A DNA stretch of 64,000 nt, from the NCBI GenBank assembly GCA_002356515.1, contig AP017605.1:6805020-6869019 (forward strand), given 5' to 3'. The translations under genes were made by a program, and so were the position numbers. Below are positions 1-64,000 of the stretch, piece by piece. The first letter of the stretch is position 1. Every line of letters starts with the position of its first letter. Under the pieces are notes generated by a model, which did no database searches, was not told the DNA's origin, and worked only from the letters and a program-made list of their open reading frames with translations. The DNA is from Mesorhizobium loti (lineage in GTDB: Bacteria; Pseudomonadota; Alphaproteobacteria; Rhizobiales; Rhizobiaceae).

Positions 1-241
1 CGCTGATTTTACTGACGCGGCGCGTCGCATCGCGGTGCCGACGCTCTGCGTCGTCGGCGACCAGGATGGCTCGACGCCGCCCGATCTCGTCCGCTCGCTG
101 GCCGCTCTGATCCCCGGCGCGCGCTTCGAGATCATCCGCGACGCCGGGCACATTCCTTGCGTCGAACAGCCCAAAGCCCTGGTCGCGCTGATCCGCGATT
201 TTGTCGCATCGCTTGCCCCTGGAGCACAAACCAATGGATGA
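1..241 (+). CDS. pcaD: 3-oxoadipate enol-lactonase, C-terminal part (cut by window start)
   Basis: About 80 C-terminal residues of an alpha/beta hydrolase; the gene begins before the window. The piece carries the last two members of the catalytic triad in the usual setting: an Asp in GDQDGSTPP and a His in DAGHIPCVEQP. PcaD hydrolyses 3-oxoadipate enol-lactone to 3-oxoadipate in the protocatechuate branch of the beta-ketoadipate pathway. The assignment rests mainly on context, since pcaC, pcaH, pcaG and pcaB follow directly. Its stop codon lies 8 bp inside the start of pcaC, so the two are probably translationally coupled. The nucleophile Ser region is outside the window. Confidence 0.85.
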   Translation, partial: ADFTDAARRIAVPTLCVVGDQDGSTPPDLVRSLAALIPGARFEIIRDAGHIPCVEQPKALVALIRDFVASLAPGAQTNG

Positions 242-641
242 AGTCCCCGGCAACGCAGCCAGATATCGCACCGGCCTCGCGGTGCGGCGCGCCGTGCTCG
301 GCGACCGCCATGTCGACCGGGCCGAGGTCACCGCCACGGATTTCGACCAGCCTTTCCAGGAACTGATCACCGAGGCTGCCTGGGGGACGGTGTGGTCGCG
401 GCCGGGTCTCAGCAAGCGCGAGCGCTCGATCGTCACGCTGGCGCTGCTGGCCGCACTCGGCCATGATGAAGAGGTCGCCCTGCATGTGCGAGCCACAGCC
501 AACACCGGTGCCACGCGCGACGATATCTGCGAGGCGTTCCTGCATGTCGCCATCTATGCCGGCGTGCCGGCCGCCAACCGTGCCTTCAGGATAGCCAAGG
601 ACGTGTTTTCGGAAATGGACGGTGCCGACAATGCCAGCTGA
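234..641 (+). CDS. pcaC: 4-carboxymuconolactone decarboxylase
   Basis: A 135-residue small decarboxylase of the CMD family, the normal length for a stand-alone PcaC. It converts 4-carboxymuconolactone to 3-oxoadipate enol-lactone in the cytoplasm. The family core is visible: the [21 protein letters not shown] stretch, then the conserved His in [12 protein letters not shown] and the [12 protein letters not shown] helix. I chose ATG 234 because it overlaps the pcaD stop in a coupled ATGGATGA arrangement and gives the typical N-terminus (MDEVPGNA). An upstream in-frame start at 201 would lie inside pcaD and adds nothing recognisable. The 3' end overlaps the start of pcaH. Confidence 0.93.
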
Positions 642-1386
642 GTCAGGCTCGAACCGGAGGCCCGAGACCGGCGCCTTCTTCCAGCGCGACCGGACATGGC
701 ATCCGCCGGCCTTGACGCCGGGCTACAAGAGTTCGGTGCTGCGCTCGCCGCAGAAGGCGCTTTTGTCCTTCGACAACACGCTGTCGGAAATAGCCGGACC
801 GGTCTTCGGCCATGCCATGCTCGGCGAACTGGACGCCGACCTGATCCACAATTTCGCCAGACCGGGCGAGAGCGCCATCGGCGAGCGCATCATCGTCCAT
901 GGCCGCGTGCTCGATGAGCGCGGGGTTGGCGTTCCCGGCGTGTTGCTCGAATTCTGGCAGGCCAATGCCGGCGGCCGCTACCGCCACAAGAAGGACGGCT
1001 ATCTTGCGCCGCTCGATCCGAATTTCGGCGGCTGCGGCCGTACCATCACAGGCGAGGATGGTGGCTATGCCTTCCGCACCGTCAAGCCCGGGCCATATCC
1101 CTGGCCGAACGGGCCTAATGACTGGCGTCCGGCGCACATCCATTTCTCGGTTTTCGGCCATGGCTTTGCCCAGCGGCTGATCACGCAGATGTATTTCGAG
1201 GGCGACCCGCTGATCTGGAAATGCCCGATCGTGCGCGGCATCGCCGACAAGGCGGCCATCGAGGCACTGACGGCCATCCTCGACACGCAGGCGACGATCC
1301 CGATGGACGCGCTCGCCTACAAGTTCGACATCGTGCTGCGCGGGCGCCGTTCGTCGCTGTTCGAAAACCGGCTGGAGGGCAATTGA
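631..1386 (+). CDS. pcaH: protocatechuate 3,4-dioxygenase beta subunit
   Basis: A 251-residue intradiol dioxygenase subunit. With PcaG it cleaves protocatechuate between the two hydroxyl-bearing carbons to give 3-carboxy-cis,cis-muconate. The beta subunit supplies the non-haem Fe(III) ligands, and all four are visible: Tyr in GGRYRHK (about 117), Tyr in GPYPWP (about 156) and both His of RPAHIHFS (about 169 and 171). The motif [11 protein letters not shown] is also family-typical. The start is uncertain by three codons: ATG 631 is used, but GTG 622 is in frame with a GGAAA upstream. It overlaps pcaC by 11 bp, and its TGA shares a base with the pcaG ATG. Confidence 0.95.
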
Positions 1387-2000
1387 TGGCGCAATCGCTC
1401 GACAGGCTGAAGGAGAGCCCCTCGCAGACCGCAGGCCCTTACGTCCATATCGGGCTGACGCCCAATTTCTGCGGCGTCAGTGGCGTCTATGCGGCCGATC
1501 TCGGCGCGACCATGGTCAACGACAAGACCAAAGGCGAGCGCATCGGACTCAAGATCCGTGTGCTCGACGGCACCGGCACGCCGCTCAAGGACGCGCTGAT
1601 CGAGATATGGCAGGCGGATGCGGACGGGCTCTACAATTCGCCGGCCGAATTGCGCGGTGCCGCCGATGCAAACTTTCAGGGCTGGGGCCGCTGCCCAACC
1701 GACATGGACACCGGCGTCTGCGCCTTCGAGACGATCAAGCCCGGTCGTGTTCCGTTCCGGGATGGTCGCCTGATGGCGCCGCATATCACGCTGTGGATCG
1801 TCGCCCGCGGCATTAATCTTGGCCTGCACACACGGCTCTATTTCTCCGACGAGGAAAAGGCCAATGGCGAGGATCCGATCCTGGCGCGCATCGAGCACCG
1901 CATCCGCGTGCCGACGCTGATCGCCGAGCGCCAGGGCGACACCTACGTCTTCGACGTCCATCTCCAGGGGGAGAAGGAAACGGTCTTCTTCGACAGCTAG
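1386..2000 (+). CDS. pcaG: protocatechuate 3,4-dioxygenase alpha subunit
   Basis: A 204-residue alpha subunit. It begins with the characteristic SPSQTAGPYVHIGL segment and has the beta-sandwich signature ALIEIWQADADGLY and FQGWGRCPTDMDTG. As expected for the alpha subunit, the His-x-His iron ligands of PcaH are replaced (here MAPHITLWI). It forms the heteromultimeric dioxygenase with PcaH. The true start is the ATG of the TGATG junction with pcaH. An in-frame start further upstream would read through the pcaH coding region and was rejected. pcaB follows after 8 bp. Confidence 0.95.
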   Translation: MAQSLDRLKESPSQTAGPYVHIGLTPNFCGVSGVYAADLGATMVNDKTKGERIGLKIRVLDGTGTPLKDALIEIWQADADGLYNSPAELRGAADANFQGWGRCPTDMDTGVCAFETIKPGRVPFRDGRLMAPHITLWIVARGINLGLHTRLYFSDEEKANGEDPILARIEHRIRVPTLIAERQGDTYVFDVHLQGEKETVFFDS

Positions 2001-2008
2001 GAGATCTC

Positions 2009-4233
<2,225 letters not shown>

Positions 4234-4255
4234 CCGGCGGCGAACAATCCGGCGG

Positions 4256-4936
4256 TTACCGCCCCAGCAGATTGCGCTCGACGGTTCTCAGATGCGCCAG
4301 CATGGCCTGGCTGGCGCTTTCGGGATCGCGGCGCAGCAGTGCGTCGAGAATCGTCTGGTGTTCGCTGCAATAGATGCTGCGGCGCTCCTCGGAAAAGGAG
4401 CGCTTCTTCATTTCGAACCACGGCGCCTGATTGCGCAGGATGCGCATCAGATTGTGGATCTCCTTGAGGAAGTCGTTGCGCGAGCAGGCGAAGATGCGGT
4501 GGTGGAACTCCGCGTCCCAATGCTCGAAGTCCGGCATGTCCTGCGACTCCGAAGCGATCTTGTGCGCCTCGCGCACCGCGTTGAGCTCCATGGCGCTGGC
4601 GTTGGTGGCGGCGAAGGCCGCTGCCGCCGGCTCCAGCAGTTGCCGGATCTCCATCATGTCGGCCGGGCTGGTGCCTTCCATCCGGCCGACAACCGCCGCC
4701 ATTGAAGCGGGGTTGGTGGCGGTCAGGAACGTGCCGCGCCCGACATGGCGCACCACGGTGCCGTCATCCTCGAGGAAGGAGACGGCGCGCCGCACCGTGT
4801 TGCGCGCCACGCCGAATTCGCTCGCCAGGTCGCGCTCCGGTGGCATGCGGCCATTCTCGATCCATTCGCCGGAAGAAATGCGTTTCTTCAGCGCGGTGGC
4901 GATATCGTTGGCGACGAGCTTTGGCATGTCTGGCAA
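4256..4936 (-). CDS. GntR-family (FCD/FadR subfamily) transcriptional regulator
   Basis: A 226-residue regulator with an N-terminal winged helix-turn-helix (about 8-70; LASEFGVARNTVRRAVSFL, wing VVRHVGRGTFL) and a C-terminal all-helical FCD ligand domain (about 85-215) with the His/Glu/Asp positions typical of metal-assisted carboxylate binding (for example FEHWDAEFHHRIFACS). It is convergent with pobA (22-bp gap) and divergent from the FAH-family gene at 5150, so its likely target is the operon 5150-14584. The divergent gap contains a perfect FCD-type operator at 5047-5059. The effector is unknown; an organic acid is the family norm. A second ATG three codons in (4927) is possible. Confidence 0.88.
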   Translation of the reverse strand: MPDMPKLVANDIATALKKRISSGEWIENGRMPPERDLASEFGVARNTVRRAVSFLEDDGTVVRHVGRGTFLTATNPASMAAVVGRMEGTSPADMMEIRQLLEPAAAAFAATNASAMELNAVREAHKIASESQDMPDFEHWDAEFHHRIFACSRNDFLKEIHNLMRILRNQAPWFEMKKRSFSEERRSIYCSEHQTILDALLRRDPESASQAMLAHLRTVERNLLGR

Positions 4937-5046
4937 CTTTTATCTGATCCGATATTGAACCATTGATAGCAGCTTCGGCTGTCGTCGTCCACCACACGGC
5001 GCCCATCCATATCCCCAAGTCGGCCGGGATAGCGCTTGATTTCTTT

Positions 5047-5059
5047 TTGGTATGACCAA
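5047..5059. promoter_or_regulatory. Putative FCD-GntR operator
   Basis: TTGGTATGACCAA is a perfect palindrome (TTGGT-ATG-ACCAA) of the TTGGT-N3-ACCAA type used by FadR-subfamily regulators such as LldR and PdhR. It lies in the 213-bp gap between the divergent GntR gene (start 4936) and the FAH-family gene (start 5150), about 90 bp before the latter. Binding by the adjacent regulator is inferred. Confidence 0.6.
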
Positions 5060-5149
5060 CCTAGATTCCGCTTGCGGGCTAAACCAATCGGCGATAGCGT
5101 GTAACAAAAGAGCGAAGAATTGGCTCAATATTGGTTCAGGGAGGAAGGA

Positions 5150-6028
5150 ATGCGGGTCGCGACTTTTTCGATCGCCGGCGAACGTCGCGTTGGGCTTGTC
5201 GACCTCGATGTCCAGACCATCGCGCCTTTCGATTTTTCCGTCGATCAGGCCAGGTCCGGTGTCCTGGCGCTGGTCGAGCGCAATGGCGCCGGCCTGCCGC
5301 GCACGCTTTCGCCGATCCCTTTGGCGCAGGTCGAGATCGAAGCGCCGATCCCGCAGCCGCGCCGCAACATCTTCTGCGTCGGCAAGAACTATTACGAGCA
5401 CGCGCATGAGTTCGCCCGCTCAGGCTTCGATTCCAGCGCCGGCGCCGGCGCGATCCCCAAGCACCCGATCATCTTTTCCAAAGTGCCGGAATCGGTGGTC
5501 GCCAACCACGCCAGCGTGCTGATCGATCCCTCCGTCTCGACGGCCATCGACTACGAGGCGGAACTGGCCGTCATCATCGGCAAGGGCGGGCGCGGCATCT
5601 CCAGGGAAAACGCGCTCGATCATGTCTGGGGCTACACCATCGTCAACGACGTCACAGCGCGCGACCTGCAAGGCAAATACAGCCAGTGGCTGATCGGCAA
5701 GTCGCAGGACACGTTCTGCCCGATGGGGCCGTGGGCAGTGACCAGGGACGAACTTGACCTGGCGACCGCCGGCATCCGGTGTTTCGTCAATGAGGATCTG
5801 CGTCAGGATTCCCGCATCTCGCTGCTGATCTTCGACATCCCGACCATCATCGCCACGCTGTCGCAAGGCATTACGCTGAAGCCCGGCGACATCATCGCCA
5901 CCGGCACGCCCGTTGGCGTCGGCATTGGGTTCGACCCGCCGAAATATCTCAAGGCCGGCGACGTCGTGCGCATCGAGATCGACGGCATCGGCACGCTGGA
6001 AAACCGCGTCGCGGAGCATGCGCAATGA
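5150..6028 (+). CDS. Fumarylacetoacetate hydrolase family protein
   Basis: A 292-residue FAH-superfamily enzyme. The C-terminal catalytic domain (about 75-290) shows NIFCVGKNYYEHAHEF, the metal-binding acidic residues in DYEAELAVIIGKGGRG, and NDVTARDLQ, and ends with the usual GDVVRIEIDGIGTLENRV. Members hydrolyse C-C bonds of acylpyruvates, decarboxylate oxaloacetate, or process 2-oxo-hept-3-ene-1,7-dioate in ring-cleavage pathways; the exact substrate cannot be read here. ATG 5150 has a strong site (GGGAGGAAGGA) and is preferred to an in-frame ATG 10 codons earlier. First gene of the operon under the divergent GntR regulator. Its TGA overlaps the next ATG (ATGA). Confidence 0.88.
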   Translation: MRVATFSIAGERRVGLVDLDVQTIAPFDFSVDQARSGVLALVERNGAGLPRTLSPIPLAQVEIEAPIPQPRRNIFCVGKNYYEHAHEFARSGFDSSAGAGAIPKHPIIFSKVPESVVANHASVLIDPSVSTAIDYEAELAVIIGKGGRGISRENALDHVWGYTIVNDVTARDLQGKYSQWLIGKSQDTFCPMGPWAVTRDELDLATAGIRCFVNEDLRQDSRISLLIFDIPTIIATLSQGITLKPGDIIATGTPVGVGIGFDPPKYLKAGDVVRIEIDGIGTLENRVAEHAQ

Positions 6029-6804
6029 CGACGGTGACGGTTGGCCAGGTGGTTGCCGAAACCGTCGGCGAGGGCGCTGCCGTGGTGATGATCCATGGCC
6101 TCGGCGGTACGTCGAACATGTTTCAACCGCAGATGGCGGCACTTTCCGGCTACCGCGTCATCCGGCTCGACCTGCCGGGCTCCGGCCGCTCGCCACGCCC
6201 GATCGAGCCCCTGACCATCGAAGGCATGAGCGAGGCCGTCATCCGCGCCATGGTCGGCATGGGGGTCATATCGGCGCATTTCGTCGGCCATTCGATGGGC
6301 ACCATCGTCTGTCAGCAGATTGCGGCCACGCAGGCCTCGCTGGTTGCATCGCTCACGCTGTTCGGCGCGCTGGCGGAGCCGACTGAGGCGACGCGGCAAG
6401 GGCTCGGCAACCGGGCGCGGCTGGCGCGCTCGGGCGGCATGGCCGACATCGCCGACCAGATCGTCGCCAATGCGATCTCGGCGCACACCAGGGAGACCTC
6501 GCCGGCCGCCGTCGCCTTCGTGCGGGAATCGATCACCCGCCAGGATCCGGAATCCTATGCCCGTACTTGCGAGGCGCTGGCCAAGGCGACCGCCGTCGAT
6601 GCGCGCAGGATCTCGGCGCCGACATTGCTGGTCACCGGCGACGCCGACACGGTCAATCCGCAAGGGGTGGCCCAGGCGCTTGCCGACAAGATCAAGGGCG
6701 CCGTATTCTCGTCGCTGGATCGGTGCGGGCACTGGGCCACGGTGGAAAGCCCGCGTGAAAGCAGCCAGAAGCTCGCCGATTTTTTGAGACGGGTTGATAG
6801 GTGA
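6025..6804 (+). CDS. Alpha/beta hydrolase (enol-lactonase/BPHD-like)
   Basis: A 259-residue alpha/beta hydrolase with a complete triad: oxyanion-hole motif MIHGLGGTSNMF, nucleophile Ser90 in VGHSMGT, Asp in VTGDADTVNP and His in RCGHWATVE. It resembles 3-oxoadipate enol-lactonases and meta-cleavage hydrolases. Because it starts on the last codon of the FAH-family gene (ATGA overlap), the two probably act on successive intermediates of one small organic acid or lactone. Substrate not identifiable from sequence. A second enol-lactonase-like enzyme would be redundant with pcaD only a few kilobases away, which suggests a different substrate. Confidence 0.85.
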   Translation: MTTVTVGQVVAETVGEGAAVVMIHGLGGTSNMFQPQMAALSGYRVIRLDLPGSGRSPRPIEPLTIEGMSEAVIRAMVGMGVISAHFVGHSMGTIVCQQIAATQASLVASLTLFGALAEPTEATRQGLGNRARLARSGGMADIADQIVANAISAHTRETSPAAVAFVRESITRQDPESYARTCEALAKATAVDARRISAPTLLVTGDADTVNPQGVAQALADKIKGAVFSSLDRCGHWATVESPRESSQKLADFLRRVDR

Positions 6805-6856
6805 GGATTTCAGATCGGGCGTAGAACTACGCGCTCGGCAAGTTGGGAGGCTTGTG

Positions 6857-8197
6857 ATGGCAGACGACAGCTGGAACGGTAATGGTTCGGGCAGCACGCT
6901 GTTCACCAATGTACGCGTGCTCGACGCCACGGGTGAATATCCCTACACCGGCGAGGTTCTGGTGCAGGGCAACCGCATCAAGCAGATCACCAAGGGCTCG
7001 TCGCGCTTCGGCTCGTCCTCCTCGTCGTCCTACACTGGCGGCGCATCAGGGGGTGCAACAGTGATCGACGGCATGGGCGCGACGCTGATGCCCGGCATGA
7101 TCGACGCGCATCTGCATCTGTCCTGGAACAACGCACCCGGCATCGACCCGATCCAGATGATGGAGATCGAGGAGCACATGCTGGTCACCATGGAAATGGC
7201 CAAGCTGGTGCTCGATGCCGGCTTCACCGCCGGACGCGGTGCGGCCGCCGCCAAGCCGCGTCTCGATGTCGTCGCCAAGAAGTTCATCAACCAGGGCCGC
7301 TTTCCGGGACCGCGCTACCTCGCGGCGGGGCCGGAGATCACCACGGTCGGCGGCCTCGGCGATTCCTCGCCGTCGCACATTCCGCATGAAGGGCTGAACC
7401 TCGGCATCGTCGTCTCCGGTCCGGAGGAAATCCGCCGTACCGTGCGCCAGCTGATCAAATACGGCGTCGATTCGATAAAACTCAATCTGTCCGGCGAGAG
7501 CATCACCGGCATGGGCGCCGAAGAGACGCCGATGTCCGAGGAGGAAGTCGCCATGGCGGCTTCAGAGGCGCGCTGCCGCAACAAGGTGCTGTCGGCGCAT
7601 GCGCGCTCGTCCGGCTCGGTCAAGCAGTGCATCCGCCACGGCATCCAGAACATCTACCATGCCTCCTTCGCCGACGAGGAAGCGCTCGACATGCTCGAGG
7701 CCGTCAAGGACAAGCATTTCGTCGCGCCCGGCATCGCCTGGCTGATCAACACCGCGCGCCATGCCGAGCAATGGGGCATCAAGCCGGGCTCGCCGCTGTC
7801 GCTCGAATATGAGCGCGAGCTCGAAATGTGCATCGACACCATGAAGAAGATGCACCGGCGCGGCATCCGCGTCCTGATCGGCGGCGACTACGGCTTTGCC
7901 TGGACGCCGCAAGGCACCAACGCCAAGGACATCCAGACCTTCGTCGAGATGCTCGGTTTCTCGCCGATGGAAGCCATCCAGGCCGGTACCAAATATGGCG
8001 GCCAGATCATGGGCATGGGCGACGAGCTTGGCCTGATCAAGGAGGGCTATCTCGCCGATATTCTGTTGATCGACGGTGACCCGATCGCCGATGTGCGCAT
8101 CCTGCAGGACAAGAACCGCATCCTTGCCATCATGAAGGACGGCAAATTCCACAAGGCGCCGCGCATGAACGAGCAGCGCCGGCGGCTGACGGCATGA
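6857..8197 (+). CDS. Amidohydrolase family protein (metal-dependent, imidazolonepropionase-like)
   Basis: A 446-residue amidohydrolase of the subtype-I TIM-barrel fold. The metal motif HxH is at 85-87 (IDAHLHLSW). A likely bridging Lys is in DSIKLNLSGE (about 216), further His residues occur around LSAHARSSGS and QNIYHASF, and the barrel-end Asp is in LIGGDYGFAW. Such enzymes hydrolyse cyclic amides, imides or related C-N bonds. Start ATG 6857 has a GGGAGG site. An unusual Ser/Gly-rich stretch (about 48-67, including six consecutive Ser) interrupts the small N-terminal beta-sandwich. It overlaps the downstream permease start (ATGA) and so belongs to the ABC operon, implying that the imported compound is its substrate. 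Confidence 0.85.
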   Translation: MADDSWNGNGSGSTLFTNVRVLDATGEYPYTGEVLVQGNRIKQITKGSSRFGSSSSSSYTGGASGGATVIDGMGATLMPGMIDAHLHLSWNNAPGIDPIQMMEIEEHMLVTMEMAKLVLDAGFTAGRGAAAAKPRLDVVAKKFINQGRFPGPRYLAAGPEITTVGGLGDSSPSHIPHEGLNLGIVVSGPEEIRRTVRQLIKYGVDSIKLNLSGESITGMGAEETPMSEEEVAMAASEARCRNKVLSAHARSSGSVKQCIRHGIQNIYHASFADEEALDMLEAVKDKHFVAPGIAWLINTARHAEQWGIKPGSPLSLEYERELEMCIDTMKKMHRRGIRVLIGGDYGFAWTPQGTNAKDIQTFVEMLGFSPMEAIQAGTKYGGQIMGMGDELGLIKEGYLADILLIDGDPIADVRILQDKNRILAIMKDGKFHKAPRMNEQRRRLTA

Positions 8198-9243
8198 GCC
8201 TGCTCGACCAGCCAACTTCGTCGTCGCTCTCGGGTGGCGGCATGACACGCCGGCAGGCCTGGGGCCTCGTCGGCCTGCTTGCCGCCGCCGTCATCGCCTG
8301 GCTGGTCTTTGCAGTCTGGCCGGATTGGCTGAATGCGATCCTGATTTCGAAGAAGGCCTTCGTCAGCGCTATCCTCAACGGCATCACGCTGGCCGGCCTC
8401 TATTTCCTCGTCGCCAGCGGCTTCACGCTGATCTTCGGCCTGATGCGCAACGTCAATCTGGCGCATGGCTCGCTCTATCTGCTCGGCGCCTATATCGGCT
8501 ACGAGGTCACCAACCGCACCGGCTACTGGCTGCTCGGCGTCGCCGCCGGTTTTGCCGTGCTCGCCATCGTCGGCGTCGTCATGCAGGTCTTCGTCTTCCG
8601 GCGTCTCGAAGGCGACGATCTGCGCCAGACCCTGGTCTCGATCGGCATCTCGATCGTCGCCGCCGATTTGATGCTGGCGGTGTGGGCCGGCGGCACCTAC
8701 CAGATCACCACGCCGGAATGGCTCGACGGCGCCTTGACCTTGCCAATCATCACCGCGGTGCGCTCCAACGGCGCCTCGGTCTTCCTCACCTATCCGCTCT
8801 ACCGCGTCGTCGTGCTGGCGGCGGCGATCGTCATCGGCGTCGGCCTCTGGCTGATGCTGCACAAGACCCGTGTCGGCATGATGATCCGCGCCGGCGTCGA
8901 CGACCGCGCCATGCTGCAGGCCTCCGGTGTCAATGTGCATGCGGTTTTTGCCATCGTCTTCGCGGTCGGCGCCGGCCTTGCCGGCTTTGCCGGTGTCGTT
9001 GGCGGCTCGGCGCTGTCGGTCGCGCCGGGCGAGGATGTCCGCTATCTCCTGGCCTCGCTGGTCGTGGTCATCGTCGGCGGCATGGGCTCGATCACGGGTG
9101 CTGCGATCGGCGCGCTGCTGATCGGCCTCGCCGAGCAGATCGGCCTCGTCTACTTCCCGACCTACGGCATCGTGCTGACCTTCGTCATCATGGTGGCGAC
9201 GCTGGCGATCCGGCCGCAAGGCATTATGGGGAAGGCAAGATGA
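8194..9243 (+). CDS. Branched-chain amino acid-type ABC transporter permease (LivH-like)
   Basis: A 349-residue inner-membrane permease of the LivH family with about eight hydrophobic segments. Family features include the early NGITLAGLYFLVASGFTLIFGLMRNVNLAHGSLYLLGAYIGY stretch and the EAA-like region VGMMIRAGVDDRAMLQASGVNV, which contacts the ATPase. The N-terminus is about 50 residues longer than minimal LivH proteins and adds one extra membrane span (about 26-46). It pairs with the LivM-like protein encoded immediately downstream (4-bp overlap). The family imports branched-chain amino acids, but also urea, amides and aromatic acids, so leucine transport should not be assumed. Confidence 0.92.
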   Translation: MSLLDQPTSSSLSGGGMTRRQAWGLVGLLAAAVIAWLVFAVWPDWLNAILISKKAFVSAILNGITLAGLYFLVASGFTLIFGLMRNVNLAHGSLYLLGAYIGYEVTNRTGYWLLGVAAGFAVLAIVGVVMQVFVFRRLEGDDLRQTLVSIGISIVAADLMLAVWAGGTYQITTPEWLDGALTLPIITAVRSNGASVFLTYPLYRVVVLAAAIVIGVGLWLMLHKTRVGMMIRAGVDDRAMLQASGVNVHAVFAIVFAVGAGLAGFAGVVGGSALSVAPGEDVRYLLASLVVVIVGGMGSITGAAIGALLIGLAEQIGLVYFPTYGIVLTFVIMVATLAIRPQGIMGKAR

Positions 9244-10265
9244 GTCTCGCCGTCGCCTCCACCAGTGCAACTCAGCAGACCTGGCTGGAAAAGCTCGGCG
9301 CCGGCCACACTATCCTTGGCACCGCACTCGTGCTCTACCCCCTGGTGGCATCCGATTTCTTCCTGACCCAGATCGGCGGCTATTCGCTGATCTTCGGCAT
9401 GCTCGGCCTGTCGCTGATGCTGCTCGCCGGCTATGGCGGCATGGTCAGCCTGGCGCAGATCACCGTCGCCGGCATCGCTGCCTATGCCATCGCCATCCTC
9501 GGCAACAACAATTCCAACATTCTCGGCTTCGGCTGGCCGTGGTGGCTCGCGGTGCCGTTCGCCGTTGCAGCGGCCGCTTTGGCCTCGGCGCTGATCGGCT
9601 GGATCTCGGTGCGCACCGAAGGCATCTACACCATCATGATCACGCTGGCGATCGCCACCGCGACCTATTATTTCGCGCAGCAGAACTACGCCATCTTCAA
9701 CGGCCATTCCGGCTATGCCGGCATCCGCGCGCCGGTCTTCTGGGGCGTCAACTGGCGCGACCCCAGGCCGTTCTACTATCTCTGCCTTGGCCTGGCGGCG
9801 TTGTCCTACGCCGCCGTGCTCTACGGCTCGCGCTCGACCTTCGGCATGACCTTGCAGGCGATCCGCGACAATCCGCGCCGCATGCGTGCGCTGGGCTACC
9901 ACGTCACCGCGCACAAGGTCTTTGCCTGGCTGCTGGCTGGTGTGATCGCCGGGCTGGCGGGCGTGCTGCTGGTCTGGTTCAACGGCCGCGTTTCGCCCGG
10001 CACCATCGGCGTCGATGCCGCGATCGATGTGCTGATCATCGCCGTCATCGGCGGTTTGCGCCATCCGATCGGGCCGTTCCTCGGCGCGGTCGTCGTTATC
10101 CTGATGCAGACCTTCGCCATCGACATCGTCGGCGCCGAGCGCTTCAACACGCTGATCGGCATGGTGTTCCTGGTGATCGTCTTCGTCTCACCGGACGGAA
10201 TTCTTGGGTTGTGGGGGAGGATCAAGCCACATCTTGCCCAGGAGTCCTTGCGTCCCGGCCCCTAG
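9240..10265 (+). CDS. Branched-chain amino acid-type ABC transporter permease (LivM-like)
   Basis: A 341-residue multi-spanning permease of the LivM family. Typical segments are SLMLLAGYGGMVSLAQITVAGIAAYA, SVRTEGIYTIMITLAIATATYYFAQQN and the ATPase-coupling FGMTLQAIRDNPRRMRALGYHV. The true start is ATG 9240, overlapping the LivH-like stop as ATGA. The much longer open frame upstream in the same phase lies inside the LivH gene and is not coding. Together with the LivH-like protein it forms the membrane channel. The substrate-binding protein follows after 51 bp. Confidence 0.92.
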   Translation: MSLAVASTSATQQTWLEKLGAGHTILGTALVLYPLVASDFFLTQIGGYSLIFGMLGLSLMLLAGYGGMVSLAQITVAGIAAYAIAILGNNNSNILGFGWPWWLAVPFAVAAAALASALIGWISVRTEGIYTIMITLAIATATYYFAQQNYAIFNGHSGYAGIRAPVFWGVNWRDPRPFYYLCLGLAALSYAAVLYGSRSTFGMTLQAIRDNPRRMRALGYHVTAHKVFAWLLAGVIAGLAGVLLVWFNGRVSPGTIGVDAAIDVLIIAVIGGLRHPIGPFLGAVVVILMQTFAIDIVGAERFNTLIGMVFLVIVFVSPDGILGLWGRIKPHLAQESLRPGP

Positions 10266-10316
10266 CCGCCGGGATGGAATGAACCACTGCAAAACGAAAT
10301 CAACGGGAGGAAAATC

Positions 10317-11564
10317 ATGAGGATGCATAGACGTACAGTGCTCGCGCTCGCCATGTTCACCGGGCTGACCGCGCCTTCTATGGCGCTGGCGGCCGACGAC
10401 ACCATCAAGATCGGCCTGCTCGCCACGTTCGAGGGGCCGTTCACAGTGCTCGGCGAAGACGGCGAGCGCGGCGCCATGACCGCGGTTGCCGAGATGAACG
10501 GCACCGTCGGCGGCAAGAAGATCGAGATCGTCAAGGGTTCGTCCGACGCCTCGCCCGACAGTGCGGTGCGCGCGGCGCGCAAGCTGGTCGAGCAGGACGG
10601 CGTCAAGGTGCTGGTCGGCCCGCTTTCGGGCGACGAGGGGCTGGCGGTCAAGGACTACGCCAAGACCCAGCCGAATGTGACCTTCATCAACGGCACTTCG
10701 GCCGCGCAGGACACCACGCTGCGCAATCCGGCGGAGAATTTCTTCCGCTTCTCGACCGACGGCGCGCAGTGGATGGCCGGCCTCGGCACCTATGCCTTCA
10801 AGGACAAGGGCTACAAGAAGGTCGCCACTGTCGCCGAGGATTATTCCTTCCCCTACACGCAGGTGTTCGGCTTCATGGCCGAGTTCTGCAAGGCGGGCGG
10901 CCACGTGCCGTCGAAATCCTGGGTGCCGATCGGCAACAAGGACTTTTCCTCGGTCATCGCCGCCATTCCTGAAGGTGTCGATGCGATCTATGTCGCGCTC
11001 GGCGGCGCCGATGCCGTCAACTTCCTGACCCAGTACCAGCAAAGCGGCGGCACCGCGCCGCTGATCGGCGGCTCGATCACCGTCGACCAGACCGTGCTGA
11101 CCTCGAAAGGCAAGCTGAAGGATGTGCTGAAGGGAACGCCCTCGGCCGGCCCGACCGCAGACACCAATGACGCGCCGGCCTGGAAGGCCTTCGTCGAGGC
11201 CTACAAGAAGCAGCCGGGTGCCTTCCCGTCACCCTCGCTCTTCGCCCATGGCTACTATGTCGACATGAAGGCGACGCTGCTCGGCCTCGACCAGGTCGGC
11301 GGCGATGTCTCGGACGGCGGCAAGAAGCTGCGCGAGGCGCTGTCGAAACTGTCCTTCGATACGCCGACCGGCAAGGTGTCGCTCGACAAGAACCGCAACG
11401 CCATCGCCGACATCTTCCTGACCGAGGTCACCGAGGGCGCCGACGGCAATCTCCTGAACAAGCTGGTCAAGGTCGTGCCGCAGGTCAACCAGACGCTCGG
11501 CATTCCCGAAGACGAGTTCATGAAGCTCGGCGCGGTCAACCGCGACAATCCGAGCTGCCCGTAA
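10317..11564 (+). CDS. Branched-chain amino acid-type ABC transporter substrate-binding protein
   Basis: A 415-residue periplasmic binding protein of the Leu/Ile/Val-binding (Peripla_BP_6) fold. A Sec signal peptide covers about residues 1-25 (positive RMHRR, hydrophobic core, cleavage after SMALA). The mature part begins DDTIKIGLLATFEGPFTVLGEDGERGA, the standard first-lobe pattern, and includes GPLSGDEGLAVKDYA and VATVAEDYSFPYTQVFGF. The preceding site GGGAGGAAAATC is good. It delivers the unknown substrate to the LivH/LivM-like channel. Its position in the middle of the operon fits a complete dedicated importer. Confidence 0.9.
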   Translation: MRMHRRTVLALAMFTGLTAPSMALAADDTIKIGLLATFEGPFTVLGEDGERGAMTAVAEMNGTVGGKKIEIVKGSSDASPDSAVRAARKLVEQDGVKVLVGPLSGDEGLAVKDYAKTQPNVTFINGTSAAQDTTLRNPAENFFRFSTDGAQWMAGLGTYAFKDKGYKKVATVAEDYSFPYTQVFGFMAEFCKAGGHVPSKSWVPIGNKDFSSVIAAIPEGVDAIYVALGGADAVNFLTQYQQSGGTAPLIGGSITVDQTVLTSKGKLKDVLKGTPSAGPTADTNDAPAWKAFVEAYKKQPGAFPSPSLFAHGYYVDMKATLLGLDQVGGDVSDGGKKLREALSKLSFDTPTGKVSLDKNRNAIADIFLTEVTEGADGNLLNKLVKVVPQVNQTLGIPEDEFMKLGAVNRDNPSCP

Positions 11565-11577
11565 CACCTGATATCGA

Positions 11578-12375
11578 GTGCAGCCGCCAGTGACCGAAAG
11601 CTTCGCAGCAAACCGTCTCCAGAGCACCGGCGCCTATGCGCTGGAGCTCGATGGCGTGGCGCGGCATTTCGGGGCGCTGGTGGCGCTCTCGGGCATCAAT
11701 ATGAGGATCGCGGCCGGCGAACGGCGTGCGGTCCTCGGCTCCAACGGCGCCGGCAAGACGACCCTGTTCAACGCCGTCACCGGCGATTTCATGCCGACGG
11801 CGGGGCGCATCCGCTTCTTCGGCGAGGACATCACCGACCTGCCGCCGCATGAGCGCATCCGGCGCGGCCTGCGCCGCACCTATCAGATATCGCAACTGTT
11901 CAAGGGCCTGTCGGTCCTCGATTCCATCTTTCTCGCCTGCCGTGGCGTCTCGCGCCGGCGGTTCTCGCTGCTGCGCCCGGCTGTGTCGGACGTCAACATG
12001 GTGCAGGCGGAATCGATCCTCAACGCCGTGCATCTGGAAGCCTATCGCGACACGCTGGTGGCGACGCTGAGTCATGGCCAGCAGCGCCAGCTGGAGATCG
12101 CGCTGGCACTGGCCGGCGCGCCGCGCTTCATCCTGTTCGATGAGCCGGCGGCAGGTCTTTCACCGACCGAACGCCGCGACCTCGTCGCCATTCTCAACGC
12201 GCTGCCGAAGCATATCGGCTACATCATCATCGAGCATGATCTCGATGTCGCGCTGCGCGTCTCGGAATATGTCTCGATGATGCACAATGGCCGCCTGTTC
12301 AAGGAAGGCACGCCGCAGGAGATCGAAGCCGATCCCGAGGTTCAGGAAATCTATCTCGGGGGCAAGCATGGCTGA
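11578..12375 (+). CDS. ABC transporter ATP-binding protein (LivG-like)
   Basis: A 265-residue ATPase with all nucleotide-binding motifs: Walker A GSNGAGKTT (about 57-65), signature LSHGQQRQLEIALALA (a typical LivG variant of LSGGQ), Walker B FILFDEPAAGLSP, and switch His in IIIEHDLDVAL. It energises import together with the following LivF-like ATPase. No ATG is available. The start is GTG 11578, or GTG 11590 four codons later. It overlaps the next gene by 8 bp. Confidence 0.9.
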   Translation: MQPPVTESFAANRLQSTGAYALELDGVARHFGALVALSGINMRIAAGERRAVLGSNGAGKTTLFNAVTGDFMPTAGRIRFFGEDITDLPPHERIRRGLRRTYQISQLFKGLSVLDSIFLACRGVSRRRFSLLRPAVSDVNMVQAESILNAVHLEAYRDTLVATLSHGQQRQLEIALALAGAPRFILFDEPAAGLSPTERRDLVAILNALPKHIGYIIIEHDLDVALRVSEYVSMMHNGRLFKEGTPQEIEADPEVQEIYLGGKHG

Positions 12376-14584
12376 GCGCCCCGGGAAGGTGGCCAAGGCC
12401 ATGCTGCGGATCGACGACCTGCAGGTCTTCTATGGCGAAAGCCATGCGCTGCAGGGGGTGTCGCTGACGCTGGAAAGCGGCGTGCTCTCGGTGGTCGGCC
12501 GCAACGGCATGGGCAAGTCGACGCTCTGCAACACCATTGTCGGCCTCAAGCGGGCAAAGTCCGGCTCCATCCGCGTCGACGGCCGCGAGATCACCTCGCT
12601 CGAACCACACGAAATCCACCGCCTCGGCGTCGGCTACGTGCCACAAGGCCGCCGCGTCTGGCCGAGCCTGACGGTCGACGAACATCTGCGTCTCGCCGCC
12701 GGCAACAGGCGCGATGCCAGCTGGACGGTCGAGCGCGTCTACCAGACCTTTCCGCGCCTCGCCGAGCGCCGCACCAATGGCGGCTCGCAGCTGTCGGGTG
12801 GCGAACAGCAGATGCTGGCGATTTCGCGTGCGCTGCTCAGCGATCCCAAGCTTTTGGTCATGGACGAGCCGACCGAAGGCCTGGCGCCGGTCATCGTCGA
12901 CCAGGTCGAGAAGATGCTGGTCGACCTCGCCGCCGAAGGCGAGATGGCGGTGCTGGTCATCGAGCAGAATATCGGCGTGGCGACAGCGGTGTCGAACCAG
13001 GTCGCCATCATGGTCAATGGCCGCATCAACCGGCTGATGGACGCCAAGGCGCTCGCCGCCGACCGCGAGTTGCAGCAGAGGCTGCTTGGCGTCGGCCGCC
13101 ATGCCGAGGAGGCCCCGGTCACGCCGGCGGAAGTCGCGCAGGCAAGGGAACAATTGGCGGAAGTCTATCGCGTCGACCGCGCCGGCGCCGGTTCGGCCAA
13201 GCCGATGCCGCAGAACGGCGTCTATCGTCCGGTCACCGAACTGCCCAACCGCTGGAATGTGCCGGTCACCGAACTGCGCCAGGCGGCGGTCGACAAGACA
13301 GCACCGCAAGACGATCTCAAGAAAATCTTCGCCATTCCCTTCGCCGAGCGCATCGGCAGGACCGTGTTGGTCGTCGGCACCTTCGACACCAAGGGCAAGG
13401 AATTGCGCTTCGTCGCCGACCGGCTGAAGGCGCTCGGTCTGCCCGTGCGCACGGTGGATCTGTCGACATCAGGAAAACCGACCAGCGCCGACGTGCCCGC
13501 CATGCAGGTGGCCGGCATGCACCAGCGAGGTTCGTCCGCCGTCTTCACCAATGATCGCGGCGGCTCGGTCAGCGCTATGGCCGACGCCTTCGCGCGCTGG
13601 ATCGAGCGCGAGCCGCGTATCGGCGGCGTCATCTCGGCCGGCGGTTCCGGCGGCACCACGCTGGCGACCGCGGGCATGCGCGTGCTGCCGGTCGGCATTC
13701 CGAAGCTGATGGTCTCGACGGTGGCGGCCGGCGATGTCGCCAAATATGTCGGCGGCGCCGACATCATGATGTTCCATTCGGTCGCCGACGTGCAGGGGTT
13801 GAACTCGATCACCGAGCAGGTTCTCTCCAACGCCGCGCACGCCATGGCCGGCATGGTCGCGCAACTGCCCAATGCCGAGGCCTGGGAGGCAAAGCGCAAG
13901 CTGGCGCGGCCGGCCGTGGGCATCACCATGTTCGGCGTCACCACGCCCCTGGTGCAAGCGGTGACCAAACGTCTCGAAGCCGATTATGACTGCCTCGTTT
14001 TCCATGCCACCGGAATTGGCGGGCGGGCCATGGAAAATCTTGGAGACTCCCGGCTGCTGTCGGCCTTCCTCGATGTTACCACCACGGAGGTGGCCGACAT
14101 GATCGTCGGCGGGGTGTTCCCGGCAACGGAGGATCGCTTTGGTGCTGCAATCCGCACAGGACTGCCCTATGTCGGCTCGACCGGGGCGCTCGACATGGTC
14201 AATTTCGGTCCGCGCGACAGCGTGCCGGAGAAATTCCGCAGCCGCAAATTCGTCATCCACAATCCCAACGTCACGCTGATGCGCACCACGCGCGACGAGA
14301 ACCGCGCCTTTGGCGAGTGGATCGGCGCGCGGCTCAATGCCATGAACGGCCCAGTGCGCTTCCTGCTGCCCGAAGGCGGCGTCTCGATGCTCGACGCACC
14401 CGGCCAGCCTTTTCATGATCCGGAAGCCGACAACGCTCTGTTCGAGGCGATCGAGAAAACGGTTCGCCGCACACCTTCGCGCCAGGTCGATCGGGTGCGG
14501 GCCAACATCAACGACACGCCTTTCGTCGACGCGGCGATCGCCGCCTTCCACGCGATCACGCCGAAGCTGCAGAGGCGGGCATGA
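12368..14584 (+). CDS. LivF-like ABC ATPase fused to a Tm-1-like (UPF0261) domain
   Basis: A 738-residue two-part protein in one uninterrupted frame. Residues about 12-240 are a LivF-type ATPase: Walker A GRNGMGKST (44-52), signature QLSGGEQQML (141-150), Walker B LLVMDEPTEGLAP and VLVIEQN. A Pro/Ala/Gln-rich linker (about 241-330) follows. Residues about 331-735 match the Tm-1-like ATP-binding/UPF0261 family: VVGTFDTKGKEL, GVISAGGSGGTTLATAGMRVLPVGIPKLMVSTVA, and the C-terminal LPEGGVSMLDAPGQPFHDPEAD. LivF proteins normally end near residue 235, so this is a true fusion. The Tm-1 family is named after a tomato resistance protein; its bacterial role is poorly defined. Start ATG 12368 overlaps the LivG-like stop. 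It ends the ABC operon. Confidence 0.9.
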   Translation: MAERPGKVAKAMLRIDDLQVFYGESHALQGVSLTLESGVLSVVGRNGMGKSTLCNTIVGLKRAKSGSIRVDGREITSLEPHEIHRLGVGYVPQGRRVWPSLTVDEHLRLAAGNRRDASWTVERVYQTFPRLAERRTNGGSQLSGGEQQMLAISRALLSDPKLLVMDEPTEGLAPVIVDQVEKMLVDLAAEGEMAVLVIEQNIGVATAVSNQVAIMVNGRINRLMDAKALAADRELQQRLLGVGRHAEEAPVTPAEVAQAREQLAEVYRVDRAGAGSAKPMPQNGVYRPVTELPNRWNVPVTELRQAAVDKTAPQDDLKKIFAIPFAERIGRTVLVVGTFDTKGKELRFVADRLKALGLPVRTVDLSTSGKPTSADVPAMQVAGMHQRGSSAVFTNDRGGSVSAMADAFARWIEREPRIGGVISAGGSGGTTLATAGMRVLPVGIPKLMVSTVAAGDVAKYVGGADIMMFHSVADVQGLNSITEQVLSNAAHAMAGMVAQLPNAEAWEAKRKLARPAVGITMFGVTTPLVQAVTKRLEADYDCLVFHATGIGGRAMENLGDSRLLSAFLDVTTTEVADMIVGGVFPATEDRFGAAIRTGLPYVGSTGALDMVNFGPRDSVPEKFRSRKFVIHNPNVTLMRTTRDENRAFGEWIGARLNAMNGPVRFLLPEGGVSMLDAPGQPFHDPEADNALFEAIEKTVRRTPSRQVDRVRANINDTPFVDAAIAAFHAITPKLQRRA

Positions 14585-14673
14585 AGAATTGGACTTCGCC
14601 ACCCTACGGGTGGATGTTTGAAAATATCGCCGGTCGCCCCGTGCCGACCGTATTGTCTTGGGGAGGATAGATC

Positions 14674-16860
14674 ATGGACGCGCAGACCTTTGGCGCTTTC
14701 CTGTTGTGGCTGATCATTGCCGCGGTCGTCGTGGTGATCGCCGTCTACATTTTGCGCTGGCTTTATCGCCGCTCGACCAAGGAGACGGCGTTCGTGCGCA
14801 CCGGCTTCCTGGGCGAGAAGGTGGTGGTCAATGGCGGTGCCTTCGTCATCCCGGTGCTGCACGAGATCACTCCGGTCAACATGAACGTGCTGCGCATCGA
14901 GGTGCGGCGCGAGGACGGGCTGGCGCTGATCACCCGCAACCGCATGCGCGTCGATCTGATCGCGGAATTCTTCGTGCGCGTCGGCGCCAGCCGCGAGCTG
15001 GTGGCGGCAGCCGCGCAGACGCTCGGCCGCCGCACGCTGCAGCCGGACAGTCTGCGCGAATTGCTGGAAGGCAAGTTCGCCGGCGCGCTGCGCACCGTGG
15101 CCGCCCAGATGACGCTGGAAGAAATGCACGAGCTGCGCGGCGACTATGCCGCGAAGGTGCGCAGGCTGGCCGAGGAGTCGCTTGCCGCCAACGGCCTGGA
15201 GCTTGAAAGCGTCGCCATCGTCGATCTCGACCAGACCAGCCTCGAATATTTCGACCCGTCCAACGCCTTCGACGCTGAAGGCCTGACGCAGCTGACGGAA
15301 TCGATCGAGACCCGCCGCCGGATGCGCAACGAGATCGAGCAGCGTACGCTGGTCGACATCCGCAACCAGAATCTCGACACCCAGCGCAAGGTGCTGGAGA
15401 TCGACCGCGACACCGAATATGCCCGCCTCGAACAGGAGCGCGAGGTCGAGATCCGCCGCGCCGCGCAGCGTTCTGAGCTGGCCATTGAGCGAGCATTGCG
15501 TGATCAGGAATCCGAGCAGGCACAGCTTTCGTCGCGCGAAGCTGTCGAAAAATCGCGCCTCAACCAGGAGCGCAACATCACCGAAGAGCGCATCAAGAGC
15601 GAGGAAGACACGCAGCGCCGCGAGATCGCGCGCCGCCGTTCGCTCGACGAGACCGAGATGAAGATGCGCGAAATGACCGAGCGCGAGCAGATCGCGCTCG
15701 AACTGTCGTTGGAAAAGGCCCGCATCGAGCGTGAGGGCGCGCAAAGCAAGCTGGAGATAGAACGCAAGAAGCTGCTCGAGGTCGCCGAGTTGGAACGCCA
15801 GATCGCGCTCGCCGAAAAGGCACTGGAAGTGACCAGGGCCGAGGCAGAAAAGCGTCGCGCCGAGATCGTCGAGAACCAGGCGACCGAGACGGCGCGCATC
15901 GCGCAGGAGCGGGTCGTCGACGAGGTTCGCATTGAACGCGAGCGCCATCTCGAAGCGCTGCAGATCGCCAAGCGCCAGGCTTTCGAGGAGGCCGAGATTT
16001 CGGCCAGCGAGGAGGTCGAGCGCGCCCGCATCACCACCGAGCGCGGCATCGAGGAAGCGCGGCTGATCAAGGATCGCGACATCAGGCAGATGGGCGTGGA
16101 GCGCGACCAGAAGATCGAGATCGCTGAGATCCAGAAGGCGATCGACATCGCCAAGAAGACGCAGGAGCGTTCCTCGGCGATCGCGGCTTCCGAGGCGGTA
16201 CGCGCCAAGGCCGTCCAGGCCGAGGAACAGGCTTTCACCGCCCGCGAACGCGAGATCGCCGAGCGCCGCAAGCTGACCGACCTGATAGGCGCACAGCGCG
16301 AGGCCGAGCGCGAGGCGCTGCGCATCACATCCGCAGCGGACGCCGAGATGAAGGCGGCGAAGAGCCTGGCGGAAGCGCAGAAGATCGCCGCGGTCGCGTC
16401 GGCCGAGTCGGAGAAGATCCACGCCCTTGCCGCCGCGCAGCGCTACGAGGTCGACGCCGCCGGCCACCGCCAGCTCAACGAGGCCGAGAACATCCTTTCC
16501 GAAGGCGCGCGGGCCGGTCGCCTGCGCGGCAAATTGCTCGACCACATGGAAGGCATCATCCGCGAGAGCGTCAAGCCGATGGAGAAGATCGACGGCATCA
16601 AGATCCTGCATGTCGATGGCCTCAACGGTGGCACCGGCGGCAACCGCAACGTCACCGACGAGGTGATCGACTCCGCGCTGCGCTACCGGGTGCAGGCGCC
16701 GATGATCGACAATCTGATGAAGGAGATCGGCATCGAGGGCGGCTCGCTCGGCCGCATGACCGACGTGCTGCGCGACGCCAAGGACATTTCCAGCCTGACC
16801 CGCGACAAGAAGGGCAAGGGCAAGGCTGCCAAGGACGACGATGACGACCGCGATCACTGA
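14674..16860 (+). CDS. Flotillin-like SPFH/Band 7 protein
   Basis: A 728-residue membrane-anchored scaffold protein. One N-terminal transmembrane segment (about 5-28) precedes a Band 7/SPFH domain (about 35-200; for example KETAFVRTGFLGEKVVVNGGAFVIPVLHEITPVN). A very long Glu/Arg/Ala-rich helical region (about 210-600) follows, with dense charged heptads typical of flotillin coiled coils. The C-terminal part includes the conserved Gly-rich turn GLNGGTGGNRN and ends KDDDDDRDH. It resembles E. coli YqiK and bacterial flotillins, which organise membrane microdomains. ATG 14674 has a GGGGAGG site. It sits 90 bp after the ABC operon. No NfeD-type partner is adjacent, although many flotillins have one. 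Confidence 0.88.
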   Translation: MDAQTFGAFLLWLIIAAVVVVIAVYILRWLYRRSTKETAFVRTGFLGEKVVVNGGAFVIPVLHEITPVNMNVLRIEVRREDGLALITRNRMRVDLIAEFFVRVGASRELVAAAAQTLGRRTLQPDSLRELLEGKFAGALRTVAAQMTLEEMHELRGDYAAKVRRLAEESLAANGLELESVAIVDLDQTSLEYFDPSNAFDAEGLTQLTESIETRRRMRNEIEQRTLVDIRNQNLDTQRKVLEIDRDTEYARLEQEREVEIRRAAQRSELAIERALRDQESEQAQLSSREAVEKSRLNQERNITEERIKSEEDTQRREIARRRSLDETEMKMREMTEREQIALELSLEKARIEREGAQSKLEIERKKLLEVAELERQIALAEKALEVTRAEAEKRRAEIVENQATETARIAQERVVDEVRIERERHLEALQIAKRQAFEEAEISASEEVERARITTERGIEEARLIKDRDIRQMGVERDQKIEIAEIQKAIDIAKKTQERSSAIAASEAVRAKAVQAEEQAFTAREREIAERRKLTDLIGAQREAEREALRITSAADAEMKAAKSLAEAQKIAAVASAESEKIHALAAAQRYEVDAAGHRQLNEAENILSEGARAGRLRGKLLDHMEGIIRESVKPMEKIDGIKILHVDGLNGGTGGNRNVTDEVIDSALRYRVQAPMIDNLMKEIGIEGGSLGRMTDVLRDAKDISSLTRDKKGKGKAAKDDDDDRDH

Positions 16861-16933
16861 GGTGAGGGTGGTGCTTCCTTGCGCTTCGTTGGGCCGTGCG
16901 AGACGACGTCTTGCGCCTGATTGCCAAGTGGTT

Positions 16934-17075
16934 CCCCCACTCCGTCGCTGCTTCGCAGCGCCACCTCTCCCCCCTCCGGAGGGAGAGGAAAGGAGCCTGC
17001 CGCGGATGGCTCGCGCCCTTCCTCTCCCCCGTCGAGCGGGGGAGAGGTGTCGAGCGAAGCTCGACGGAGTGGGGG
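16934..17075. repeat. Rhizobial-type intergenic palindromic element
   Basis: A 142-bp element in the 279-bp gap after the flotillin gene. Its outer arms are exact inverted repeats, CCCCCACTCCGTCG (16934-16947) and CGACGGAGTGGGGG (17062-17075). Inside are nested hairpins such as CTCTCCCCC/GGGGGAGAG blocks around GTCGAGC. The gap holds no other recognisable feature. Elements of this build are scattered through Mesorhizobium and relatives, which is recalled knowledge and not checked here. Confidence 0.75.
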
Positions 17076-17139
17076 TCGACCTGGCGTGGCGCGAGACAAT
17101 GCATGCGCGGACTGCCATGCCCGCAACCGGCTCGCAAGC

Positions 17140-17577
17140 ATGACCAAGGTCTATGTCTCCTCGGTCATTCCTGCGCCGGCGGCGGAAGTGTGGAAGCTCG
17201 TGCGCAACTTCAATGCATTGCCGAGCTGGGCGCCGTTCGTCGCCGACAGCCGCATTGAGCAGAATGCGCAACCCGACCAGATCGGCTGTATCCGGAGTTT
17301 CACGCTCAGGGATGGCGGCCGCATCCGCGAAAGGCTGCTGGCGTTGTCGGACTACGACCTGTCCTGCAGCTACGCCATCCTCGAAAGCCCGATGGCGGTG
17401 GAGAACTATGTCGCCACCCTCTCGCTGACGCCGATCACCGACGGCAATCTGACGCTCGCCGAATGGCAAGCGGAGTTCGACTGCGCACCGGACCGCGAGG
17501 CCGCCCTGATGCACCAGATCGGCAATGGCGTGTTCCAGACCGCCTTGACCGCGCTGAAACACCGGTTCGGGCGCTGA
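17140..17577 (+). CDS. SRPBCC (START/Bet v 1-like) family protein
   Basis: A 145-residue single-domain SRPBCC protein with the polyketide-cyclase/dehydrase-like pattern: KVYVSSVIPAPAAEVWKLVRNFNALPSWAPF at the N-terminus, then a beta-rich middle (GGRIRERLLALSDYDLSCSYAIL), and a final long helix (about 122-143). Such folds bind hydrophobic ligands in a deep cavity; the ligand is unknown. It closely resembles the N-terminal domain of the next protein (shared GxRxRErLLALSD..LSY..LE.P pattern), suggesting duplication. ATG 17140 gives the canonical domain start; the open frame upstream runs through the palindromic element. The gap to the next gene is 9 bp. Confidence 0.85.
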   Translation: MTKVYVSSVIPAPAAEVWKLVRNFNALPSWAPFVADSRIEQNAQPDQIGCIRSFTLRDGGRIRERLLALSDYDLSCSYAILESPMAVENYVATLSLTPITDGNLTLAEWQAEFDCAPDREAALMHQIGNGVFQTALTALKHRFGR

Positions 17578-17586
17578 CGCCGGCCG

Positions 17587-19107
17587 ATGGTCAAGGTTTG
17601 CCAGAGCACGATCATCGAGGCGCCGGTCGACGAGGTCTGGGCGATCCTGCGCGATTTCAACGGCCATGACCGCTGGCATCCGGCGATCGCTTTCAGCGAG
17701 ATCGAGGGCGGCGAGCCGGTCGATGCGGTAGGCTCCGTGCGCCATTTCCGGCTGAACGACGGCGGGGAGTTGCGCGAGCAATTGCTGGCGCTGTCCGACA
17801 AGGACCGGCGGTTGAGCTATTGCCTGCTCGAAGCGCCGCTGCCGCTGATGGGCTATGTCGCCTCGCTGCGGCTGAAGCCGGTGACCGATGGCGATGCTAC
17901 TTTCTGGGAGTGGCGCTCCGAGTTCCAGCCGCCGGCGCATCGCCGCGACGAACTGGTCAGGCTGGTGACCGAAGACATCTATCAGGCCGGCTTCGCGGCG
18001 GTGCGCAATCTGCTGCGGCGCCGGAGCACGGGCTCACCGGTCGAGACGAGATCGCCTCGAGTGGTTGTCGAGCCGACTCCATCGGTGAAAGTACGGCATT
18101 CCGCGTCAATGGTCGCGGCAGGCCAGGCCGCAACGACCCGTGCGATCGTCGTCGAGCGCTATGGCGGGCCGGAGGAGTTGCAGTTCAAAGAGATCGGACT
18201 GCCGCCGCCCACGCCGAACGAGGTGCGGATCCGCCATACGGTGATCGGCGTCAATTTCATCGACGTCTATTGCCGCACCGGGTTTTTCGACCTCCTGAAG
18301 CCGCCCGGCGTGCCGGGCATGGAAGCGGCCGGCGTCATCGAGGCGGTTGGGCCGGCGGTGTCGGGCTTCTCGGTCGGCGACCGCATCGCCTATGCCTGCC
18401 CGCCGGTCGGCGCTTACAGTGAGCGGCGCAACATGGCGCCCGACCTGCTGGTTCATCTCTCGGACGACATTGCCGATGAGATCGCCGCCGCCTCGCTGCT
18501 CAAGGGCGTCAGCGCCAGTTTCCTGCTGCATGATGTCCACGCGGTGAAGCCAGGCGATATCGTGCTCATCCATGCGGCGGCCGGCGGCATCGGCCAATTG
18601 CTGGTGCAATGGGCTCGTCATCTCGGCGCAACGGTGATCGCGACGGTGTCGAGCGACGACAAGGCGCGCATCGTCGAGCGTCTCGGCGCGCACCATGTCA
18701 TCGTCTACACCCGCGAGAACTTCGCAGACGCCGTCATGCGGCTGACAGCGGGCAGGGGTGCCGATGTCGCCTATGACGCGGTCGGCAACGACACATTCGC
18801 CGGCTCGCTCGCGGCTTTGGCCGTGCGCGGCCATCTCGTCAGCTTTGGCCAGGCTTCCGGACCGATCGGCAATTGGGATATCGGCCGCTTCGCGTCGAAG
18901 TCGCTGACCGTCTCGCGGCCCAACTATGCCCATTACACCGACACGCCGGAAAAGCTTGCGCCGCACGTCGCCAGGTTCTTCCAGGCACTTCGCCAGGGCG
19001 TGGTCCGCGTAGAGGCGCCGACGCGTTACACCCTCGCCAACGCCGCCGATGCGCACCGCGATCTGGAAGCCCGACGCACCACGGGAACCCTGATCCTGCT
19101 GCCGTAG
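17587..19107 (+). CDS. SRPBCC domain fused to quinone oxidoreductase (zinc-independent MDR)
   Basis: A 506-residue fusion. Residues 1-145 are an SRPBCC domain paralogous to the preceding protein. A 40-residue linker (about 146-184, Pro/Ser/Arg-rich) joins it to a medium-chain reductase of the QOR type (about 185-506). The QOR part shows TRAIVVERYGGPEELQF, GVNFIDVYCRTGFF, PGMEAAGVIEAVG, and the NADPH-binding HAAAGGIGQLLVQWAR. It lacks the catalytic zinc ligands, as QORs do. QORs reduce quinones or other alpha,beta-unsaturated carbonyls with NADPH. The linker Met in VRHSASMVAAGQ could be an internal start for a stand-alone QOR, but the frame is continuous with no stop. Confidence 0.85.
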   Translation: MVKVCQSTIIEAPVDEVWAILRDFNGHDRWHPAIAFSEIEGGEPVDAVGSVRHFRLNDGGELREQLLALSDKDRRLSYCLLEAPLPLMGYVASLRLKPVTDGDATFWEWRSEFQPPAHRRDELVRLVTEDIYQAGFAAVRNLLRRRSTGSPVETRSPRVVVEPTPSVKVRHSASMVAAGQAATTRAIVVERYGGPEELQFKEIGLPPPTPNEVRIRHTVIGVNFIDVYCRTGFFDLLKPPGVPGMEAAGVIEAVGPAVSGFSVGDRIAYACPPVGAYSERRNMAPDLLVHLSDDIADEIAAASLLKGVSASFLLHDVHAVKPGDIVLIHAAAGGIGQLLVQWARHLGATVIATVSSDDKARIVERLGAHHVIVYTRENFADAVMRLTAGRGADVAYDAVGNDTFAGSLAALAVRGHLVSFGQASGPIGNWDIGRFASKSLTVSRPNYAHYTDTPEKLAPHVARFFQALRQGVVRVEAPTRYTLANAADAHRDLEARRTTGTLILLP

Positions 19108-19154
19108 CCGAGGGCACCAAGCCCGAGTTTCATTTTTGAGCGTCAATAAATAAT

Positions 19155-19164
19155 TTGACGCGCG
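19155..19164. promoter_or_regulatory. Possible LacI-type operator half of a shared site (TTGACGCGCG)
   Basis: TTGACGCGCG occurs here, upstream of the LacI gene at 19303, and again at 22542-22551, with AT-rich flanks on both sides in both cases. LacI operators commonly centre on CG. The match is only 10 bp and also resembles a -35 box, so this is a weak call. The rest of the gap (19108-19302) holds an AT-rich promoter-like stretch. Confidence 0.35.
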
Positions 19165-19302
19165 AAACTCTTTTGCGTTGTAGTGGAAACGCGAAAATTT
19201 GACTGAACAAATTTGGTCAAGCAAAGCTGCCTCACGGCAACGGCCGCAGGACTGATTCTGGCCGGACCGAGAAGGTTGGCGGGCGCGGGCAAAGGAATAT
19301 CG

Positions 19303-20337
19303 ATGGCGGAGAAGACCCACCGCACGATGGATGATTTCGCCAGGGCGTCCGGCGTGTCGCGGCCGACCCTGTCGAAATATTTCGACGATCCGGCGAGCGT
19401 GAAGCCGGCGACGCGGGCGCGCATCGAGGCGGCACTTCGATCCTCGGACTATCAGCCCAACGTTTTCGCGCGCAATCTCAACCGCAAACGCACCCGCAAT
19501 GTCGGCATCGTCGTGCCGGCGCTCACCGATCCGTTCTATGCCGAGATGGTCAGCCGCATTGAACTGCGCTGCCGCGACGAAGGTTTCTGGCCGATCGTCA
19601 TCTCCTCGCACGGTTCGCCGAAACTGGAGGCGGAATCAGTCAAGACGCTGTTGTCGCTGAAGGTCGCCGGCGCCATCATCGCTCCGCTGGGATCAGTCTC
19701 CGAACCGGGCGTCTTCGAGCGAATGAGCGAGGACATTCCAATCGTCTATTTCGACACCTATATCGAGGGCGATACGCCTTTCGTCGGCAACGACAACCAC
19801 CAGAGCACCTCGACCATCGTCGACTACCTGTGCCGGTCCGGCGAACCGCCGGTCTATGTCGACATTCCGCACGTCAACCACAATTCGGGCGAGCGCCTGC
19901 AGAGCTATATCGAGACGATGCGGGCCGCCGGCCTTGAACCGGTCGTGCTCGAGGCGGCGGGCGGCTACAACTGGGATTTCGAGCGCATCGGCCATGAATG
20001 GATGGAGCGCACGCTCGAGAAAGGCGGACTGCCGGCGCGCACGCTGCTGTGCGCCAATGACCGTCTCGCCTTCGGCGTCATGGCGGCCGCCTTTTCGCGC
20101 GGGCTGAAGATCGGCCGCCGGGCCGATTGCGACTTCCGCGTCGCCGCCCATGACGACCATCCGCTGAGCCGCTACACCTGTCCGGCGCTGACCACCATGG
20201 CGCAGGATTTCGCCGCCATGGCCGGCCGCAGCGTCGAGATGCTGCTGGCCTTGCTGGACGAGGCCGACCCGCCCGGCCAGGGCCTGGCGCGCAACGTCAA
20301 GCTCGGCGCGACGCTGGTGATGCGTCAGTCGGCCTGA
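19303..20337 (+). CDS. LacI-family transcriptional regulator
   Basis: A 344-residue regulator of normal LacI length. The helix-turn-helix is at about 7-28 (TMDDFARASGVSRPTLSKYFDD), the hinge region follows (about 50-62), then a periplasmic-binding-like sugar domain starting TRNVGIVVPALTDPFYAEMVSRIE. ATG 19303 has an AAAGGA site; an in-frame ATG at 19213 would add 30 residues without family support. Its 3' end overlaps the convergent esterase gene by 13 bp. The likely targets are the neighbouring sugar genes: the Gfo/Idh-esterase pair on the minus strand and perhaps the plus-strand unit that began at 22622. The effector sugar is unknown. Confidence 0.88.
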   Translation: MAEKTHRTMDDFARASGVSRPTLSKYFDDPASVKPATRARIEAALRSSDYQPNVFARNLNRKRTRNVGIVVPALTDPFYAEMVSRIELRCRDEGFWPIVISSHGSPKLEAESVKTLLSLKVAGAIIAPLGSVSEPGVFERMSEDIPIVYFDTYIEGDTPFVGNDNHQSTSTIVDYLCRSGEPPVYVDIPHVNHNSGERLQSYIETMRAAGLEPVVLEAAGGYNWDFERIGHEWMERTLEKGGLPARTLLCANDRLAFGVMAAAFSRGLKIGRRADCDFRVAAHDDHPLSRYTCPALTTMAQDFAAMAGRSVEMLLALLDEADPPGQGLARNVKLGATLVMRQSA

Positions 20338-21290
20338 GCGGGCGTCTGTAGTTTGAGCCAGGCCGCCGCTTCGCTCACCGCTTGTCGCGCGGCTAGAATG
20401 TGGCGGCCCATCGAGACGAAGCCGTGGATCTGGCCCGGCCATTCCCGCAGGACCAGCGGCGCGCCTTCGGCGCGCAGGCGTTCGGCATAGGCCGCGCCTT
20501 CGTCGGCAAGGATGTCGTGTCCGGCGATCGCGACAAATGCGGGTGCGGCGCCGGCAAGGCTTGAGGCCAGCAGCGGCGAGATGCGCCAGTCCGAGATGTC
20601 GTCCGGCGTTCGCACATAATGGTCGCGAAACCAGGCCATGGTGGCGGCGGTCAGCCCGAAGCCGTCGCCGAAACGCCGGTAGCTGTCCGCGGTCTGGCGG
20701 GCATCGGTGTTGGGATAGATCAGGATCTGCGCGGCAAGCGGCGGCGCCAGTCCGTCGCGGGCAAGCAACGCCAGAACGGCGGCGAGGTTGCCGCCGGCGC
20801 TGTCGCCTGCGACGCTGATGGCGGCTGGGTCGATGCCCAGTTCGCCGGCATTCTCCGCCATGAAGCGGAGCGCCGCCGCGCAATCCTCGAGCCCGGCGGG
20901 AAATTTGTGCTCCGGCGCCAGCCGGTAATCGGGGCAGACCACGACGGCGTTGCCCAGATTGGCGAGCCATCGGCAGATCTCGTCATGCGAGGAGAGATTG
21001 CCCACGACCCAGCCGCCGCCATGCAGATAGAGCACGGCGCGCGCCCCGGTCCGCGGCGCGCCGATGCCGCGATGGATGCGGATCGCGACTGGGCCGTTCA
21101 GCCCGTCGATCTCTTGCTGTGTGGTCGCCGCCACCGGCTCGTGCTCGCCCTGCTGTGTTGGGAAGGAAGCGTTATAGGCGGCCCGCGCCGCCGCAACACT
21201 GCCGTTCTCGAACGGCTCGCCACCGGCCGCACGGCCGATTTCGAGGACATGCAAAGCATCAGGATCGAGTGTCATCCCCACCTCCATCAT
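20325..21290 (-). CDS. Alpha/beta hydrolase, hormone-sensitive-lipase (acetyl esterase) family
   Basis: A 321-residue esterase with the HSL-family oxyanion motif YLHGGGWVVG (about 90-99), nucleophile motif VAGDSAGGN (Ser about 166), the family-typical CPDYRLAPEHKFPAGLEDC, the acid in AGHDILADEG and the His in GQIHGFVSM. It hydrolyses short-chain esters; in a sugar cluster a deacetylase or lactonase role is plausible but unproven. It lies 8 bp after the Gfo/Idh gene in the same direction, so they form an operon. The start may be ATG 21290 or the internal ATG 21275 (MTLDPDALH). No signal peptide, hence cytoplasmic. Confidence 0.88.
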   Translation of the reverse strand: MMEVGMTLDPDALHVLEIGRAAGGEPFENGSVAAARAAYNASFPTQQGEHEPVAATTQQEIDGLNGPVAIRIHRGIGAPRTGARAVLYLHGGGWVVGNLSSHDEICRWLANLGNAVVVCPDYRLAPEHKFPAGLEDCAAALRFMAENAGELGIDPAAISVAGDSAGGNLAAVLALLARDGLAPPLAAQILIYPNTDARQTADSYRRFGDGFGLTAATMAWFRDHYVRTPDDISDWRISPLLASSLAGAAPAFVAIAGHDILADEGAAYAERLRAEGAPLVLREWPGQIHGFVSMGRHILAARQAVSEAAAWLKLQTPAQAD

Positions 21291-21298
21291 GCCCGTGC

Positions 21299-22447
21299 CT
21301 AGGCGAGCAGGCTGCTTGCCTCGTCCTCGGTCAACAGCGCCGGCTGGATGACGTCACCGGTAACGGTGACCGAGCTCTTCGTTTCGCCCGAACCCAGGAT
21401 CGCTTCCATGATCTCCAGCACATGCAGCGCCAGATTGCCGGAGGCGCGGGGTGTGGCGCCTGTCTTCAGCGAGCGCACCAGATCGGCGACACCGAGCATG
21501 CGGTAATTGGCGCGGTCGGGCGCGGCGTAAGGCCAGTTGCGGGCGCCGTAAAGTTCGCCTTCGCTGGCGAAATCCTTCCACTCGGCGCCGCGTTCGGACA
21601 GCGAGACGGTGCCGCCGAACGTGTCGGGATCGGGCAGGCGCAGCGAGCCTTCCGTGCCGTGCAGTTCGATCGGATGGTTGGAATGCTTGAAGACGTCCCA
21701 TGAGGCGCCGAAGGTAACGGTGGCGCCGGAGCGGAATTCGAGCAGCGACAGCACGTTGGTCGGCGTGCCGACCTTGAAACTGGTGTTCTTGAACGGCCCC
21801 TCTGCAGTGATCAAGCGTTCCTCCTGGCCGCGCGTCGCCATCGCCATGACGCGCGCGACAGGACCGAGCAGATTGACCAGCATGGTCAGATAATAGGGCC
21901 CCATGTCGAACACCGGGCCGCCGCCCGGCTGGTAGTAGAATTGCGGGTTCGGGTGCCAGTGCTCCATGCCGCGCCCCATCATGAAGGCGGTGCCGGTGAC
22001 CGGGCGGCCGATCGCGCCCTCATCCATCAGACGGCGCGCCCGGCGTCCGGCGGCACCGAGGAAGGTATCGGGGGCCGAGCCGAGCAGCACACCGCGCTTG
22101 GCCGCCTCCGCCACCAGGCGGCGACCGTCGCCGGCCGATGTCGCCAGAGGCTTTTCGGTGAAGACGTGTTTTCCTGCCGAAAGCGCTGAGAACGAAATGT
22201 CGAAATGTGCGGCAGGAATGGTCAGGTTGAGGACGAGATCAATCTCCGGGTCGGCGAGCAGCGCATCGACGTCCAGTGCCTTGATGCCATATTCCTTGGC
22301 CCGCAGCGCCGCCATGTCGGCCGAGATATCGGCGCAGGCGCGCAGCTCGATGCCGCCGAAAAGCGCGGCATTGCGCAGGTAGGTCATCGAGATGTTGCCG
22401 CATCCGATGACGCCGATTCCGAGCTTCGCCTTTGATTTTCCCTGCAT
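21299..22447 (-). CDS. Gfo/Idh/MocA-family oxidoreductase
   Basis: A 382-residue NAD(P)-dependent dehydrogenase. The N-terminal Rossmann fold has IGVIGCGNISMTYLRN (about 10-25) and the family marker EKPLATSAGDGRRLVAEA, with the C-terminal alpha/beta domain after about residue 130. Substrates in this family are sugars, inositols or pseudo-oligosaccharides. It is first in a two-gene unit with the esterase. Upstream, a TTGACGCGCG site is shared with the LacI gene, which suggests control by that regulator. A second, different Gfo/Idh protein is encoded at 30782. Confidence 0.88.
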   Translation of the reverse strand: MQGKSKAKLGIGVIGCGNISMTYLRNAALFGGIELRACADISADMAALRAKEYGIKALDVDALLADPEIDLVLNLTIPAAHFDISFSALSAGKHVFTEKPLATSAGDGRRLVAEAAKRGVLLGSAPDTFLGAAGRRARRLMDEGAIGRPVTGTAFMMGRGMEHWHPNPQFYYQPGGGPVFDMGPYYLTMLVNLLGPVARVMAMATRGQEERLITAEGPFKNTSFKVGTPTNVLSLLEFRSGATVTFGASWDVFKHSNHPIELHGTEGSLRLPDPDTFGGTVSLSERGAEWKDFASEGELYGARNWPYAAPDRANYRMLGVADLVRSLKTGATPRASGNLALHVLEIMEAILGSGETKSSVTVTGDVIQPALLTEDEASSLLA

Positions 22448-22541
22448 TTCTTGCCGTACCTCCCAACTTCGTCATGCTCTGCCGGATCCGCCGCGCCGGC
22501 AACGGATCATTCTGGTAAAGCGCTATACAACATTTTAAATC

Positions 22542-22555
22542 TTGACGCGCGTAAA
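22542..22555. promoter_or_regulatory. Candidate LacI-type operator between Gfo/Idh gene and orphan start
   Basis: TTGACGCGCGTAAA is a near-palindrome (TTGACGC / GCGTAAA, six of seven pairs matching) in an AT-rich stretch. Its first ten bases recur at 19155 upstream of the LacI gene. It could control the minus-strand Gfo/Idh operon, the plus-strand orphan start at 22622, or both. Binding is inferred only. Confidence 0.4.
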
Positions 22556-22621
22556 ATTTTTATAGAACATGCGAAAATGCTGGCGCGACATTCGGGAGGC
22601 TGCCGGCCCTAGGAGGAGAAA

Positions 22622-22789
22622 ATGGCAGACGTGAAAAAACGGCCGGCCGCCGATGCGAATCCCGTGGGGCATGCGCGCATGGATCTTTCCGTGGCGGCCA
22701 GGGGCCGCGACGGGGTCAGGCATAGATCACCTTGGCCCCGGTCCTATCAAGCTGGCTGCGTATCGGGCCGGACAGGCCATCGTCGGTGA
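22622..22789 (+). pseudogene. Orphan gene start with strong ribosome site, apparently truncated
   Basis: AGGAGGAGAAA stands directly before ATG 22622, an excellent initiation region in a promoter-like context. The frame reads MADVKKRPAADANPVGHARM and then runs out of recognisable sequence, entering the 3' end of the convergent DeoR gene (which ends at 22716) and stopping at 22787. Only about the first 30 codons could be original. I read this as the surviving start of a gene whose body was replaced by the DeoR-aldolase-kinase-ABC block. It could instead be a genuine short peptide. No homology is claimed. Confidence 0.4.
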
Positions 22790-23477
22790 TCACAACATCG
22801 ACGCTCGACAGCGAAAATGCCTTGGAGGTTCCGCCGACGCCCCATTTGCTCGAATCCGCAAGCAGGACAACGCGCCGGGCCATGCGCACGAGGTTTCGTT
22901 TCGTTCGCGCCATGTCTTCGTTCACGTCGACCACATCCAGTGACGAGTCAATCGCATGCGCTCCAACAAAGACCTGATGCGCCACCAAGCCGCCGAGAGC
23001 CGTGTCGGCATCGGTGATCAGCGTGCTCACCGTGTCTGGATAGACGCGGCCACCGATCATGTGAACGTCGAGCCCGGGCCGATGCATCAGATGCTGCACG
23101 ATATTCATCGCCGTGGCCGCGACCACGACATTGCTGAGCGGCGGTAACAGCATGGCAACCTGCATCAATGTCGAGCCGCCGTCGAAGATGACCGATTGGT
23201 TGTCCTCGAACAGCTCTATCGCCGCCCGGGCGATGCGCTTCTTTGCATCGAGGTTCGTTTGCATCCGCCGGGCGAACGCGGCCGTGGTCGAATCCGTGGT
23301 CCGGGTCACCGCCCCTCCACGGGTCTTGGTCAGCAGTCCCTTGCGGTCCAGTATTTCGAGGTCGGAGCGCACCGTGACTTCCGACACGCCAAAATCGTCC
23401 GACAGGTCCTTGATGCGAACCTGTCCGCTGCGTTGCACTTCACCCAGGATCGATTGGCGTCTCTGCTCTGACAACAT
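22716..23477 (-). CDS. DeoR-family transcriptional regulator
   Basis: A 253-residue repressor-type protein. The N-terminal DeoR helix-turn-helix (about 5-57) reads SEQRRQSILGEVQRSGQ then VRIKDLSDDFGVSEVTVRSDLEIL, with the wing GLLTKTRGGAV. The C-terminal DeoRC domain (about 75-230) has IFDGGSTLMQVAMLL and the conserved DLVADSSKWG-like LLADSSKWGVGG, and senses phosphorylated sugars in this family. The start is ATG 23477 (MLSEQRR); the open frame extends 54 codons further upstream without family support and across the operator region. It is divergent from the aldolase gene, with three TTTCGAAA-type sites between. Confidence 0.9.
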   Translation of the reverse strand: MLSEQRRQSILGEVQRSGQVRIKDLSDDFGVSEVTVRSDLEILDRKGLLTKTRGGAVTRTTDSTTAAFARRMQTNLDAKKRIARAAIELFEDNQSVIFDGGSTLMQVAMLLPPLSNVVVAATAMNIVQHLMHRPGLDVHMIGGRVYPDTVSTLITDADTALGGLVAHQVFVGAHAIDSSLDVVDVNEDMARTKRNLVRMARRVVLLADSSKWGVGGTSKAFSLSSVDVVITDDGLSGPIRSQLDRTGAKVIYA

Positions 23478-23546
23478 TGCCCTGTCCTTGCCTCCATGTG
23501 CCAAGCGATCGCCCTGGCCTCGGTTCACTCTACCGAAAATATGCGA

Positions 23547-23590
23547 ATTCGAAAGATTTCGAAAGGTTGCATTTGTTCTTTCTTTCGAAA
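23547..23590. promoter_or_regulatory. Cluster of three TTCGAAA palindromes, probable DeoR-regulator operators
   Basis: ATTCGAAAG at 23547, TTTCGAAAG at 23557 and TTTCGAAAA at 23583 share the self-complementary core TTCGAA. Starts are 10 and 26 bp apart, about one and two and a half helical turns. They sit between the divergent DeoR gene and the aldolase gene, close to the aldolase start at 23640. DeoR-family proteins often bind short repeated elements, so autoregulation and control of the aldolase operon are likely. Confidence 0.55.
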
Positions 23591-23639
23591 ACACTGGGTC
23601 CAGGATTTTGAAATCAATCGATTGGAGAGTTTTGGACAC

Positions 23640-24440
23640 ATGAGCCTCGGAACCAAGGTGCGCCTGGCGCGCCTCTTCTCACATCCATCGGGGAATCTTT
23701 TTGGCGGCGCGGTCGACCACTTCGTCGGCTATGGCGACGTGCGCAAAGGCGGCCTTGCCGACCTGCCGGGCGCGCTTGCACGCGTCATGATGGGCAAACC
23801 CGACTACGTCAGCATCCAGCCCGGCACCGCGCGCCATCTGTGGCCGCAATACGCGGGCAAGGCTTCCCTGGTGATCCAGGCCGGCTGCTTCACCCCGGAC
23901 GATCGCATCAGTGAACTGATTGCAACGCCCGAGGATGCGGTGCGCGCTGGCGCCGATGCGTTGGCCGTGGCCATTCCGGTGCGCGGCGCGACCGAGGGCA
24001 AATACATACGCTGGCTGACCGATTCGGTGAATGCGGCGGCCCGCTACGGCATGCCGGTGGTGGCGCATATCTACCCTCGCGATTTCACCGACGGGGCAAA
24101 AATCGTCTTCACTCCCGACGAGATCGCCTATGCGGCGCGTATCGGCTACGAGTCCGGCGTCGACGTGATCAAGATCGGCTACACGGGCGATTTCGAGTCG
24201 TTCCGGGAGACCGTGCGGACCTGCCCGGTGCCGGTTGTGATCGCCGGTGGTCCGAAGACCGACACGCTGCTCGGCGCGCTTCAGCAGACGGCGGACGCCA
24301 TCCGTGCCGGCGCGCGCGGTGCCGTGGTGGGCCGCAATCTCTGGGGGCATGGCGATCCTCAGAAGGCGGCGCTTGCCTTTCGCGGCGTCATCCATGACGG
24401 CTTGTCGGCGCAAGACGCCCTGGCGAAAGCGGGGGCCTGA
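23640..24440 (+). CDS. Class I aldolase, DeoC/FbaB/LsrF family
   Basis: A 266-residue TIM-barrel protein of the DeoC/LacD/FbaB type. The Schiff-base Lys is probably K178 in GVDVIKIGYTGD; VDHF (about 25-28) and CPVPVVIAGGPKTDTLL (about 195-211) are conserved barrel-end motifs, followed by the phosphate-binding GARGAVVGRNLWG. The C-terminal half closely follows the LsrF pattern known from autoinducer-2 catabolism. It would cleave or form a C-C bond (or transfer an acyl group, as LsrF does) on a phosphorylated sugar. ATG 23640 is used because it begins the domain; the frame is open upstream through the operator. The kinase follows after 3 bp. Confidence 0.82.
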   Translation: MSLGTKVRLARLFSHPSGNLFGGAVDHFVGYGDVRKGGLADLPGALARVMMGKPDYVSIQPGTARHLWPQYAGKASLVIQAGCFTPDDRISELIATPEDAVRAGADALAVAIPVRGATEGKYIRWLTDSVNAAARYGMPVVAHIYPRDFTDGAKIVFTPDEIAYAARIGYESGVDVIKIGYTGDFESFRETVRTCPVPVVIAGGPKTDTLLGALQQTADAIRAGARGAVVGRNLWGHGDPQKAALAFRGVIHDGLSAQDALAKAGA

Positions 24441-24443
24441 ACG

Positions 24444-25394
24444 ATGCCCGCCGTCCCCTCGATCCTCGGCTTCGGCGCCATTGCGATCGACGACATCGTC
24501 TATGTCGATCAGCCGTTGTCTGCGGGCAAGGGGAAGGTGCTGCAAAGTGCCCGGGCTTTCGGGGGAAATGTCGCGACGGCCCTTGCCGCCGTCGCGCGGC
24601 TCGGCGGAAGCGCCGGGTTCGTCGGCTGGCTGGGCAATGCCGCCGACGACGCCGTGCTGTGCGATCTCATTGAGAGCGGTGTTGAAACCGCATTCGCGCC
24701 GCGCCACCCGCACGCGCGCCCGGTGCGCTCGCGCATCACCGTCGGTTCGGATGGGGAGCGGTTCATCGCGTATGACGACGAAGCGATGCTGGGCACCGCG
24801 CCGGACTTTCCGGACGAGGTTCTCAGCCGCGCGACCGTCCTGATCGTCGACAGCTATGCGATCCGGTCGCTGGATGTCGTGGCTCGGGCTCGCGATCTCG
24901 GCCTTGCGATCCTTGGCGATATCGAATGGAGCGGCGGCCCGGCCACGGAGCGGCTGATCGCGCTCTGCGACCACCTCATTCTTCCCCTGGGCTTTGCGCG
25001 GACCGCTACGGGCTACCGATCGCCCGCCGAGATGCTCGATGCATTGTGGTCGCCGTCGCGATCCGCCGTCGTTCTGACCGATGGCGGCAGGGGCGTGTAC
25101 TATCGCGGACGCGAAGAGACAGGGCTCTGGCACTTGCCCCCGCACCGGGTTGCCGTCGTCGATACGACCGGCGCCGGTGACTGCTTTCACGGCGCCTATG
25201 CCCATGCATTGACGCGCGGCGCCGACACCGCGGGCCGGGTGGCATTCGCTGCCGCGGCGGCGGCCCTTTCGATAACGGGGCATGGCGGGCGCGAGGCGCT
25301 TCCGACCGACGACCAGGTCACCCAACTCCTGGCATCGGCGAACGCGCCGTCGGCAGTCGAACTCAGATATGCGCAACTCGATACCGGGACATAG
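24444..25394 (+). CDS. PfkB-family carbohydrate kinase
   Basis: A 316-residue ribokinase-fold kinase. The N-terminal Gly motif ARAFGGNVATALAAVARLG (about 37-55) binds sugar. The C-terminal signature DTTGAGDCFHGAYAHAL (240-256) carries the catalytic base Asp246 and the anion hole. Family substrates include ribose, fructose, tagatose-6-phosphate, ketodeoxygluconate and sulfofructose. Between the aldolase and an ABC sugar importer, its likely job is to phosphorylate the imported sugar to give the aldolase substrate, or to phosphorylate a product. Substrate not deducible. Confidence 0.88.
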   Translation: MPAVPSILGFGAIAIDDIVYVDQPLSAGKGKVLQSARAFGGNVATALAAVARLGGSAGFVGWLGNAADDAVLCDLIESGVETAFAPRHPHARPVRSRITVGSDGERFIAYDDEAMLGTAPDFPDEVLSRATVLIVDSYAIRSLDVVARARDLGLAILGDIEWSGGPATERLIALCDHLILPLGFARTATGYRSPAEMLDALWSPSRSAVVLTDGGRGVYYRGREETGLWHLPPHRVAVVDTTGAGDCFHGAYAHALTRGADTAGRVAFAAAAAALSITGHGGREALPTDDQVTQLLASANAPSAVELRYAQLDTGT

Positions 25395-25416
25395 CCTGAA
25401 ACGATCCGAGGAAACA

Positions 25417-25432
25417 TTTTCACAGGTGAAAA
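25417..25432. promoter_or_regulatory. Perfect palindrome upstream of the ABC importer genes
   Basis: TTTTCACAGGTGAAAA has 7-bp arms (TTTTCAC/GTGAAAA) around AG. It lies in the 90-bp gap between the kinase stop (25394) and the ATPase start (25485), followed by an AT-rich stretch. It could be an operator for an internal promoter. It differs from the TTTCGAAA elements upstream of the aldolase, so another regulator would be involved. Confidence 0.4.
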
Positions 25433-25484
25433 TAGGCCAAGGAGAATAACAAAATCAGCGGCTTAGACTTGTGGAGGGAGGAAT

Positions 25485-26630
25485 ATGGCAGAAGTCGTTC
25501 TTGAGAATATCTGCAAGACATACGGGAACAATTTTCACGCAATCGACCAATTGAACCTGTCGGTCAAGGACGGCGAGTTCTTGATTCTTGTCGGGCCGTC
25601 CGGCTGCGGCAAATCCACCGCGTTGCGGATGATCGCGGGATTGGAGGATGTCACCAGCGGCAGCCTCCGGATCGGTGGCGTCGACGTCGTCGACATGCCG
25701 CCCAAGGACCGCGACATCGCAATGGTCTTCCAGAGCTATGCCCTCTACCCGCATATGACGGTGTTCGAAAACATCGGCTTTTCGATGCGGCTGGCAGGCA
25801 AGTCGAAGGCCGAGCGCAAGAAGCGCGTCGACGAGATCGCCAAGACCCTTCAGCTGACGTCTCTGCTGGACAGCAAACCCGCCAACCTTTCCGGCGGACA
25901 GCGTCAGCGCGTCGCCATGGGCCGCGCCATGGTGCGCGAGCCGGCTGCCTTTCTCATGGACGAACCGCTTTCCAATCTGGACGCGAAACTGCGCGTGCAG
26001 ATGCGTGCTGAAATCACCAGCCTGCAAAAGCAGCTCGGCGTCACCACCATATACGTGACCCACGACCAGATCGAAGCGATGACGATGGGCGACAGGGTCG
26101 CGGTGCTGAAAGGCGGTGTGCTGCAGCAGGTCGATACCCCCAAGAGGCTCTATGAATCGCCGGTGAACGCCTTCGTTGCCGGCTTTATCGGTTCTCCCTC
26201 GATGAACCTTTTCGAGGCGACGCTGACGGGCAACGAACTGATGGCCGGTGCCTTCGCCATCCGGCTGCAGGATGCGGCCTTCGTGCGCAGGCCGGGCTTG
26301 CGGTCGTATGCGGGGCGCAAGGTCGTGTTCGGGATCCGGCCGGAGCATCTCTATGACAGCAGCCTGGAATCCGGCCGCAAGTATCAGACGATACCGGCAA
26401 AGGTGACGTCGATCGAAGAGCTCGGGTCCGAACACATCGTCCATCTGAACATCGACGCGGTCCGGGTGGACTCCGGCGATCCGGACGCGGTGCAGGATTT
26501 CGGCCTGACGTCGAACGCGGTGGCGAAATTCGAACCGGACAGCGCAGTCCGCCCCGGTTCGGAAATCCGGTTGGCCCTGGATGATACCAAGCTCCATTTC
26601 TTCGATCCCGAGACGCATCTGGCGATCTGA
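25485..26630 (+). CDS. Sugar ABC transporter ATP-binding protein (UgpC/MalK-type)
   Basis: A 381-residue ATPase of the CUT1 class. The nucleotide-binding domain (about 1-235) has Walker A GPSGCGKST, Q-loop AMVFQSYALYPHMTV, signature NLSGGQRQRVAMGRAMVR, Walker B AFLMDEPLSNLDAKLR and switch VTHDQIEAMTMGD. The C-terminal MalK-type OB-fold domain (about 240-375) contains FGIRPEHLYD and can host regulatory contacts. ATG 25485 follows GGAGGGAGGAAT. It powers the importer formed with the three genes downstream. The gene order ATPase, binding protein, permease, permease is unusual but complete. Confidence 0.92.
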   Translation: MAEVVLENICKTYGNNFHAIDQLNLSVKDGEFLILVGPSGCGKSTALRMIAGLEDVTSGSLRIGGVDVVDMPPKDRDIAMVFQSYALYPHMTVFENIGFSMRLAGKSKAERKKRVDEIAKTLQLTSLLDSKPANLSGGQRQRVAMGRAMVREPAAFLMDEPLSNLDAKLRVQMRAEITSLQKQLGVTTIYVTHDQIEAMTMGDRVAVLKGGVLQQVDTPKRLYESPVNAFVAGFIGSPSMNLFEATLTGNELMAGAFAIRLQDAAFVRRPGLRSYAGRKVVFGIRPEHLYDSSLESGRKYQTIPAKVTSIEELGSEHIVHLNIDAVRVDSGDPDAVQDFGLTSNAVAKFEPDSAVRPGSEIRLALDDTKLHFFDPETHLAI

Positions 26631-26754
26631 AGATCTGTGGCGGAGCCTGCAGGCGGGAGCGAGGCGCCTGCGAAAGTACGAGGAAGAAGACTTCTGAATG
26701 AAGCAGACGATCGGCTGCATTGTGCGGTCGATCCTAGAGAAGGAGGAGAAAAAA

Positions 26755-28002
26755 ATGACGTTTCGGATAAAACCCGCGATGCTGAAAATAGCCGCGGCAG
26801 CCTGGTTGCTTGGCGCTACCGCCGCCATGGCGGACACGACGCTGGAATTCACCCAATGGTGGGAGCCCGAATTGCCGGCTGGCTCACTCAGGACAATCAT
26901 GGATGAATTCGAGGCCGCGAATCCCGGCATCAAGGTGACGCTGGTCAGCGGTCCCTATGCGACCACGCGAGACCAGATCTCGGTTGGTGCTGCGACCGGA
27001 ACGCTCAGCGACGTCGTCGGTCTCGACGGCGCCTGGGTGAACAATCTGAACGCGCAGGGTGCGCTGGCCGACATGAACCCGATGATGGATGCGAGCAAGT
27101 TCGACAAAGCCCAGGTCGCCGACATCATCAAGGTGGACGGCAAGGCGGTGATGTTTCCCGTCGCCTCGTTCGTCTATCCGGTCTTCGTCAATCTGGACCT
27201 CGCTGCCAAGGCAGGGGTGACCAAGCTGCCGTCGACCCGCGCGGAGTTTCTCGAAGCCGCCAAGAAGATGACGCACGCCGACAAGAACCAGTATGGCTGG
27301 GTGCTGCCGCTGTCGCTGCAAACGCCGTCCGGCGTCCAGAACGACATGATGTCGTGGGTCTGGGCATCGGGTCAATCGATGATGGCGGACGGCAAGCCCG
27401 CCCTTGAGGGCAAGCCGGTCGTGGATATGCTCGCCTTCGTCAAATCGCTCAACGACGCGGGCACCATCTCGCCCGGCATTGCCACCAAGACCGAGCAGGA
27501 AAAGGTCGAGGAATTCGTCAACGACCGGGTAGGGATGATGGTCGACTCGCTCGCGCATGTGAACCTCATCCGCAAACGCAATCCCAAGCTGAACTTCGAC
27601 ATCATCCCGGTTCCGGTCGTGGAGGGTTATACGGGCAAGCGGGGCCTTCCCTATGCCTCATGGGGCATCGGCATCTCCGCGAGCTCGAAGCATCAGGAAG
27701 AGGCCTGGAAGCTCGTCCAGTACTTGATGAGCGAGAAGGTCAACGCCAAGCTGGTGTCGCTGGCCAATGCGTTCCCGGGCAACGTCAACGCCAAGCCCGA
27801 TTTCGTGACCTCGGACAAGGCTTTCGCCAAGGCTTTCGAGATCTTCAAGACCGGCTATCTCGCCAACGAGTTCACCGGCCTGCCGGTGGCTGAAGACCTG
27901 ATGACCCAGTTCGACGTGCAAGCCCAGAAGATGCTTGCTGGCGAGCAGTCTCCGGAACAAGCCGCCGCCGCCGCTCAAAAGGGCTGGATGGCGAAATTCT
28001 GA
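26755..28002 (+). CDS. Extracellular sugar-binding protein (CUT1 type)
   Basis: A 415-residue solute-binding protein. The Sec signal peptide is about residues 1-27 (MTFRIKPAMLKIAAAAWLLG, cleavage near AAMA). The mature N-terminus TTLEFTQWWEPELPAGSLRTIMDEFEAANPGIKVTLV and the later DRVGMMVDSLAHVNLIRKRNPKLNFDIIPVPV match the MalE/UgpB family. ATG 26755 has an ideal AAGGAGGAGAAAA site, which rules out the in-frame ATG at 26698. It captures the unknown sugar in the periplasm. A strong stem-loop follows at 28031, which would keep binding-protein mRNA more abundant than permease mRNA. Confidence 0.9.
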   Translation: MTFRIKPAMLKIAAAAWLLGATAAMADTTLEFTQWWEPELPAGSLRTIMDEFEAANPGIKVTLVSGPYATTRDQISVGAATGTLSDVVGLDGAWVNNLNAQGALADMNPMMDASKFDKAQVADIIKVDGKAVMFPVASFVYPVFVNLDLAAKAGVTKLPSTRAEFLEAAKKMTHADKNQYGWVLPLSLQTPSGVQNDMMSWVWASGQSMMADGKPALEGKPVVDMLAFVKSLNDAGTISPGIATKTEQEKVEEFVNDRVGMMVDSLAHVNLIRKRNPKLNFDIIPVPVVEGYTGKRGLPYASWGIGISASSKHQEEAWKLVQYLMSEKVNAKLVSLANAFPGNVNAKPDFVTSDKAFAKAFEIFKTGYLANEFTGLPVAEDLMTQFDVQAQKMLAGEQSPEQAAAAAQKGWMAKF

Positions 28003-28030
28003 TCCGGCTGTTCCCATCTGCTATCTTCAA

Positions 28031-28062
28031 CCGGGTGGCCTGGCTTCGGGCAGGCCACCCGG
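28031..28062 (+). terminator. Intercistronic stem-loop between binding protein and permease genes
   Basis: CCGGGTGGCCTG (28031-28042) and CAGGCCACCCGG (28051-28062) pair perfectly over 12 bp around the loop GCTTCGGG. No T-run follows, so it is not a classic terminator. In malE-malF and similar operons such hairpins protect the binding-protein mRNA or cause partial termination. The gap between the genes is 138 bp, the largest inside this operon. Confidence 0.6.
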
Positions 28063-28140
28063 CAACAACGGATCGGCAATTTGAGATGGACCTGTTTTTG
28101 AAGCTTACCTTCTCTTGAAGGCGTATCCCAAGGTTGGCAC

Positions 28141-29037
28141 ATGACCCGGCAAAAGCGCTCCCACCACAAGCTGAAACGAGCGGTCGCACCCTACCTCTAT
28201 CTGTCGCCCTCGCTGCTCATAATCGGGCTGCTGATGCTGCTGCCGATGGTGACGGTGATTGGCTATTCGTTCCAGAACAGCGCGGTGCTGCGTCGTGACC
28301 CATCCTTTGCCGGACTGAAACACTACCAGGCGATCTTCGACGACCCCGTGTTCTGGGCTTCGCTGTGGCACACGCTCTACTTCACGTGCATGAGCGTCAT
28401 TTTCCACATGACCATCGGCATGATCTTCGCGCTCATGCTGAACAGCGACCGCATCAATCCGACGCTGCGCAATATTCTGCGCGTGCTTTACATACTGCCC
28501 TGGCTGTTCACCGCGGTGATCATCGCCGTGATCTGGCGCCTGCTGCTCGAGCCGAACGGTGTCGTGAACAGCATTCTCATGCAATTGGGCATCATCGGCT
28601 CCAAGGTCGAGTGGTTCTCCTCGCCCGAAACCGCGCTGCACGCCGTCACCTTCGCCAATATCTGGGCGGGCTACCCGCTTTTCATGGTCAGCCTGCTCGC
28701 GGGTTTGCAGGGCATTCCCAAGGACTTCTACGAGGCCGCCGATATTGACGGGGCGAAGGCCTACCAGAAGCTGATCTTCATCACTATCCCGCAGCTGATG
28801 CCGATCATCATCAGCATCTCGCTGCTCGACTTCATCTGGACCATGCAGGTCTTTCCGTTGATCTGGATCACGACAGGCGGCGGTCCGATCTACTCGACCG
28901 AGGTGCTGAGCACCTACACCTACAAGCTGGCATTTTCGAGCTACAACCTGTCGCAGGCGTCGGCGAGTGCCGTGGTCATCCTGCTGATCTCTCTCGGCCT
29001 GACGCTGTTGTACATCCGCTATCAAAAGGCTCGGTAG
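28141..29037 (+). CDS. Sugar ABC transporter permease (UgpA/MalF-type)
   Basis: A 298-residue inner-membrane permease with six predicted spans, the first at about 18-40 (YLYLSPSLLIIGLLMLLPMVTVIGY). The coupling EAA loop is EAADIDGAKAYQKLIFITIPQLMPI (about 198-222), matching the family consensus EAAxxDGA-x(8)-I-x-LP. It forms the channel together with the next protein. The start ATG follows AAGG. Its stop is 5 bp before the next gene. Confidence 0.92.
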   Translation: MTRQKRSHHKLKRAVAPYLYLSPSLLIIGLLMLLPMVTVIGYSFQNSAVLRRDPSFAGLKHYQAIFDDPVFWASLWHTLYFTCMSVIFHMTIGMIFALMLNSDRINPTLRNILRVLYILPWLFTAVIIAVIWRLLLEPNGVVNSILMQLGIIGSKVEWFSSPETALHAVTFANIWAGYPLFMVSLLAGLQGIPKDFYEAADIDGAKAYQKLIFITIPQLMPIIISISLLDFIWTMQVFPLIWITTGGGPIYSTEVLSTYTYKLAFSSYNLSQASASAVVILLISLGLTLLYIRYQKAR

Positions 29038-29042
29038 TCACC

Positions 29043-29885
29043 ATGAGGAAAAGGCACACGCCGAAAGACAGGCTGATCACCGTTGCGCTCCATCTAGCGC
29101 TTGCAGCGGGGCTCTTTTTCGCGGCCTTCCCGATCTACTGGATGCTGAGCAGTTCGTTCAAATCGAATACCGAAATCTTTGCCCTGCCGCCAACAATCCT
29201 GCCAAAGGCCTTCACGCTTGAAGCCTATGCAGCCATCCTTGGCGACCCGGTAAAGCTGCGCTTCTTCTTCAACAGCTACTTCGTGGCCGGAGCAGTAACC
29301 GTGCTGACGGTGCTGATCGCCCTGCTTGCGGCCTACGGGTTCAGCCGCTTCAACTTCCGCGGCAAGGGCAGCCTGAACACACTCATCATCAGCACGCAGA
29401 CGATCCCGCCGATCACGCTTTTGATCCCCTTCTTCGGGCTTGTCGTCTCATACGGTATCTTCGATACCTACATCGCACTGATCCTGACTTACCTGGTGTT
29501 TACACTGCCCTACGCGATCCTGTTGATGACGGGATATCTGAACACCTTGCCCCGCGATCTCGACGAAGCAGTGGCTGTCGACGGCGGCAGCAGCTGGACA
29601 GCGCTTTGGCGGGTGATCGTCCCGATTTCACTGCCTGGTATCGTGGCGACGTCGGTCTACACCTTCCTGTTGTGCTGGAACGAGTTCCTCTTCGCACTCA
29701 CGCTGACAAAGTCGACCTCCATGCGCACCGTCCCGATCGGCATCCAGCTGTTGATGGGGCAGCACGCCTTCGAATGGAACCAGATGATGGCGATGAGCGT
29801 GCTTGGCTCTCTACCCCTCTTGCTCATCTACCTCGTTGCCCAGAGGTACTTCCTCGCCGGCATGACCGCGGGCTCGGTCAAATAG
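29043..29885 (+). CDS. Sugar ABC transporter permease (UgpE/MalG-type)
   Basis: A 280-residue permease with six predicted spans and the short N-terminus typical of MalG-type partners. The EAA loop is LDEAVAVDGGSSWTALWRVIVPISLPGI (about 178-204). The family-typical IYWMLSSSFKSNTEIF occurs early. It completes the CUT1 importer (ATPase 25485, binding protein 26755, permease 28141). The following 63-bp gap has two 11-bp direct repeats (GGTATCAAGGA at 29913 and 29930) and then the next sugar operon, so read-through is possible. Confidence 0.92.
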   Translation: MRKRHTPKDRLITVALHLALAAGLFFAAFPIYWMLSSSFKSNTEIFALPPTILPKAFTLEAYAAILGDPVKLRFFFNSYFVAGAVTVLTVLIALLAAYGFSRFNFRGKGSLNTLIISTQTIPPITLLIPFFGLVVSYGIFDTYIALILTYLVFTLPYAILLMTGYLNTLPRDLDEAVAVDGGSSWTALWRVIVPISLPGIVATSVYTFLLCWNEFLFALTLTKSTSMRTVPIGIQLLMGQHAFEWNQMMAMSVLGSLPLLLIYLVAQRYFLAGMTAGSVK

Positions 29886-29912
29886 GATGTCCCTCCCACG
29901 GCGACGCAGAGT

Positions 29913-29940
29913 GGTATCAAGGAACAAGCGGTATCAAGGA
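29913..29940. repeat. 11-bp direct repeat before the sugar isomerase operon
   Basis: GGTATCAAGGA occurs at 29913-29923 and again at 29930-29940, 17 bp apart. It sits at the right edge of the DeoR-to-ABC block, directly before the ribosome site of the isomerase at 29949. It may be a replication slip or a scar at the block boundary. Confidence 0.45.
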
Positions 29941-29948
29941 TTGAAAGG

Positions 29949-30770
29949 ATGAACGTGAAAGACCTCAAAGTCGGCTGCCAGACCTTTACTTGGGAAATGC
30001 TCGGCGACCGTTTTACCGGCGGCCCCGACGATCTGTTGAAGGCGATTTCCGATGGCGGTTACTCCGGTATCGAGATCACCGACACCATGATCGGCCGCTA
30101 CGCCGGCCGGCCGTCGGAGTTCGCCGCCGCGCTGAAGTCGTCCGGCCTGACGCTGGTCTCCTTCGCCTTCGGTTCGAACAGCGGGTTTACGCTGAAGGAT
30201 CAGATCGGCGCCGACCTCGATGCGGCGCAGCGCTGGATCGACTTCGCCGCCGCCTTTCCCGGCGCGCTGGTGTCGATGGGGTCGGCTACCGTGGTGTCCG
30301 ACGGGCCGCGCGACGACAAGTTCGCCATTGCCGCCGAGGTTTACAACAGAGCCGGCGAGCTCGGCCGCAAGGCCGGCGTCCAGGTCGCGGTGCATCCGAG
30401 CTCGCACCACAACACGCTGCTGTTCGACCGCGCCGACTACGACAGGATCTTTGCCTTGCTCGACCGCGATCTGGTCGGCTGGGTGCCGGACACCGGCCAC
30501 ATCTTGCGCGGCCACAAGGACATGGCCGACACGCTGCGCACCTATCGCGACCGCATCCGCTATATCCATTTGAAGGACGTCGACGCCAAAGGCACCTGGG
30601 CGATGCTGGGCAAGGGCGTCTGTGACACGCCGAAGGTTATCGAGATCGCGAACACCGCGCCGCGCTTCAACGGCTGGCTGGTGCTGGAAGAGGAATCCGA
30701 AACGGCCGCCGCCGATCCCGCCGGCGCGGTCAAGACCAACCGCCAGACAATGCGCAGCTACGGCGCCTGA
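29949..30770 (+). CDS. Sugar phosphate isomerase/epimerase (AP-endonuclease-2 fold)
   Basis: A 273-residue TIM-barrel protein of the xylose-isomerase-like/IolE-IolI group. Metal-binding residues appear in the expected places: Glu in GYSGIEITDT (about 37), His in QVAVHPSSHHNTL, Asp/His in VGWVPDTGHILRG, His in IRYIHLKDVD, and the terminal Glu in WLVLEEESE. The fold isomerises or epimerises sugars, keto-inositols or hydroxypyruvate. It is the first gene of a six-gene unit to 35244. The ribosome site is GAAAGGATG-like. A second member of the same family is the third gene of the unit, so the two probably act on different intermediates. Confidence 0.85.
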   Translation: MNVKDLKVGCQTFTWEMLGDRFTGGPDDLLKAISDGGYSGIEITDTMIGRYAGRPSEFAAALKSSGLTLVSFAFGSNSGFTLKDQIGADLDAAQRWIDFAAAFPGALVSMGSATVVSDGPRDDKFAIAAEVYNRAGELGRKAGVQVAVHPSSHHNTLLFDRADYDRIFALLDRDLVGWVPDTGHILRGHKDMADTLRTYRDRIRYIHLKDVDAKGTWAMLGKGVCDTPKVIEIANTAPRFNGWLVLEEESETAAADPAGAVKTNRQTMRSYGA

Positions 30771-30781
30771 AGAACGAGACG

Positions 30782-31858
30782 ATGATCAAGAAACAAGACA
30801 GACGCCTGAGAGTCGGTGTGCTCGGCTGCGGCCCGATCGCGCAATTCGCGCATCTGCAATCCTGCGCCAAGGCCGGCAATGCCGATCTCTACGCTATCTG
30901 CGACGCGGCGCCCGATCTGCTCGCCCGCATGGGCGCCACCTACGAACCGCAAAAAATGTATGCCGACTATGACGCCATGCTCGCCGATCCCGCGCTGGAG
31001 GCGGTGATCGTCGCCACCTCGGACGCCTATCACGTGCCGATGTCGATCAAGGCGCTCGATGCCGGCAAGCATGTGCTCTGCGAAAAGCCGATCGGCACTT
31101 CGGTGGAGGAAGGCGAGGCACTGGCCGCGGCAGTGAAGCGTTCGGGCAAGGTGCTGCAGGTCGGCCACATGAAGCGCTTCGACCCGGCGTTGGAAGCAGC
31201 GCGCGACTTCGTCCGCGATGAGATGGGCGAGGTGCTGGCGCTGAAGGCCTGGTACTGCGATTCCACCCACCGCTACACCAACACCGACGCCATTCAGCCG
31301 CTGCCCGTCACCAGCAAGCTGGCGCGCAAGCCGTCGGGCAATCCCAAGGCTGATCTCAGGCAATATTTCATGCTGGCGCATGGCTCGCATCTCGTCGACA
31401 CAGCCCGCTTCCTGTGCGGCGAAATCACTGCTGTCCGCGCGCGCCTCAACGAACGCTTCGGCGCCTATTGCTGGTTCGTCGAGACCGAATTCGCCAACGG
31501 CGCGCTCGGCCATCTCGATCTGACCGTCGCCGTGAGGATGGACTGGCATGAAGGTTTCCAGCTCTATGGCGAGAACGGTTCCGTCATCGCCAAGACATTC
31601 AACCCCTGGTATTTCCGCGCCAGCGAGGTCGACATCTTCCATGAGAAGGACGCGACCTCGCGCAAACCGCTCGGCGCTGATGGCCATTTCTTCCGCCGCC
31701 AGTTGGAAGGCCTTGCCGACACCGTGCTGAACGGCAAGCCGATGCGTGGCGCCAATGTCGAGGACGGCATCGCCTCGATCCGCGCCATGGTCGCCATTGC
31801 CCGCTCAGTGGAAACGGGCGAGCGGGTCGGACTCGCCTCGGTTTCGGGTGCGGTCTGA
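30782..31858 (+). CDS. Gfo/Idh/MocA-family oxidoreductase
   Basis: A 358-residue dehydrogenase: Rossmann motif VGVLGCGPIAQFAHLQ (about 10-25), the EKPIGTSVEEGEALAAAVK block with the conserved Lys, and the C-terminal domain after about 125 with WYCDSTHRY and MLAHGSHLVDTARFL (the conserved His region). It probably oxidises or reduces a sugar or cyclitol with NAD(P). It is encoded 11 bp after the isomerase and shares one base with the next start (TGATG). It is distinct in sequence from the Gfo/Idh protein encoded at 21299. Confidence 0.88.
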   Translation: MIKKQDRRLRVGVLGCGPIAQFAHLQSCAKAGNADLYAICDAAPDLLARMGATYEPQKMYADYDAMLADPALEAVIVATSDAYHVPMSIKALDAGKHVLCEKPIGTSVEEGEALAAAVKRSGKVLQVGHMKRFDPALEAARDFVRDEMGEVLALKAWYCDSTHRYTNTDAIQPLPVTSKLARKPSGNPKADLRQYFMLAHGSHLVDTARFLCGEITAVRARLNERFGAYCWFVETEFANGALGHLDLTVAVRMDWHEGFQLYGENGSVIAKTFNPWYFRASEVDIFHEKDATSRKPLGADGHFFRRQLEGLADTVLNGKPMRGANVEDGIASIRAMVAIARSVETGERVGLASVSGAV

Positions 31859-32676
31859 TGCGCCTCGGCATCTTCGCCAAGACCTTTGCGGGCACCGACC
31901 CCGCCGCCGTGCTGGCCGCGGTGAAGCAGGCCGGCTATGAGACGACGCAGTTCAATCTCGCCTGCGCCGGCCTGCCGTCTATGCCGGATGCGGTATCGGC
32001 GGATGCCATCGCTTCCATCCGCGCTGCCGCGCAATCATCAGGCGTTTCGCTTGCGGCACTCTCTGGCACCTACAACATGGCGCATCCCGACAGGGCCGTG
32101 CGCGACGATGGTCTTCGCCGTCTTGGCGTCGTCATCGAGACGGCGGCATCCCTTGGCATCCCGCTGGTCACGCTCTGCACCGGCTCGCGCAATATCGCCG
32201 ATCAATGGGCCTATCATCCCGAAAATGCCACGCCTTCCGCCTGGTTCGACATGGCTGCCGAAATGGGCAAGGCGCTGGCGCTGGCCGAGGACGCCGGCGT
32301 CGATCTCGGCATCGAGCCTGAGCAGGCCAACATCGTCACCTCGGCCAGGGACGCGACGCGCCTGATCGCCGACATGCGCTCGAAGCGCTTGAAGATCGTG
32401 CTCGACCCGGCCAACCTGTTCGACTACGCGACGCCCGGCGAAGCGCGCGCCATCGTCGCTGCCGCGATCGACGAAGCCGCCAGCCACATTGCCATGGCAC
32501 ACGCCAAGGACCGCCATGGTGACGGCCGCTTCGCCACGTCAGGGCAAGGCATTGTCGATTTCCCGGATTTCGTCTCGCGGCTGAAGGCCGTGGGTTTCGA
32601 CGGCGCGCTCGTCACCCATGGGCTGTCCGCCGATGAGGCGCCCGATGTCGCTGTCTTTCTGCGGGGGCTGCTCTGA
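31858..32676 (+). CDS. Sugar phosphate isomerase/epimerase (AP-endonuclease-2 fold), second copy
   Basis: A 272-residue TIM-barrel isomerase, different from the protein encoded at 29949 but with the same fold. Key positions: YETTQFNLACAG (strand 1), the metal Glu in DLGIEPEQANIV, KIVLDPANLF, HIAMAHAKDRHGDGRF with the conserved His, and a C-terminal ALVTHGLSADEAP. The last segment has HG where many members have a Glu, so metal coordination may differ. It starts at the TGATG junction with the dehydrogenase and ends at another TGATG with the hydrolase, so translation is coupled throughout. Substrate unknown. Confidence 0.82.
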   Translation: MRLGIFAKTFAGTDPAAVLAAVKQAGYETTQFNLACAGLPSMPDAVSADAIASIRAAAQSSGVSLAALSGTYNMAHPDRAVRDDGLRRLGVVIETAASLGIPLVTLCTGSRNIADQWAYHPENATPSAWFDMAAEMGKALALAEDAGVDLGIEPEQANIVTSARDATRLIADMRSKRLKIVLDPANLFDYATPGEARAIVAAAIDEAASHIAMAHAKDRHGDGRFATSGQGIVDFPDFVSRLKAVGFDGALVTHGLSADEAPDVAVFLRGLL

Positions 32677-33509
32677 TGGGCGCCGCGCCGACGATCATGC
32701 GGCGCGACGATGCCGCGCTTCGTGTCTTCGACACGGGGCAGGGCAGGCTTCCAATTATCTTCCAGCATGGCCTCGGCGGCGATGCCGCGCAGGTGGCGCA
32801 GAATTTTCCCGACGGCCCGTCACGCCGCCGGCTGACGGTCGAAAGCCGCGCGCAAGGTGGCTCCGGCGCCGGCAGCAAACGACCGTTCACGATCGCGATG
32901 TTCGCCGACGATGTACTGGCTGCCGCAGACGCGGCCGGCCTCGACCGCTTCGTTGCCGGCGGCATTTCGATGGGCGCGGCGATCGCGCTGCACCTCGCGA
33001 GCCGGCACCCCGACCGTATCCTTGGCCTGGTGCTCGTGCGTCCCGCCTGGGCCTTCGACGCAGCGCCACAAAACATGCGGCCTTACGTCGAAGTGGCGGA
33101 ACTCATCCGCCGGCTCCCGCTGGCTGGAGCGCGCGAAACCTTCGCGTCCTCCGCGACATCGGCCCGCTTTCGCAGCGAGGCGCCGGACAATCTCGCCTCG
33201 CTGCTCGGCTTCTTCCAGCGCGAGAATGCGATCGTCTTCGCTGAGGTGATGCAGGCGATCGCCAATGATGGGCCTGGCGTGACGCGGGCGCAAGCCGCCA
33301 GCCTCGCAATACCCACGCTGGTCATCGGCAGCGGCATCGATCTCGTCCACCCCCTGGCGACCGCCCGCGATCTCGCCGAAACCATCCCAAATGCGGTCTT
33401 CGCCGAGGTGACGCCGAAGGCCATCGACAAGGAACGCCACTTCGCCGAAATCCGCGCCGCCATCGGCGGCTTTCTCGACAGACATTTCAACAAACAGGAC
33501 CCATCATGA
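32676..33509 (+). CDS. Alpha/beta hydrolase
   Basis: A 277-residue alpha/beta hydrolase. The oxyanion region is FQHGLGGDAAQV (about 29-40) and the nucleophile Ser is in AGGISMGAAIAL (about 95). The acid is probably the Asp in IGSGIDLVHP and the His in KERHFAEIR. The nucleophile elbow is G-I-S-M-G, a normal GxSxG. In a sugar operon it could open a lactone formed by the neighbouring dehydrogenase, but this is only inference. Coupled on both sides (1-bp overlap before, ATGA after). Confidence 0.8.
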   Translation: MGAAPTIMRRDDAALRVFDTGQGRLPIIFQHGLGGDAAQVAQNFPDGPSRRRLTVESRAQGGSGAGSKRPFTIAMFADDVLAAADAAGLDRFVAGGISMGAAIALHLASRHPDRILGLVLVRPAWAFDAAPQNMRPYVEVAELIRRLPLAGARETFASSATSARFRSEAPDNLASLLGFFQRENAIVFAEVMQAIANDGPGVTRAQAASLAIPTLVIGSGIDLVHPLATARDLAETIPNAVFAEVTPKAIDKERHFAEIRAAIGGFLDRHFNKQDPS

Positions 33510-34228
33510 CGTCAAAGCCCCTGTCAGGCCCGGCGGCCATCGCCGCATTGCCGCGCGATCGCTTGATCGCCGAATTCTCGCTCTGGTCAGCCAATCTCGC
33601 CAATTTCGAGAGCGATCTCAGGCGAATCGAACCCCATGTCGACCTGCATCACATCGATGTGGCGGACGGCCATTTCGCGCCGTCCTTCCTGTTCTTCCCC
33701 GATCTCGTCGCCCGCATCGCCGGGCTGACGGCCAAGCCCATCCATGTCCATCTGATGGTCGATGCGGGGATCGTCGAAGCGCAGACGCGGCAGTTCATCG
33801 AGGCCGGCGCCGACATGATCAGCGTCCATGCCGAGAACGGCGAGGCGGGATTGCGCGCCGTGCGGCTGGCCCGCGAACTCGGTGCCGAAGCCGGCGTCGT
33901 GCTGAGGCTGGAGACGCCGGTCGAGGCAGTAAAACCTTTCGTTTCCGAGGTCGCCTTCGTCACGCTGCTCGGCACCGCGATCGGCGTCAAGGGCCAGAGC
34001 CTGTCGGAGAAGGCCTGCGACCGGCTGGGTGCCGCCCGTGCCATTCTGCGGGAGGCCGGCCGCGAGGCGGCCGTCGTGCTTGCCGCCGACGGCGGTATCC
34101 GCCACGAGACCGTGCCGTTGCTGCGTGCCGCCGGTGCCGAAACCGTCGTTCTGGGCTCGCTCGCCTTCGGCGACAAGGATCTGGCCGGCCGCATCGGCTG
34201 GCTGCATGGGCTGAAGGTCGCGGCATGA
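33506..34228 (+). CDS. Ribulose-phosphate 3-epimerase family protein
   Basis: A 240-residue TIM-barrel protein of the RPE family. It has the metal-binding pattern LHHIDVADGHFAPSFLFFPDLV (His/Asp), HVHLMVDAG, and the phosphate-binding AADGGIRHETVPLLRAAGAETVVLGS. The usual MTVxPGFGGQ loop is replaced by VTLLGTAIGVKGQSL, a divergence also seen in allulose-6-phosphate epimerase-like members, so it is probably not the housekeeping Rpe. It overlaps both neighbours by 4 bp (ATGA). With the ROK kinase it resembles the alsE-alsK pair of D-allose catabolism. That is analogy, not proof. Confidence 0.8.
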   Translation: MTSKPLSGPAAIAALPRDRLIAEFSLWSANLANFESDLRRIEPHVDLHHIDVADGHFAPSFLFFPDLVARIAGLTAKPIHVHLMVDAGIVEAQTRQFIEAGADMISVHAENGEAGLRAVRLARELGAEAGVVLRLETPVEAVKPFVSEVAFVTLLGTAIGVKGQSLSEKACDRLGAARAILREAGREAAVVLAADGGIRHETVPLLRAAGAETVVLGSLAFGDKDLAGRIGWLHGLKVAA

Positions 34229-35244
34229 CCACTGAAGCCGCCCTTGCGATCGATCTTGGCGGCACCGAGCTTCGTGCCGCGCTGGTCGATCGTGACGGCA
34301 AGATCCTGGCCTTCGCCGCCGTGCCGACACAGGCGCAGGCCGGACCCGACGTGGTGATCGGCCAGATCGAGGCGCTGGCCGCGACCGTGCATGCCGAGGC
34401 GCCGGGCCTCGCCATTGTCGGCGTCGGCGTCGGCGCGCCGGGACCGCTCGACCCGCTGGCCGGCGTTGCCGTTGGGCCGCCGACGCTGGCCGGCTGGCAG
34501 GACGTGCCGCTGGCCGACATCCTCGAGCGCCGGCTCGGCCTGCCGGTGCGGCTGGAGAACGACGCCAATGCGGCAGCACTTGGCGAATGGCGCTTCGGTG
34601 CCGGCCATGGCGCTCGCTCGCTGGTCTTCGTCACGGTGTCGACCGGCATCGGTGGCGGCGTCGTTGCCGACGGGCGCATCCTGCACGGCCGCCGTGGGCT
34701 GGCCGCCGAGATCGGCCATATGACCATCACCAATGAGGGCGAGCGCTGCGTCTGCGGCGTCGTCGGCTGTTTCGAGGCCATCGCCTCGGGAACCGCACTT
34801 GGCCGCCGTGCCAATGCGGCGACGTCGGCCTTCGACGGCTCGACGCTGCGGCGTCTCTCGGCCAATGCCGAGGTCACCGGCCGCCACGTGGTCGAGGCGG
34901 CGCGGCTGCGGGACGACCTCGCTCTGGCCTTGCTCGAGGAGGAGGCGCGCTGGCTGGGCGTCGGCTTCACCAATCTGCTGCACCTCTATTCGCCCGACGT
35001 GCTGGTCGTCGGCGGCGGCATCGCCAATGGTCTCGACCTGATGCATCCGGTCATCGAGGCGACCATCCGGCAACGCGCCATGCGCGCCTATCGCGACGTG
35101 CCGGTGGTGCAGGCGCAGCTCGGCCGTCATGCCGGGCTGGTCGGCGCCGCCAGCCTCGTCCTGTTCGATGATGGCAGCCTGGCCGCCCGCATGCCGGTCG
35201 GTCCAAGCACGTTTCCAGAAGCGAGGCGGGACCTCAGTGGCTGA
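34225..35244 (+). CDS. ROK-family sugar kinase
   Basis: A 339-residue ROK protein without a DNA-binding domain, hence a kinase. ATP motif AIDLGGTELRAALVD (about 7-21), sugar-binding ENDANAAALGEW (about 112-123, catalytic Asp in NDAN), STGIGGGVVADGRILHG, and the ROK zinc motif CVCGVVGCFEAIASG (about 174-188). It phosphorylates a hexose or amino sugar. Last gene of the 29949-35244 unit; a strong hairpin follows at 35258. Confidence 0.9.
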   Translation: MTTEAALAIDLGGTELRAALVDRDGKILAFAAVPTQAQAGPDVVIGQIEALAATVHAEAPGLAIVGVGVGAPGPLDPLAGVAVGPPTLAGWQDVPLADILERRLGLPVRLENDANAAALGEWRFGAGHGARSLVFVTVSTGIGGGVVADGRILHGRRGLAAEIGHMTITNEGERCVCGVVGCFEAIASGTALGRRANAATSAFDGSTLRRLSANAEVTGRHVVEAARLRDDLALALLEEEARWLGVGFTNLLHLYSPDVLVVGGGIANGLDLMHPVIEATIRQRAMRAYRDVPVVQAQLGRHAGLVGAASLVLFDDGSLAARMPVGPSTFPEARRDLSG

Positions 35245-35257
35245 CACGTCAATCTAG

Positions 35258-35290
35258 AAATGGCCGGAGGCGCGATGCCTCCGGCCATTT
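35258..35290. terminator. Bidirectional intrinsic-type terminator between ROK kinase and dctA
   Basis: AAATGGCCGGAGGC (35258-35271) pairs perfectly with GCCTCCGGCCATTT (35277-35290), a 14-bp stem with a GCGAT loop. It is flanked by A and T residues on the respective sides, so it can act for both converging genes (kinase ending 35244, dctA ending 35307). Confidence 0.8.
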
Positions 35291-35306
35291 GGTGTGCGAC
35301 CGCGGA

Positions 35307-36635
35307 TTACTCGGCGGGAACGACATCCGCCGGCAGGCTGTCGTCGGCCGTGCCGGCCAGGGCTCTCGCCAGCTTTGCTTCGTCGAGCTCGCCTTCCCAG
35401 CGGGCGACCACCAGCGTGGCGACGGCATTGCCGACGAAGTTGGTCAGCGCCCGGCACTCCGACATGAAACGGTCGACGCCGAGGATCAGCGCCATGCCGG
35501 CGACCGGCACCGAAGGCACGACGGAAAGCGTCGCGGCAAGGGTGATGAAGCCGGCTCCGGTGATGCCGGCGGCACCCTTGGACGAAAGCATCGCCACCAG
35601 CAGCAGCAGGATCTGGTCGCCCATCGACAGGTGGATGTTCGTCGCCTGGGCGATGAACAGCGCCGCAAGCGTCATGTAGATGTTGGTGCCGTCGAGGTTG
35701 AAGGAATAGCCGGTCGGGATGACCAGGCCGACCACCGAGCGCTTGGCGCCGGCCTTTTCCATCTTCTCCATCAGCGAGGGCAGGGCCGCTTCCGACGAGG
35801 AGGTGCCCAGCACCAGAAGCAGCTCTTCCTTGATGTAGCGCAGCAGCGACAGGATGGAGAAGCCGTTGTAACGGCAGACCGCACCCAGCACGACGAACAC
35901 GAACAGCAGCGACGTTGCGTAGAAGGTGCCGACCAGCATGGCGAGGTTGATGACCGAGCCGATGCCGTATTTGCCGATGGTGAAGGCCATGGCGCCAAAG
36001 GCGCCGATCGGGGCGGCCTTCATCAGCACGCTGACCAGCTTGAACATCGGCGCCATCAGCGCCTGCAGGAAGTTGAGCACCGGAGCGCCCCTGTCGCCGA
36101 CCAGCGCCAGCGCGATGCCGAACAGCACCGAGAAGAACAGCACCTGCAAGATATCGCCATCGGCGAAGGCGCCGACGATCGTGCCGGGGATGATGTTCAT
36201 CAGGAAGCCGGTGACCGACTGGTCATGCGCCTTGGCGGCATAGGTGTTGACGGTGGAGGCATCGAGTGTTGCCGGGTCGATGTTGAAGCCGGCGCCCGGC
36301 TGCACGACATTGGCCACGACAAGGCCGATGATCAGCGCCAGCGTTGAGAAAGTGAGGAAGTAGAGCATCGCCTTGCCGGCGACGCGGCCGACCTTCTGCA
36401 GGTCGCTCATACCGGCGATGCCGGTCGCGACCGTCAGGAAGATGACCGGGGCGATGATCATCTTGACCAGTTTGATGAAGGCGTCGCCGAGCGGCTTCAT
36501 GCTCTCGCCGACAGACGGATAATAGTGGCCGAGCAGGATGCCGACGGTGATCGCCACCAGCACCTGCACGTAGAGTTGGGCATAAAGGGGCTTGCGCTGC
36601 GCGGCGGCCGCGCGTGATTGGTCTGCGATGTGCAT
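35307..36635 (-). CDS. dctA: C4-dicarboxylate/H+ symporter
   Basis: A 442-residue inner-membrane transporter of the DAACS/SDF family, the length of rhizobial DctA. It imports succinate, fumarate and malate, the carbon supply of nitrogen-fixing bacteroids. Family signatures are the Ser-rich hairpin [21 protein letters not shown], the substrate-binding [24 protein letters not shown] (about 300-323), and [22 protein letters not shown] near the C-terminus. The start is ATG 36635 after GGGAGAG; the frame is open another 47 codons upstream but that covers the promoter. It is divergent from dctBD, with a perfect sigma-54 promoter and DctD-type sites in between. Confidence 0.95.
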
Positions 36636-36723
36636 CGAACTCTCCCTGGCCGGATGGACGGAAACCGCCCTGCGTGACTTCTCCCATCGCGGCGTTCCGG
36701 TCGCCCGCCGCTGGAAGGAGTTT

Positions 36724-36739
36724 TGCAAGCGCTGTGCCA
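36724..36739 (-). promoter_or_regulatory. Sigma-54 (-24/-12) promoter of dctA
   Basis: Reading on the minus strand the sequence is TGGCACAGCGCTTGCA, an exact fit to TGGCAC-N5-TTGCA. It lies about 90 bp upstream of the dctA start codon and points toward it. DctD, encoded divergently, is a sigma-54 activator, so the match is functionally coherent. Confidence 0.85.
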
Positions 36740-36750
36740 GATCGGGGAAA

Positions 36751-36774
36751 GCCCGGAATCCCTGGATTCCGGGC
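36751..36774. repeat. 11-bp-arm palindrome in the dct control region
   Basis: GCCCGGAATCC (36751-36761) and GGATTCCGGGC (36764-36774) are perfect inverted repeats separated by CT. The palindrome lies between the sigma-54 promoter and the DctD-type sites. It may be a binding site (IHF sites are not palindromic, so not IHF) or a small repeat element. Confidence 0.5.
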
Positions 36775-36802
36775 ATTCTTCAGCGGCCTTTGGTGGAGGT
36801 TT

Positions 36803-36848
36803 GTGCGGATTTCCGCACGCGGAAAGTTTGCTTGGGCGGAATTTCGCA
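36803..36848. promoter_or_regulatory. Tandem DctD upstream activator sites
   Basis: GTGCGGATTTCCGCAC at 36803-36818 is a near-perfect palindrome of the type reported for DctD sites in rhizobia. A second, weaker copy (GGGCGGAATTTCGCAT, about 36833-36848) lies about 30 bp away, three helical turns. They are about 65-110 bp upstream of the -24 element, the normal distance for enhancer-bound activators. Confidence 0.7.
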
Positions 36849-36939
36849 TTAGAGTGACCGCTAACCCGCTAGCAAAGGGAGAGGACAGACGTCGCAGGCA
36901 GGCACCGATAGTGGCCCCACCGGGTTTGCCGGTCGCGAC

Positions 36940-38760
36940 TTGTTGCGTGAGGCGGTGGCCCGGCTGCGCGACGGCCGCTGGCTTGTCGTCTTCATCGCCC
37001 TGGCGATCCTGGCCGGCGCGATCGCCATCGCGGGACGCATCGCCACCGGCCAGGCGACCAACGATCTGCGCGACACAGCGCTTGCCGCTTTGCCGCTGGC
37101 GGCGGGAACGCTGACCGGCGAGATAGAAAAACAGCGCCTGGTTCCCTTGGTGCTGGCCCGCGACGATGCGGTGCGCGGGGCGCTGCGCCGGGCCGGAAAG
37201 ATGCAGGAAGCGGCCCTCAACGACAAGCTCAAGGCGATCGCCAGTGACGCCTCGGCATCGGCCATCTATGTCATCGATACGGCGGGCATCGCGATATCGG
37301 CCAGCAATGCCGGCGAGCCGACGAGCTTTGTCGGCATCGACTATAATTTTCGCCATTACTTCAACGAGGCGATGGCGAAGGGCTCTGCCAGCCAGTACGG
37401 CCTCGGCACGATCAGCGGCCGCCCGGGACTCTATCTTTCGAGCCGCGTCGACGACAACGGCAAGCCCCTGGGTGTCGCGGTGTTGAAGGTCGAGCTCGAC
37501 GGCGTCGAAGCCAATTGGCGCTCCAGCGGCTTTCTTGTTTTCGTCACCGACGAACGCGGCGTCGTGCTGGCCACCAGTGAGCCCAAATGGCGGTTTCATG
37601 CACTGGCGCCGCTCTCCGCCCAAGACGCCGCCGCTGCCCATGAGCAGCTGCAATTGCCGGACGCCGCCTTCGAACCGCTGCCGATACGGCGCGGTGCCGG
37701 CGACGGCCTGGCGACGATAGAGAGCCCGGGCAAGCCGCGCCAGTTCGTCGAGGTGGTGCAGGACCTGCCCGGTGCGGTCCCCGGCTGGCGCCTCTGGCTG
37801 CTGACACCGGCGGACGCCACTCTCTCATCGGCCGCCAACACGGCGCGGCTGACGACGCTGCTCGGGCTGCTGCTGACCGGTCTGCTTGCTTACGTCTTCA
37901 CCAGGCGCCGCCGCACCCGCCGTCTGCGGCAGGAGGCGCTGGCGCGCATGAATGCCGAGCTGGAAAGCCGGGTCAGCACCCGGACGGCCGAGCTGACGCG
38001 CTCCAACACCGCCCTTGCTGGCGAGATCGCTGAGCGCGAAAATGCCGAGGCCAAGGTGCGCCGATTGCGCGACGATCTCGCTCAGGCCAACCGGCTCTCC
38101 ATCCTCGGCCAGATCGCCGCTGGCGTGGCGCATGAGATCAACCAGCCGGTTGCCGCGATCCGCACCTATGCCGAGAATGCCGGCCGTTTCCTCGAAGGTG
38201 GCAAGACCGAGCCGGCAAGCGGCAATCTGACCTCGATCGTCTCGATGACCGAACGCATCGGCGCCATCACCAATACGCTGCGCACCTTCGCCCGCCGGCC
38301 CGGTGTCGCCGCCTCGCCTTTGCCGGTGCGCGAGGCGATCGACGGCGCGCTGTCGCTGCTCTCCGGCCGCATCCGCGATTCCGGCGTGACCATCGTCAAG
38401 CCGCGCGGCACTGCCTCGCCATTGGTGATGGCCAGTCGTATCCGGCTGGAGCAGATCCTGGTCAACTTGCTGCAGAACGCGCTCGACGCCATGAAGGACC
38501 AATCCGACCCCCGCATCGAGATCGAACTCGCCGAGCGCGACGATCGGGTGCTGATTTCGGTGCGCGACAATGGCCCCGGCCTTGGGCCGGAGGCGGCCGG
38601 CAATCTTTTCATGCCGTTCCAGACCACCAAGGAGAAGGGGCTCGGCCTCGGGCTGGTGATCTCGCAGGAGATCGCCCAGGAATTGGGCGGCTCCTTGCAG
38701 CTCGACCCCGGCAGCGCCAAAGGCGCGTCCTTCACCATCGATTTGAGGCGAATTGAATGA
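36940..38760 (+). CDS. dctB: C4-dicarboxylate sensor histidine kinase
   Basis: A 606-residue sensor kinase. Transmembrane segment 1 (about 13-32) and segment 2 (about 305-325) bracket a periplasmic double-PAS (dCache-like) domain that senses dicarboxylates. A coiled linker follows, then the dimerisation domain with the phospho-acceptor His398 in [16 protein letters not shown], then the ATPase domain with N box [10 protein letters not shown] and G boxes DNGPGLG and [12 protein letters not shown]. There is no ATG in position: TTG 36940 is the first usable start, while a good ribosome site (AAAGGGAGAGGA) lies some 50 bp earlier, so the true N-terminus may be longer with a rare start. ATGA overlap with dctD. 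Confidence 0.92.
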
Positions 38761-40142
38761 ACGAGGGATCCGGGTTGGTCGCACTCGTCGATGACGATGC
38801 TGACCTGCTGCACGCCACCACGCAATTGCTCGAGCTTGCCGGCTTCACGGTGGTCGCCCGCGATGCCGCCGAAGCAGCACTTGCCGTCGTCGACAGGGAC
38901 TTTGATGGCGTCGTCGTCAGCGACATCCGTATGCCGGGCATGAACGGCCTGCAACTGTTCGACCGCATCAAGGCGATCGACCCGGACATTCCGGTGATCC
39001 TGGTCACCGGACATGGCGATGTCGATCTTGCGGTGGCCGCGCTCAAGGACGGTGTCTACGATTTCATTCCAAAACCCTATGCCGGCGATCGCCTTGTCGA
39101 GGCGCTGAAACGGGCATCGGAGAAGCGGCGGCTGGTGATAGAAAACCGGCGGCTGCGCGAAGCAGCCGCTCTGGCCGCCGACGGCCTGCCGCTGATCGGC
39201 GAGGCGCCGGCCATAAGGCGGCTGCGCGAGACCTTGCGCCAGATCGCCGACATGGATGTCGACGTGCTGGTGGAGGGCGAGACCGGAACCGGCAAGGAAG
39301 TGGTGGCCGACCTCTTGCACCGCTGGGGCAGGCGCCGCGCCAAACCCTTCGTGGCGCTGAACTGCGGCGCCCTGCCGGAGACCGTCATCGAAAGCGAGCT
39401 GTTCGGCCACGAGGTGGGCGCGTTCACCGGCGCGCAGCGGCGGCGGATCGGCCGCGTCGAGCATTCCAGCGGCGGCACGCTGTTCCTCGACGAGATCGAA
39501 TCCATGCCGCCGGCCCTGCAGGTCAAGCTGCTGCGGGTGCTGGAGACACGCAGCCTCACGCCGCTTGGCTCGAACGAGATCCGGCGCCTCGATTTGCGGG
39601 TCGTGGCGGCAACCAAGGTCGATCTCGGCCGGCCCGACCAGCGCGGCGATTTCCGCGAGGACCTCTATTTCCGCCTCAACGTGGTGACGCTGCGCATCCC
39701 GCCGCTGCGCGAGCGGCGCGGCGACATCCCGATGCTGTTCGGCCATTTCCTCGGCAAGGCAGCGGAACGCTTCGGTCGGCCCGTCGCCAAGGTGAATGCC
39801 GCGGTCAGCGATCATCTCCAGTCGCATGCCTGGCCGGGCAATGTACGCGAGCTCGCGCATTTTGCTGATCGCGTCGCGCTCGGTCTCGGCCCTGACGACG
39901 AGACGAAGGCGGTTTCCCCTCAGTCACCGGAGCCGGCGGCCTCGCTGCCCGAACGCGTCGGCCATTACGAGGCGCAGCTCATCCGCGATGCGCTGCGCGA
40001 TCATGGCGGCGATGTGCGCGGCGCCATCGACGCGCTCGGCGTGCCGCGCAAGACTTTTTACGACAAGCTCAAGCGCTACGGCATCGCGGCATCCGAGTTC
40101 CGCAATGGCGGCGATCCGCACTCTGCTCGAGAGCAGACATAG
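38757..40142 (+). CDS. dctD: Sigma-54-dependent C4-dicarboxylate response regulator
   Basis: A 461-residue NtrC-type activator. The receiver domain (about 5-125) has the phospho-acceptor Asp56 in [13 protein letters not shown]. The AAA+ domain (about 150-375) has Walker A GETGTGKE, the sigma-54 contact loop GAFTGAQ, Walker [12 protein letters not shown] and arginine-finger region [22 protein letters not shown]. The C-terminal Fis-type helix-turn-helix reads [25 protein letters not shown]. It is phosphorylated by DctB and activates the divergent dctA. Confidence 0.95.
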
Positions 40143-40205
40143 ATTGCGCGGACCTCACGCTTCACAACCCTTCATCCCATCCAGCCATGCATTCCGGAAA
40201 CCGCC

Positions 40206-40628
40206 ATGAACACGACACTTGAAACAACGGCAAATCCCTTGCCGCAAGACCTCACATTTCTCGGCGAACAGCTGACGGCATTCAACGACGGCGATGTCGG
40301 CGCATCGGAAAGAAAGGCGCTCGCTGTGTTCGTGCGCGACGAGAATGGCGCGGTCGTTGCCGGCATTTCGGGCTACACCGCCTGGGGCTGGCTCTACGTG
40401 CAGTGGCTGTGGGTCGATGAAAGGCTGCGCGGCCAGCATATGGCGGGCCGGATGCTGGACGCCGCCGAGCGGGAAGCCGTGGCGCGCGGCTGCAACAACG
40501 CCTGGATCGACACCTTCAGTCCCAGCGCCGCCAAGGTCTACCAGCGCCAGGGTTATGTGCCCTTCGGCACGCTGGCCGATTTCCCCGTCGGTCGCAGCCG
40601 CATCTTCCTGCAGAAGAAACTGACTTAA
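40206..40628 (+). CDS. GNAT-family N-acetyltransferase
   Basis: A 140-residue acetyltransferase with the GNAT core: strand/loop [44 protein letters not shown], where the RGQHMAG segment is the acetyl-CoA pyrophosphate loop (Q/R-x-x-G-x-G/A type). It ends with [15 protein letters not shown] and the family-typical [13 protein letters not shown]. Substrate unknown. It stands alone on the plus strand between dctD and the convergent anmK, whose stop codon it overlaps by 4 bp. Confidence 0.85.
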
Positions 40629-41740
40629 CCGGCGAGCTTTCCGCCGCGCATCGGCTGCGGCGCGCCGGTGGTGCTTGGAAAACTGATCGGCAGGCCGCGC
40701 AACACGCGCACCGCTAGGAAGGCAAAACACTCGGCTTCCACCGCATCGCCGCTCCAGCCGAGGCTTTCGGCCTGCACCACCTCGACGCCGGCGCGGCTGG
40801 CCAGCATTGCCATCATTGTCGGGTTGTGGCGGCCGCCGCCGCTGACCACCAGCTTTTTCGGCCGGGTCGGCAAAAGGTCGAGCGCCTTGCCGACGGCGCC
40901 GGCGGTGAAGGCGGTTAGCAGGGCCGCGCCATCCTCGGCGTCGAGGCCATCGGCCATCGCGGCGCCGAAGTCGAAACGGTCCAGTGATTTGGGGTAGGGC
41001 TTGCTGAGATAGGGATGCTGTAGCAGCTTGGCGAGCCTTGCCTCGTCGACCGTTCCCGCGCGGCCAAGCGCGCCGTCGCGGTCCATGTCGCCGAGGCCCT
41101 TCGACTTGATGAAATCGTTGAGCGGCGCGTTGGCGGGGCCGGTGTCGAAGGCAACGACATTGTCGGCGCCATCCCACCAGGTGACATTGGCGACACCGCC
41201 GAGATTGAGCACTGCCACTTCGCCGCTGGCGCCGGCGCTGCGCATCAGCGCGGTGTGATAGGCGGCGGCCAGGGGCGCGCCTTGCCCGCCGGCGCGCATG
41301 TCGGCCGAGCGGAAATCATAGGCGACCTTGGTGCCCAACAGGGAATGCATCAGCTCGCCGTCGCCGAGCTGCCGCGTCTGGCCGAGCCGTCCGACCTGCG
41401 GCGCGCGATGCAGCACGGTCTGGCCGTGAAAGCCGACGACGCCGATATCGGCCATCGTCATGCTGTAGCCTTCGACCAATTCCTTCACCGCCGCCGACTG
41501 GGCACGCGTCAGCGCTTCCTCGGCCTTGCGGAAGATCGCCGGTTCCGGCCCGACAAAATTCCAGGCCCTTGCAGCCGTCAGCGTCTCTTCCAGCAGCGAG
41601 CGGATCGATTGGGGATATGGCATCAGCCGGTAGGTGCCGAAATCCTCGATCCGCTCGCCATCGGTCTTGATCAGCGCGACGTCGATATTGCCGTCAAGCA
41701 CCGTGCCGGTCATCAGGCCGACGGCCCAGATTGGTTCCAT
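40625..41740 (-). CDS. anmK: Anhydro-N-acetylmuramic acid kinase
   Basis: A 371-residue AnmK, the normal length. It hydrolyses the 1,6-anhydro bond of anhydro-MurNAc and phosphorylates it to MurNAc-6-phosphate, the MurQ substrate. The ATP-site motif [44 protein letters not shown], the catalytic Asp region [14 protein letters not shown], and the adenine-site [14 protein letters not shown] are all intact. The start is ATG 41740; the frame stays open upstream, but into the serine hydrolase gene. It is the last gene of the muropeptide operon, 4 bp after the serine hydrolase. Confidence 0.94.
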
Positions 41741-41744
41741 TGTC

Positions 41745-42749
41745 CTAGTCCCCGTTGATGAGATCGCCGACCGTCTGCCGCAGAGAGATGATCCCGCTGT
41801 CGAAATGACGTGTCGGATGGATCCGGTTGGTGAGCAAGGTCCAGGCCTTGCCCTTGTCGAAATCGATCCACAGGCCGGTGCCGGTAAAGCCGGTGTGGCC
41901 GATGGTTCCCGGGCCGCACAATGAACCACCCGACCAGCCAGCATAGGGACGTTCCCAGCCATGGGTGCGGGTCGCGGACAAGGGCGTGCGCATCAGCGCG
42001 ATCGAACGTTCGGATGCGCCGCTGCCGGTCAGCAGCCCTTGCGCGAAATCCAGCACCGAATCCGCCGTGCCGAACAGGCCGGCATGACCGGCGCCCTGCA
42101 ACGCCGAGCAATTGTCGTCATGCACTTCGCCGGACAGAACGCGGTGACGCCAGGTGCAGTCCTCGGTCGCCGCGGCAACATCCGGCTCTGTCCCCCAGGC
42201 AAATCCGGGACCGGGGTCCATGTCGCGGATGGTCTTGCTCGACAGCCGCTCGAGCGCAAAGCCGAGCAGGATGAAATTGATGTCGGAGTAGACGGGGTCG
42301 CGGGCCTGCCATTCGCGCTGCAGGATGAAGGCGCGCAGCAGCTCGGGGTCGCGTCCGTAAGTGTAGATCGGCTCGACGGCGGGGAAGGGCGTCTGATGGC
42401 CGAGGCACTGGCGAAACGTCACCTTCCGCTCCCAGGCCTGTTGATCGTACTGGCGAAGGTCCGGCAGCACCGAAATCAGCGGCGCATCGAGATCGATGAC
42501 GCCATCCTCCGCCAAGGCCAGGATGCGCGGCGTGGTGAAGATGATTTTGGTCAGCGACGCCAGGTCGAACCAGGTTTCGGCGGTCATCGGCCGCTGCTTG
42601 GGCACAAGTTGCGCAGAGCCGATTGCCCTGGTGATGCGGTGGCCATTGCTGTCGACAATGCCGAGCACGCCGCCGGGAATGCGGCCCTCTACTACCGCTG
42701 CTTCCAGCGGTTGGAATGCTCGGTCGAAGAGCTGGGCGAGGTCGCTCAA
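41745..42749 (-). CDS. Beta-lactamase/penicillin-binding-protein-like serine hydrolase
   Basis: A 334-residue class-C-beta-lactamase-fold hydrolase. The nucleophile motif SxxK is in [13 protein letters not shown] (about 64-74). The YxN-type motif is [12 protein letters not shown], with Asp in place of Asn as in many esterase-like members, and [12 protein letters not shown] near the C-terminus carries the HxG third motif. No signal peptide is seen, so it is probably cytoplasmic. The start is TTG 42749, six bases after GGAGG; the frame stays open upstream only through the palindromic element. In E. coli the murQP operon carries yfeW, another member of this superfamily, so a peptide- or ester-trimming role on muropeptides is a reasonable inference. 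Confidence 0.85.
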
Positions 42750-42784
42750 TGCCAGCCTCCATCTGACAGGCGTGGATCCGTCAC

Positions 42785-42939
42785 ACCCCCCTCTGTCCTG
42801 CCGGACATCTCCCCCGCAAGGGGGGAGATTGGCAGTATTGATGTTCCGCCAACCCTCCAACGTTGGAGATTGGCGAAAGTCGCGACGGCATCCGATCTCC
42901 CCCCTTGCGGGGGAGATGCCCGGCAGGGCAGAGGGGGGT
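42785..42939. repeat. Large GC-rich palindromic element inside the muropeptide operon
   Basis: Two 45-nt arms (42785-42829 and 42895-42939) are inverted repeats with only two mismatches. Each contains its own hairpin (CTCCCCC-GCAA-GGGGGGAG). The centre holds a perfect CTCCAACGTTGGAG palindrome (42855-42868) flanked by CGCCAA/TTGGCG. It fills the 223-bp gap between the ABC ATPase gene and the serine hydrolase gene and would fold strongly in the mRNA. It is a cousin of the element at 16934 in style, not in sequence. Confidence 0.85.
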
Positions 42940-42972
42940 GCTGTCCCGCCAACCTCGGATATCCCAGGGCCA

Positions 42973-44721
42973 TCACGCTTCCACCCTCGCCATATGATCC
43001 CGGCCAAACTGCTCCCACCGCGCCGGCGCCGGCTCGAACCCCTGCGGGCGCACAAGCGAGGGCACCTGGCGTGTGTCGATCTCGAAATGCTCGCGCCGCC
43101 GGTCGATGGTCGGAACGGCGGCGATGAGTTTCTTCGTATAGGAATGCTTCGGCCTCGACAGCACCGATGCCGCGTCGCCGATTTCGACGATCTGGCCGGC
43201 ATAGATGACGGCGATGCGGTGCGCGATCCGCTCGACCACCGCCATGTCATGCGAGATGAAGAGATAGGCGAGCCCAAAGTCGCGCTGCAGGTCGACCAGC
43301 AGCTCCAGCACCTTGGCCTGCACCGAGACATCGAGCGCCGACACCGCTTCATCGAGAACGACCACGGACGGGTTGAGCATCAGCGCACGGGCAATGCACA
43401 GCCTTTGCCGCTGGCCGCCGGAGAATTCATGGGGATAGCGCTGCAAGCTATTCGCAGGCAGGCCGACGCGTTCCAGCAGGCTCGCCATTCTGGCCCGCGT
43501 CTCGGCATCCACGCGGCCGCCGGTGGCGATCACCGGCTCGGCCAGGATGCTCTCGATGCTGAGCCTCGGATTGAGCGAGGCATTGGGGTTCTGGAACACC
43601 ATCTGCACGGGCTTGGCGCTTTGCTCGGCTGAGGCCTTTCGGGCGCCGACCGAGAAACTGCCGCGCGTCGAGCGCACCAGGCCGAGCACCGCCTTTGCGG
43701 TTGTCGATTTGCCCGAACCGCTCTCGCCGACGATGGCCAGCGTCTCGCCCGGCATCAGGTCGAAGTCGATGCCGTCGACCGCGTGCACCGCGCCGGTGGC
43801 GCGGCTGAAGAAATTGCTTTTGAGAGGAAACCGCACCACGAGGCCGTCGACCCTCAAGGCCGGTTCCTTGCTTGCGCCCTTGTCGCGTCGTCCGTCCGCG
43901 CGTGTCGCGCTTCCCCTGGCGAAATGCGGCACGGCGTGCAGCAGATGCTGCGTGTAGAGGTGCTGCGGCCTGTCGAGGATCTGGTTCAGTTCGCCTTGCT
44001 CCACGGCCTGCCCGTCCTGCATCACCATCACCTTGTCGGCGATGCCGGCAACCAGGCCGATATCGTGGGTGATGAAGATCATTGACATGCCGGTCTCGCG
44101 CTTCAATTCGGCCAGCAGCGCCATGATCTGCGCCTGCACGGTGACGTCGAGCGCGGTGGTCGGCTCGTCGGCGATCAGCAGGCGCGGATTGCAGGCGAGT
44201 GCGATCGCGATCATCACCCTTTGCAGCATGCCGCCCGAGAGCTGGTTGGGCGTGTATTTCAGCCGCCGCGCGGCATCGGGAATGCGCACGCGATCGAGCG
44301 CATCCTTGGCCGCCGCCGTGGCCTGTCGGCCGGTCAGGCCGCGATGCAGCCGGAAGGATTCCTCGATCTGCGAACCGATGGTCAGCACCGGATTGAGCGA
44401 GGTCATCGGCTCCTGGAAGATCATGCCGATCTCGGCGCCGCGAATGCCGCGCAGCTGCGGTTCAGTGGCGCCCATCAGGTCGAAGATGGTCCCATCGGCC
44501 CGCTTCAGCTGCATCGAGCCGCCGGTGATGCGGCCGCCGCCGAAATCGATGAGCCGGTTGATCGACAGCGCGGTGACGGATTTGCCCGAGCCGCTTTCGC
44601 CGACAATGGCCAGTGTCTCGCCATCGGCGAGGTCGAAGCTGACGCCGCGCACCACTTCATTGGCTTGGCGGTCGCGGCCGAAGCCGACGCGAAGATCCCG
44701 AATGGACAGCAGCGGGCTCAT
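42973..44721 (-). CDS. Peptide-type ABC transporter, fused double ATP-binding protein
   Basis: A 582-residue protein containing two complete ATPase domains of the DppD and DppF types, as in GsiA and YejF. Domain 1 (about 1-260): Walker A GESGSGKSVTAL, signature LSGGMLQRVMIA, Walker B LLIADEPTTALDVTVQ. Domain 2 (about 290-560): Walker A GESGSGKSTTAKAV, signature FSGGQRQRLCIARAL, Walker B VVVLDEAVSALDVSVQ. In domain 2 the residues after the Walker B Glu are AVSALD rather than PTSALD, a common variant. It powers the two permeases encoded next to it (4-bp overlap) and belongs to the muropeptide operon. Confidence 0.93.
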   Translation of the reverse strand: MSPLLSIRDLRVGFGRDRQANEVVRGVSFDLADGETLAIVGESGSGKSVTALSINRLIDFGGGRITGGSMQLKRADGTIFDLMGATEPQLRGIRGAEIGMIFQEPMTSLNPVLTIGSQIEESFRLHRGLTGRQATAAAKDALDRVRIPDAARRLKYTPNQLSGGMLQRVMIAIALACNPRLLIADEPTTALDVTVQAQIMALLAELKRETGMSMIFITHDIGLVAGIADKVMVMQDGQAVEQGELNQILDRPQHLYTQHLLHAVPHFARGSATRADGRRDKGASKEPALRVDGLVVRFPLKSNFFSRATGAVHAVDGIDFDLMPGETLAIVGESGSGKSTTAKAVLGLVRSTRGSFSVGARKASAEQSAKPVQMVFQNPNASLNPRLSIESILAEPVIATGGRVDAETRARMASLLERVGLPANSLQRYPHEFSGGQRQRLCIARALMLNPSVVVLDEAVSALDVSVQAKVLELLVDLQRDFGLAYLFISHDMAVVERIAHRIAVIYAGQIVEIGDAASVLSRPKHSYTKKLIAAVPTIDRRREHFEIDTRQVPSLVRPQGFEPAPARWEQFGRDHMARVEA

Positions 44722-45560
44722 GCCGTCGCCCTCCGCATCCTCGGGTCGAGGATATCGCGCAAAGCGTCACCCAGCAGGTTGAAGCCGAGGATGCTGATCA
44801 TGATGGTCAGCCCCGGAAAGATCATCAGCCAGGGCGCTGTCTCCATCAGATTGCGGCTGTCGCTCAGCATCAGCCCCAGCGAGGCGGCGGGCGGCTGCGT
44901 GCCGAGGCCAAGGAAGCTCAAGCCGGCTTCGGTGAGCAGCGCCCAGGCCAGCGCCAGCGTCACCTGCACGGTCAGCGGCGCCACCAGATTGAGCAGCAGA
45001 TGGCGCGTGACGATGTAGCTCGAACTGCTGCCGAAGGTGCGCGCCGCGTCGACGAATTCACGCGCCTTGAGCGAAAGGGCAGGGCCGCGCACCACGCGGG
45101 TGAAGATCGGCGTGTAGACGATGCCGATGGCGATAACGCTGGTCCATGTGCCCGGTCCCGCGACGGTGACGATGAGCAGCGCCAGCAGGATGGCCGGAAA
45201 GGCCAGCAGCACATCCATGATGCGCATCACCACGCCATCCCAGCGGCGTCCGAGCCAGGCGGCCGCCAGCCCGAGCACGGTGCCGGCAAGGGTGGCGAAG
45301 GCCACAGAGAAGAAGGCGACCGTGAAGGATTGCCCGATGCCGGCCATCAGCCGGCTGGCCACGTCGCGGCCGAACAGATCGGTGCCCATCCAGTAGGCGC
45401 CGTTGGGCGCGTGCAGCCGGTCGATGCGGAACTGCGTGATCGGATTGTGCGGCGTGAGCCCAACCAGGCCGAGGATGGCGATCAGCAAATAGACGCCGAC
45501 GATGACACCGCCGATGCGGCCGCTGCCATGGCCGAAGATGGCGCGCAGGATGCGCATCAC
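44718..45560 (-). CDS. Peptide-type ABC transporter permease (DppC-like)
   Basis: A 280-residue permease with an N-terminal span (about 15-35) followed by a periplasmic segment HNPITQFRIDRLHAPNGAYWMGTDLFGRDVASRLM, the hallmark of the DppC/OppC group (GTDxxGRDV). The coupling loop is REFVDAARTFGSSSSYIVTRHLLLNLVAPL. It overlaps both the ATPase gene and the DppB-like gene by 4 bp. It forms the inner-membrane channel of the importer. Confidence 0.92.
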   Translation of the reverse strand: MMRILRAIFGHGSGRIGGVIVGVYLLIAILGLVGLTPHNPITQFRIDRLHAPNGAYWMGTDLFGRDVASRLMAGIGQSFTVAFFSVAFATLAGTVLGLAAAWLGRRWDGVVMRIMDVLLAFPAILLALLIVTVAGPGTWTSVIAIGIVYTPIFTRVVRGPALSLKAREFVDAARTFGSSSSYIVTRHLLLNLVAPLTVQVTLALAWALLTEAGLSFLGLGTQPPAASLGLMLSDSRNLMETAPWLMIFPGLTIMISILGFNLLGDALRDILDPRMRRATA

Positions 45561-46516
45561 TGCTCTCCCAGCCGGATGCGCGGATCGAGCCCGACATAGG
45601 CGAGGTCGACCAGGAGATTGACGATCATGAAGTTGAAGGCGATGAACAGCACGGCGCCCTGCACCAGCGCGTAGTCGCGCTGCAGGATCGCGTCGAGCAC
45701 CATGCGCCCGAGGCCGGGCAAGGCATAGATCTGCTCGACGATGACGGCGCCGCCCAGGAGATAGCCAAACTCGATGCCGCTCAACGTCACCACCGGGATC
45801 AGCGCATTGGGGAGCGCATGCCGCCAGACGACGCTGCGCGCCGACGCGCCCTTGCTGCGCGCGGTGCGCACATAATCGTCGCTCAAAACGTCGAGCATCG
45901 CCGAGCGCGATATGCGCGTGACCGACGCGGCGAAAGCAAAGCCGAGCGTGATGGCGGGCAGGATCAGCTGGCTGAGATTGCGCAAGGGATCCTGCCAGAG
46001 CGGCGCGAATTCGCCCATCGCCGGCAGCACGCCGAAGCCGGCCGACAGCGTGTAGATGATCAGGAGGCCGAGCACGAAGCTCGGCGTCGACTGGCCGATC
46101 ATGGCGACGATGCGCACCCCGAGATCGGACGGTTTTTCGTTGTGAGTAGCGGCGTAGATGCCGGCCGGCATGCCGACGGCAAGCGCGATGATCATCGACA
46201 GCAGAGCCAACTCCAGCGTCAGCGGGAAGCGTTCAAGGATGACGTCGAGCACCGGCCTGCCATAGGTCACGGAGATGCCGAAATTGCCGTGCAGGATGCC
46301 GCCGATCCAGCGCCAGTACTGGACGAACCAGGGCTGGTCGATGCCGAAATAGGCGGCGAGCGAATCCCGTTGTGCCGGCGTCAGCAGGCCGGCTTCGGTG
46401 CCGAGCATTGCCGTGATCGAATCGCCAGGCACCATCCGGATCGCCACGAAGACCAGGATGGACACGCCAAGCAGGACGAGAGGAAACGTTGCCAGTCGTC
46501 GCATCAGATAGTTCAC
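45557..46516 (-). CDS. Peptide-type ABC transporter permease (DppB-like)
   Basis: A 319-residue permease starting MRRLATFPLVLLGVSILVFVAIRMVPGDS, the standard DppB/OppB N-terminus. It has about six spans and the coupling loop DDYVRTARSKGASARSVVWRHALPNALIPV (about 225-254), which fits the family EAA motif closely. It pairs with the DppC-like protein. The binding-protein gene is 34 bp upstream. Confidence 0.93.
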   Translation of the reverse strand: MNYLMRRLATFPLVLLGVSILVFVAIRMVPGDSITAMLGTEAGLLTPAQRDSLAAYFGIDQPWFVQYWRWIGGILHGNFGISVTYGRPVLDVILERFPLTLELALLSMIIALAVGMPAGIYAATHNEKPSDLGVRIVAMIGQSTPSFVLGLLIIYTLSAGFGVLPAMGEFAPLWQDPLRNLSQLILPAITLGFAFAASVTRISRSAMLDVLSDDYVRTARSKGASARSVVWRHALPNALIPVVTLSGIEFGYLLGGAVIVEQIYALPGLGRMVLDAILQRDYALVQGAVLFIAFNFMIVNLLVDLAYVGLDPRIRLGEQ

Positions 46517-46550
46517 GCGAAGAAGTCCTCTCGTCCGATGCCTGTGCCGG

Positions 46551-48068
46551 CTACTGCTGGATGGTAACCTTGCTCAAGCTGAACAGCGTGCCGGTCGGCG
46601 TCGGCACGAAGCCGGCGATGTTCTTCTGCTGTGCCGTATAGCTGTAGGAGGTGTAGAGCCAGATCCACGGCGACATCTCGGCGAGGTGCTTTTCGAATTC
46701 GGCGAAGATCGCCTTGCGTTTGGCCGGGTCGGTCTCGGCGCGGCCCTGCTGCATCTGGCTGTCCAGCGTGTCGTCGATGTAGTTGGCCACCTTCTGCAGA
46801 TTGCCTGCCTTGGTCCAGTAGCGGTTGTACATGGTGTAGGGGTCGGCGCGGCCGCCATTGAGCGCGATCGCCATGTCGAAATCGCCCTTCAGCCAGGCAT
46901 CGACATAGACGTTGAGCTCCATCATCTTGATGTCGAGCTTGACGCCGATTTCAGCGAGCTGCGACTGGATGACCTGGGCTTCCGCGGCCGCCGTCGGCGG
47001 CTCGCCGGTGGCGCCGATCACCGTCGCCGAAAAGCCATCGGCAAAGCCGGCCTCAGCCATCAGCTTCTTGGCCTTTTCGACATCGCGCTTGTAGCAGAAC
47101 AGCTGGCTCGGATCGGTCGCCAGTGCCGGTATGGTCAGCGGTCCCGTAACCTTGCCTTCGCCGAGCGAGGCAGTGTCCAGCACTTCCTGCCGGTCGATGG
47201 CGCAGGAGATCGCCTGGCGCACCTTGAGCTCGGTCATCGGCTTGCGCGACGGGTTGAGCTGCAGCACGTGATAGGAGAGCACAGGCACGCGGTTCAGCTG
47301 GAGGCTGGCCTCCTTCGGCACCAGCGTGGCGACCAGCGGATCATTGAGCAGCGCGAAATCGATCTGCTTGGTGCGCATGGCGGCAAGGATCGCCGCTTCG
47401 TCCGGCAGCACGCTGATCTCGATGCCGTCCACACCGGTCGCGCCGCCGGCCCAGTCCTTATTGGCGCTCAAGACTTCCTTGGCGTTGGGGTCCCATTTGT
47501 CGAGCTTGAACGGGCCCGAGCCGACCGCCTTGGTGCCGACCGAGCCGGCCTTGATTTCGGCCGCCGGGACGATCGCCGCATTGACGTCGCTCATCGCCGT
47601 CAGGATCGGCACGTCGGGCTGCGACAGATGGAACACGACAGTCGCCGCATCGGGCGTGTCGATGCCGGCGGTCGACAGGAAATTGGCGCGGGCGGCCGCC
47701 CCCGTCTTCTCGTCGAGAATGCGCTCGAACGAGGCCTTGACGTCGGCTGGGGTGACGGCCGTGCCGTCCTGGAACTTCGCCTTGGGGTCGAGCTTGAAGG
47801 TCAGTTCCTTGCCATCCTTGGAGAACTCCCAGGATGTGGCGATTGCCGGGATGATCTGCAGGCTGGCATCGACCCGCACCAACGGTTCATAGATCAGTTC
47901 CAGGAGCCGCAGCGACGAAAAGGCCGTCTGCTTGTGCGGGTCAAGCCCGGTTGCGTCCTGCGACCAGGCCATGTGCAACGTCGCCGCCTGCGTCGAAACC
48001 ACACCCACGCCGAGCATCGCGACAACCGTGATGCCCGACAGCAGTGTTCTTGTGAGATGCCCTATCAT
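46551..48068 (-). CDS. Peptide-type ABC transporter substrate-binding protein (SBP_bac_5)
   Basis: A 505-residue periplasmic binding protein of the DppA/OppA family. The Sec signal is about residues 1-29 (RTLLSGITVVAMLGVGVVS, cleavage after TQA). The mature part begins TLHMAWSQDATGLDPHKQTAFSSLRLLELIYEPLV and has the usual ATSWEFSKDGKELTFKLDPKAKFQDGTAVTPADVKASFERI. Members bind peptides, glutathione, nickel chelates or sugar-peptide conjugates. The operon context (murQ, anmK, murA) points to muropeptides or anhydro-MurNAc-type ligands. Confidence 0.9.
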   Translation of the reverse strand: MIGHLTRTLLSGITVVAMLGVGVVSTQAATLHMAWSQDATGLDPHKQTAFSSLRLLELIYEPLVRVDASLQIIPAIATSWEFSKDGKELTFKLDPKAKFQDGTAVTPADVKASFERILDEKTGAAARANFLSTAGIDTPDAATVVFHLSQPDVPILTAMSDVNAAIVPAAEIKAGSVGTKAVGSGPFKLDKWDPNAKEVLSANKDWAGGATGVDGIEISVLPDEAAILAAMRTKQIDFALLNDPLVATLVPKEASLQLNRVPVLSYHVLQLNPSRKPMTELKVRQAISCAIDRQEVLDTASLGEGKVTGPLTIPALATDPSQLFCYKRDVEKAKKLMAEAGFADGFSATVIGATGEPPTAAAEAQVIQSQLAEIGVKLDIKMMELNVYVDAWLKGDFDMAIALNGGRADPYTMYNRYWTKAGNLQKVANYIDDTLDSQMQQGRAETDPAKRKAIFAEFEKHLAEMSPWIWLYTSYSYTAQQKNIAGFVPTPTGTLFSLSKVTIQQ

Positions 48069-48159
48069 TTTCGTCTCCCATTATGATTTGACTTGATGCC
48101 TTGCAGTTCTGCCGACCGCTTCCAAGGCACACATGCTTCGGAGTATCGGCCCAGTCTAT

Positions 48160-48230
48160 GCGGCTTCGCGCCGTCTTGTCTAAAGCGGCCTCTTGCCGTT
48201 TTGTCCCGGGCGGCTTCATGCCGTCCTGTC
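48160..48230 (-). repeat. Three tandem 25-bp repeats at the 3' end of murQ
   Basis: Copies start at exactly 48160, 48185 and 48210. Each is a 21-nt unit of the form GCGGCYTCNNGCCGTYYTGTC separated by 4 nt, and each contains a short hairpin (CGGC-loop-GCCG). The first copy in transcription order overlaps the murQ stop codon (48216-48218); the other two are in the gap before the binding-protein gene. They may form an RNA structure between murQ and the transporter genes. Confidence 0.75.
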
Positions 48231-49160
48231 GCTGATTGCCTTTCGCAGGAAGCCTCCAGCCTTGCCGAGGGCAGCCCGCGCCGTCTCGGTATCGAGGCCG
48301 GTGATCGTCACCAGGATCGCCAGCTTCACGTCATTGCTTGTCTGGTGGAGTGCCTGCCTGGCCTGCTGCGCCGAACAGCCGGTGGTCTGCATGACGATCC
48401 TTGTTGCCCTCGCCACCAGCTTCTTGTTGGACGGGTTGAGGTCGACCATCAGATTTTGAAAACTCTTACCGATGCGGATCATCGAGGCGGTGGTCAGCAT
48501 GTTGAGCACCAGCTTCTGCGCCGTCCCAGACTTCAGCCGGGTCGAGCCGGTGAGCACCTCAGGCCCTACGACGGGCGAGATGGCGATGTCGGCGATGCCG
48601 GCAATGGTCGACGCCGGATTGCAGGACAGGGCAACCGTGGTGGCACCCACCTGCTTGGCATAGTTCAGTCCGCCGATGACATAAGGCGTGCGCCCGCTGA
48701 CCGCGATGCCGACCACCACGTCGTTCGGTGTTAGTCCGATCTCCTGCAGCGCCCTGGCGCCCATTTTCCGATCATCCTCGGCGCCTTCCGTCGACCTTAC
48801 CAGCGCGTCCGAACCGCCGGCGATCAGGCCGATCACCATGTCCTCGGGCACGCCGAAAGTGGGCGGGCATTCCGAAGCGTCGAGAACGCCGAGCCGCCCG
48901 CTGGTGCCGGCGCCGATATAGATCAACCGCGCGCCTTTCTGGAAGGCAAGCACGATGCGGTCGACCGCAGCCGCGATCTCCGGCAGCACCTTTTCGACGG
49001 CAGCCGGGACAAGCCTGTCCTCGTCATTGATCTTGCGCAGCACGTCGATGGTCGGCAGCAGGTCGATATCCATCGTCCGCGGGTTGCGGCCTTCGGAAAC
49101 CAGCAGGTCCAGCTCAGACATCAACCCTTGCTCGGTCATTCCAGTGCTTTCAAAAATCAT
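48216..49160 (-). CDS. murQ: N-acetylmuramic acid 6-phosphate etherase
   Basis: A 314-residue SIS-domain lyase that splits MurNAc-6-phosphate into GlcNAc-6-phosphate and D-lactate. The phosphate-sugar loop [22 protein letters not shown] (about 82-103) contains the conserved catalytic Glu, and a second conserved acidic motif STEGAEDD is at about 123-130. The C-terminal helical UBA-like region ([22 protein letters not shown]) is also typical. The start may be ATG 49160 or ATG 49139 ([10 protein letters not shown]); the frame is open further upstream but crosses the operator at 49272. A copy of the RpiR-type operator lies about 110 bp upstream, so murQ probably has its own promoter within the operon. 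Confidence 0.94.
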
Positions 49161-49265
49161 GCTGCCCGGACGGCTCAACGGGCACCAGGGCATACGGACC
49201 TTGGGTCCGTCATCGCAATTTTTCTTTGTTAACTTTTTAGAATTGGATATTCGTATCGTCAACAG

Positions 49266-49287
49266 GAAATTGGAATATTTTATTCCT
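49266..49287. promoter_or_regulatory. RpiR/MurR-type operator upstream of murQ
   Basis: A 22-bp sequence identical to 51542-51563. Its core GGAATATTTTATTCC (49272-49286) is a perfect palindrome (GGAATA-TTT-TATTCC). It lies in the gap between the kinase stop (49295) and the murQ start. The only other copy I found is in the promoter gap of the RpiR gene itself. Confidence 0.8.
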
Positions 49288-49294
49288 GCCTCTG

Positions 49295-50179
49295 CTAAGC
49301 CTGCCGTGCACAGAGCGACCGCTTGGCGAGGATGATCGCGCCGGACACGGCGTCGCCGTCGGCGGGCTTCAGGCGGCGCCTGACATCGGGCGAAAGCCAG
49401 GGTTCGAGCGGGCTGGCGAGGCCGCCCAGCAAGGTTACGCGCGGCGCGCCTTTCTCGAACAGCACCCGCACCAGCGTGTCGATCTGCTCGGCGGCACTTT
49501 GCACGATGCGCCGTCCGGCCGGGTCGCCCTGGTCGGCATGGCGCATCACCATCGGCGCCAGCGCCGCGTAATCCGTGGCGCTGGCGCGGTCCATCCAGGC
49601 GACCGCCTCCATCGGATCACCCTCGAAGCGCTGCATCACCTCCGCCAGCAGCGCCGTCCGCTCGTGCCGGCCGTCATGGCCGCGCAGAGCCAGCTGTACC
49701 GCCTTCAGGCCAAGATCGGCGCCGCTGCCTTCGTCGGAAATCGGAAAACCGTAGCCGCCGACGCGCAAATCGCGGCCTTCAGCGAAGCCAAGGCCGATCG
49801 AACCGGTGCCGGCAATGACGATGGCACCATCCTGACCGGAATGGGCGCCCAGGCAGGCGCCGACGCCGTCGCTGACGAAATCGATGCTGGCAAAGGGATG
49901 CGCGATCGCCCGCAACGCTTCCAGCGCACCCTTGCGGCCGATGCCGGCAAGGCCGATGCCGGCGCGAATCCGGGCGGTCTCAGCTGGCCCGAACCCCGTC
50001 TCCTCGATCGCCGCGCCAAAGGCTTTGGCAATCGAGGCCCAAGCCGTGTCGATGCCGAGCCGCGTTGTCGCCGGGCCGGACAGGCCTTGTCCCAGCACGT
50101 TGCCTTCCGCGTCCTCGATGCGAGCCCGGCAGCCGGTGCCGCCGCCATCGACGCCGAGAAAATAGTCCGGGCCGCTCAT
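49295..50179 (-). CDS. BadF/BadG-type ATPase, probable N-acetylglucosamine kinase
   Basis: A 294-residue ASKHA-fold kinase. Phosphate-1 motif [18 protein letters not shown] (about 6-23), [28 protein letters not shown], and [20 protein letters not shown] (the region typical of the eukaryotic-NAGK/BadF-like group). It should phosphorylate an amino sugar, most simply GlcNAc to GlcNAc-6-phosphate, or MurNAc. In this operon it would serve the sugar released with MurNAc from muropeptides. ATG 50179 overlaps the murA stop as ATGA; an in-frame start 10 codons earlier lies inside murA. Confidence 0.85.
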
Positions 50180-51432
50180 GGGCTCAGCCGCTCGATATCG
50201 GCGCCGCAAAGACGCAGCTTGCGGTCCAGCTTCTCATAGCCGCGGTCGAGGTGATAGACGCGGTTGATGATCGTCTCGCCCTCGCTGACCAGTGCCGCCA
50301 GCACCAGCGACACCGAAGCGCGCAGATCGGTGGCCATCACCTGCGCGCCATGCAGTTTTTCGCCGCCGCGCACCAGCGCCATGGTGCCCTGCAGCTTGAT
50401 GTTGGCGCCGAGCCGCATCAGTTCCGGCACATGCATGAAGCGGTTCTCGAAGATGGTTTCGCGCAGCAGCGACGCGCCGTCAGCGCAACACATCAGCGCC
50501 ATGAACTGCGCCTGCAGGTCGGTCGGAAACCCCGGATAGGGTTCGGTCGTGAGATCGACCGCCTTGAGCGGCCGCTCGCGAGACACGATCAATCCGCGAT
50601 CTCCAGGCCAGACGCTGACGCCGGTGGCCTCCAGCAATTGCACGACAGAAGCCATGTGTTCGAGCCGGGCATGCGTCAGTTCAAGCTGACCGCCGGTGAT
50701 CGCCGCGGCAATCGCATAGGTGCCGGCCTCAATCCGGTCCGGGATGATGTCGTGCCGAGCCGCGTGCCATCTGGTGCCGCCGGCGATCAGGATGCGGTGC
50801 GTGCCGGCGCCCTCGATGCGCGCGCCCATCGCGTTGAGGCAAGCGGCGAGATCGGCCACTTCCGGCTCGCGCGCCGCGTTGAGGATTTCTGTTTCGCCTT
50901 TGGCCGTGGTCGCCGCCATCATGGCGGTCTCCGTTGCCCCGACCGATGGCGAACTGAGCACGATGCGGGTGCCGGTTAGCCCGTTTGGCGCCGAGGCGAC
51001 GATCAGGCCATTCTCGATGGCGATGCGGGCGCCAAGTGCCGCGAGGGCGGAGACATGCATGTCGACCGGCCGCGCGCCGATGGCGCAGCCGCCGGGCAGC
51101 GAAACGCGGGCATGGCCGAACCGGGCGAGCAGCGGCGCCAGAACCAGCACCGTTGCGCGCATTTTGCGCACCGTGTCATAAGACGTTTCCTTCGACACGG
51201 CGGCACTGGTGTCGATCGTCGCGGCATGGGCCGACCGCGTCACCTCGGCGCCATGAAGCCGCACCACGCCGAGCATGTTTTCGACATCGGTCACATCTGG
51301 CAGATTGGTCAGTTCGAGCGGGTAGGGGCTGAGCAGGGCGGCCGCGATCTGCGGCAAGGCAGCGTTCTTGGCGCCGGATATGGTGACCGCGCCTTCCAGT
51401 CTACGCCCGCCGACGATCCGCAATCTGTCCAT
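50176..51432 (-). CDS. murA: UDP-N-acetylglucosamine 1-carboxyvinyltransferase (MurA paralogue)
   Basis: A 418-residue MurA with a full active site: Lys22 in SGAKNAALP, the fosfomycin-target Cys116 in [14 protein letters not shown], Arg/Asp in [14 protein letters not shown], the general-base Asp region [10 protein letters not shown], and [14 protein letters not shown] with the conserved Arg. It transfers enolpyruvate from PEP to UDP-GlcNAc, the first committed step of peptidoglycan synthesis. Its place as first gene of a recycling operon, behind an RpiR regulator, suggests a second copy beside a housekeeping murA elsewhere; the window cannot show that. ATGA overlap with the kinase. Confidence 0.93.
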
Positions 51433-51541
51433 GGCTGAACCCTTGTCTGGCGAAAGCCGGGCGGCGGTCTCTCCGGGAGAGCCATTCGATTCCCAAGCCT
51501 GGCCAGTTCGAGAATTAATTCTGCGTTCTTGGCTGTCAATC

Positions 51542-51563
51542 GAAATTGGAATATTTTATTCCT
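51542..51563. promoter_or_regulatory. RpiR/MurR-type operator in the regulator-murA gap
   Basis: The second copy of the 22-bp site, with core GGAATATTTTATTCC at 51548-51562. It lies 30 bp before the RpiR start (51592) and about 115 bp before the murA start (51432), in an otherwise AT-richer divergent promoter region that also holds GAATTAATTC at 51513-51522. Fits autoregulation plus control of the operon. Confidence 0.8.
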
Positions 51564-51591
51564 ATAAGCATCGAAGCGCGCCAGAGGGTTC

Positions 51592-52452
51592 ATGTCCGTT
51601 CTCAAGCAGATCCATGCGAAGCTCGACGGCATGGCGCCCGGCGATCGCGAGATCGGCCAGTACATCGTCGACAATCCCGACCAGATGCTGCGCCTGTCGA
51701 CGGCAGCCCTTGCCGCCGAGATCGGCCGCAGCCAGTCGAGTGTCGTCAAGTTCAGCCAGAAACTCGGCTATGCCAGCTACCAGGAACTCAAGCTCGCCGT
51801 CAGCGAGGCCAAGGCGCAGGCCTGGCAGGTGCCGGCCGGCGTCATCCACGGCTCGATCGAGGTCGGCGACACCTACCCGGTCATCCTGAAGAAGCTGATC
51901 GGCAGCAAGCTTCTGTCGATGCAGCAGACCGTCGCCGCCAACACTGAGCGCATCATCGGCCGCACGCTGGAGCTGCTGGATGGCGCGCGCCGCATCCATC
52001 TGGTCGGCGTCGGCGCCTCCTCGCTGGTGGCGCGCGATTTCTCCTACAAGCTGATGAAGCTCGGCCGTAATGTGCTGCACGACAGCGACAGCCACATCCA
52101 GATGGCCAATGCCGCGACGCTCGGGCCCGGCGACGTGCTGTTCGCGCTGTCCTATTCCGGCGCCAGCATCGAAACTTTGCGCATCGCCGAGCTTGCCCGC
52201 AAGCGCGGCACGATGGTGATCGCCGTCACCGGCCTGCACGACAATCCGCTGAGCCGCGTCGCCGACATCCGCCTCTTCACCACCGCCGACGAGGAGCGTG
52301 CGCGCTCCTCGTCCATCACCGCGCGCGACGCGCAGCTGACGCTGACCGACCTTTTGTTCATTCTGCTGGTGCAGAAGCAGCCGGACGCCAACGACTATGT
52401 CCACAACAGCGAGGCGGCGGTCTCCGTGCTGAAGGCCGAGCGGTCCTCGTAG
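51592..52452 (+). CDS. RpiR-family regulator (MurR-like)
   Basis: A 286-residue regulator. The N-terminal RpiR helix-turn-helix (about 1-78) has LSTAALAAEIGRSQSSVVKFSQKLGYASYQELKLAV. The C-terminal SIS domain (about 125-255) has HLVGVGASSLVARDFSYKLMKLGR and ALSYSGASIETLRIAELARKRGTMVIAVT, and binds a phosphosugar. E. coli MurR, which senses MurNAc-6-phosphate and represses murQP, has the same build. Here it is divergent from the murA-to-anmK operon, and identical palindromic sites lie in its own promoter region and before murQ. Ligand inferred: MurNAc-6-phosphate or GlcNAc-6-phosphate. Confidence 0.9.
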   Translation: MSVLKQIHAKLDGMAPGDREIGQYIVDNPDQMLRLSTAALAAEIGRSQSSVVKFSQKLGYASYQELKLAVSEAKAQAWQVPAGVIHGSIEVGDTYPVILKKLIGSKLLSMQQTVAANTERIIGRTLELLDGARRIHLVGVGASSLVARDFSYKLMKLGRNVLHDSDSHIQMANAATLGPGDVLFALSYSGASIETLRIAELARKRGTMVIAVTGLHDNPLSRVADIRLFTTADEERARSSSITARDAQLTLTDLLFILLVQKQPDANDYVHNSEAAVSVLKAERSS

Positions 52453-52455
52453 GCG

Positions 52456-54645
52456 TTACCAAGTCGTGTGCATCTTCAGCTTGAACGAGCGGCCTTCGCC
52501 GTAGGAGCAGGTCAGCGTCGTCTGGCAACTGGCGACATAGGTCTTGTTGAACAGATTGGTGACGTTGAGATCGACGCCCCAATTCTCCTTCTCGTAGCCG
52601 AGTTTCAGATCGGCGAGCGTGACGGCCGGCACCTTCGCCGTGTTCTCGTTGTCGGCCCATGAGGAGCCAATGTAGCGCAGGCCACCGCCGACCGAGATGC
52701 CGTCATACCAGTCGCCGCGGAACGTGTAGTCGACCGAGGCCGAGGCCATAACCTCCGGCGCGATGAAGGGTGTCTTGCCGATCAGCGCCGGATTGGCATC
52801 CTTAGTGATTTCGAGATTGTAGGCCGTGAATGCGCCCGAAATCCGGAAATCATCCGTCACATTGACCTTGCCTTCGAGTTCAACGCCGCGCGAGCGTACT
52901 TCGCCGGTCTGCATCTGTGTGAAGAGCGTGACGTTCGAGGGCACGTTCTGGCGCGTCAGGTCAAACAGCGACACGGTGAACAGGCCATCGACAAAGGTCG
53001 GCACATACTTCACGCCGACTTCATATTGCGTACCCTCTTCGGGCTTGAACAGATTGCCGATCGCGTCGGTGCCGATGATCGGATTGAAGAAGGTTGCGAT
53101 GCTGGCATAGGGGGTTACGCCGTTGGCGAACTCATAGGCGAGGCCGGCGCGGCCGGAGAAGTCGCCGACGGTTTGGCTCTGCGTGCTGGAACTCGCCGAG
53201 TAATAGGTCGGACGATTATCGGCGTCGAGCCAGCCACGGTCGTAGCGGCCGTTCAGCGTCACCAGCCAGCCATCGCCGAAGCGCAGCTGGTCCTGCGCAT
53301 AGAAGCCGAGCTGCTGCTGGGTCAGGTTCTGGCTGAGATAGCTGACGCGTGGCGTCAGCGGCGATCCGTATACCGGATGGAAGGCATCAATGGGATTGTC
53401 GTAGTTGGGATCGTAGAGACCAGAGGACTGCACCTGATCGATGTTGTAGTACTTGAAGTCCAGACCGGCGAGGATCGTGTGCTCGATTGGACCGGTCGTC
53501 ACCTTGCCCTCGATCTGGTTGTCGAGAAGGAAGGTCTTTGCCGTGGTGTCGTGGTCGAAATTTATTCGCGCCAGGTCGGTAGGCCCGCCGGTGAGCGACC
53601 AGCCGTTCGGATAGACACTGACCTCATTGATATCGGCGGCGGTGAAGCGGGCGTTGGAACGAACCGTCCAATCATTGTCCAATTCGTGTTCGAACTCGTA
53701 CCCGATCGAGCCCTGTTCGCGCTTGTAGAGATCGATGCTCGGTTCGGTGAAATTCGCATCGGGGTCGATGCGGCCGTAGTTTACGCCGCCGACTATGTGG
53801 TCCGTTACCGTGCCGTCATAGGGCAAAAAGCTGCCGCCATTGTGGTTCTCGTCGATGTGGCTGTAATTGGCCAGGATGGTCAGCGTGGTCGCTTCGTCCG
53901 GCTTCCAGCTGATGCTGGGCGAGATGAAGCCGCGCCAGCCGTTCTGGAAGTCGCTGTAGGTGTCGCCGCCGGCGATCTTGCCATTGATGCGGTAGCTGAC
54001 CGTGCCGTTGCTGGCCACGTCGCCAATGTCGAAGCCGAGATAGACATTGCCGGCATCGTTGACGCCGGTCTCGACAGTGCGCTTACGTTCGAGCTCCGGC
54101 CGCTTGCTGACATAGTTGACCAGCCCGCCGGGATTGCTGCCGCCATAGAGTACGGAAGCCGGGCCCTTCAGCACCTCGATGCGCTCGAGCCCGAAACTGT
54201 CGACATAAAAGCCGCCGAAGCCATAGCTGAACAGCTGCAACCCATCCATGTAGGTGCCGGTGGCGGTCGCCTGGAAACCACGGATGAACAGCCAGTTGGT
54301 GTCGCTGTCCGGGCCGAAGGGCTGGGCGAAGACGCCGGCGGTATAGCGCAGGGCCTCATCCACCTTCTGCGCGCCCTGGTCGTCGATCTCCTGCCGGCCG
54401 ACCACGGAGACGGATTGCGGGATGTCCTTGATGTCGGTTGCCGTCTTGGAGCCGGTCGTGGTCTTCTTGGCGACGACACCTTCGACCGGGTCGGTCGCGC
54501 TGCCGCCAGCCTCGCCCTCGACCACGACAGGCTCAAGCTGGGTGCCGGCAGGTGCCGTTTGAGCAAAGGCGTCGATCGGCGGGATCATCGCGACGGCGGC
54601 GACACTGGCCGCCAGAAGCGCCTTCATCCGGTAAAGTCTGCTCAT
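52456..54645 (-). CDS. TonB-dependent siderophore receptor (FhuA/FoxA/FpvA type)
   Basis: A 729-residue outer-membrane receptor. The signal peptide is about 1-28 (LLAASVAAVAMIPPIDAFA). A TonB-box-like LEPVVVEGE follows, then the plug domain (about 60-165; KDIPQSVSVVGRQEIDDQGAQKVDEALRYTAGV, FIRGFQATATGTYMDGL, IEVLKGPASVLYGGSNPGGLVNYVSKRP), then a 22-strand barrel ending in ...FKLKMHTTW with the terminal aromatic. Plug motifs are those of ferric-hydroxamate or mixed siderophore receptors. ATG 54645 is used; GTG 54660 is possible. No import ABC genes adjoin. Two overlapping TGA-N9-TCA sites precede it, consistent with iron control. Confidence 0.92.
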   Translation of the reverse strand: MSRLYRMKALLAASVAAVAMIPPIDAFAQTAPAGTQLEPVVVEGEAGGSATDPVEGVVAKKTTTGSKTATDIKDIPQSVSVVGRQEIDDQGAQKVDEALRYTAGVFAQPFGPDSDTNWLFIRGFQATATGTYMDGLQLFSYGFGGFYVDSFGLERIEVLKGPASVLYGGSNPGGLVNYVSKRPELERKRTVETGVNDAGNVYLGFDIGDVASNGTVSYRINGKIAGGDTYSDFQNGWRGFISPSISWKPDEATTLTILANYSHIDENHNGGSFLPYDGTVTDHIVGGVNYGRIDPDANFTEPSIDLYKREQGSIGYEFEHELDNDWTVRSNARFTAADINEVSVYPNGWSLTGGPTDLARINFDHDTTAKTFLLDNQIEGKVTTGPIEHTILAGLDFKYYNIDQVQSSGLYDPNYDNPIDAFHPVYGSPLTPRVSYLSQNLTQQQLGFYAQDQLRFGDGWLVTLNGRYDRGWLDADNRPTYYSASSSTQSQTVGDFSGRAGLAYEFANGVTPYASIATFFNPIIGTDAIGNLFKPEEGTQYEVGVKYVPTFVDGLFTVSLFDLTRQNVPSNVTLFTQMQTGEVRSRGVELEGKVNVTDDFRISGAFTAYNLEITKDANPALIGKTPFIAPEVMASASVDYTFRGDWYDGISVGGGLRYIGSSWADNENTAKVPAVTLADLKLGYEKENWGVDLNVTNLFNKTYVASCQTTLTCSYGEGRSFKLKMHTTW

Positions 54646-54670
54646 CAGGAAAGTCCCCACCTGTCGTCGT

Positions 54671-54694
54671 TGAGATACTTGATCATTTATCTCA
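54671..54694. promoter_or_regulatory. Iron-responsive (RirA/IRO-like) palindrome before the siderophore receptor
   Basis: A 24-bp palindrome with perfect TGAGATA/TATCTCA arms and a central TGATCA. It contains two overlapping TGA-N9-TCA motifs (54671-54685 and 54680-54694), the form of the IRO box proposed for RirA in rhizobia. It sits 26-49 bp upstream of the receptor ATG. Which regulator binds is inferred. Confidence 0.55.
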
Positions 54695-54781
54695 ACTTAT
54701 AGGCAGGTCATTGGACGGATTTGGGCGGCTTGTCCATTCTTGTCCAAACGAGGGACGTCGCGGCATCATGTTGCGGAAATG

Positions 54782-54853
54782 TCACGGGTGACCGCTGCTC
54801 CTCGCCCATGCGCGGGGCGTTAGTCCAACCGCCGACTTGAACCAGCGCGTCAG
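54782..54853 (-). pseudogene. Remnant of an AraC-family regulator (C-terminal 23 codons)
   Basis: On the minus strand this reads LTRWFKSAVGLTPRAWARSS and then GHP-stop, clearly the last helix of an AraC/XylS DNA-binding domain. The intact AraC protein at 58064 ends LTRVFKSVVGVTPGAWMKTT then DRP; 13 of 23 residues agree. The 16 bp around the stop codon are identical in the two places (54773-54788 and 58055-58070). An in-frame stop lies just upstream and the rest of the gene is gone. It sits directly before the siderophore receptor, a common place for an AraC regulator. The remaining gap (54854-55043) is AT-rich promoter-like DNA with no gene seen. Confidence 0.65.
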
Positions 54854-55043
54854 CCCTCAAGCGTGCAATGAAGCGCCGTCTTCGCGATTTCTATACATCA
54901 GGAAGTGCTTATATCACGCGATGTTGCGATAGCTTGAGCACTATATAGAAAGAGCACAATGTAAAATATACGCTTGCTTAACCTCCGCGTGCATACTGCG
55001 GACTGAGCAGACCTGTTTGCTTGCTCTCCCGCACGAATTGAGA

Positions 55044-55880
55044 ATGCGCATGTCGGTTACGCGTCGTACGCTGCTTATGGCCGGAAGCGGTGGGTTGCTG
55101 ATTTCGCAGGCTCAGGCGGCCAGCACTCAGGCGCAGAACGCCCCAAAACCCGTCGCGAGCGGCGATGCGTTGCGTATCGCAATGCCGGCCTTCGCTTCCA
55201 ATCCGTTCTTCCCGGCTGACGGGCTGGGCGACAATGGCATAGACATGGAACTGGCGCACGGCATCGCCGCGCAGCTTGGCGTCGAGCCGGTGTTCGACCG
55301 GTCCGCCGCCACGTTCGACGGCATGGTGAACCTGGTGAGTTCCGGTCAGGCGGACCTGGCAATCGGCAAACTCAGCCGGACGCTTCAGCGCGGTCGGTCG
55401 ATCGTCTATTCCCGGCCCTATGCCATGCTGCGCCAGGGGCTGATTGCCAACCGCCTCAACCTGGCGCGTATTGCGCAAGGCAAGCCGCCCGAGCAGATCA
55501 TCCGCGATTTCGCGGGCGATCTCGGCGTGATCGAGGGCTCTTCCTTCGCCACCTATGCGCCGACAACCTTCCCGCATGCACAAATCCAACGCTTCGCCAG
55601 CTGGGATCTGATCATCGATGCGATCCGCAACGGGACGATCGACATGGCTTATCGCGATGATTTCGAGATCAAGAAGCTGATGGTCGACGATCCGTCGATG
55701 ACGGTCGTCGCGCGCTCGATCACGCTGACCGACAAGGTCGACACCATCGCCGTCGGCGTGCGGCCCGACAATCCGCATCTCGCGGCCTTTGTCGACCTTT
55801 ATCTCGATCTCGCCCGGGGTCAGCAGGTTCTCAACACCGACGAGATCATCGCCCGCTATCGCCAGGGGAGCAAAGCCTGA
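55044..55880 (+). CDS. Amino-acid-type periplasmic substrate-binding protein (SBP_bac_3)
   Basis: A 278-residue binding protein. The N-terminus MSVTRRTLLMAGSGGLLISQAQA looks like a Tat-compatible signal (RR then a hydrophobic core, cleavage after AQA). The mature domain has DGLGDNGIDMELAHGIAAQLGVEPVFDRSAATFDGMVNLVSSGQADLAIGKLSRTLQRGRSIVYSRPY, the classic family-3 pattern for polar amino acids. No ABC permease or ATPase is adjacent. Instead a cation symporter gene starts 1 bp after its stop. Start ATG 55044 or 55050. It may hand amino acids to that symporter or act as a sensor; neither is shown. Confidence 0.82.
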   Translation: MRMSVTRRTLLMAGSGGLLISQAQAASTQAQNAPKPVASGDALRIAMPAFASNPFFPADGLGDNGIDMELAHGIAAQLGVEPVFDRSAATFDGMVNLVSSGQADLAIGKLSRTLQRGRSIVYSRPYAMLRQGLIANRLNLARIAQGKPPEQIIRDFAGDLGVIEGSSFATYAPTTFPHAQIQRFASWDLIIDAIRNGTIDMAYRDDFEIKKLMVDDPSMTVVARSITLTDKVDTIAVGVRPDNPHLAAFVDLYLDLARGQQVLNTDEIIARYRQGSKA

Positions 55881-55881
55881 C

Positions 55882-57243
55882 ATGGCCATCTCCGAGGCAG
55901 CCGGACCCATGCCTTTCGATTGGCGGCTCGCCGCAAGGCGCATCTTGCGCTCGCCGGTGACGACGCTGGCGATGATCGGGGCAGGGATCCTGTGCGGTCT
56001 CTACTATCCGGCCTTTGCCCATGCGATCAGCCCTGTCGCGCAGCTCTATCTGAATTTCCTCAAGATGGTCGTCCTGCCTTATCTGGTCTCGTCGGTCATC
56101 TTCTCCATCACCGCGATGGTTCAGGACCCCAAATCGGTGCGTTACCTGGGCAAGGTGGGTATGGCCGTTCTGGTTGTGTCGTTCCTAGGCGTGCTGGTGA
56201 GCGGCACCTTGTCGCTAATCCTCCAGCCGGGCCAGGTCGAGAACCCGCAATCGCGCATCGAGCTTGGCGAGTTCATCAATTCGCAGGGCAGCGTCTCCAC
56301 CGATCTCGCCTTCCCGTTCCAGCCGCCATCCAATGAGGGCGCCGAGAGCGGGCATTCGATCCTGCTCGATCTGGTGCCGAACAATGTCTTCAACGCACTG
56401 GCCTCGGGCCAGACCATCCAGGTCCTGCTGTTCTGCCTGCTTTTCGGGCTCGCCATGGGAAAGATCCCTCAGCCCTCGTCGATGAGCCTGACTCAGGCGC
56501 TCAACGCGGTCTACCGGGCCTGTACGGTCCTCACCAACTGGTTCATCTGGGGATTGCCCTTCGCGACCTTCATCCTGATCGCCGACCAGACCGCATCGAC
56601 CGGAACCAAGCCGCTGATGCTGATGGGCGGCTACCTGCTGGTGATGGGGCTTTCCTGCCTCATCTTCGTCGCCGGCGCCTTTGCCATCATCGCCATCCGG
56701 TCGCGGCGAAGCTACTGGACGACGATCAAGACCTGCCAGCCCCTGCTCATGGTGGCCATCACCACGCGTTCCACCGTCGCTTCGCTGCCATGGGTCATCA
56801 ACCTGTTGAGCGAGCGCCTGCGGTTCAGCCTGGTGGTCGTCGAACTGCTGGTGCCGCTGCAGGCGGCGCTGCTGCGCACCGGCCCGGCGCTGCTCTACAC
56901 CTCGGGCACCCTGTTCATTGCTCAGCTCTATGGCCATCCGCTCGGCGTGCCGGACCTCGTGCTCGTCGGCATCGCCTCGGCGCTTCTCGCGCTGACCACC
57001 GGCGGCATGGGCAGCCTGCTCATCCTGTCCCAGATGTCCATCGTGTGTGGCTACCTCAAGCTTCCCTTCGAGGCGGCGTTCGCCCTGTTCGTCGCGGTGG
57101 ATGCCGCCGTGGACACGTTCATGACGCTGGCCAGCGTTTCTACCGTCGCGGCGAGCACGGCAATGATCGCGCCCAGCCACAGGGAGACGACGCAGCCTGT
57201 CGAAACCGTCTCCGAGCAGCTCGAAGCCGAGCCCGTCGGATGA
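55882..57243 (+). CDS. Dicarboxylate/amino acid:cation symporter (DAACS/SDF family)
   Basis: A 453-residue transporter of the same superfamily as DctA and glutamate symporters but clearly divergent. The N-terminal spans begin at about 28 (TLAMIGAGILCGLYYPAFAHAISPVAQLYLNFLKMVVLPYLVSSVIFSI). The Ser-rich hairpin is replaced by MVAITTRSTVASLPWVINLL. The GTN motif is replaced by LYTSGTLFIAQLYG, so the substrate or ion site differs. It is encoded between a binding protein and a racemase, which suggests an acidic amino acid substrate. ATG 55882 follows GGGGAG; the earlier in-frame ATG is inside the upstream gene. ATGA overlap with the racemase. Confidence 0.85.
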   Translation: MAISEAAGPMPFDWRLAARRILRSPVTTLAMIGAGILCGLYYPAFAHAISPVAQLYLNFLKMVVLPYLVSSVIFSITAMVQDPKSVRYLGKVGMAVLVVSFLGVLVSGTLSLILQPGQVENPQSRIELGEFINSQGSVSTDLAFPFQPPSNEGAESGHSILLDLVPNNVFNALASGQTIQVLLFCLLFGLAMGKIPQPSSMSLTQALNAVYRACTVLTNWFIWGLPFATFILIADQTASTGTKPLMLMGGYLLVMGLSCLIFVAGAFAIIAIRSRRSYWTTIKTCQPLLMVAITTRSTVASLPWVINLLSERLRFSLVVVELLVPLQAALLRTGPALLYTSGTLFIAQLYGHPLGVPDLVLVGIASALLALTTGGMGSLLILSQMSIVCGYLKLPFEAAFALFVAVDAAVDTFMTLASVSTVAASTAMIAPSHRETTQPVETVSEQLEAEPVG

Positions 57244-58052
57244 TCGACGACAGCATCCGTCCGCAGCTTGGCATTATCGGCGGCCTCGGGCCGCTTGCGT
57301 CGGCCGACTTCTACTTCAAGCTGACCCGAATGACCCAGGCGTTCCGGGACAACGACCATGTGCCTTCAGTCATCCTCAGCGTCCCACAGCTGCCCGACAG
57401 GACCGAAGCGATCCTCGGCAACCATGACGGACCGCTGGCGCCTCTGAAGGCCGCGGTCTCGACGCTCAATGCGCTCGGCGTCGCCTGTATCGCGGTGCCG
57501 TGCAACACCGCCCATCATTGGTACGACCAGCTGGCGGCGAATTCGCAGGCGGAAATCATCCATATCGGCGACGCAGTGGTGGCGGAGACGCGTCGCAGTC
57601 TGGACCGGGGCCGGGTTGCGATTCTTGCCACCCGGGGCACGCTGGTCTCCGGCTTCTATCAGGACAGGATGTCGGCGGCGGGATTTGGGCTCTGCCTTCC
57701 CGCGAATGGCGAGTTTCAGCAGCGCGTCGACAACGCGATCGGCCTCGTCAAGGCTGGCTCGATCATGGATGCGGCGATCGAGACCGAGCGCGCGCTGGAT
57801 ATCGCGCGATCAGCTGGCGCCGATGCCGCCCTTCTCGGCTGCACCGAACTGTCGGTGGTGGCCGCAAGCCTCAACGATGTCAGTGGATTGGTCGTCATCG
57901 ACAGCAATGCGGTCCTGGCGCGAGCCTGTCTGACACGCTTGGGTTTCGGTGCGCAGGACGCCACGGGCCTGCCGGGCGTATCGCGGCTGCCGGGACATGA
58001 CCGATCGCTGCGCGCCAGTCCGGTCATCCTGGCCAGACGCTCGGTTCCGTGA
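57240..58052 (+). CDS. Aspartate/glutamate racemase family protein
   Basis: A 270-residue member of the Asp/Glu/hydantoin racemase superfamily. Both catalytic cysteines are present: VPCNTAHHWYDQL (about 84) and LLGCTELSVV (about 201). The N-terminal LGIIGGLGPLASADFYFKLT is the aspartate-racemase (YgeA-like) signature. It interconverts L- and D-aspartate or glutamate, cofactor-free. The C-terminal 30 residues (VSRLPGHDRSLRASPVILARRSVP) extend past the usual fold. Coupled by ATGA to the symporter, it would convert an imported D-amino acid. Confidence 0.88.
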   Translation: MIDDSIRPQLGIIGGLGPLASADFYFKLTRMTQAFRDNDHVPSVILSVPQLPDRTEAILGNHDGPLAPLKAAVSTLNALGVACIAVPCNTAHHWYDQLAANSQAEIIHIGDAVVAETRRSLDRGRVAILATRGTLVSGFYQDRMSAAGFGLCLPANGEFQQRVDNAIGLVKAGSIMDAAIETERALDIARSAGADAALLGCTELSVVAASLNDVSGLVVIDSNAVLARACLTRLGFGAQDATGLPGVSRLPGHDRSLRASPVILARRSVP

Positions 58053-58063
58053 AGGCGGAAATG

Positions 58064-58981
58064 TCACGGGCGGTCGGTGGTCTTCATCCAGGCGCCGGGC
58101 GTCACGCCGACCACCGACTTGAACACCCGCGTCAGATGCGCCTGGTCGAAGAAGCCGGTCGCCTCGGCGATGTCGGCAAGCGAGGCGCCATCATGCGCCA
58201 TCATTGCCTTTGCTCTGCCAATCCGCGCCTGCATCTGCCAGCGGTGCGGCGGCACGCCGGTTGCCGCCTTGAAGGCATGGCTCATTGCGGTTTCCGACAG
58301 GCCGGTCAGCGCGGCGAGATCGGCAAGCCGGATACGGTCGAGGCAGTGCGCGTCGATGTAGTCGGTGACGAGACGCAGCTTACGGCGTGACAGCGGCGAC
58401 CGACGCCTGGCGGTTCTTGGCGGATCGATCTGGAAAAGACTGGCGAACAGAGCGTTGAGCAGGCCCTCGCCATAGAGATCGTGCAGGGGCTGGTCGCTGC
58501 TGCATTCCGCCGCGATCAGGCCGGCCAGCATGGCGATCCGCTCGTCGCGGAACTGGAAGCGCGACATCTGCAAGGTTTCACGGTCAAGACTGCGGCCGAA
58601 GCGGCGCGTCAGCGTCGCCACGTCGAAATGCAGGTCAAGATGCCGGATCCGGCGCAGCCCCTCGACCCGGCCACGGATCGGCACGCCGGCCGGAATGTAG
58701 GCCATGGAGAGGGCTTGATCGTGGCGGCTCAATTCACCCTTGGCGCCTTCGACGAAGAAGGCGCCGTCGCCATCCACGTCGAGCGCGACAAACAGCCGGG
58801 GATCGGGAGAGACATAGTAACCCTCGGCCCGGTCACCGCACGAGACATCCCAGAGATCGGCAACCACGCCGTCCCAAAGATGCCATTTCAGGTCGCCGAT
58901 GACCGAAAAGCCCTCGATCCGGCTTTCCATGCGCGCAACGAAGGTCAAGTGCTGTCTGTCTCCGGGCATAATACATGACAA
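58064..58981 (-). CDS. AraC-family transcriptional regulator
   Basis: A 305-residue regulator. The N-terminal cupin-like effector domain is at about 1-170. The C-terminal double helix-turn-helix (about 200-298) reads IRLADLAALTGLSETAMSHAFKAATGVPPHRWQMQARIGRAKAMMAHDGASLADIAEATGFFDQAHLTRVFKSVVGVTPGAW, a full AraC/XylS domain. It is convergent with the racemase gene (11-bp gap). Its last codons match a gene remnant at 54782. Its target is unknown; candidates are the siderophore receptor or the binding protein-symporter-racemase set. The start could also be ATG 58969. Confidence 0.88.
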   Translation of the reverse strand: MSCIMPGDRQHLTFVARMESRIEGFSVIGDLKWHLWDGVVADLWDVSCGDRAEGYYVSPDPRLFVALDVDGDGAFFVEGAKGELSRHDQALSMAYIPAGVPIRGRVEGLRRIRHLDLHFDVATLTRRFGRSLDRETLQMSRFQFRDERIAMLAGLIAAECSSDQPLHDLYGEGLLNALFASLFQIDPPRTARRRSPLSRRKLRLVTDYIDAHCLDRIRLADLAALTGLSETAMSHAFKAATGVPPHRWQMQARIGRAKAMMAHDGASLADIAEATGFFDQAHLTRVFKSVVGVTPGAWMKTTDRP

Positions 58982-59071
58982 AAATAATCATGTTTATGCC
59001 CGCGCCGCAAGTCCTTTGCCTTTTACAGCTGTTCGAAGGTCGTCCGCGCCGACGCTTATGGTCAGTTGAGC

Positions 59072-60427
59072 CTAAACGCTTTCGAGATAGGTCTCGATCT
59101 CGAAGTCGCTGACGTTGAGCGCGAAGGTGTTCAGCTCCTGGCGTTTGCAGGCGACGAAGGAGTCGCGCAGGATCGCCGGGAAGATTTCCGCCACATGCGT
59201 CCCGCTTTCGAAGGTGGCGATCGCCGATGCCCAGTCCGGCGGCAGCTTGGCCGGTGCCGTGCCTTGCCCGTCGCTTCCGGTCGGTTCGCCCGGCGACATC
59301 TGCCCTTCGATGCCGATCAGCGCCGCGCCCAGTATGGCGGCAAGCACCAGATAGGGATTGGCGTCGGCTCCCGACACGCGATGCTCGATGCGGCGTGCGG
59401 CGGTCGGCCCGCCGGGAATGCGGATCGCCACCATGCGGTTCTCGTAGCCCCAGGCGACCGCGGTCGGTGCATAGGAGCGCGGGCGAAGCCGGCGATAGGA
59501 ATTGAAATGCGGGGCGAACACCAGCGTGCTCTCGGCCATCGCCGCCAGCAGCCCGCCGACCGCATGGCGCATGATTTCGGAGCCCTGGTCGGTACCGTCG
59601 TCGAACACATTGCGGCCTTCGGCGTCGATAAGGCTGAAATGGACGTGAAAGCCGTTGCCGGCCCGGTCGCCATAGGGCTTGGCCATGAAGCAGGCGGCAA
59701 AGCCGTGCTTGCGGGCAATGCCTTTCACCGTGCGCTTGAACAGCACCGCGTCGTCGGCTGCCCGCAAGGCGTCGGCGACGTGGTTCAGATTGATCTCGAA
59801 CTGGCCGACGCCATTTTCGGCAATCGCCGTGTCGACGGGAATGCCTTGCGCCCGGCAGGCCTCGTAGACGTCATGGATGAAGGCCTCGAAATCGTCGATC
59901 TCGTCGATCGACAGCGCCGCGTCGGAATCGAGACGCCGCCCGGTGACCGGCGACACAGGCCCGACCGGCCGCTGCGATTGCGGATCGACCAGATAGAATT
60001 CGAGTTCCGTTGCCGCGACCGGGGTCAGGCCGAGCGCCTTGTAGCGGTCGAGGATGCGGGCCAGCGCCCGCCGGGGGTCGCCAAGATAGGGCGCACCGCT
60101 TTCGTCGGCGAGCCAGAGCGGGACAAGTGCCGTCGGATGCGCCGTCCAGTCCACCGGCAGGATGCCGCGCCCCGTCCATTGGCAGAGCCCATCGGCATCG
60201 CCGGTCGAGAAAACCAGCGTGTTGCCTTCGATATCCTCTCCCCAGATGTCGAGCCCGATCAGCGAATAGGGCATGCGCAGCTTGCCTTCCAGCGCCTTGC
60301 GGGCCTGCTCCACGGGTATGCGTTTTCCCCGCATGACGCCGTTGAGGTCGCACACCGCCGCCCTCAGGCTCTGTATGTCTCTTCTGCTTTCAAGCCAGCT
60401 CAGGACGTCCGCAATTGCATCGCTCAA
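59072..60427 (-). CDS. Glutamine synthetase family protein (PuuA/gamma-glutamyl ligase type)
   Basis: A 451-residue ligase of the GS superfamily, shorter than the GlnA N-terminal pattern and closer to PuuA (gamma-glutamylputrescine synthetase). Active-site motifs are ATELEFYLVD (metal Glu), ENGVGQFEINLNHVADAL, GNGFHVHFSL (metal His), SYAPTAVAWGYENRMVAIRIPGG, and RIEHRVSGADANPYLVLAAIL. The adenylylation-site Tyr loop of GlnA is not seen. It should join glutamate to an amine at the expense of ATP. A GntR regulator lies upstream in the same direction; the 287-bp gap between them (60428-60714) shows nothing else I recognise. Confidence 0.88.
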   Translation of the reverse strand: MSDAIADVLSWLESRRDIQSLRAAVCDLNGVMRGKRIPVEQARKALEGKLRMPYSLIGLDIWGEDIEGNTLVFSTGDADGLCQWTGRGILPVDWTAHPTALVPLWLADESGAPYLGDPRRALARILDRYKALGLTPVAATELEFYLVDPQSQRPVGPVSPVTGRRLDSDAALSIDEIDDFEAFIHDVYEACRAQGIPVDTAIAENGVGQFEINLNHVADALRAADDAVLFKRTVKGIARKHGFAACFMAKPYGDRAGNGFHVHFSLIDAEGRNVFDDGTDQGSEIMRHAVGGLLAAMAESTLVFAPHFNSYRRLRPRSYAPTAVAWGYENRMVAIRIPGGPTAARRIEHRVSGADANPYLVLAAILGAALIGIEGQMSPGEPTGSDGQGTAPAKLPPDWASAIATFESGTHVAEIFPAILRDSFVACKRQELNTFALNVSDFEIETYLESV

Positions 60428-60714
60428 TTTAAAACCTCTGGTTTTCGAAGGTGCCCAAGCCCTGCCGGCTGCGCTATCCCTGGTAAAAAATGCTTGTCAG
60501 TTTTCGGAAAGCCTATCCGCTTGACGCCAGATATTTTTCCTTATTTTTTCAAGTCACTAGCCGGGATGTCGGGAGGCATTTGAAAACCAATTGCGCGATC
60601 TGCGATCGCAACATAGAGGCAAGATAGCGGAAAGCCAAGGGGCATTCGGCATGCGGCTTCGCCGCCGGGCAGGCACGATCGGCCTTTGGGACGAGCGACT
60701 GTCGCCCGGCGATC

Positions 60715-61413
60715 TTAGCGCCCGGCACCCGGAAATCTGGCCTGCCGCAAGATGTGCGCGGCGCCTTCTTCGATGTCGCGCACGATGGCCGCGCGGGCGC
60801 GCGCCGCGTCCTGCGCCTCGATCGCGGCGACGACTTCCTCGTGATAATCGATATCGAGGATGGGGGAGAGATCGTCCTCGAACCCCATGGCAAGGTTCCG
60901 GAGGAAGGGGCCGACCTGCATCCAGACGGTTTCGATCAGGAAGATCATCTGCTCGTTGCCGCAATGGCGATAGATCGAGAATTTGAAGGCGTAGTTCTTC
61001 CTGAGATAATCGTCGATGTCGCCCTCGCGCGCCGCCAGGGTCAATTCGCTGCTGTGGCGCCGGATCGTCCGCAGATTGTTGCCGTTGATGCGCTTTGTCG
61101 CGAGTTCGGTCGCCGAGCCTTCCAGGATCGTGCGCACTGCTGTCAATTGCGAAAACCGTTCGGCCGAAATGACAGGCACCTCGACACTGCCGTTCGGCAT
61201 AGGGCTCAGCGCCCGCAGCGCCTGCAGCCGCATAAAGGCGCTGCGCACCGGCATGTCGCTGGTACCGAGTTCCTTGGCGAGCTTGCGCGAGGTCAGCTTC
61301 TGGCCTGGCGTGAACTGGCCCGACATCAGCGCCCGCACAAGCTCCAGATAGACCTTTTCATGCAGGGGCACGCTGTCGATGGCGCTCAGCCCGAATTGTG
61401 TTCTGTCGGCCAT
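60715..61413 (-). CDS. GntR-family (FCD) transcriptional regulator
   Basis: A 232-residue regulator. The winged helix-turn-helix (about 12-80) has LTSRKLAKELGTSDMPVRSAFMRLQALRAL, and the FCD domain (about 95-215) has RTILEGSATELATKRI and YHEEVVAAIEAQDAARARAAIVRDIEEG. ATG 61413 (MADRTQFG) starts the domain; the frame is open 36 codons upstream without support. It probably controls the glutamine-synthetase-like gene downstream. The 400-bp gap on its other side (61414-61813) holds no gene I can support, only presumed promoters for this gene and ftsZ. Confidence 0.87.
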   Translation of the reverse strand: MADRTQFGLSAIDSVPLHEKVYLELVRALMSGQFTPGQKLTSRKLAKELGTSDMPVRSAFMRLQALRALSPMPNGSVEVPVISAERFSQLTAVRTILEGSATELATKRINGNNLRTIRRHSSELTLAAREGDIDDYLRKNYAFKFSIYRHCGNEQMIFLIETVWMQVGPFLRNLAMGFEDDLSPILDIDYHEEVVAAIEAQDAARARAAIVRDIEEGAAHILRQARFPGAGR

Positions 61414-61813
61414 TGGCGGGAGCGCTACTTCATTCGTTCTGAAATCTGGCCTGACGACGGCAGCCGCAGATGATCCTGATCGGGTCGAGCACGGCCGACG
61501 CCGAAGTCGATATATCTGCACATGATAGACGCCTCAATCGTTATGCGGCAAGCTGTTAGCAATGTGGCCAAGGGCAGGTCGCGCGGCAAAGATGCCGGCG
61601 CACGCGGCAGGCACGCGGCATCCGCGTAGCGATTTGCAATATCGCCATCACAAATCTTGACCTTTCGCGCACTTGCACGTCCGGCCGCTCTCTGGCTTTT
61701 TGGGGCACCCATCCGAACGGACTGATTCGCGTCATGCCGCTCGATTGCAATGTCCTAGAGGCAGTCTGCGGATGGGTCGTGAAGCGCGCGCAATTGACGA
61801 AGGAGAAGCAGGC

Positions 61814-62845
61814 ATGGCCGAGTTCAAGAAGCCGGAAATCTCCGAGATGAGACCCAAGATCACCGTCATCGGTGTCGGCGGCGGTGGCGGCAACGCCATC
61901 AACAACATGATCGCGGAGCAGCTTCAGGGAACCGAATTCATCGCCGCCAACACCGATGCCCAGGCGCTGACCATGTCGAAGGCGACGCGGCTGATCCAGC
62001 TCGGCGCGCATGTCACCGAGGGTCTTGGCGCTGGTTCGCTGCCCGAGATCGGCCGGGCCGCGGCCGAGGAATCGCTCGACGAGATCATGGATCATCTGGC
62101 CGGCACGCATATGTGTTTCGTCACCGCCGGCATGGGCGGCGGCACGGGAACCGGCGCCGCCCCGGTCATTGCCCAGGCAGCGCGCAAGGCCGGCATACTG
62201 ACGGTGGGTGTCGTCACCAAACCTTTCACCTTCGAGGGCCGGCGCCGCATGCAGATGGCCGAGGAAGGCATCGAGCGGCTGCGCGAAGCCGCCGACACGG
62301 TGATCGTCATCCCGAACCAGAACCTGTTCCGCATCGCCGATGCCAAGACCACCTTCGCCGACGCCTTCGTGATTGCAGACCGGGTGCTTTATTCCGGCGT
62401 CAGCTGCATCACCGATCTCATCGTCAAGGAAGGTCTGATCAATCTCGACTTCGCCGACGTCAAATCGGTCATGCGTGGCATGGGCCGCGCCATGATGGGG
62501 ACCGGCGAGGCGTCGGGCGAAAGCCGGGCGATGAAGGCGGCGGAAGCCGCGATCGCCAACCCGCTGCTCGACGAAGTGTCGATGAAGGGCGCCAAGGGCG
62601 TGCTGGTCTCGATATCGGGCGGCCGCGACATGACCCTGTTCGAGGTCGACGAGGCTGCCACCCGCATCCGCGAGGAGGTCTACGAGGACGCCGACATTAT
62701 TGTCGGCGCCATCTTCGATAAGAGCATGGAAGGCCGCTTCAGGGTTTCGGTGGTGGCGACCGGCCTCGATAGGGCGATCGCCGATGCCGATGCCGGCATC
62801 GCCCATGACCGTTCAATGCCCCCCGTCGCACGGATTTTACAGTAG
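61814..62845 (+). CDS. ftsZ: FtsZ-like tubulin-family GTPase (short FtsZ2 type)
   Basis: A 343-residue FtsZ lacking the long linker and C-terminal FtsA/ZipA-binding tail. GTPase features are complete: [14 protein letters not shown] (about 19-32), tubulin signature [16 protein letters not shown] (about 105-120), NTDAQAL, and the T7 loop [11 protein letters not shown] that contacts the next subunit. Sinorhizobium meliloti carries a similar truncated second FtsZ (FtsZ2) next to a full-length essential FtsZ1; this gene fits that type. It is not in the dcw cluster, since no ftsA, ftsQ or mur division genes adjoin. ATG 61814 has AAGGAG nine bases before it. Confidence 0.9.
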
Positions 62846-62959
62846 GCCTTTTCCCTTTGAGTTGACGGAGCCTCGGGCAGGCGGCCTGCAGAACAACGCA
62901 GGCGCGCCGCGTTTGCTCGCGTTCCGTACCCGGCTGACATCACCTCCGATCGAAATTTA

Positions 62960-62998
62960 AAACGTTTGCATTTTTGCAAAAGGCAATTACAAACGTTT
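62960..62998. promoter_or_regulatory. LacI-type operators upstream of the last gene
   Basis: AAACGTTT occurs at 62960-62967 and 62991-62998, 31 bp apart (three helical turns). Between them lies a further perfect palindrome TTTGCATTTTTGCAAA (62965-62980). They end 24 bp before the GTG of the LacI gene, fitting autoregulation. The preceding gap after ftsZ (62846-62959) shows nothing else. Confidence 0.6.
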
Positions 62999-63021
62999 CA
63001 AACTCGCCTGAGGGAGGATCG

Positions 63022-64000
63022 GTGACCACCCGCGTCATCACGCTGAAGGAGCTCGCGGCAAGCCTGGACCTGTCGATCACGACGGTTTCGCGGGCGCTTG
63101 CCGGCCATGAGCAGATCGCGCTCAAGACGCGTGAGCGCGTCGCGCAGGCGGCGCGCCAGGCTGGTTATGTGCCCAACACCGCGGCGCGCACGCTTGTCTC
63201 GGGTCGAAGCGGCTTCGTCGGCCTCGTCCTGCCGATACGCGGCCCCAACCTCGTCGATTCCTTCCTCGGCGAATTCGTCACCGGGCTTGGCGAAGGGCTG
63301 GTCTCGCATGGCGCCGACCTCATCCTGGCGACGGCCGCGCTTGGCCATTCCGAGCTGTCGGTGCTGCGCCATGTCGTTGAATCCGGGCGCGCCGACGGCG
63401 TCGTCGTCACCCGCATCGCCGAGACCGACGAGCGCCTTGCCTATCTGCGCGAGCGTGGCTTTCCGTTTGTCGCTCATGGCCGGCTGCTCGACAGCGACTT
63501 CGGCTACAACTGGCTCGACACCGATGGCGCGCACGCCTTCGGCGAAGCCTTCGACATGCTCTATGATCTCGGCCACCGCCATTTCGGCCTGGTGACGATC
63601 TCCGAAGCGATGACCTTTCGTCATCTGAGGCAAGATGGCCTCGCGGCGGCCATTGCCCGGCGGGGCGACCCCTCGGTGCGGCTCGACGTGGTGACGGCGC
63701 CGCGCTTCGACCAGCAGGCGCGCATCGAGGCCGTCAACCGGATGCTTCGAGGCCCCGACAGGCCGACGGCCATCGTCGCTTTGTTCGACGAACTGGCGCT
63801 GACCGTGATGGAGGAGGCTGTCCGTGCCGGGCTCAGCGTGCCGCGCGACCTGTCCGTCATCGGCTTCGACAACATCGCTGCGTCGGCCTATGCGCCGCCG
63901 GGCCTCACCACCTTCGACGCCTCGATCCGGCAATGCGCGCGCGAGATCGCCGACATGCTGCTCACCATCATCGCCGAGAAGCCCGGCAAGCCGCTGACGC
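63022..64000 (+). CDS. LacI-family transcriptional regulator, cut by window end
   Basis: 326 codons are visible without a stop; only the last few residues should be missing. The helix-turn-helix is at about 6-27 (ITLKELAASLDLSITTVSRALAG), the hinge YVPNTAARTLVSGRS follows, then the sugar-binding domain FVGLVLPIRGPNLVDSFLGEFVTGLGEGL and the typical LSVIGFDNIAASAYAPPGLTTFDASIRQ. The start is GTG 63022 after GGGAGGAT. Its targets are probably downstream, outside the window. Two AAACGTTT sites lie just upstream. Confidence 0.92.
   Translation, partial: MTTRVITLKELAASLDLSITTVSRALAGHEQIALKTRERVAQAARQAGYVPNTAARTLVSGRSGFVGLVLPIRGPNLVDSFLGEFVTGLGEGLVSHGADLILATAALGHSELSVLRHVVESGRADGVVVTRIAETDERLAYLRERGFPFVAHGRLLDSDFGYNWLDTDGAHAFGEAFDMLYDLGHRHFGLVTISEAMTFRHLRQDGLAAAIARRGDPSVRLDVVTAPRFDQQARIEAVNRMLRGPDRPTAIVALFDELALTVMEEAVRAGLSVPRDLSVIGFDNIAASAYAPPGLTTFDASIRQCAREIADMLLTIIAEKPGKPLT

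Follow-up and report, generated by a model that had tools for sequence, protein, structure and literature searches.

The window (the whole 64,000-nucleotide stretch of Mesorhizobium loti DNA analysed here) contains, at 40625-52452, nine genes on the minus strand and one divergent regulator gene of the RpiR/MurR type. The locus is best explained, and we consider this explanation likely on sequence grounds, as a regulon for muropeptide salvage that comprises two transcription units under MurR-like control, in which MurA2, a paralogue of MurA, would serve to rebuild UDP-MurNAc. The evidence is the identities of the genes, a palindrome common to both predicted promoters, and the persistence of the arrangement in relatives.

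GENE CONTENT AND CONSERVATION

The first-pass annotation described nine same-strand genes facing an RpiR/MurR-like regulator, and all ten are present as open frames where it placed them, their identities backed by NCBIfam and Pfam profiles. Next to the regulator lie murA2 (50176..51432) and a badF-type amino-sugar kinase gene, NagK/MurK-like (49295..50179). These are followed by murQ, for MurNAc-6-phosphate etherase (48216..49139, probable start); a periplasmic solute-binding protein gene (SBP_bac_5; 46551..48068); two ABC permease genes (45557..46516 and 44718..45560); a double ABC ATPase gene (42973..44721); a serine hydrolase gene (41745..42713, start approximate); and anmK, for anhydro-MurNAc kinase (40625..41740). 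Between the ATPase and hydrolase genes is a palindromic interspersed repeat of ~157 bp (42784..42940), which aligns with its own reverse complement at 81% and has further matches elsewhere in the Mesorhizobium genome.

The same order of the ten genes recurs in Mesorhizobium, Aminobacter, Phyllobacterium, Paenochrobactrum and some Brucella species. Synteny in relatives had been proposed as a check on the grouping; order is kept well beyond the genus, and the arrangement is therefore not due to chance. In one locus (L046), the sequence continues past the ATPase gene, but neither the hydrolase gene nor anmK was found there.

THE REGULATOR AND ITS PREDICTED OPERATOR

The regulator (51592..52452, plus strand) comprises HTH_6 and SIS domains. 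It scores 178.5 bits against the MurR equivalog model, below the cut-off of 408; the best match of its SIS domain among solved structures is a MurR (PDB 7en6, 125.5 bits). A palindrome, GGAATANNNTATTCC, which we term 'box 1', occurs as a perfect copy in the murA2/rpiR intergenic region (51548..51562) and as a second perfect copy in the predicted promoter of murQ (49272..49286). Across the 8.45 Mb of the genome there is no further perfect copy: one precedes murA2-badF and the other precedes murQ. With one mismatch or none, the box precedes murA2 in 45 of 49 loci, and murQ in 53 of the 54 that have murQ and the binding-protein gene. Of 17 locus-carrying genomes, 15 have a perfect box and two (G117 and G259) have none. 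Perfect sites in these 17 genomes number 23, of which 21 are at this locus; the other two, in G199 and G175, fall within long reading frames and were judged to be chance occurrences. As a control, the reversed pattern gave one site. Where the halves of the locus are 20-23 kb apart (G080 and G175), both halves keep the box, one copy with a single mismatch. Two features of a MurR-murQ MurNAc catabolic divergon are present here: a MurQ identified by TIGR00274, and a divergent regulator gene of this type accompanied by a palindrome that is conserved in the predicted promoter of murQ.

Core promoter elements can be read from the sequence on the minus strand beside each box. At murQ, there is a -35-like TTGACG (49257..49262), of which TTGAC is conserved in the stacked promoters of relatives, and, after a 17-bp spacer, a -10-like TAAAAA (49234..49239). 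Within the spacer, 33 bp past box 1, lies a degenerate second box (49239..49253) whose consensus over 53 promoters is gGAATATcCAATTCT. At murA2, a stack of 43 promoters displays a -35-like TTGACA (51534..51539) and, again 33 bp past box 1 on the murA2 side, a weak half-box with a conserved GAA core (51515..51529); here the second box and the -10 are both weak. A generic sigma-70 scan of 40400-52600 listed one promoter-like site, at neither box, and listed neither predicted promoter; terminator-like sites in this interval were no more frequent than in shuffled sequences. Box 1 lies upstream of the -35, and we considered it as an activator site; the degenerate second box, placed between the -35 and the -10, fits repression better. 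Activation by the regulator, as has been suggested for pneumococcal NanR (PMC12713135), would be the less likely alternative.

The genes had been described as an operon. This needs revision: murQ has a box-bearing predicted promoter of its own, and there are probably two transcription units. Because the box is common to both promoters, the genes appear to form a single regulon driven from two promoters, which is more than adjacency.

ENZYMES OF THE PROPOSED PATHWAY

MurQ is identified by TIGR00274 (421.5 bits; cut-off 302) and by NF009222 (515.9 bits), the latter match beginning at residue 42 of the long frame. Its start is probably at 49139 or 49160 rather than at the TTG at 49262, since that codon falls inside the -35 hexamer of the predicted promoter. 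AnmK exceeds its equivalog cut-off (NF007141, 487 bits; cut-off 352). The kinase belongs to the BadF superfamily (PF01869, 128.5 bits) and scores below the NagK_SO3507 equivalog cut-off (260 versus 370 bits). Its best PDB match is 1zc6, a 'probable N-acetylglucosamine kinase', and it also matches the MurNAc/GlcNAc kinase 8zo3. We have corrected the badF start to the ATG at 50179, which overlaps the murA2 stop (ATGA).

The serine hydrolase is a member of the PBP4B/beta-lactamase superfamily (PF00144, 114.8 bits). Its translation was taken from the aligned position, with the start codon not fixed. Its best NCBIfam match is the PBP4B model (58.5 bits; cut-off 385), and no signal peptide was seen when the N-termini of relatives were inspected by eye. 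A frame for a NamZ exo-muramidase occurs near the murA2-badF-murQ triad in one genome, G378.

THE ABC IMPORTER

None of the ten genes encodes a PTS protein such as MurP; genes for a peptide-type ABC importer are present instead. The binding protein (PF00496, 284 bits) has an N-terminus that by eye resembles a signal peptide. Both permeases are of the BPD family: permease 1 is Opp2B-like (NF045470, 330 bits; cut-off 350), and permease 2 is NikC/Opp2C-like by NCBIfam and Pfam. The ATPase has two ABC_tran stretches and an oligo_HPY domain.

By sequence, muropeptides are the inferred substrate. The importer might instead carry ordinary peptides, opines or some other conjugate, the recycling enzymes being mere neighbours. 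The closest solved relative of the binding protein is AgaA (6hlx, 181 bits), ahead of the periplasmic murein peptide-binding protein (3o9p, 82 bits), and the protein falls below every NCBIfam cut-off listed. We nevertheless judge this alternative improbable. In loci with the binding-protein gene, the four importer genes directly follow murQ and precede the hydrolase and anmK (the exceptions being loci cut by contig ends, and L046), and the box stands before murQ in nearly all of them. Two further genomes (G352 and G548) have peptide-type importer genes of lower similarity near murA2-badF-murQ. The sequence data support the original description of genes for muropeptide/MurNAc salvage combined with an ABC importer of the peptide type.

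MURA2, A SECOND MURA

MurA controls the entry point of peptidoglycan synthesis. MurA2 exceeds the MurA equivalog cut-off (TIGR01072, 541.9 bits; cut-off 392.7) and retains all ten of the residues that we take to form the active site (K22, N23, R91, C115, R120, D305, R331, D369, R371 and R397). These are intact in 20 of 20 MurA2 sequences (two pairs of which are identical), in three of three g115 sequences and in eight of eight from the order sample. MurA2 forms a clade apart from the family's housekeeping MurA, with SH-aLRT supports of 99 and 100, both becoming 100 once members from the order sample are added, and it is under purifying selection (dN/dS 0.06-0.08). A MurA match (58%) in G581 was rejected as a MurA2: it has no badF or murQ nearby and falls outside the clade.

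murA2 adjoins badF in all 28 genomes in which we found it; murQ lies within ~3 kb in 26 of these and 20-23 kb away in the other two. The murA2-badF pair occurs beside murQ genes of two deep MurQ lineages, in at least three cluster layouts. The presence of a MurA paralogue, as given in the first-pass annotation, is supported. MurA2 is not required for the pathway, since seven fetched loci (L070, L077, L079, L085, L179, L182 and L185) keep the transport operon without murA2 and badF. Among the genomes of these seven, G158, G199 and G259 have no full-length murA2 match in the family-sample search.

Alternatively, the operon could serve the catabolism of muropeptides, or of related amino-sugar conjugates, for carbon/nitrogen, MurA2 being a general backup enzyme that has gained the same promoter and has no special role in salvage. 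MurQ would then feed a NagA/NagB-II-like route, which is present elsewhere in the genome. Consistent with this, all 14 family-sample genomes that have a full-length match of at least 71% carry MurA2 in addition to another MurA, and the transport operon does occur alone in the seven loci above. The constant adjacency of murA2 and badF, with murQ nearby in several layouts and in both MurQ lineages, exceeds what is expected of a backup gene, however, and we regard this alternative as unlikely.

OTHER RECYCLING ROUTES AND KNOWN SYSTEMS

The first-pass annotation called the locus self-contained, with its importer in place of AmpG. AmpG was indeed not detected in the Mesorhizobium genome; the replacement role is not supported, as Yej-type genes are present elsewhere (YejB, 541.5 bits; cut-off 445). 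An ABC set adjoining the housekeeping murA (L194) was rejected as YejBEF in favour of the higher-scoring Yej candidate at G000:C1:5054811. Nor is a self-contained locus supported: besides the Yej-type genes, the genome has a MurU-like gene with a TsaE-AmgK-like fusion as its neighbour (each scoring below its equivalog cut-off), which could form a route bypassing MurA, and NagA and a NagB-II-like gene sit at another locus. Given these Yej-type and AmgK/MurU-like genes, the importer seems to be an extra system.

Escherichia coli murQ-murP-yfeW, with divergent murR (PMC5061867), shares with the window MurQ, a divergent RpiR-type regulator and a serine hydrolase of the PBP4B superfamily. In the window, an ABC importer replaces the PTS protein MurP; AnmK, the BadF kinase and a MurA are added; there are two box-bearing predicted promoters; and the hydrolase has no evident signal peptide. 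The Bacillus subtilis cluster murQ-murR-murP-amiE-nagZ-ybbC likewise groups the MurNAc-6P etherase with a MurR-type regulator and an amidase (PMC5061867). Unlike the window, it has an extracellular amidase and NagZ and a PTS transporter, and none of the six genes named for it is a murA. Agrobacterium, a rhizobial relative without AmpG, imports muropeptides through the ABC system YejBEF-YepA (PMC9790009). The window resembles it in ABC import; its permease scores only 114.5 bits against YejB (cut-off 445), below YejB type, and the Yej-type genes are separate. In the MurU/AmgK route of Pseudomonas and Caulobacter, MurNAc is salvaged to UDP-MurNAc (PMC13046382); this route skips MurA, whereas the window's regulon passes through MurQ and then returns through a MurA. 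A search of open-licence PubMed Central by title and the start of the abstract yielded, among the matches listed, nothing on a MurQ-tied MurA or on this operon.

PROPOSED MECHANISM AND IMPLICATIONS

In the salvage regulon that we favour, the units would be murA2-badF and murQ-SBP-permease-permease-ATPase-hydrolase-anmK, both under the control of the divergent MurR-like protein, which would act at the box, and at its weaker repeat, in each promoter. The ABC importer would take up (anhydro)muropeptides, the hydrolase, acting in the cytoplasm, would trim the peptide, and AnmK and the BadF kinase would phosphorylate (anhydro)MurNAc and GlcNAc. MurQ would convert MurNAc-6-phosphate to GlcNAc-6-phosphate and D-lactate, and enzymes from other loci, NagA and those of the Glm set, would make UDP-GlcNAc. 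MurA2, a second MurA co-induced with salvage, would then restore the ether-linked carbon unit en route to UDP-MurNAc. Binding of a sugar phosphate, probably MurNAc-6-phosphate, to the regulator would relieve repression. Gene content, synteny, the boxes with their rarity in the genome, and the clade, active site, selection and linkage of MurA2 are observed; the substrates, the inducer, the direction of regulation and the role of MurA2 in vivo are inferred.

Beyond this locus, we suggest tentatively, with slightly less credence than doubt, that MurA2 represents a salvage-dedicated class of MurA, made only during recycling, with the supply of wall debris determining how much capacity exists at the first committed step in wall synthesis. 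The conserved murA2-kinase-murQ module would be set among varied importers and regulators within one alphaproteobacterial order. The predicted operator is short, has only two perfect genomic copies and should be easy to test. A second MurA induced alongside the enzyme that breaks the ether bond of its product would couple recycling directly to building. Such coupling could account for the retention of both a MurQ route and MurU-route-like genes in a rhizobial genome.

Gene content and gene starts

The window is part of a genome of 8.45 Mb, whose closest named relatives in a MurQ scan are Mesorhizobium. All ten genes that the first-pass annotation placed at 40625–52452 were found there as open frames, and its observation, of the genes and of their arrangement, was right. 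On the minus strand lie murA2, encoding a MurA paralogue, and badF, encoding a BadF-type amino-sugar kinase (together 49295–51432), then a set running from murQ through genes for a binding protein (SBP_bac_5), two permeases, a double ATPase and a serine hydrolase (PF00144) to anmK. A divergent RpiR/MurR-type regulator gene occupies 51592–52452 on the plus strand. NCBIfam and Pfam agree with the gene names, though kinase, hydrolase, regulator, binding protein and permeases match at family level, below the specific cut-offs. The badF start codon overlaps the murA2 stop codon (ATGA). The long murQ frame is over-called, because its TTG ‘start’ lies inside a -35-like element and the NF009222 profile match begins at residue 42. 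A palindromic interspersed repeat of ~157 bp (42784–42940) separates the ATPase and hydrolase genes; it has further copies in this genome, at loci L193 and L282. Many Mesorhizobium loci, though not every one, have it at the same position.

Conservation and linkage

The ten window proteins were run against 69 loci, some truncated by a contig edge, that the MurQ scan had retrieved from named genomes. This synteny check, proposed with the annotation, found the ten-gene order kept in several genera: Mesorhizobium, Phyllobacterium (L064), Paenochrobactrum (L067), Aminobacter (L071–L073, L075) and Brucella species (L068, L069 and L099, the last partly in pieces). One Mesorhizobium locus (L046) has the full set as far as the ATPase gene, and no hydrolase or anmK gene within the 4.7 kb of continuing sequence beyond it. 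The murQ-to-anmK set occurs without murA2 and badF at L070, L077, L079, L085, L179, L182 and L185. Only murQ–anmK is kept at L059–L062, L074 and L184, with no regulator, importer, hydrolase, kinase, murA2 or palindromic box (see below) at the thresholds used.

At 55% identity, murA2 and badF are never separated in the loci tabulated for the box survey. Over all samples, a MurA2-clade gene occurs in 28 genomes: the family sample supplies 18, the order sample another eight, and the relatives sample two (G010 and G017), which were assigned by identity and are absent from the trees. badF adjoins murA2 in all 28, and murQ lies within ~3 kb in 26; in G080 and G175 the same contig carries it at a distance of 20–23 kb. 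Genomes beyond the window's family (G352, G378, G411, G414, G548) show the layout murA2–badF–murQ, with a peptide-type ABC set nearby in G352 and G548. An anmK frame and a GntR/UTRA regulator accompany these genes in G352, and a PF00144 hydrolase frame in G548; G378 has a NamZ frame ~1.3 kb from murA2. In g115, a genus-level group, the cluster around murA2–badF contains nagA, a NagB-II-like gene and, by eye, a GntR-like gene; it faces a murQ, and an oligopeptide-type ABC set is close by. In the MurQ tree, which carries a long-branch warning, a split with support of 99 divides the window's MurQ from those of these other layouts, so murA2–badF has probably become associated with two or more MurQ lineages.

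A shared palindrome

Alignment of the rpiR–murA2 gap of 12 loci revealed a 15-bp palindrome, GGAATANNNTATTCC, the box. Exactly two perfect copies occur in the window, at 51548 and 49272, upstream of murA2 and murQ, and these are the only two in the whole genome; none occurred in 100 shuffles. Among 17 genomes selected for carrying the locus, 15 have a perfect box (G117 and G259 do not). Of 23 perfect copies, 21 precede murA2 or murQ (the murA2 start in G017 being inferred from a partial stretch) and two fall within long reading frames; the reversed pattern, as control, gave one site in the same genomes.

Allowing one mismatch, the box precedes murA2 at 45 of 49 loci (37 perfect), the exceptions being L183, at a contig edge, and three g115 loci of another layout. 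It precedes murQ at 53 of the 54 loci with murQ and a binding-protein gene (39 perfect; exception L085). At the nine murQ loci without that gene it was found once (L078, regulator present), and at none of the six murQ–anmK loci among them. In the two split genomes, the murA2–badF/rpiR part lies 23 kb (G080) or 20 kb (G175) from the murQ part, and a box is retained by each part. Both boxes are perfect in G080; in G175 the murA2 box is perfect and the murQ box has one mismatch. No other evidence speaks as strongly for murA2 as a member of the regulon rather than a mere neighbour.

TTGAC follows the box. The spacer between -35 and -10 contains a degenerate second box, offset by 33 bp from the start of the first; it is clear at murQ and only a half-site at murA2. 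The best solved-structure match of the regulator's SIS domain is a MurR, 7en6 (125.5 bits), which we take to be that of E. coli. In E. coli, MurR keeps the murQ operon repressed when MurNAc-6-phosphate is absent (PMC5061867). A second box over the promoter spacer fits repression as the putative direction of control.

The MurA2 clade

The clade is present in 18 of 247 family-sample genomes: 14 at ≥71% identity, G196 in two pieces, and three of g115 at 58–59%. All 14 with a full-length match at ≥71% also have a second MurA, 55–57% identical where listed (10 of 14). Of 397 order-sample genomes, 14 passed E 1e-145, a lower bound, since further members may have been lost through this threshold or through scoring four candidates per genome. 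Thirteen are MurA2 by context, five of them already in the family sample; G581 was rejected, both by context and by its position outside the clade in the second tree.

The first tree, by a quick method with 10 of 75 sequences dropped to thin the set, groups MurA2 with g115 across one branch (99 SH-aLRT), with the family's housekeeping MurA apart (100). The second, which gains eight order-sample members and loses three very distant rows, again has all 27 MurA2 and g115 rows on one side of a branch (100). Ten catalytic residues are intact in every row (20/20 MurA2, 3/3 g115, 8/8 order-sample), as in housekeeping MurA. Against four relatives, murA2 has a dN/dS of 0.06–0.08; in three of these comparisons it ranks lowest among the nine usable genes.

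Other MurA-like genes were also seen. Five family genomes (L167 in G229, L169 in G209, L168, L170, L171) have a distant second MurA (37–39% identity); in the two that were aligned, L167 and L169, aspartate replaces the active-site cysteine. In G231 (L195:7434–10046), the sole MurA-like match at E 1e-20 is very divergent (31–32%), directly adjoins an anmK (62%) and differs at two of ten catalytic positions, in an uncertain alignment. G042 and G095 (rated 99% and 90% complete) gave no MurA match at E 1e-20, perhaps a limit of the search.

The rest of the pathway

The core of the first interpretation survives, with the operator and linkage evidence added; replacement and self-containment, as claimed there, are not supported. 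The importer was said to take the place of AmpG. AmpG was indeed not detected in this genome (the E. coli control was), yet one frame scores above the YejB cut-off (541.5 versus 445), accompanied by a YejF-like ATPase slightly under its own (775 versus 834). Nor does the operon look self-contained, for Yej-type, AmgK/MurU-like and NagA/NagB-II-like genes lie elsewhere in the genome. A TsaE–AmgK-like fusion (227.7 of 500) and a MurU-like gene (225.4 of 370) are both under equivalog cut-offs. A second amino-sugar cluster (L193:5731–10719, on contig C1 of the same genome) encodes NagA (303 bits, cut-off 226), a NagB-II-like frame (294 of 430), another BadF kinase and a GntR-like gene (the latter by eye). 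It also includes a divergent MurQ, 36% identical to that of the window, beside what by eye is a sugar-type ABC set; such MurQs are frequent in the genus sample.

Among the matches listed from the open-licence PubMed Central literature, no paper was found that links a MurA to MurQ. With MurU-like and MurQ genes both present, the cell appears to have two return routes from MurNAc-6-phosphate: a MurU shortcut, which would skip MurA, and a MurQ detour, which would need it. Making MurA together with MurQ would fit that need.
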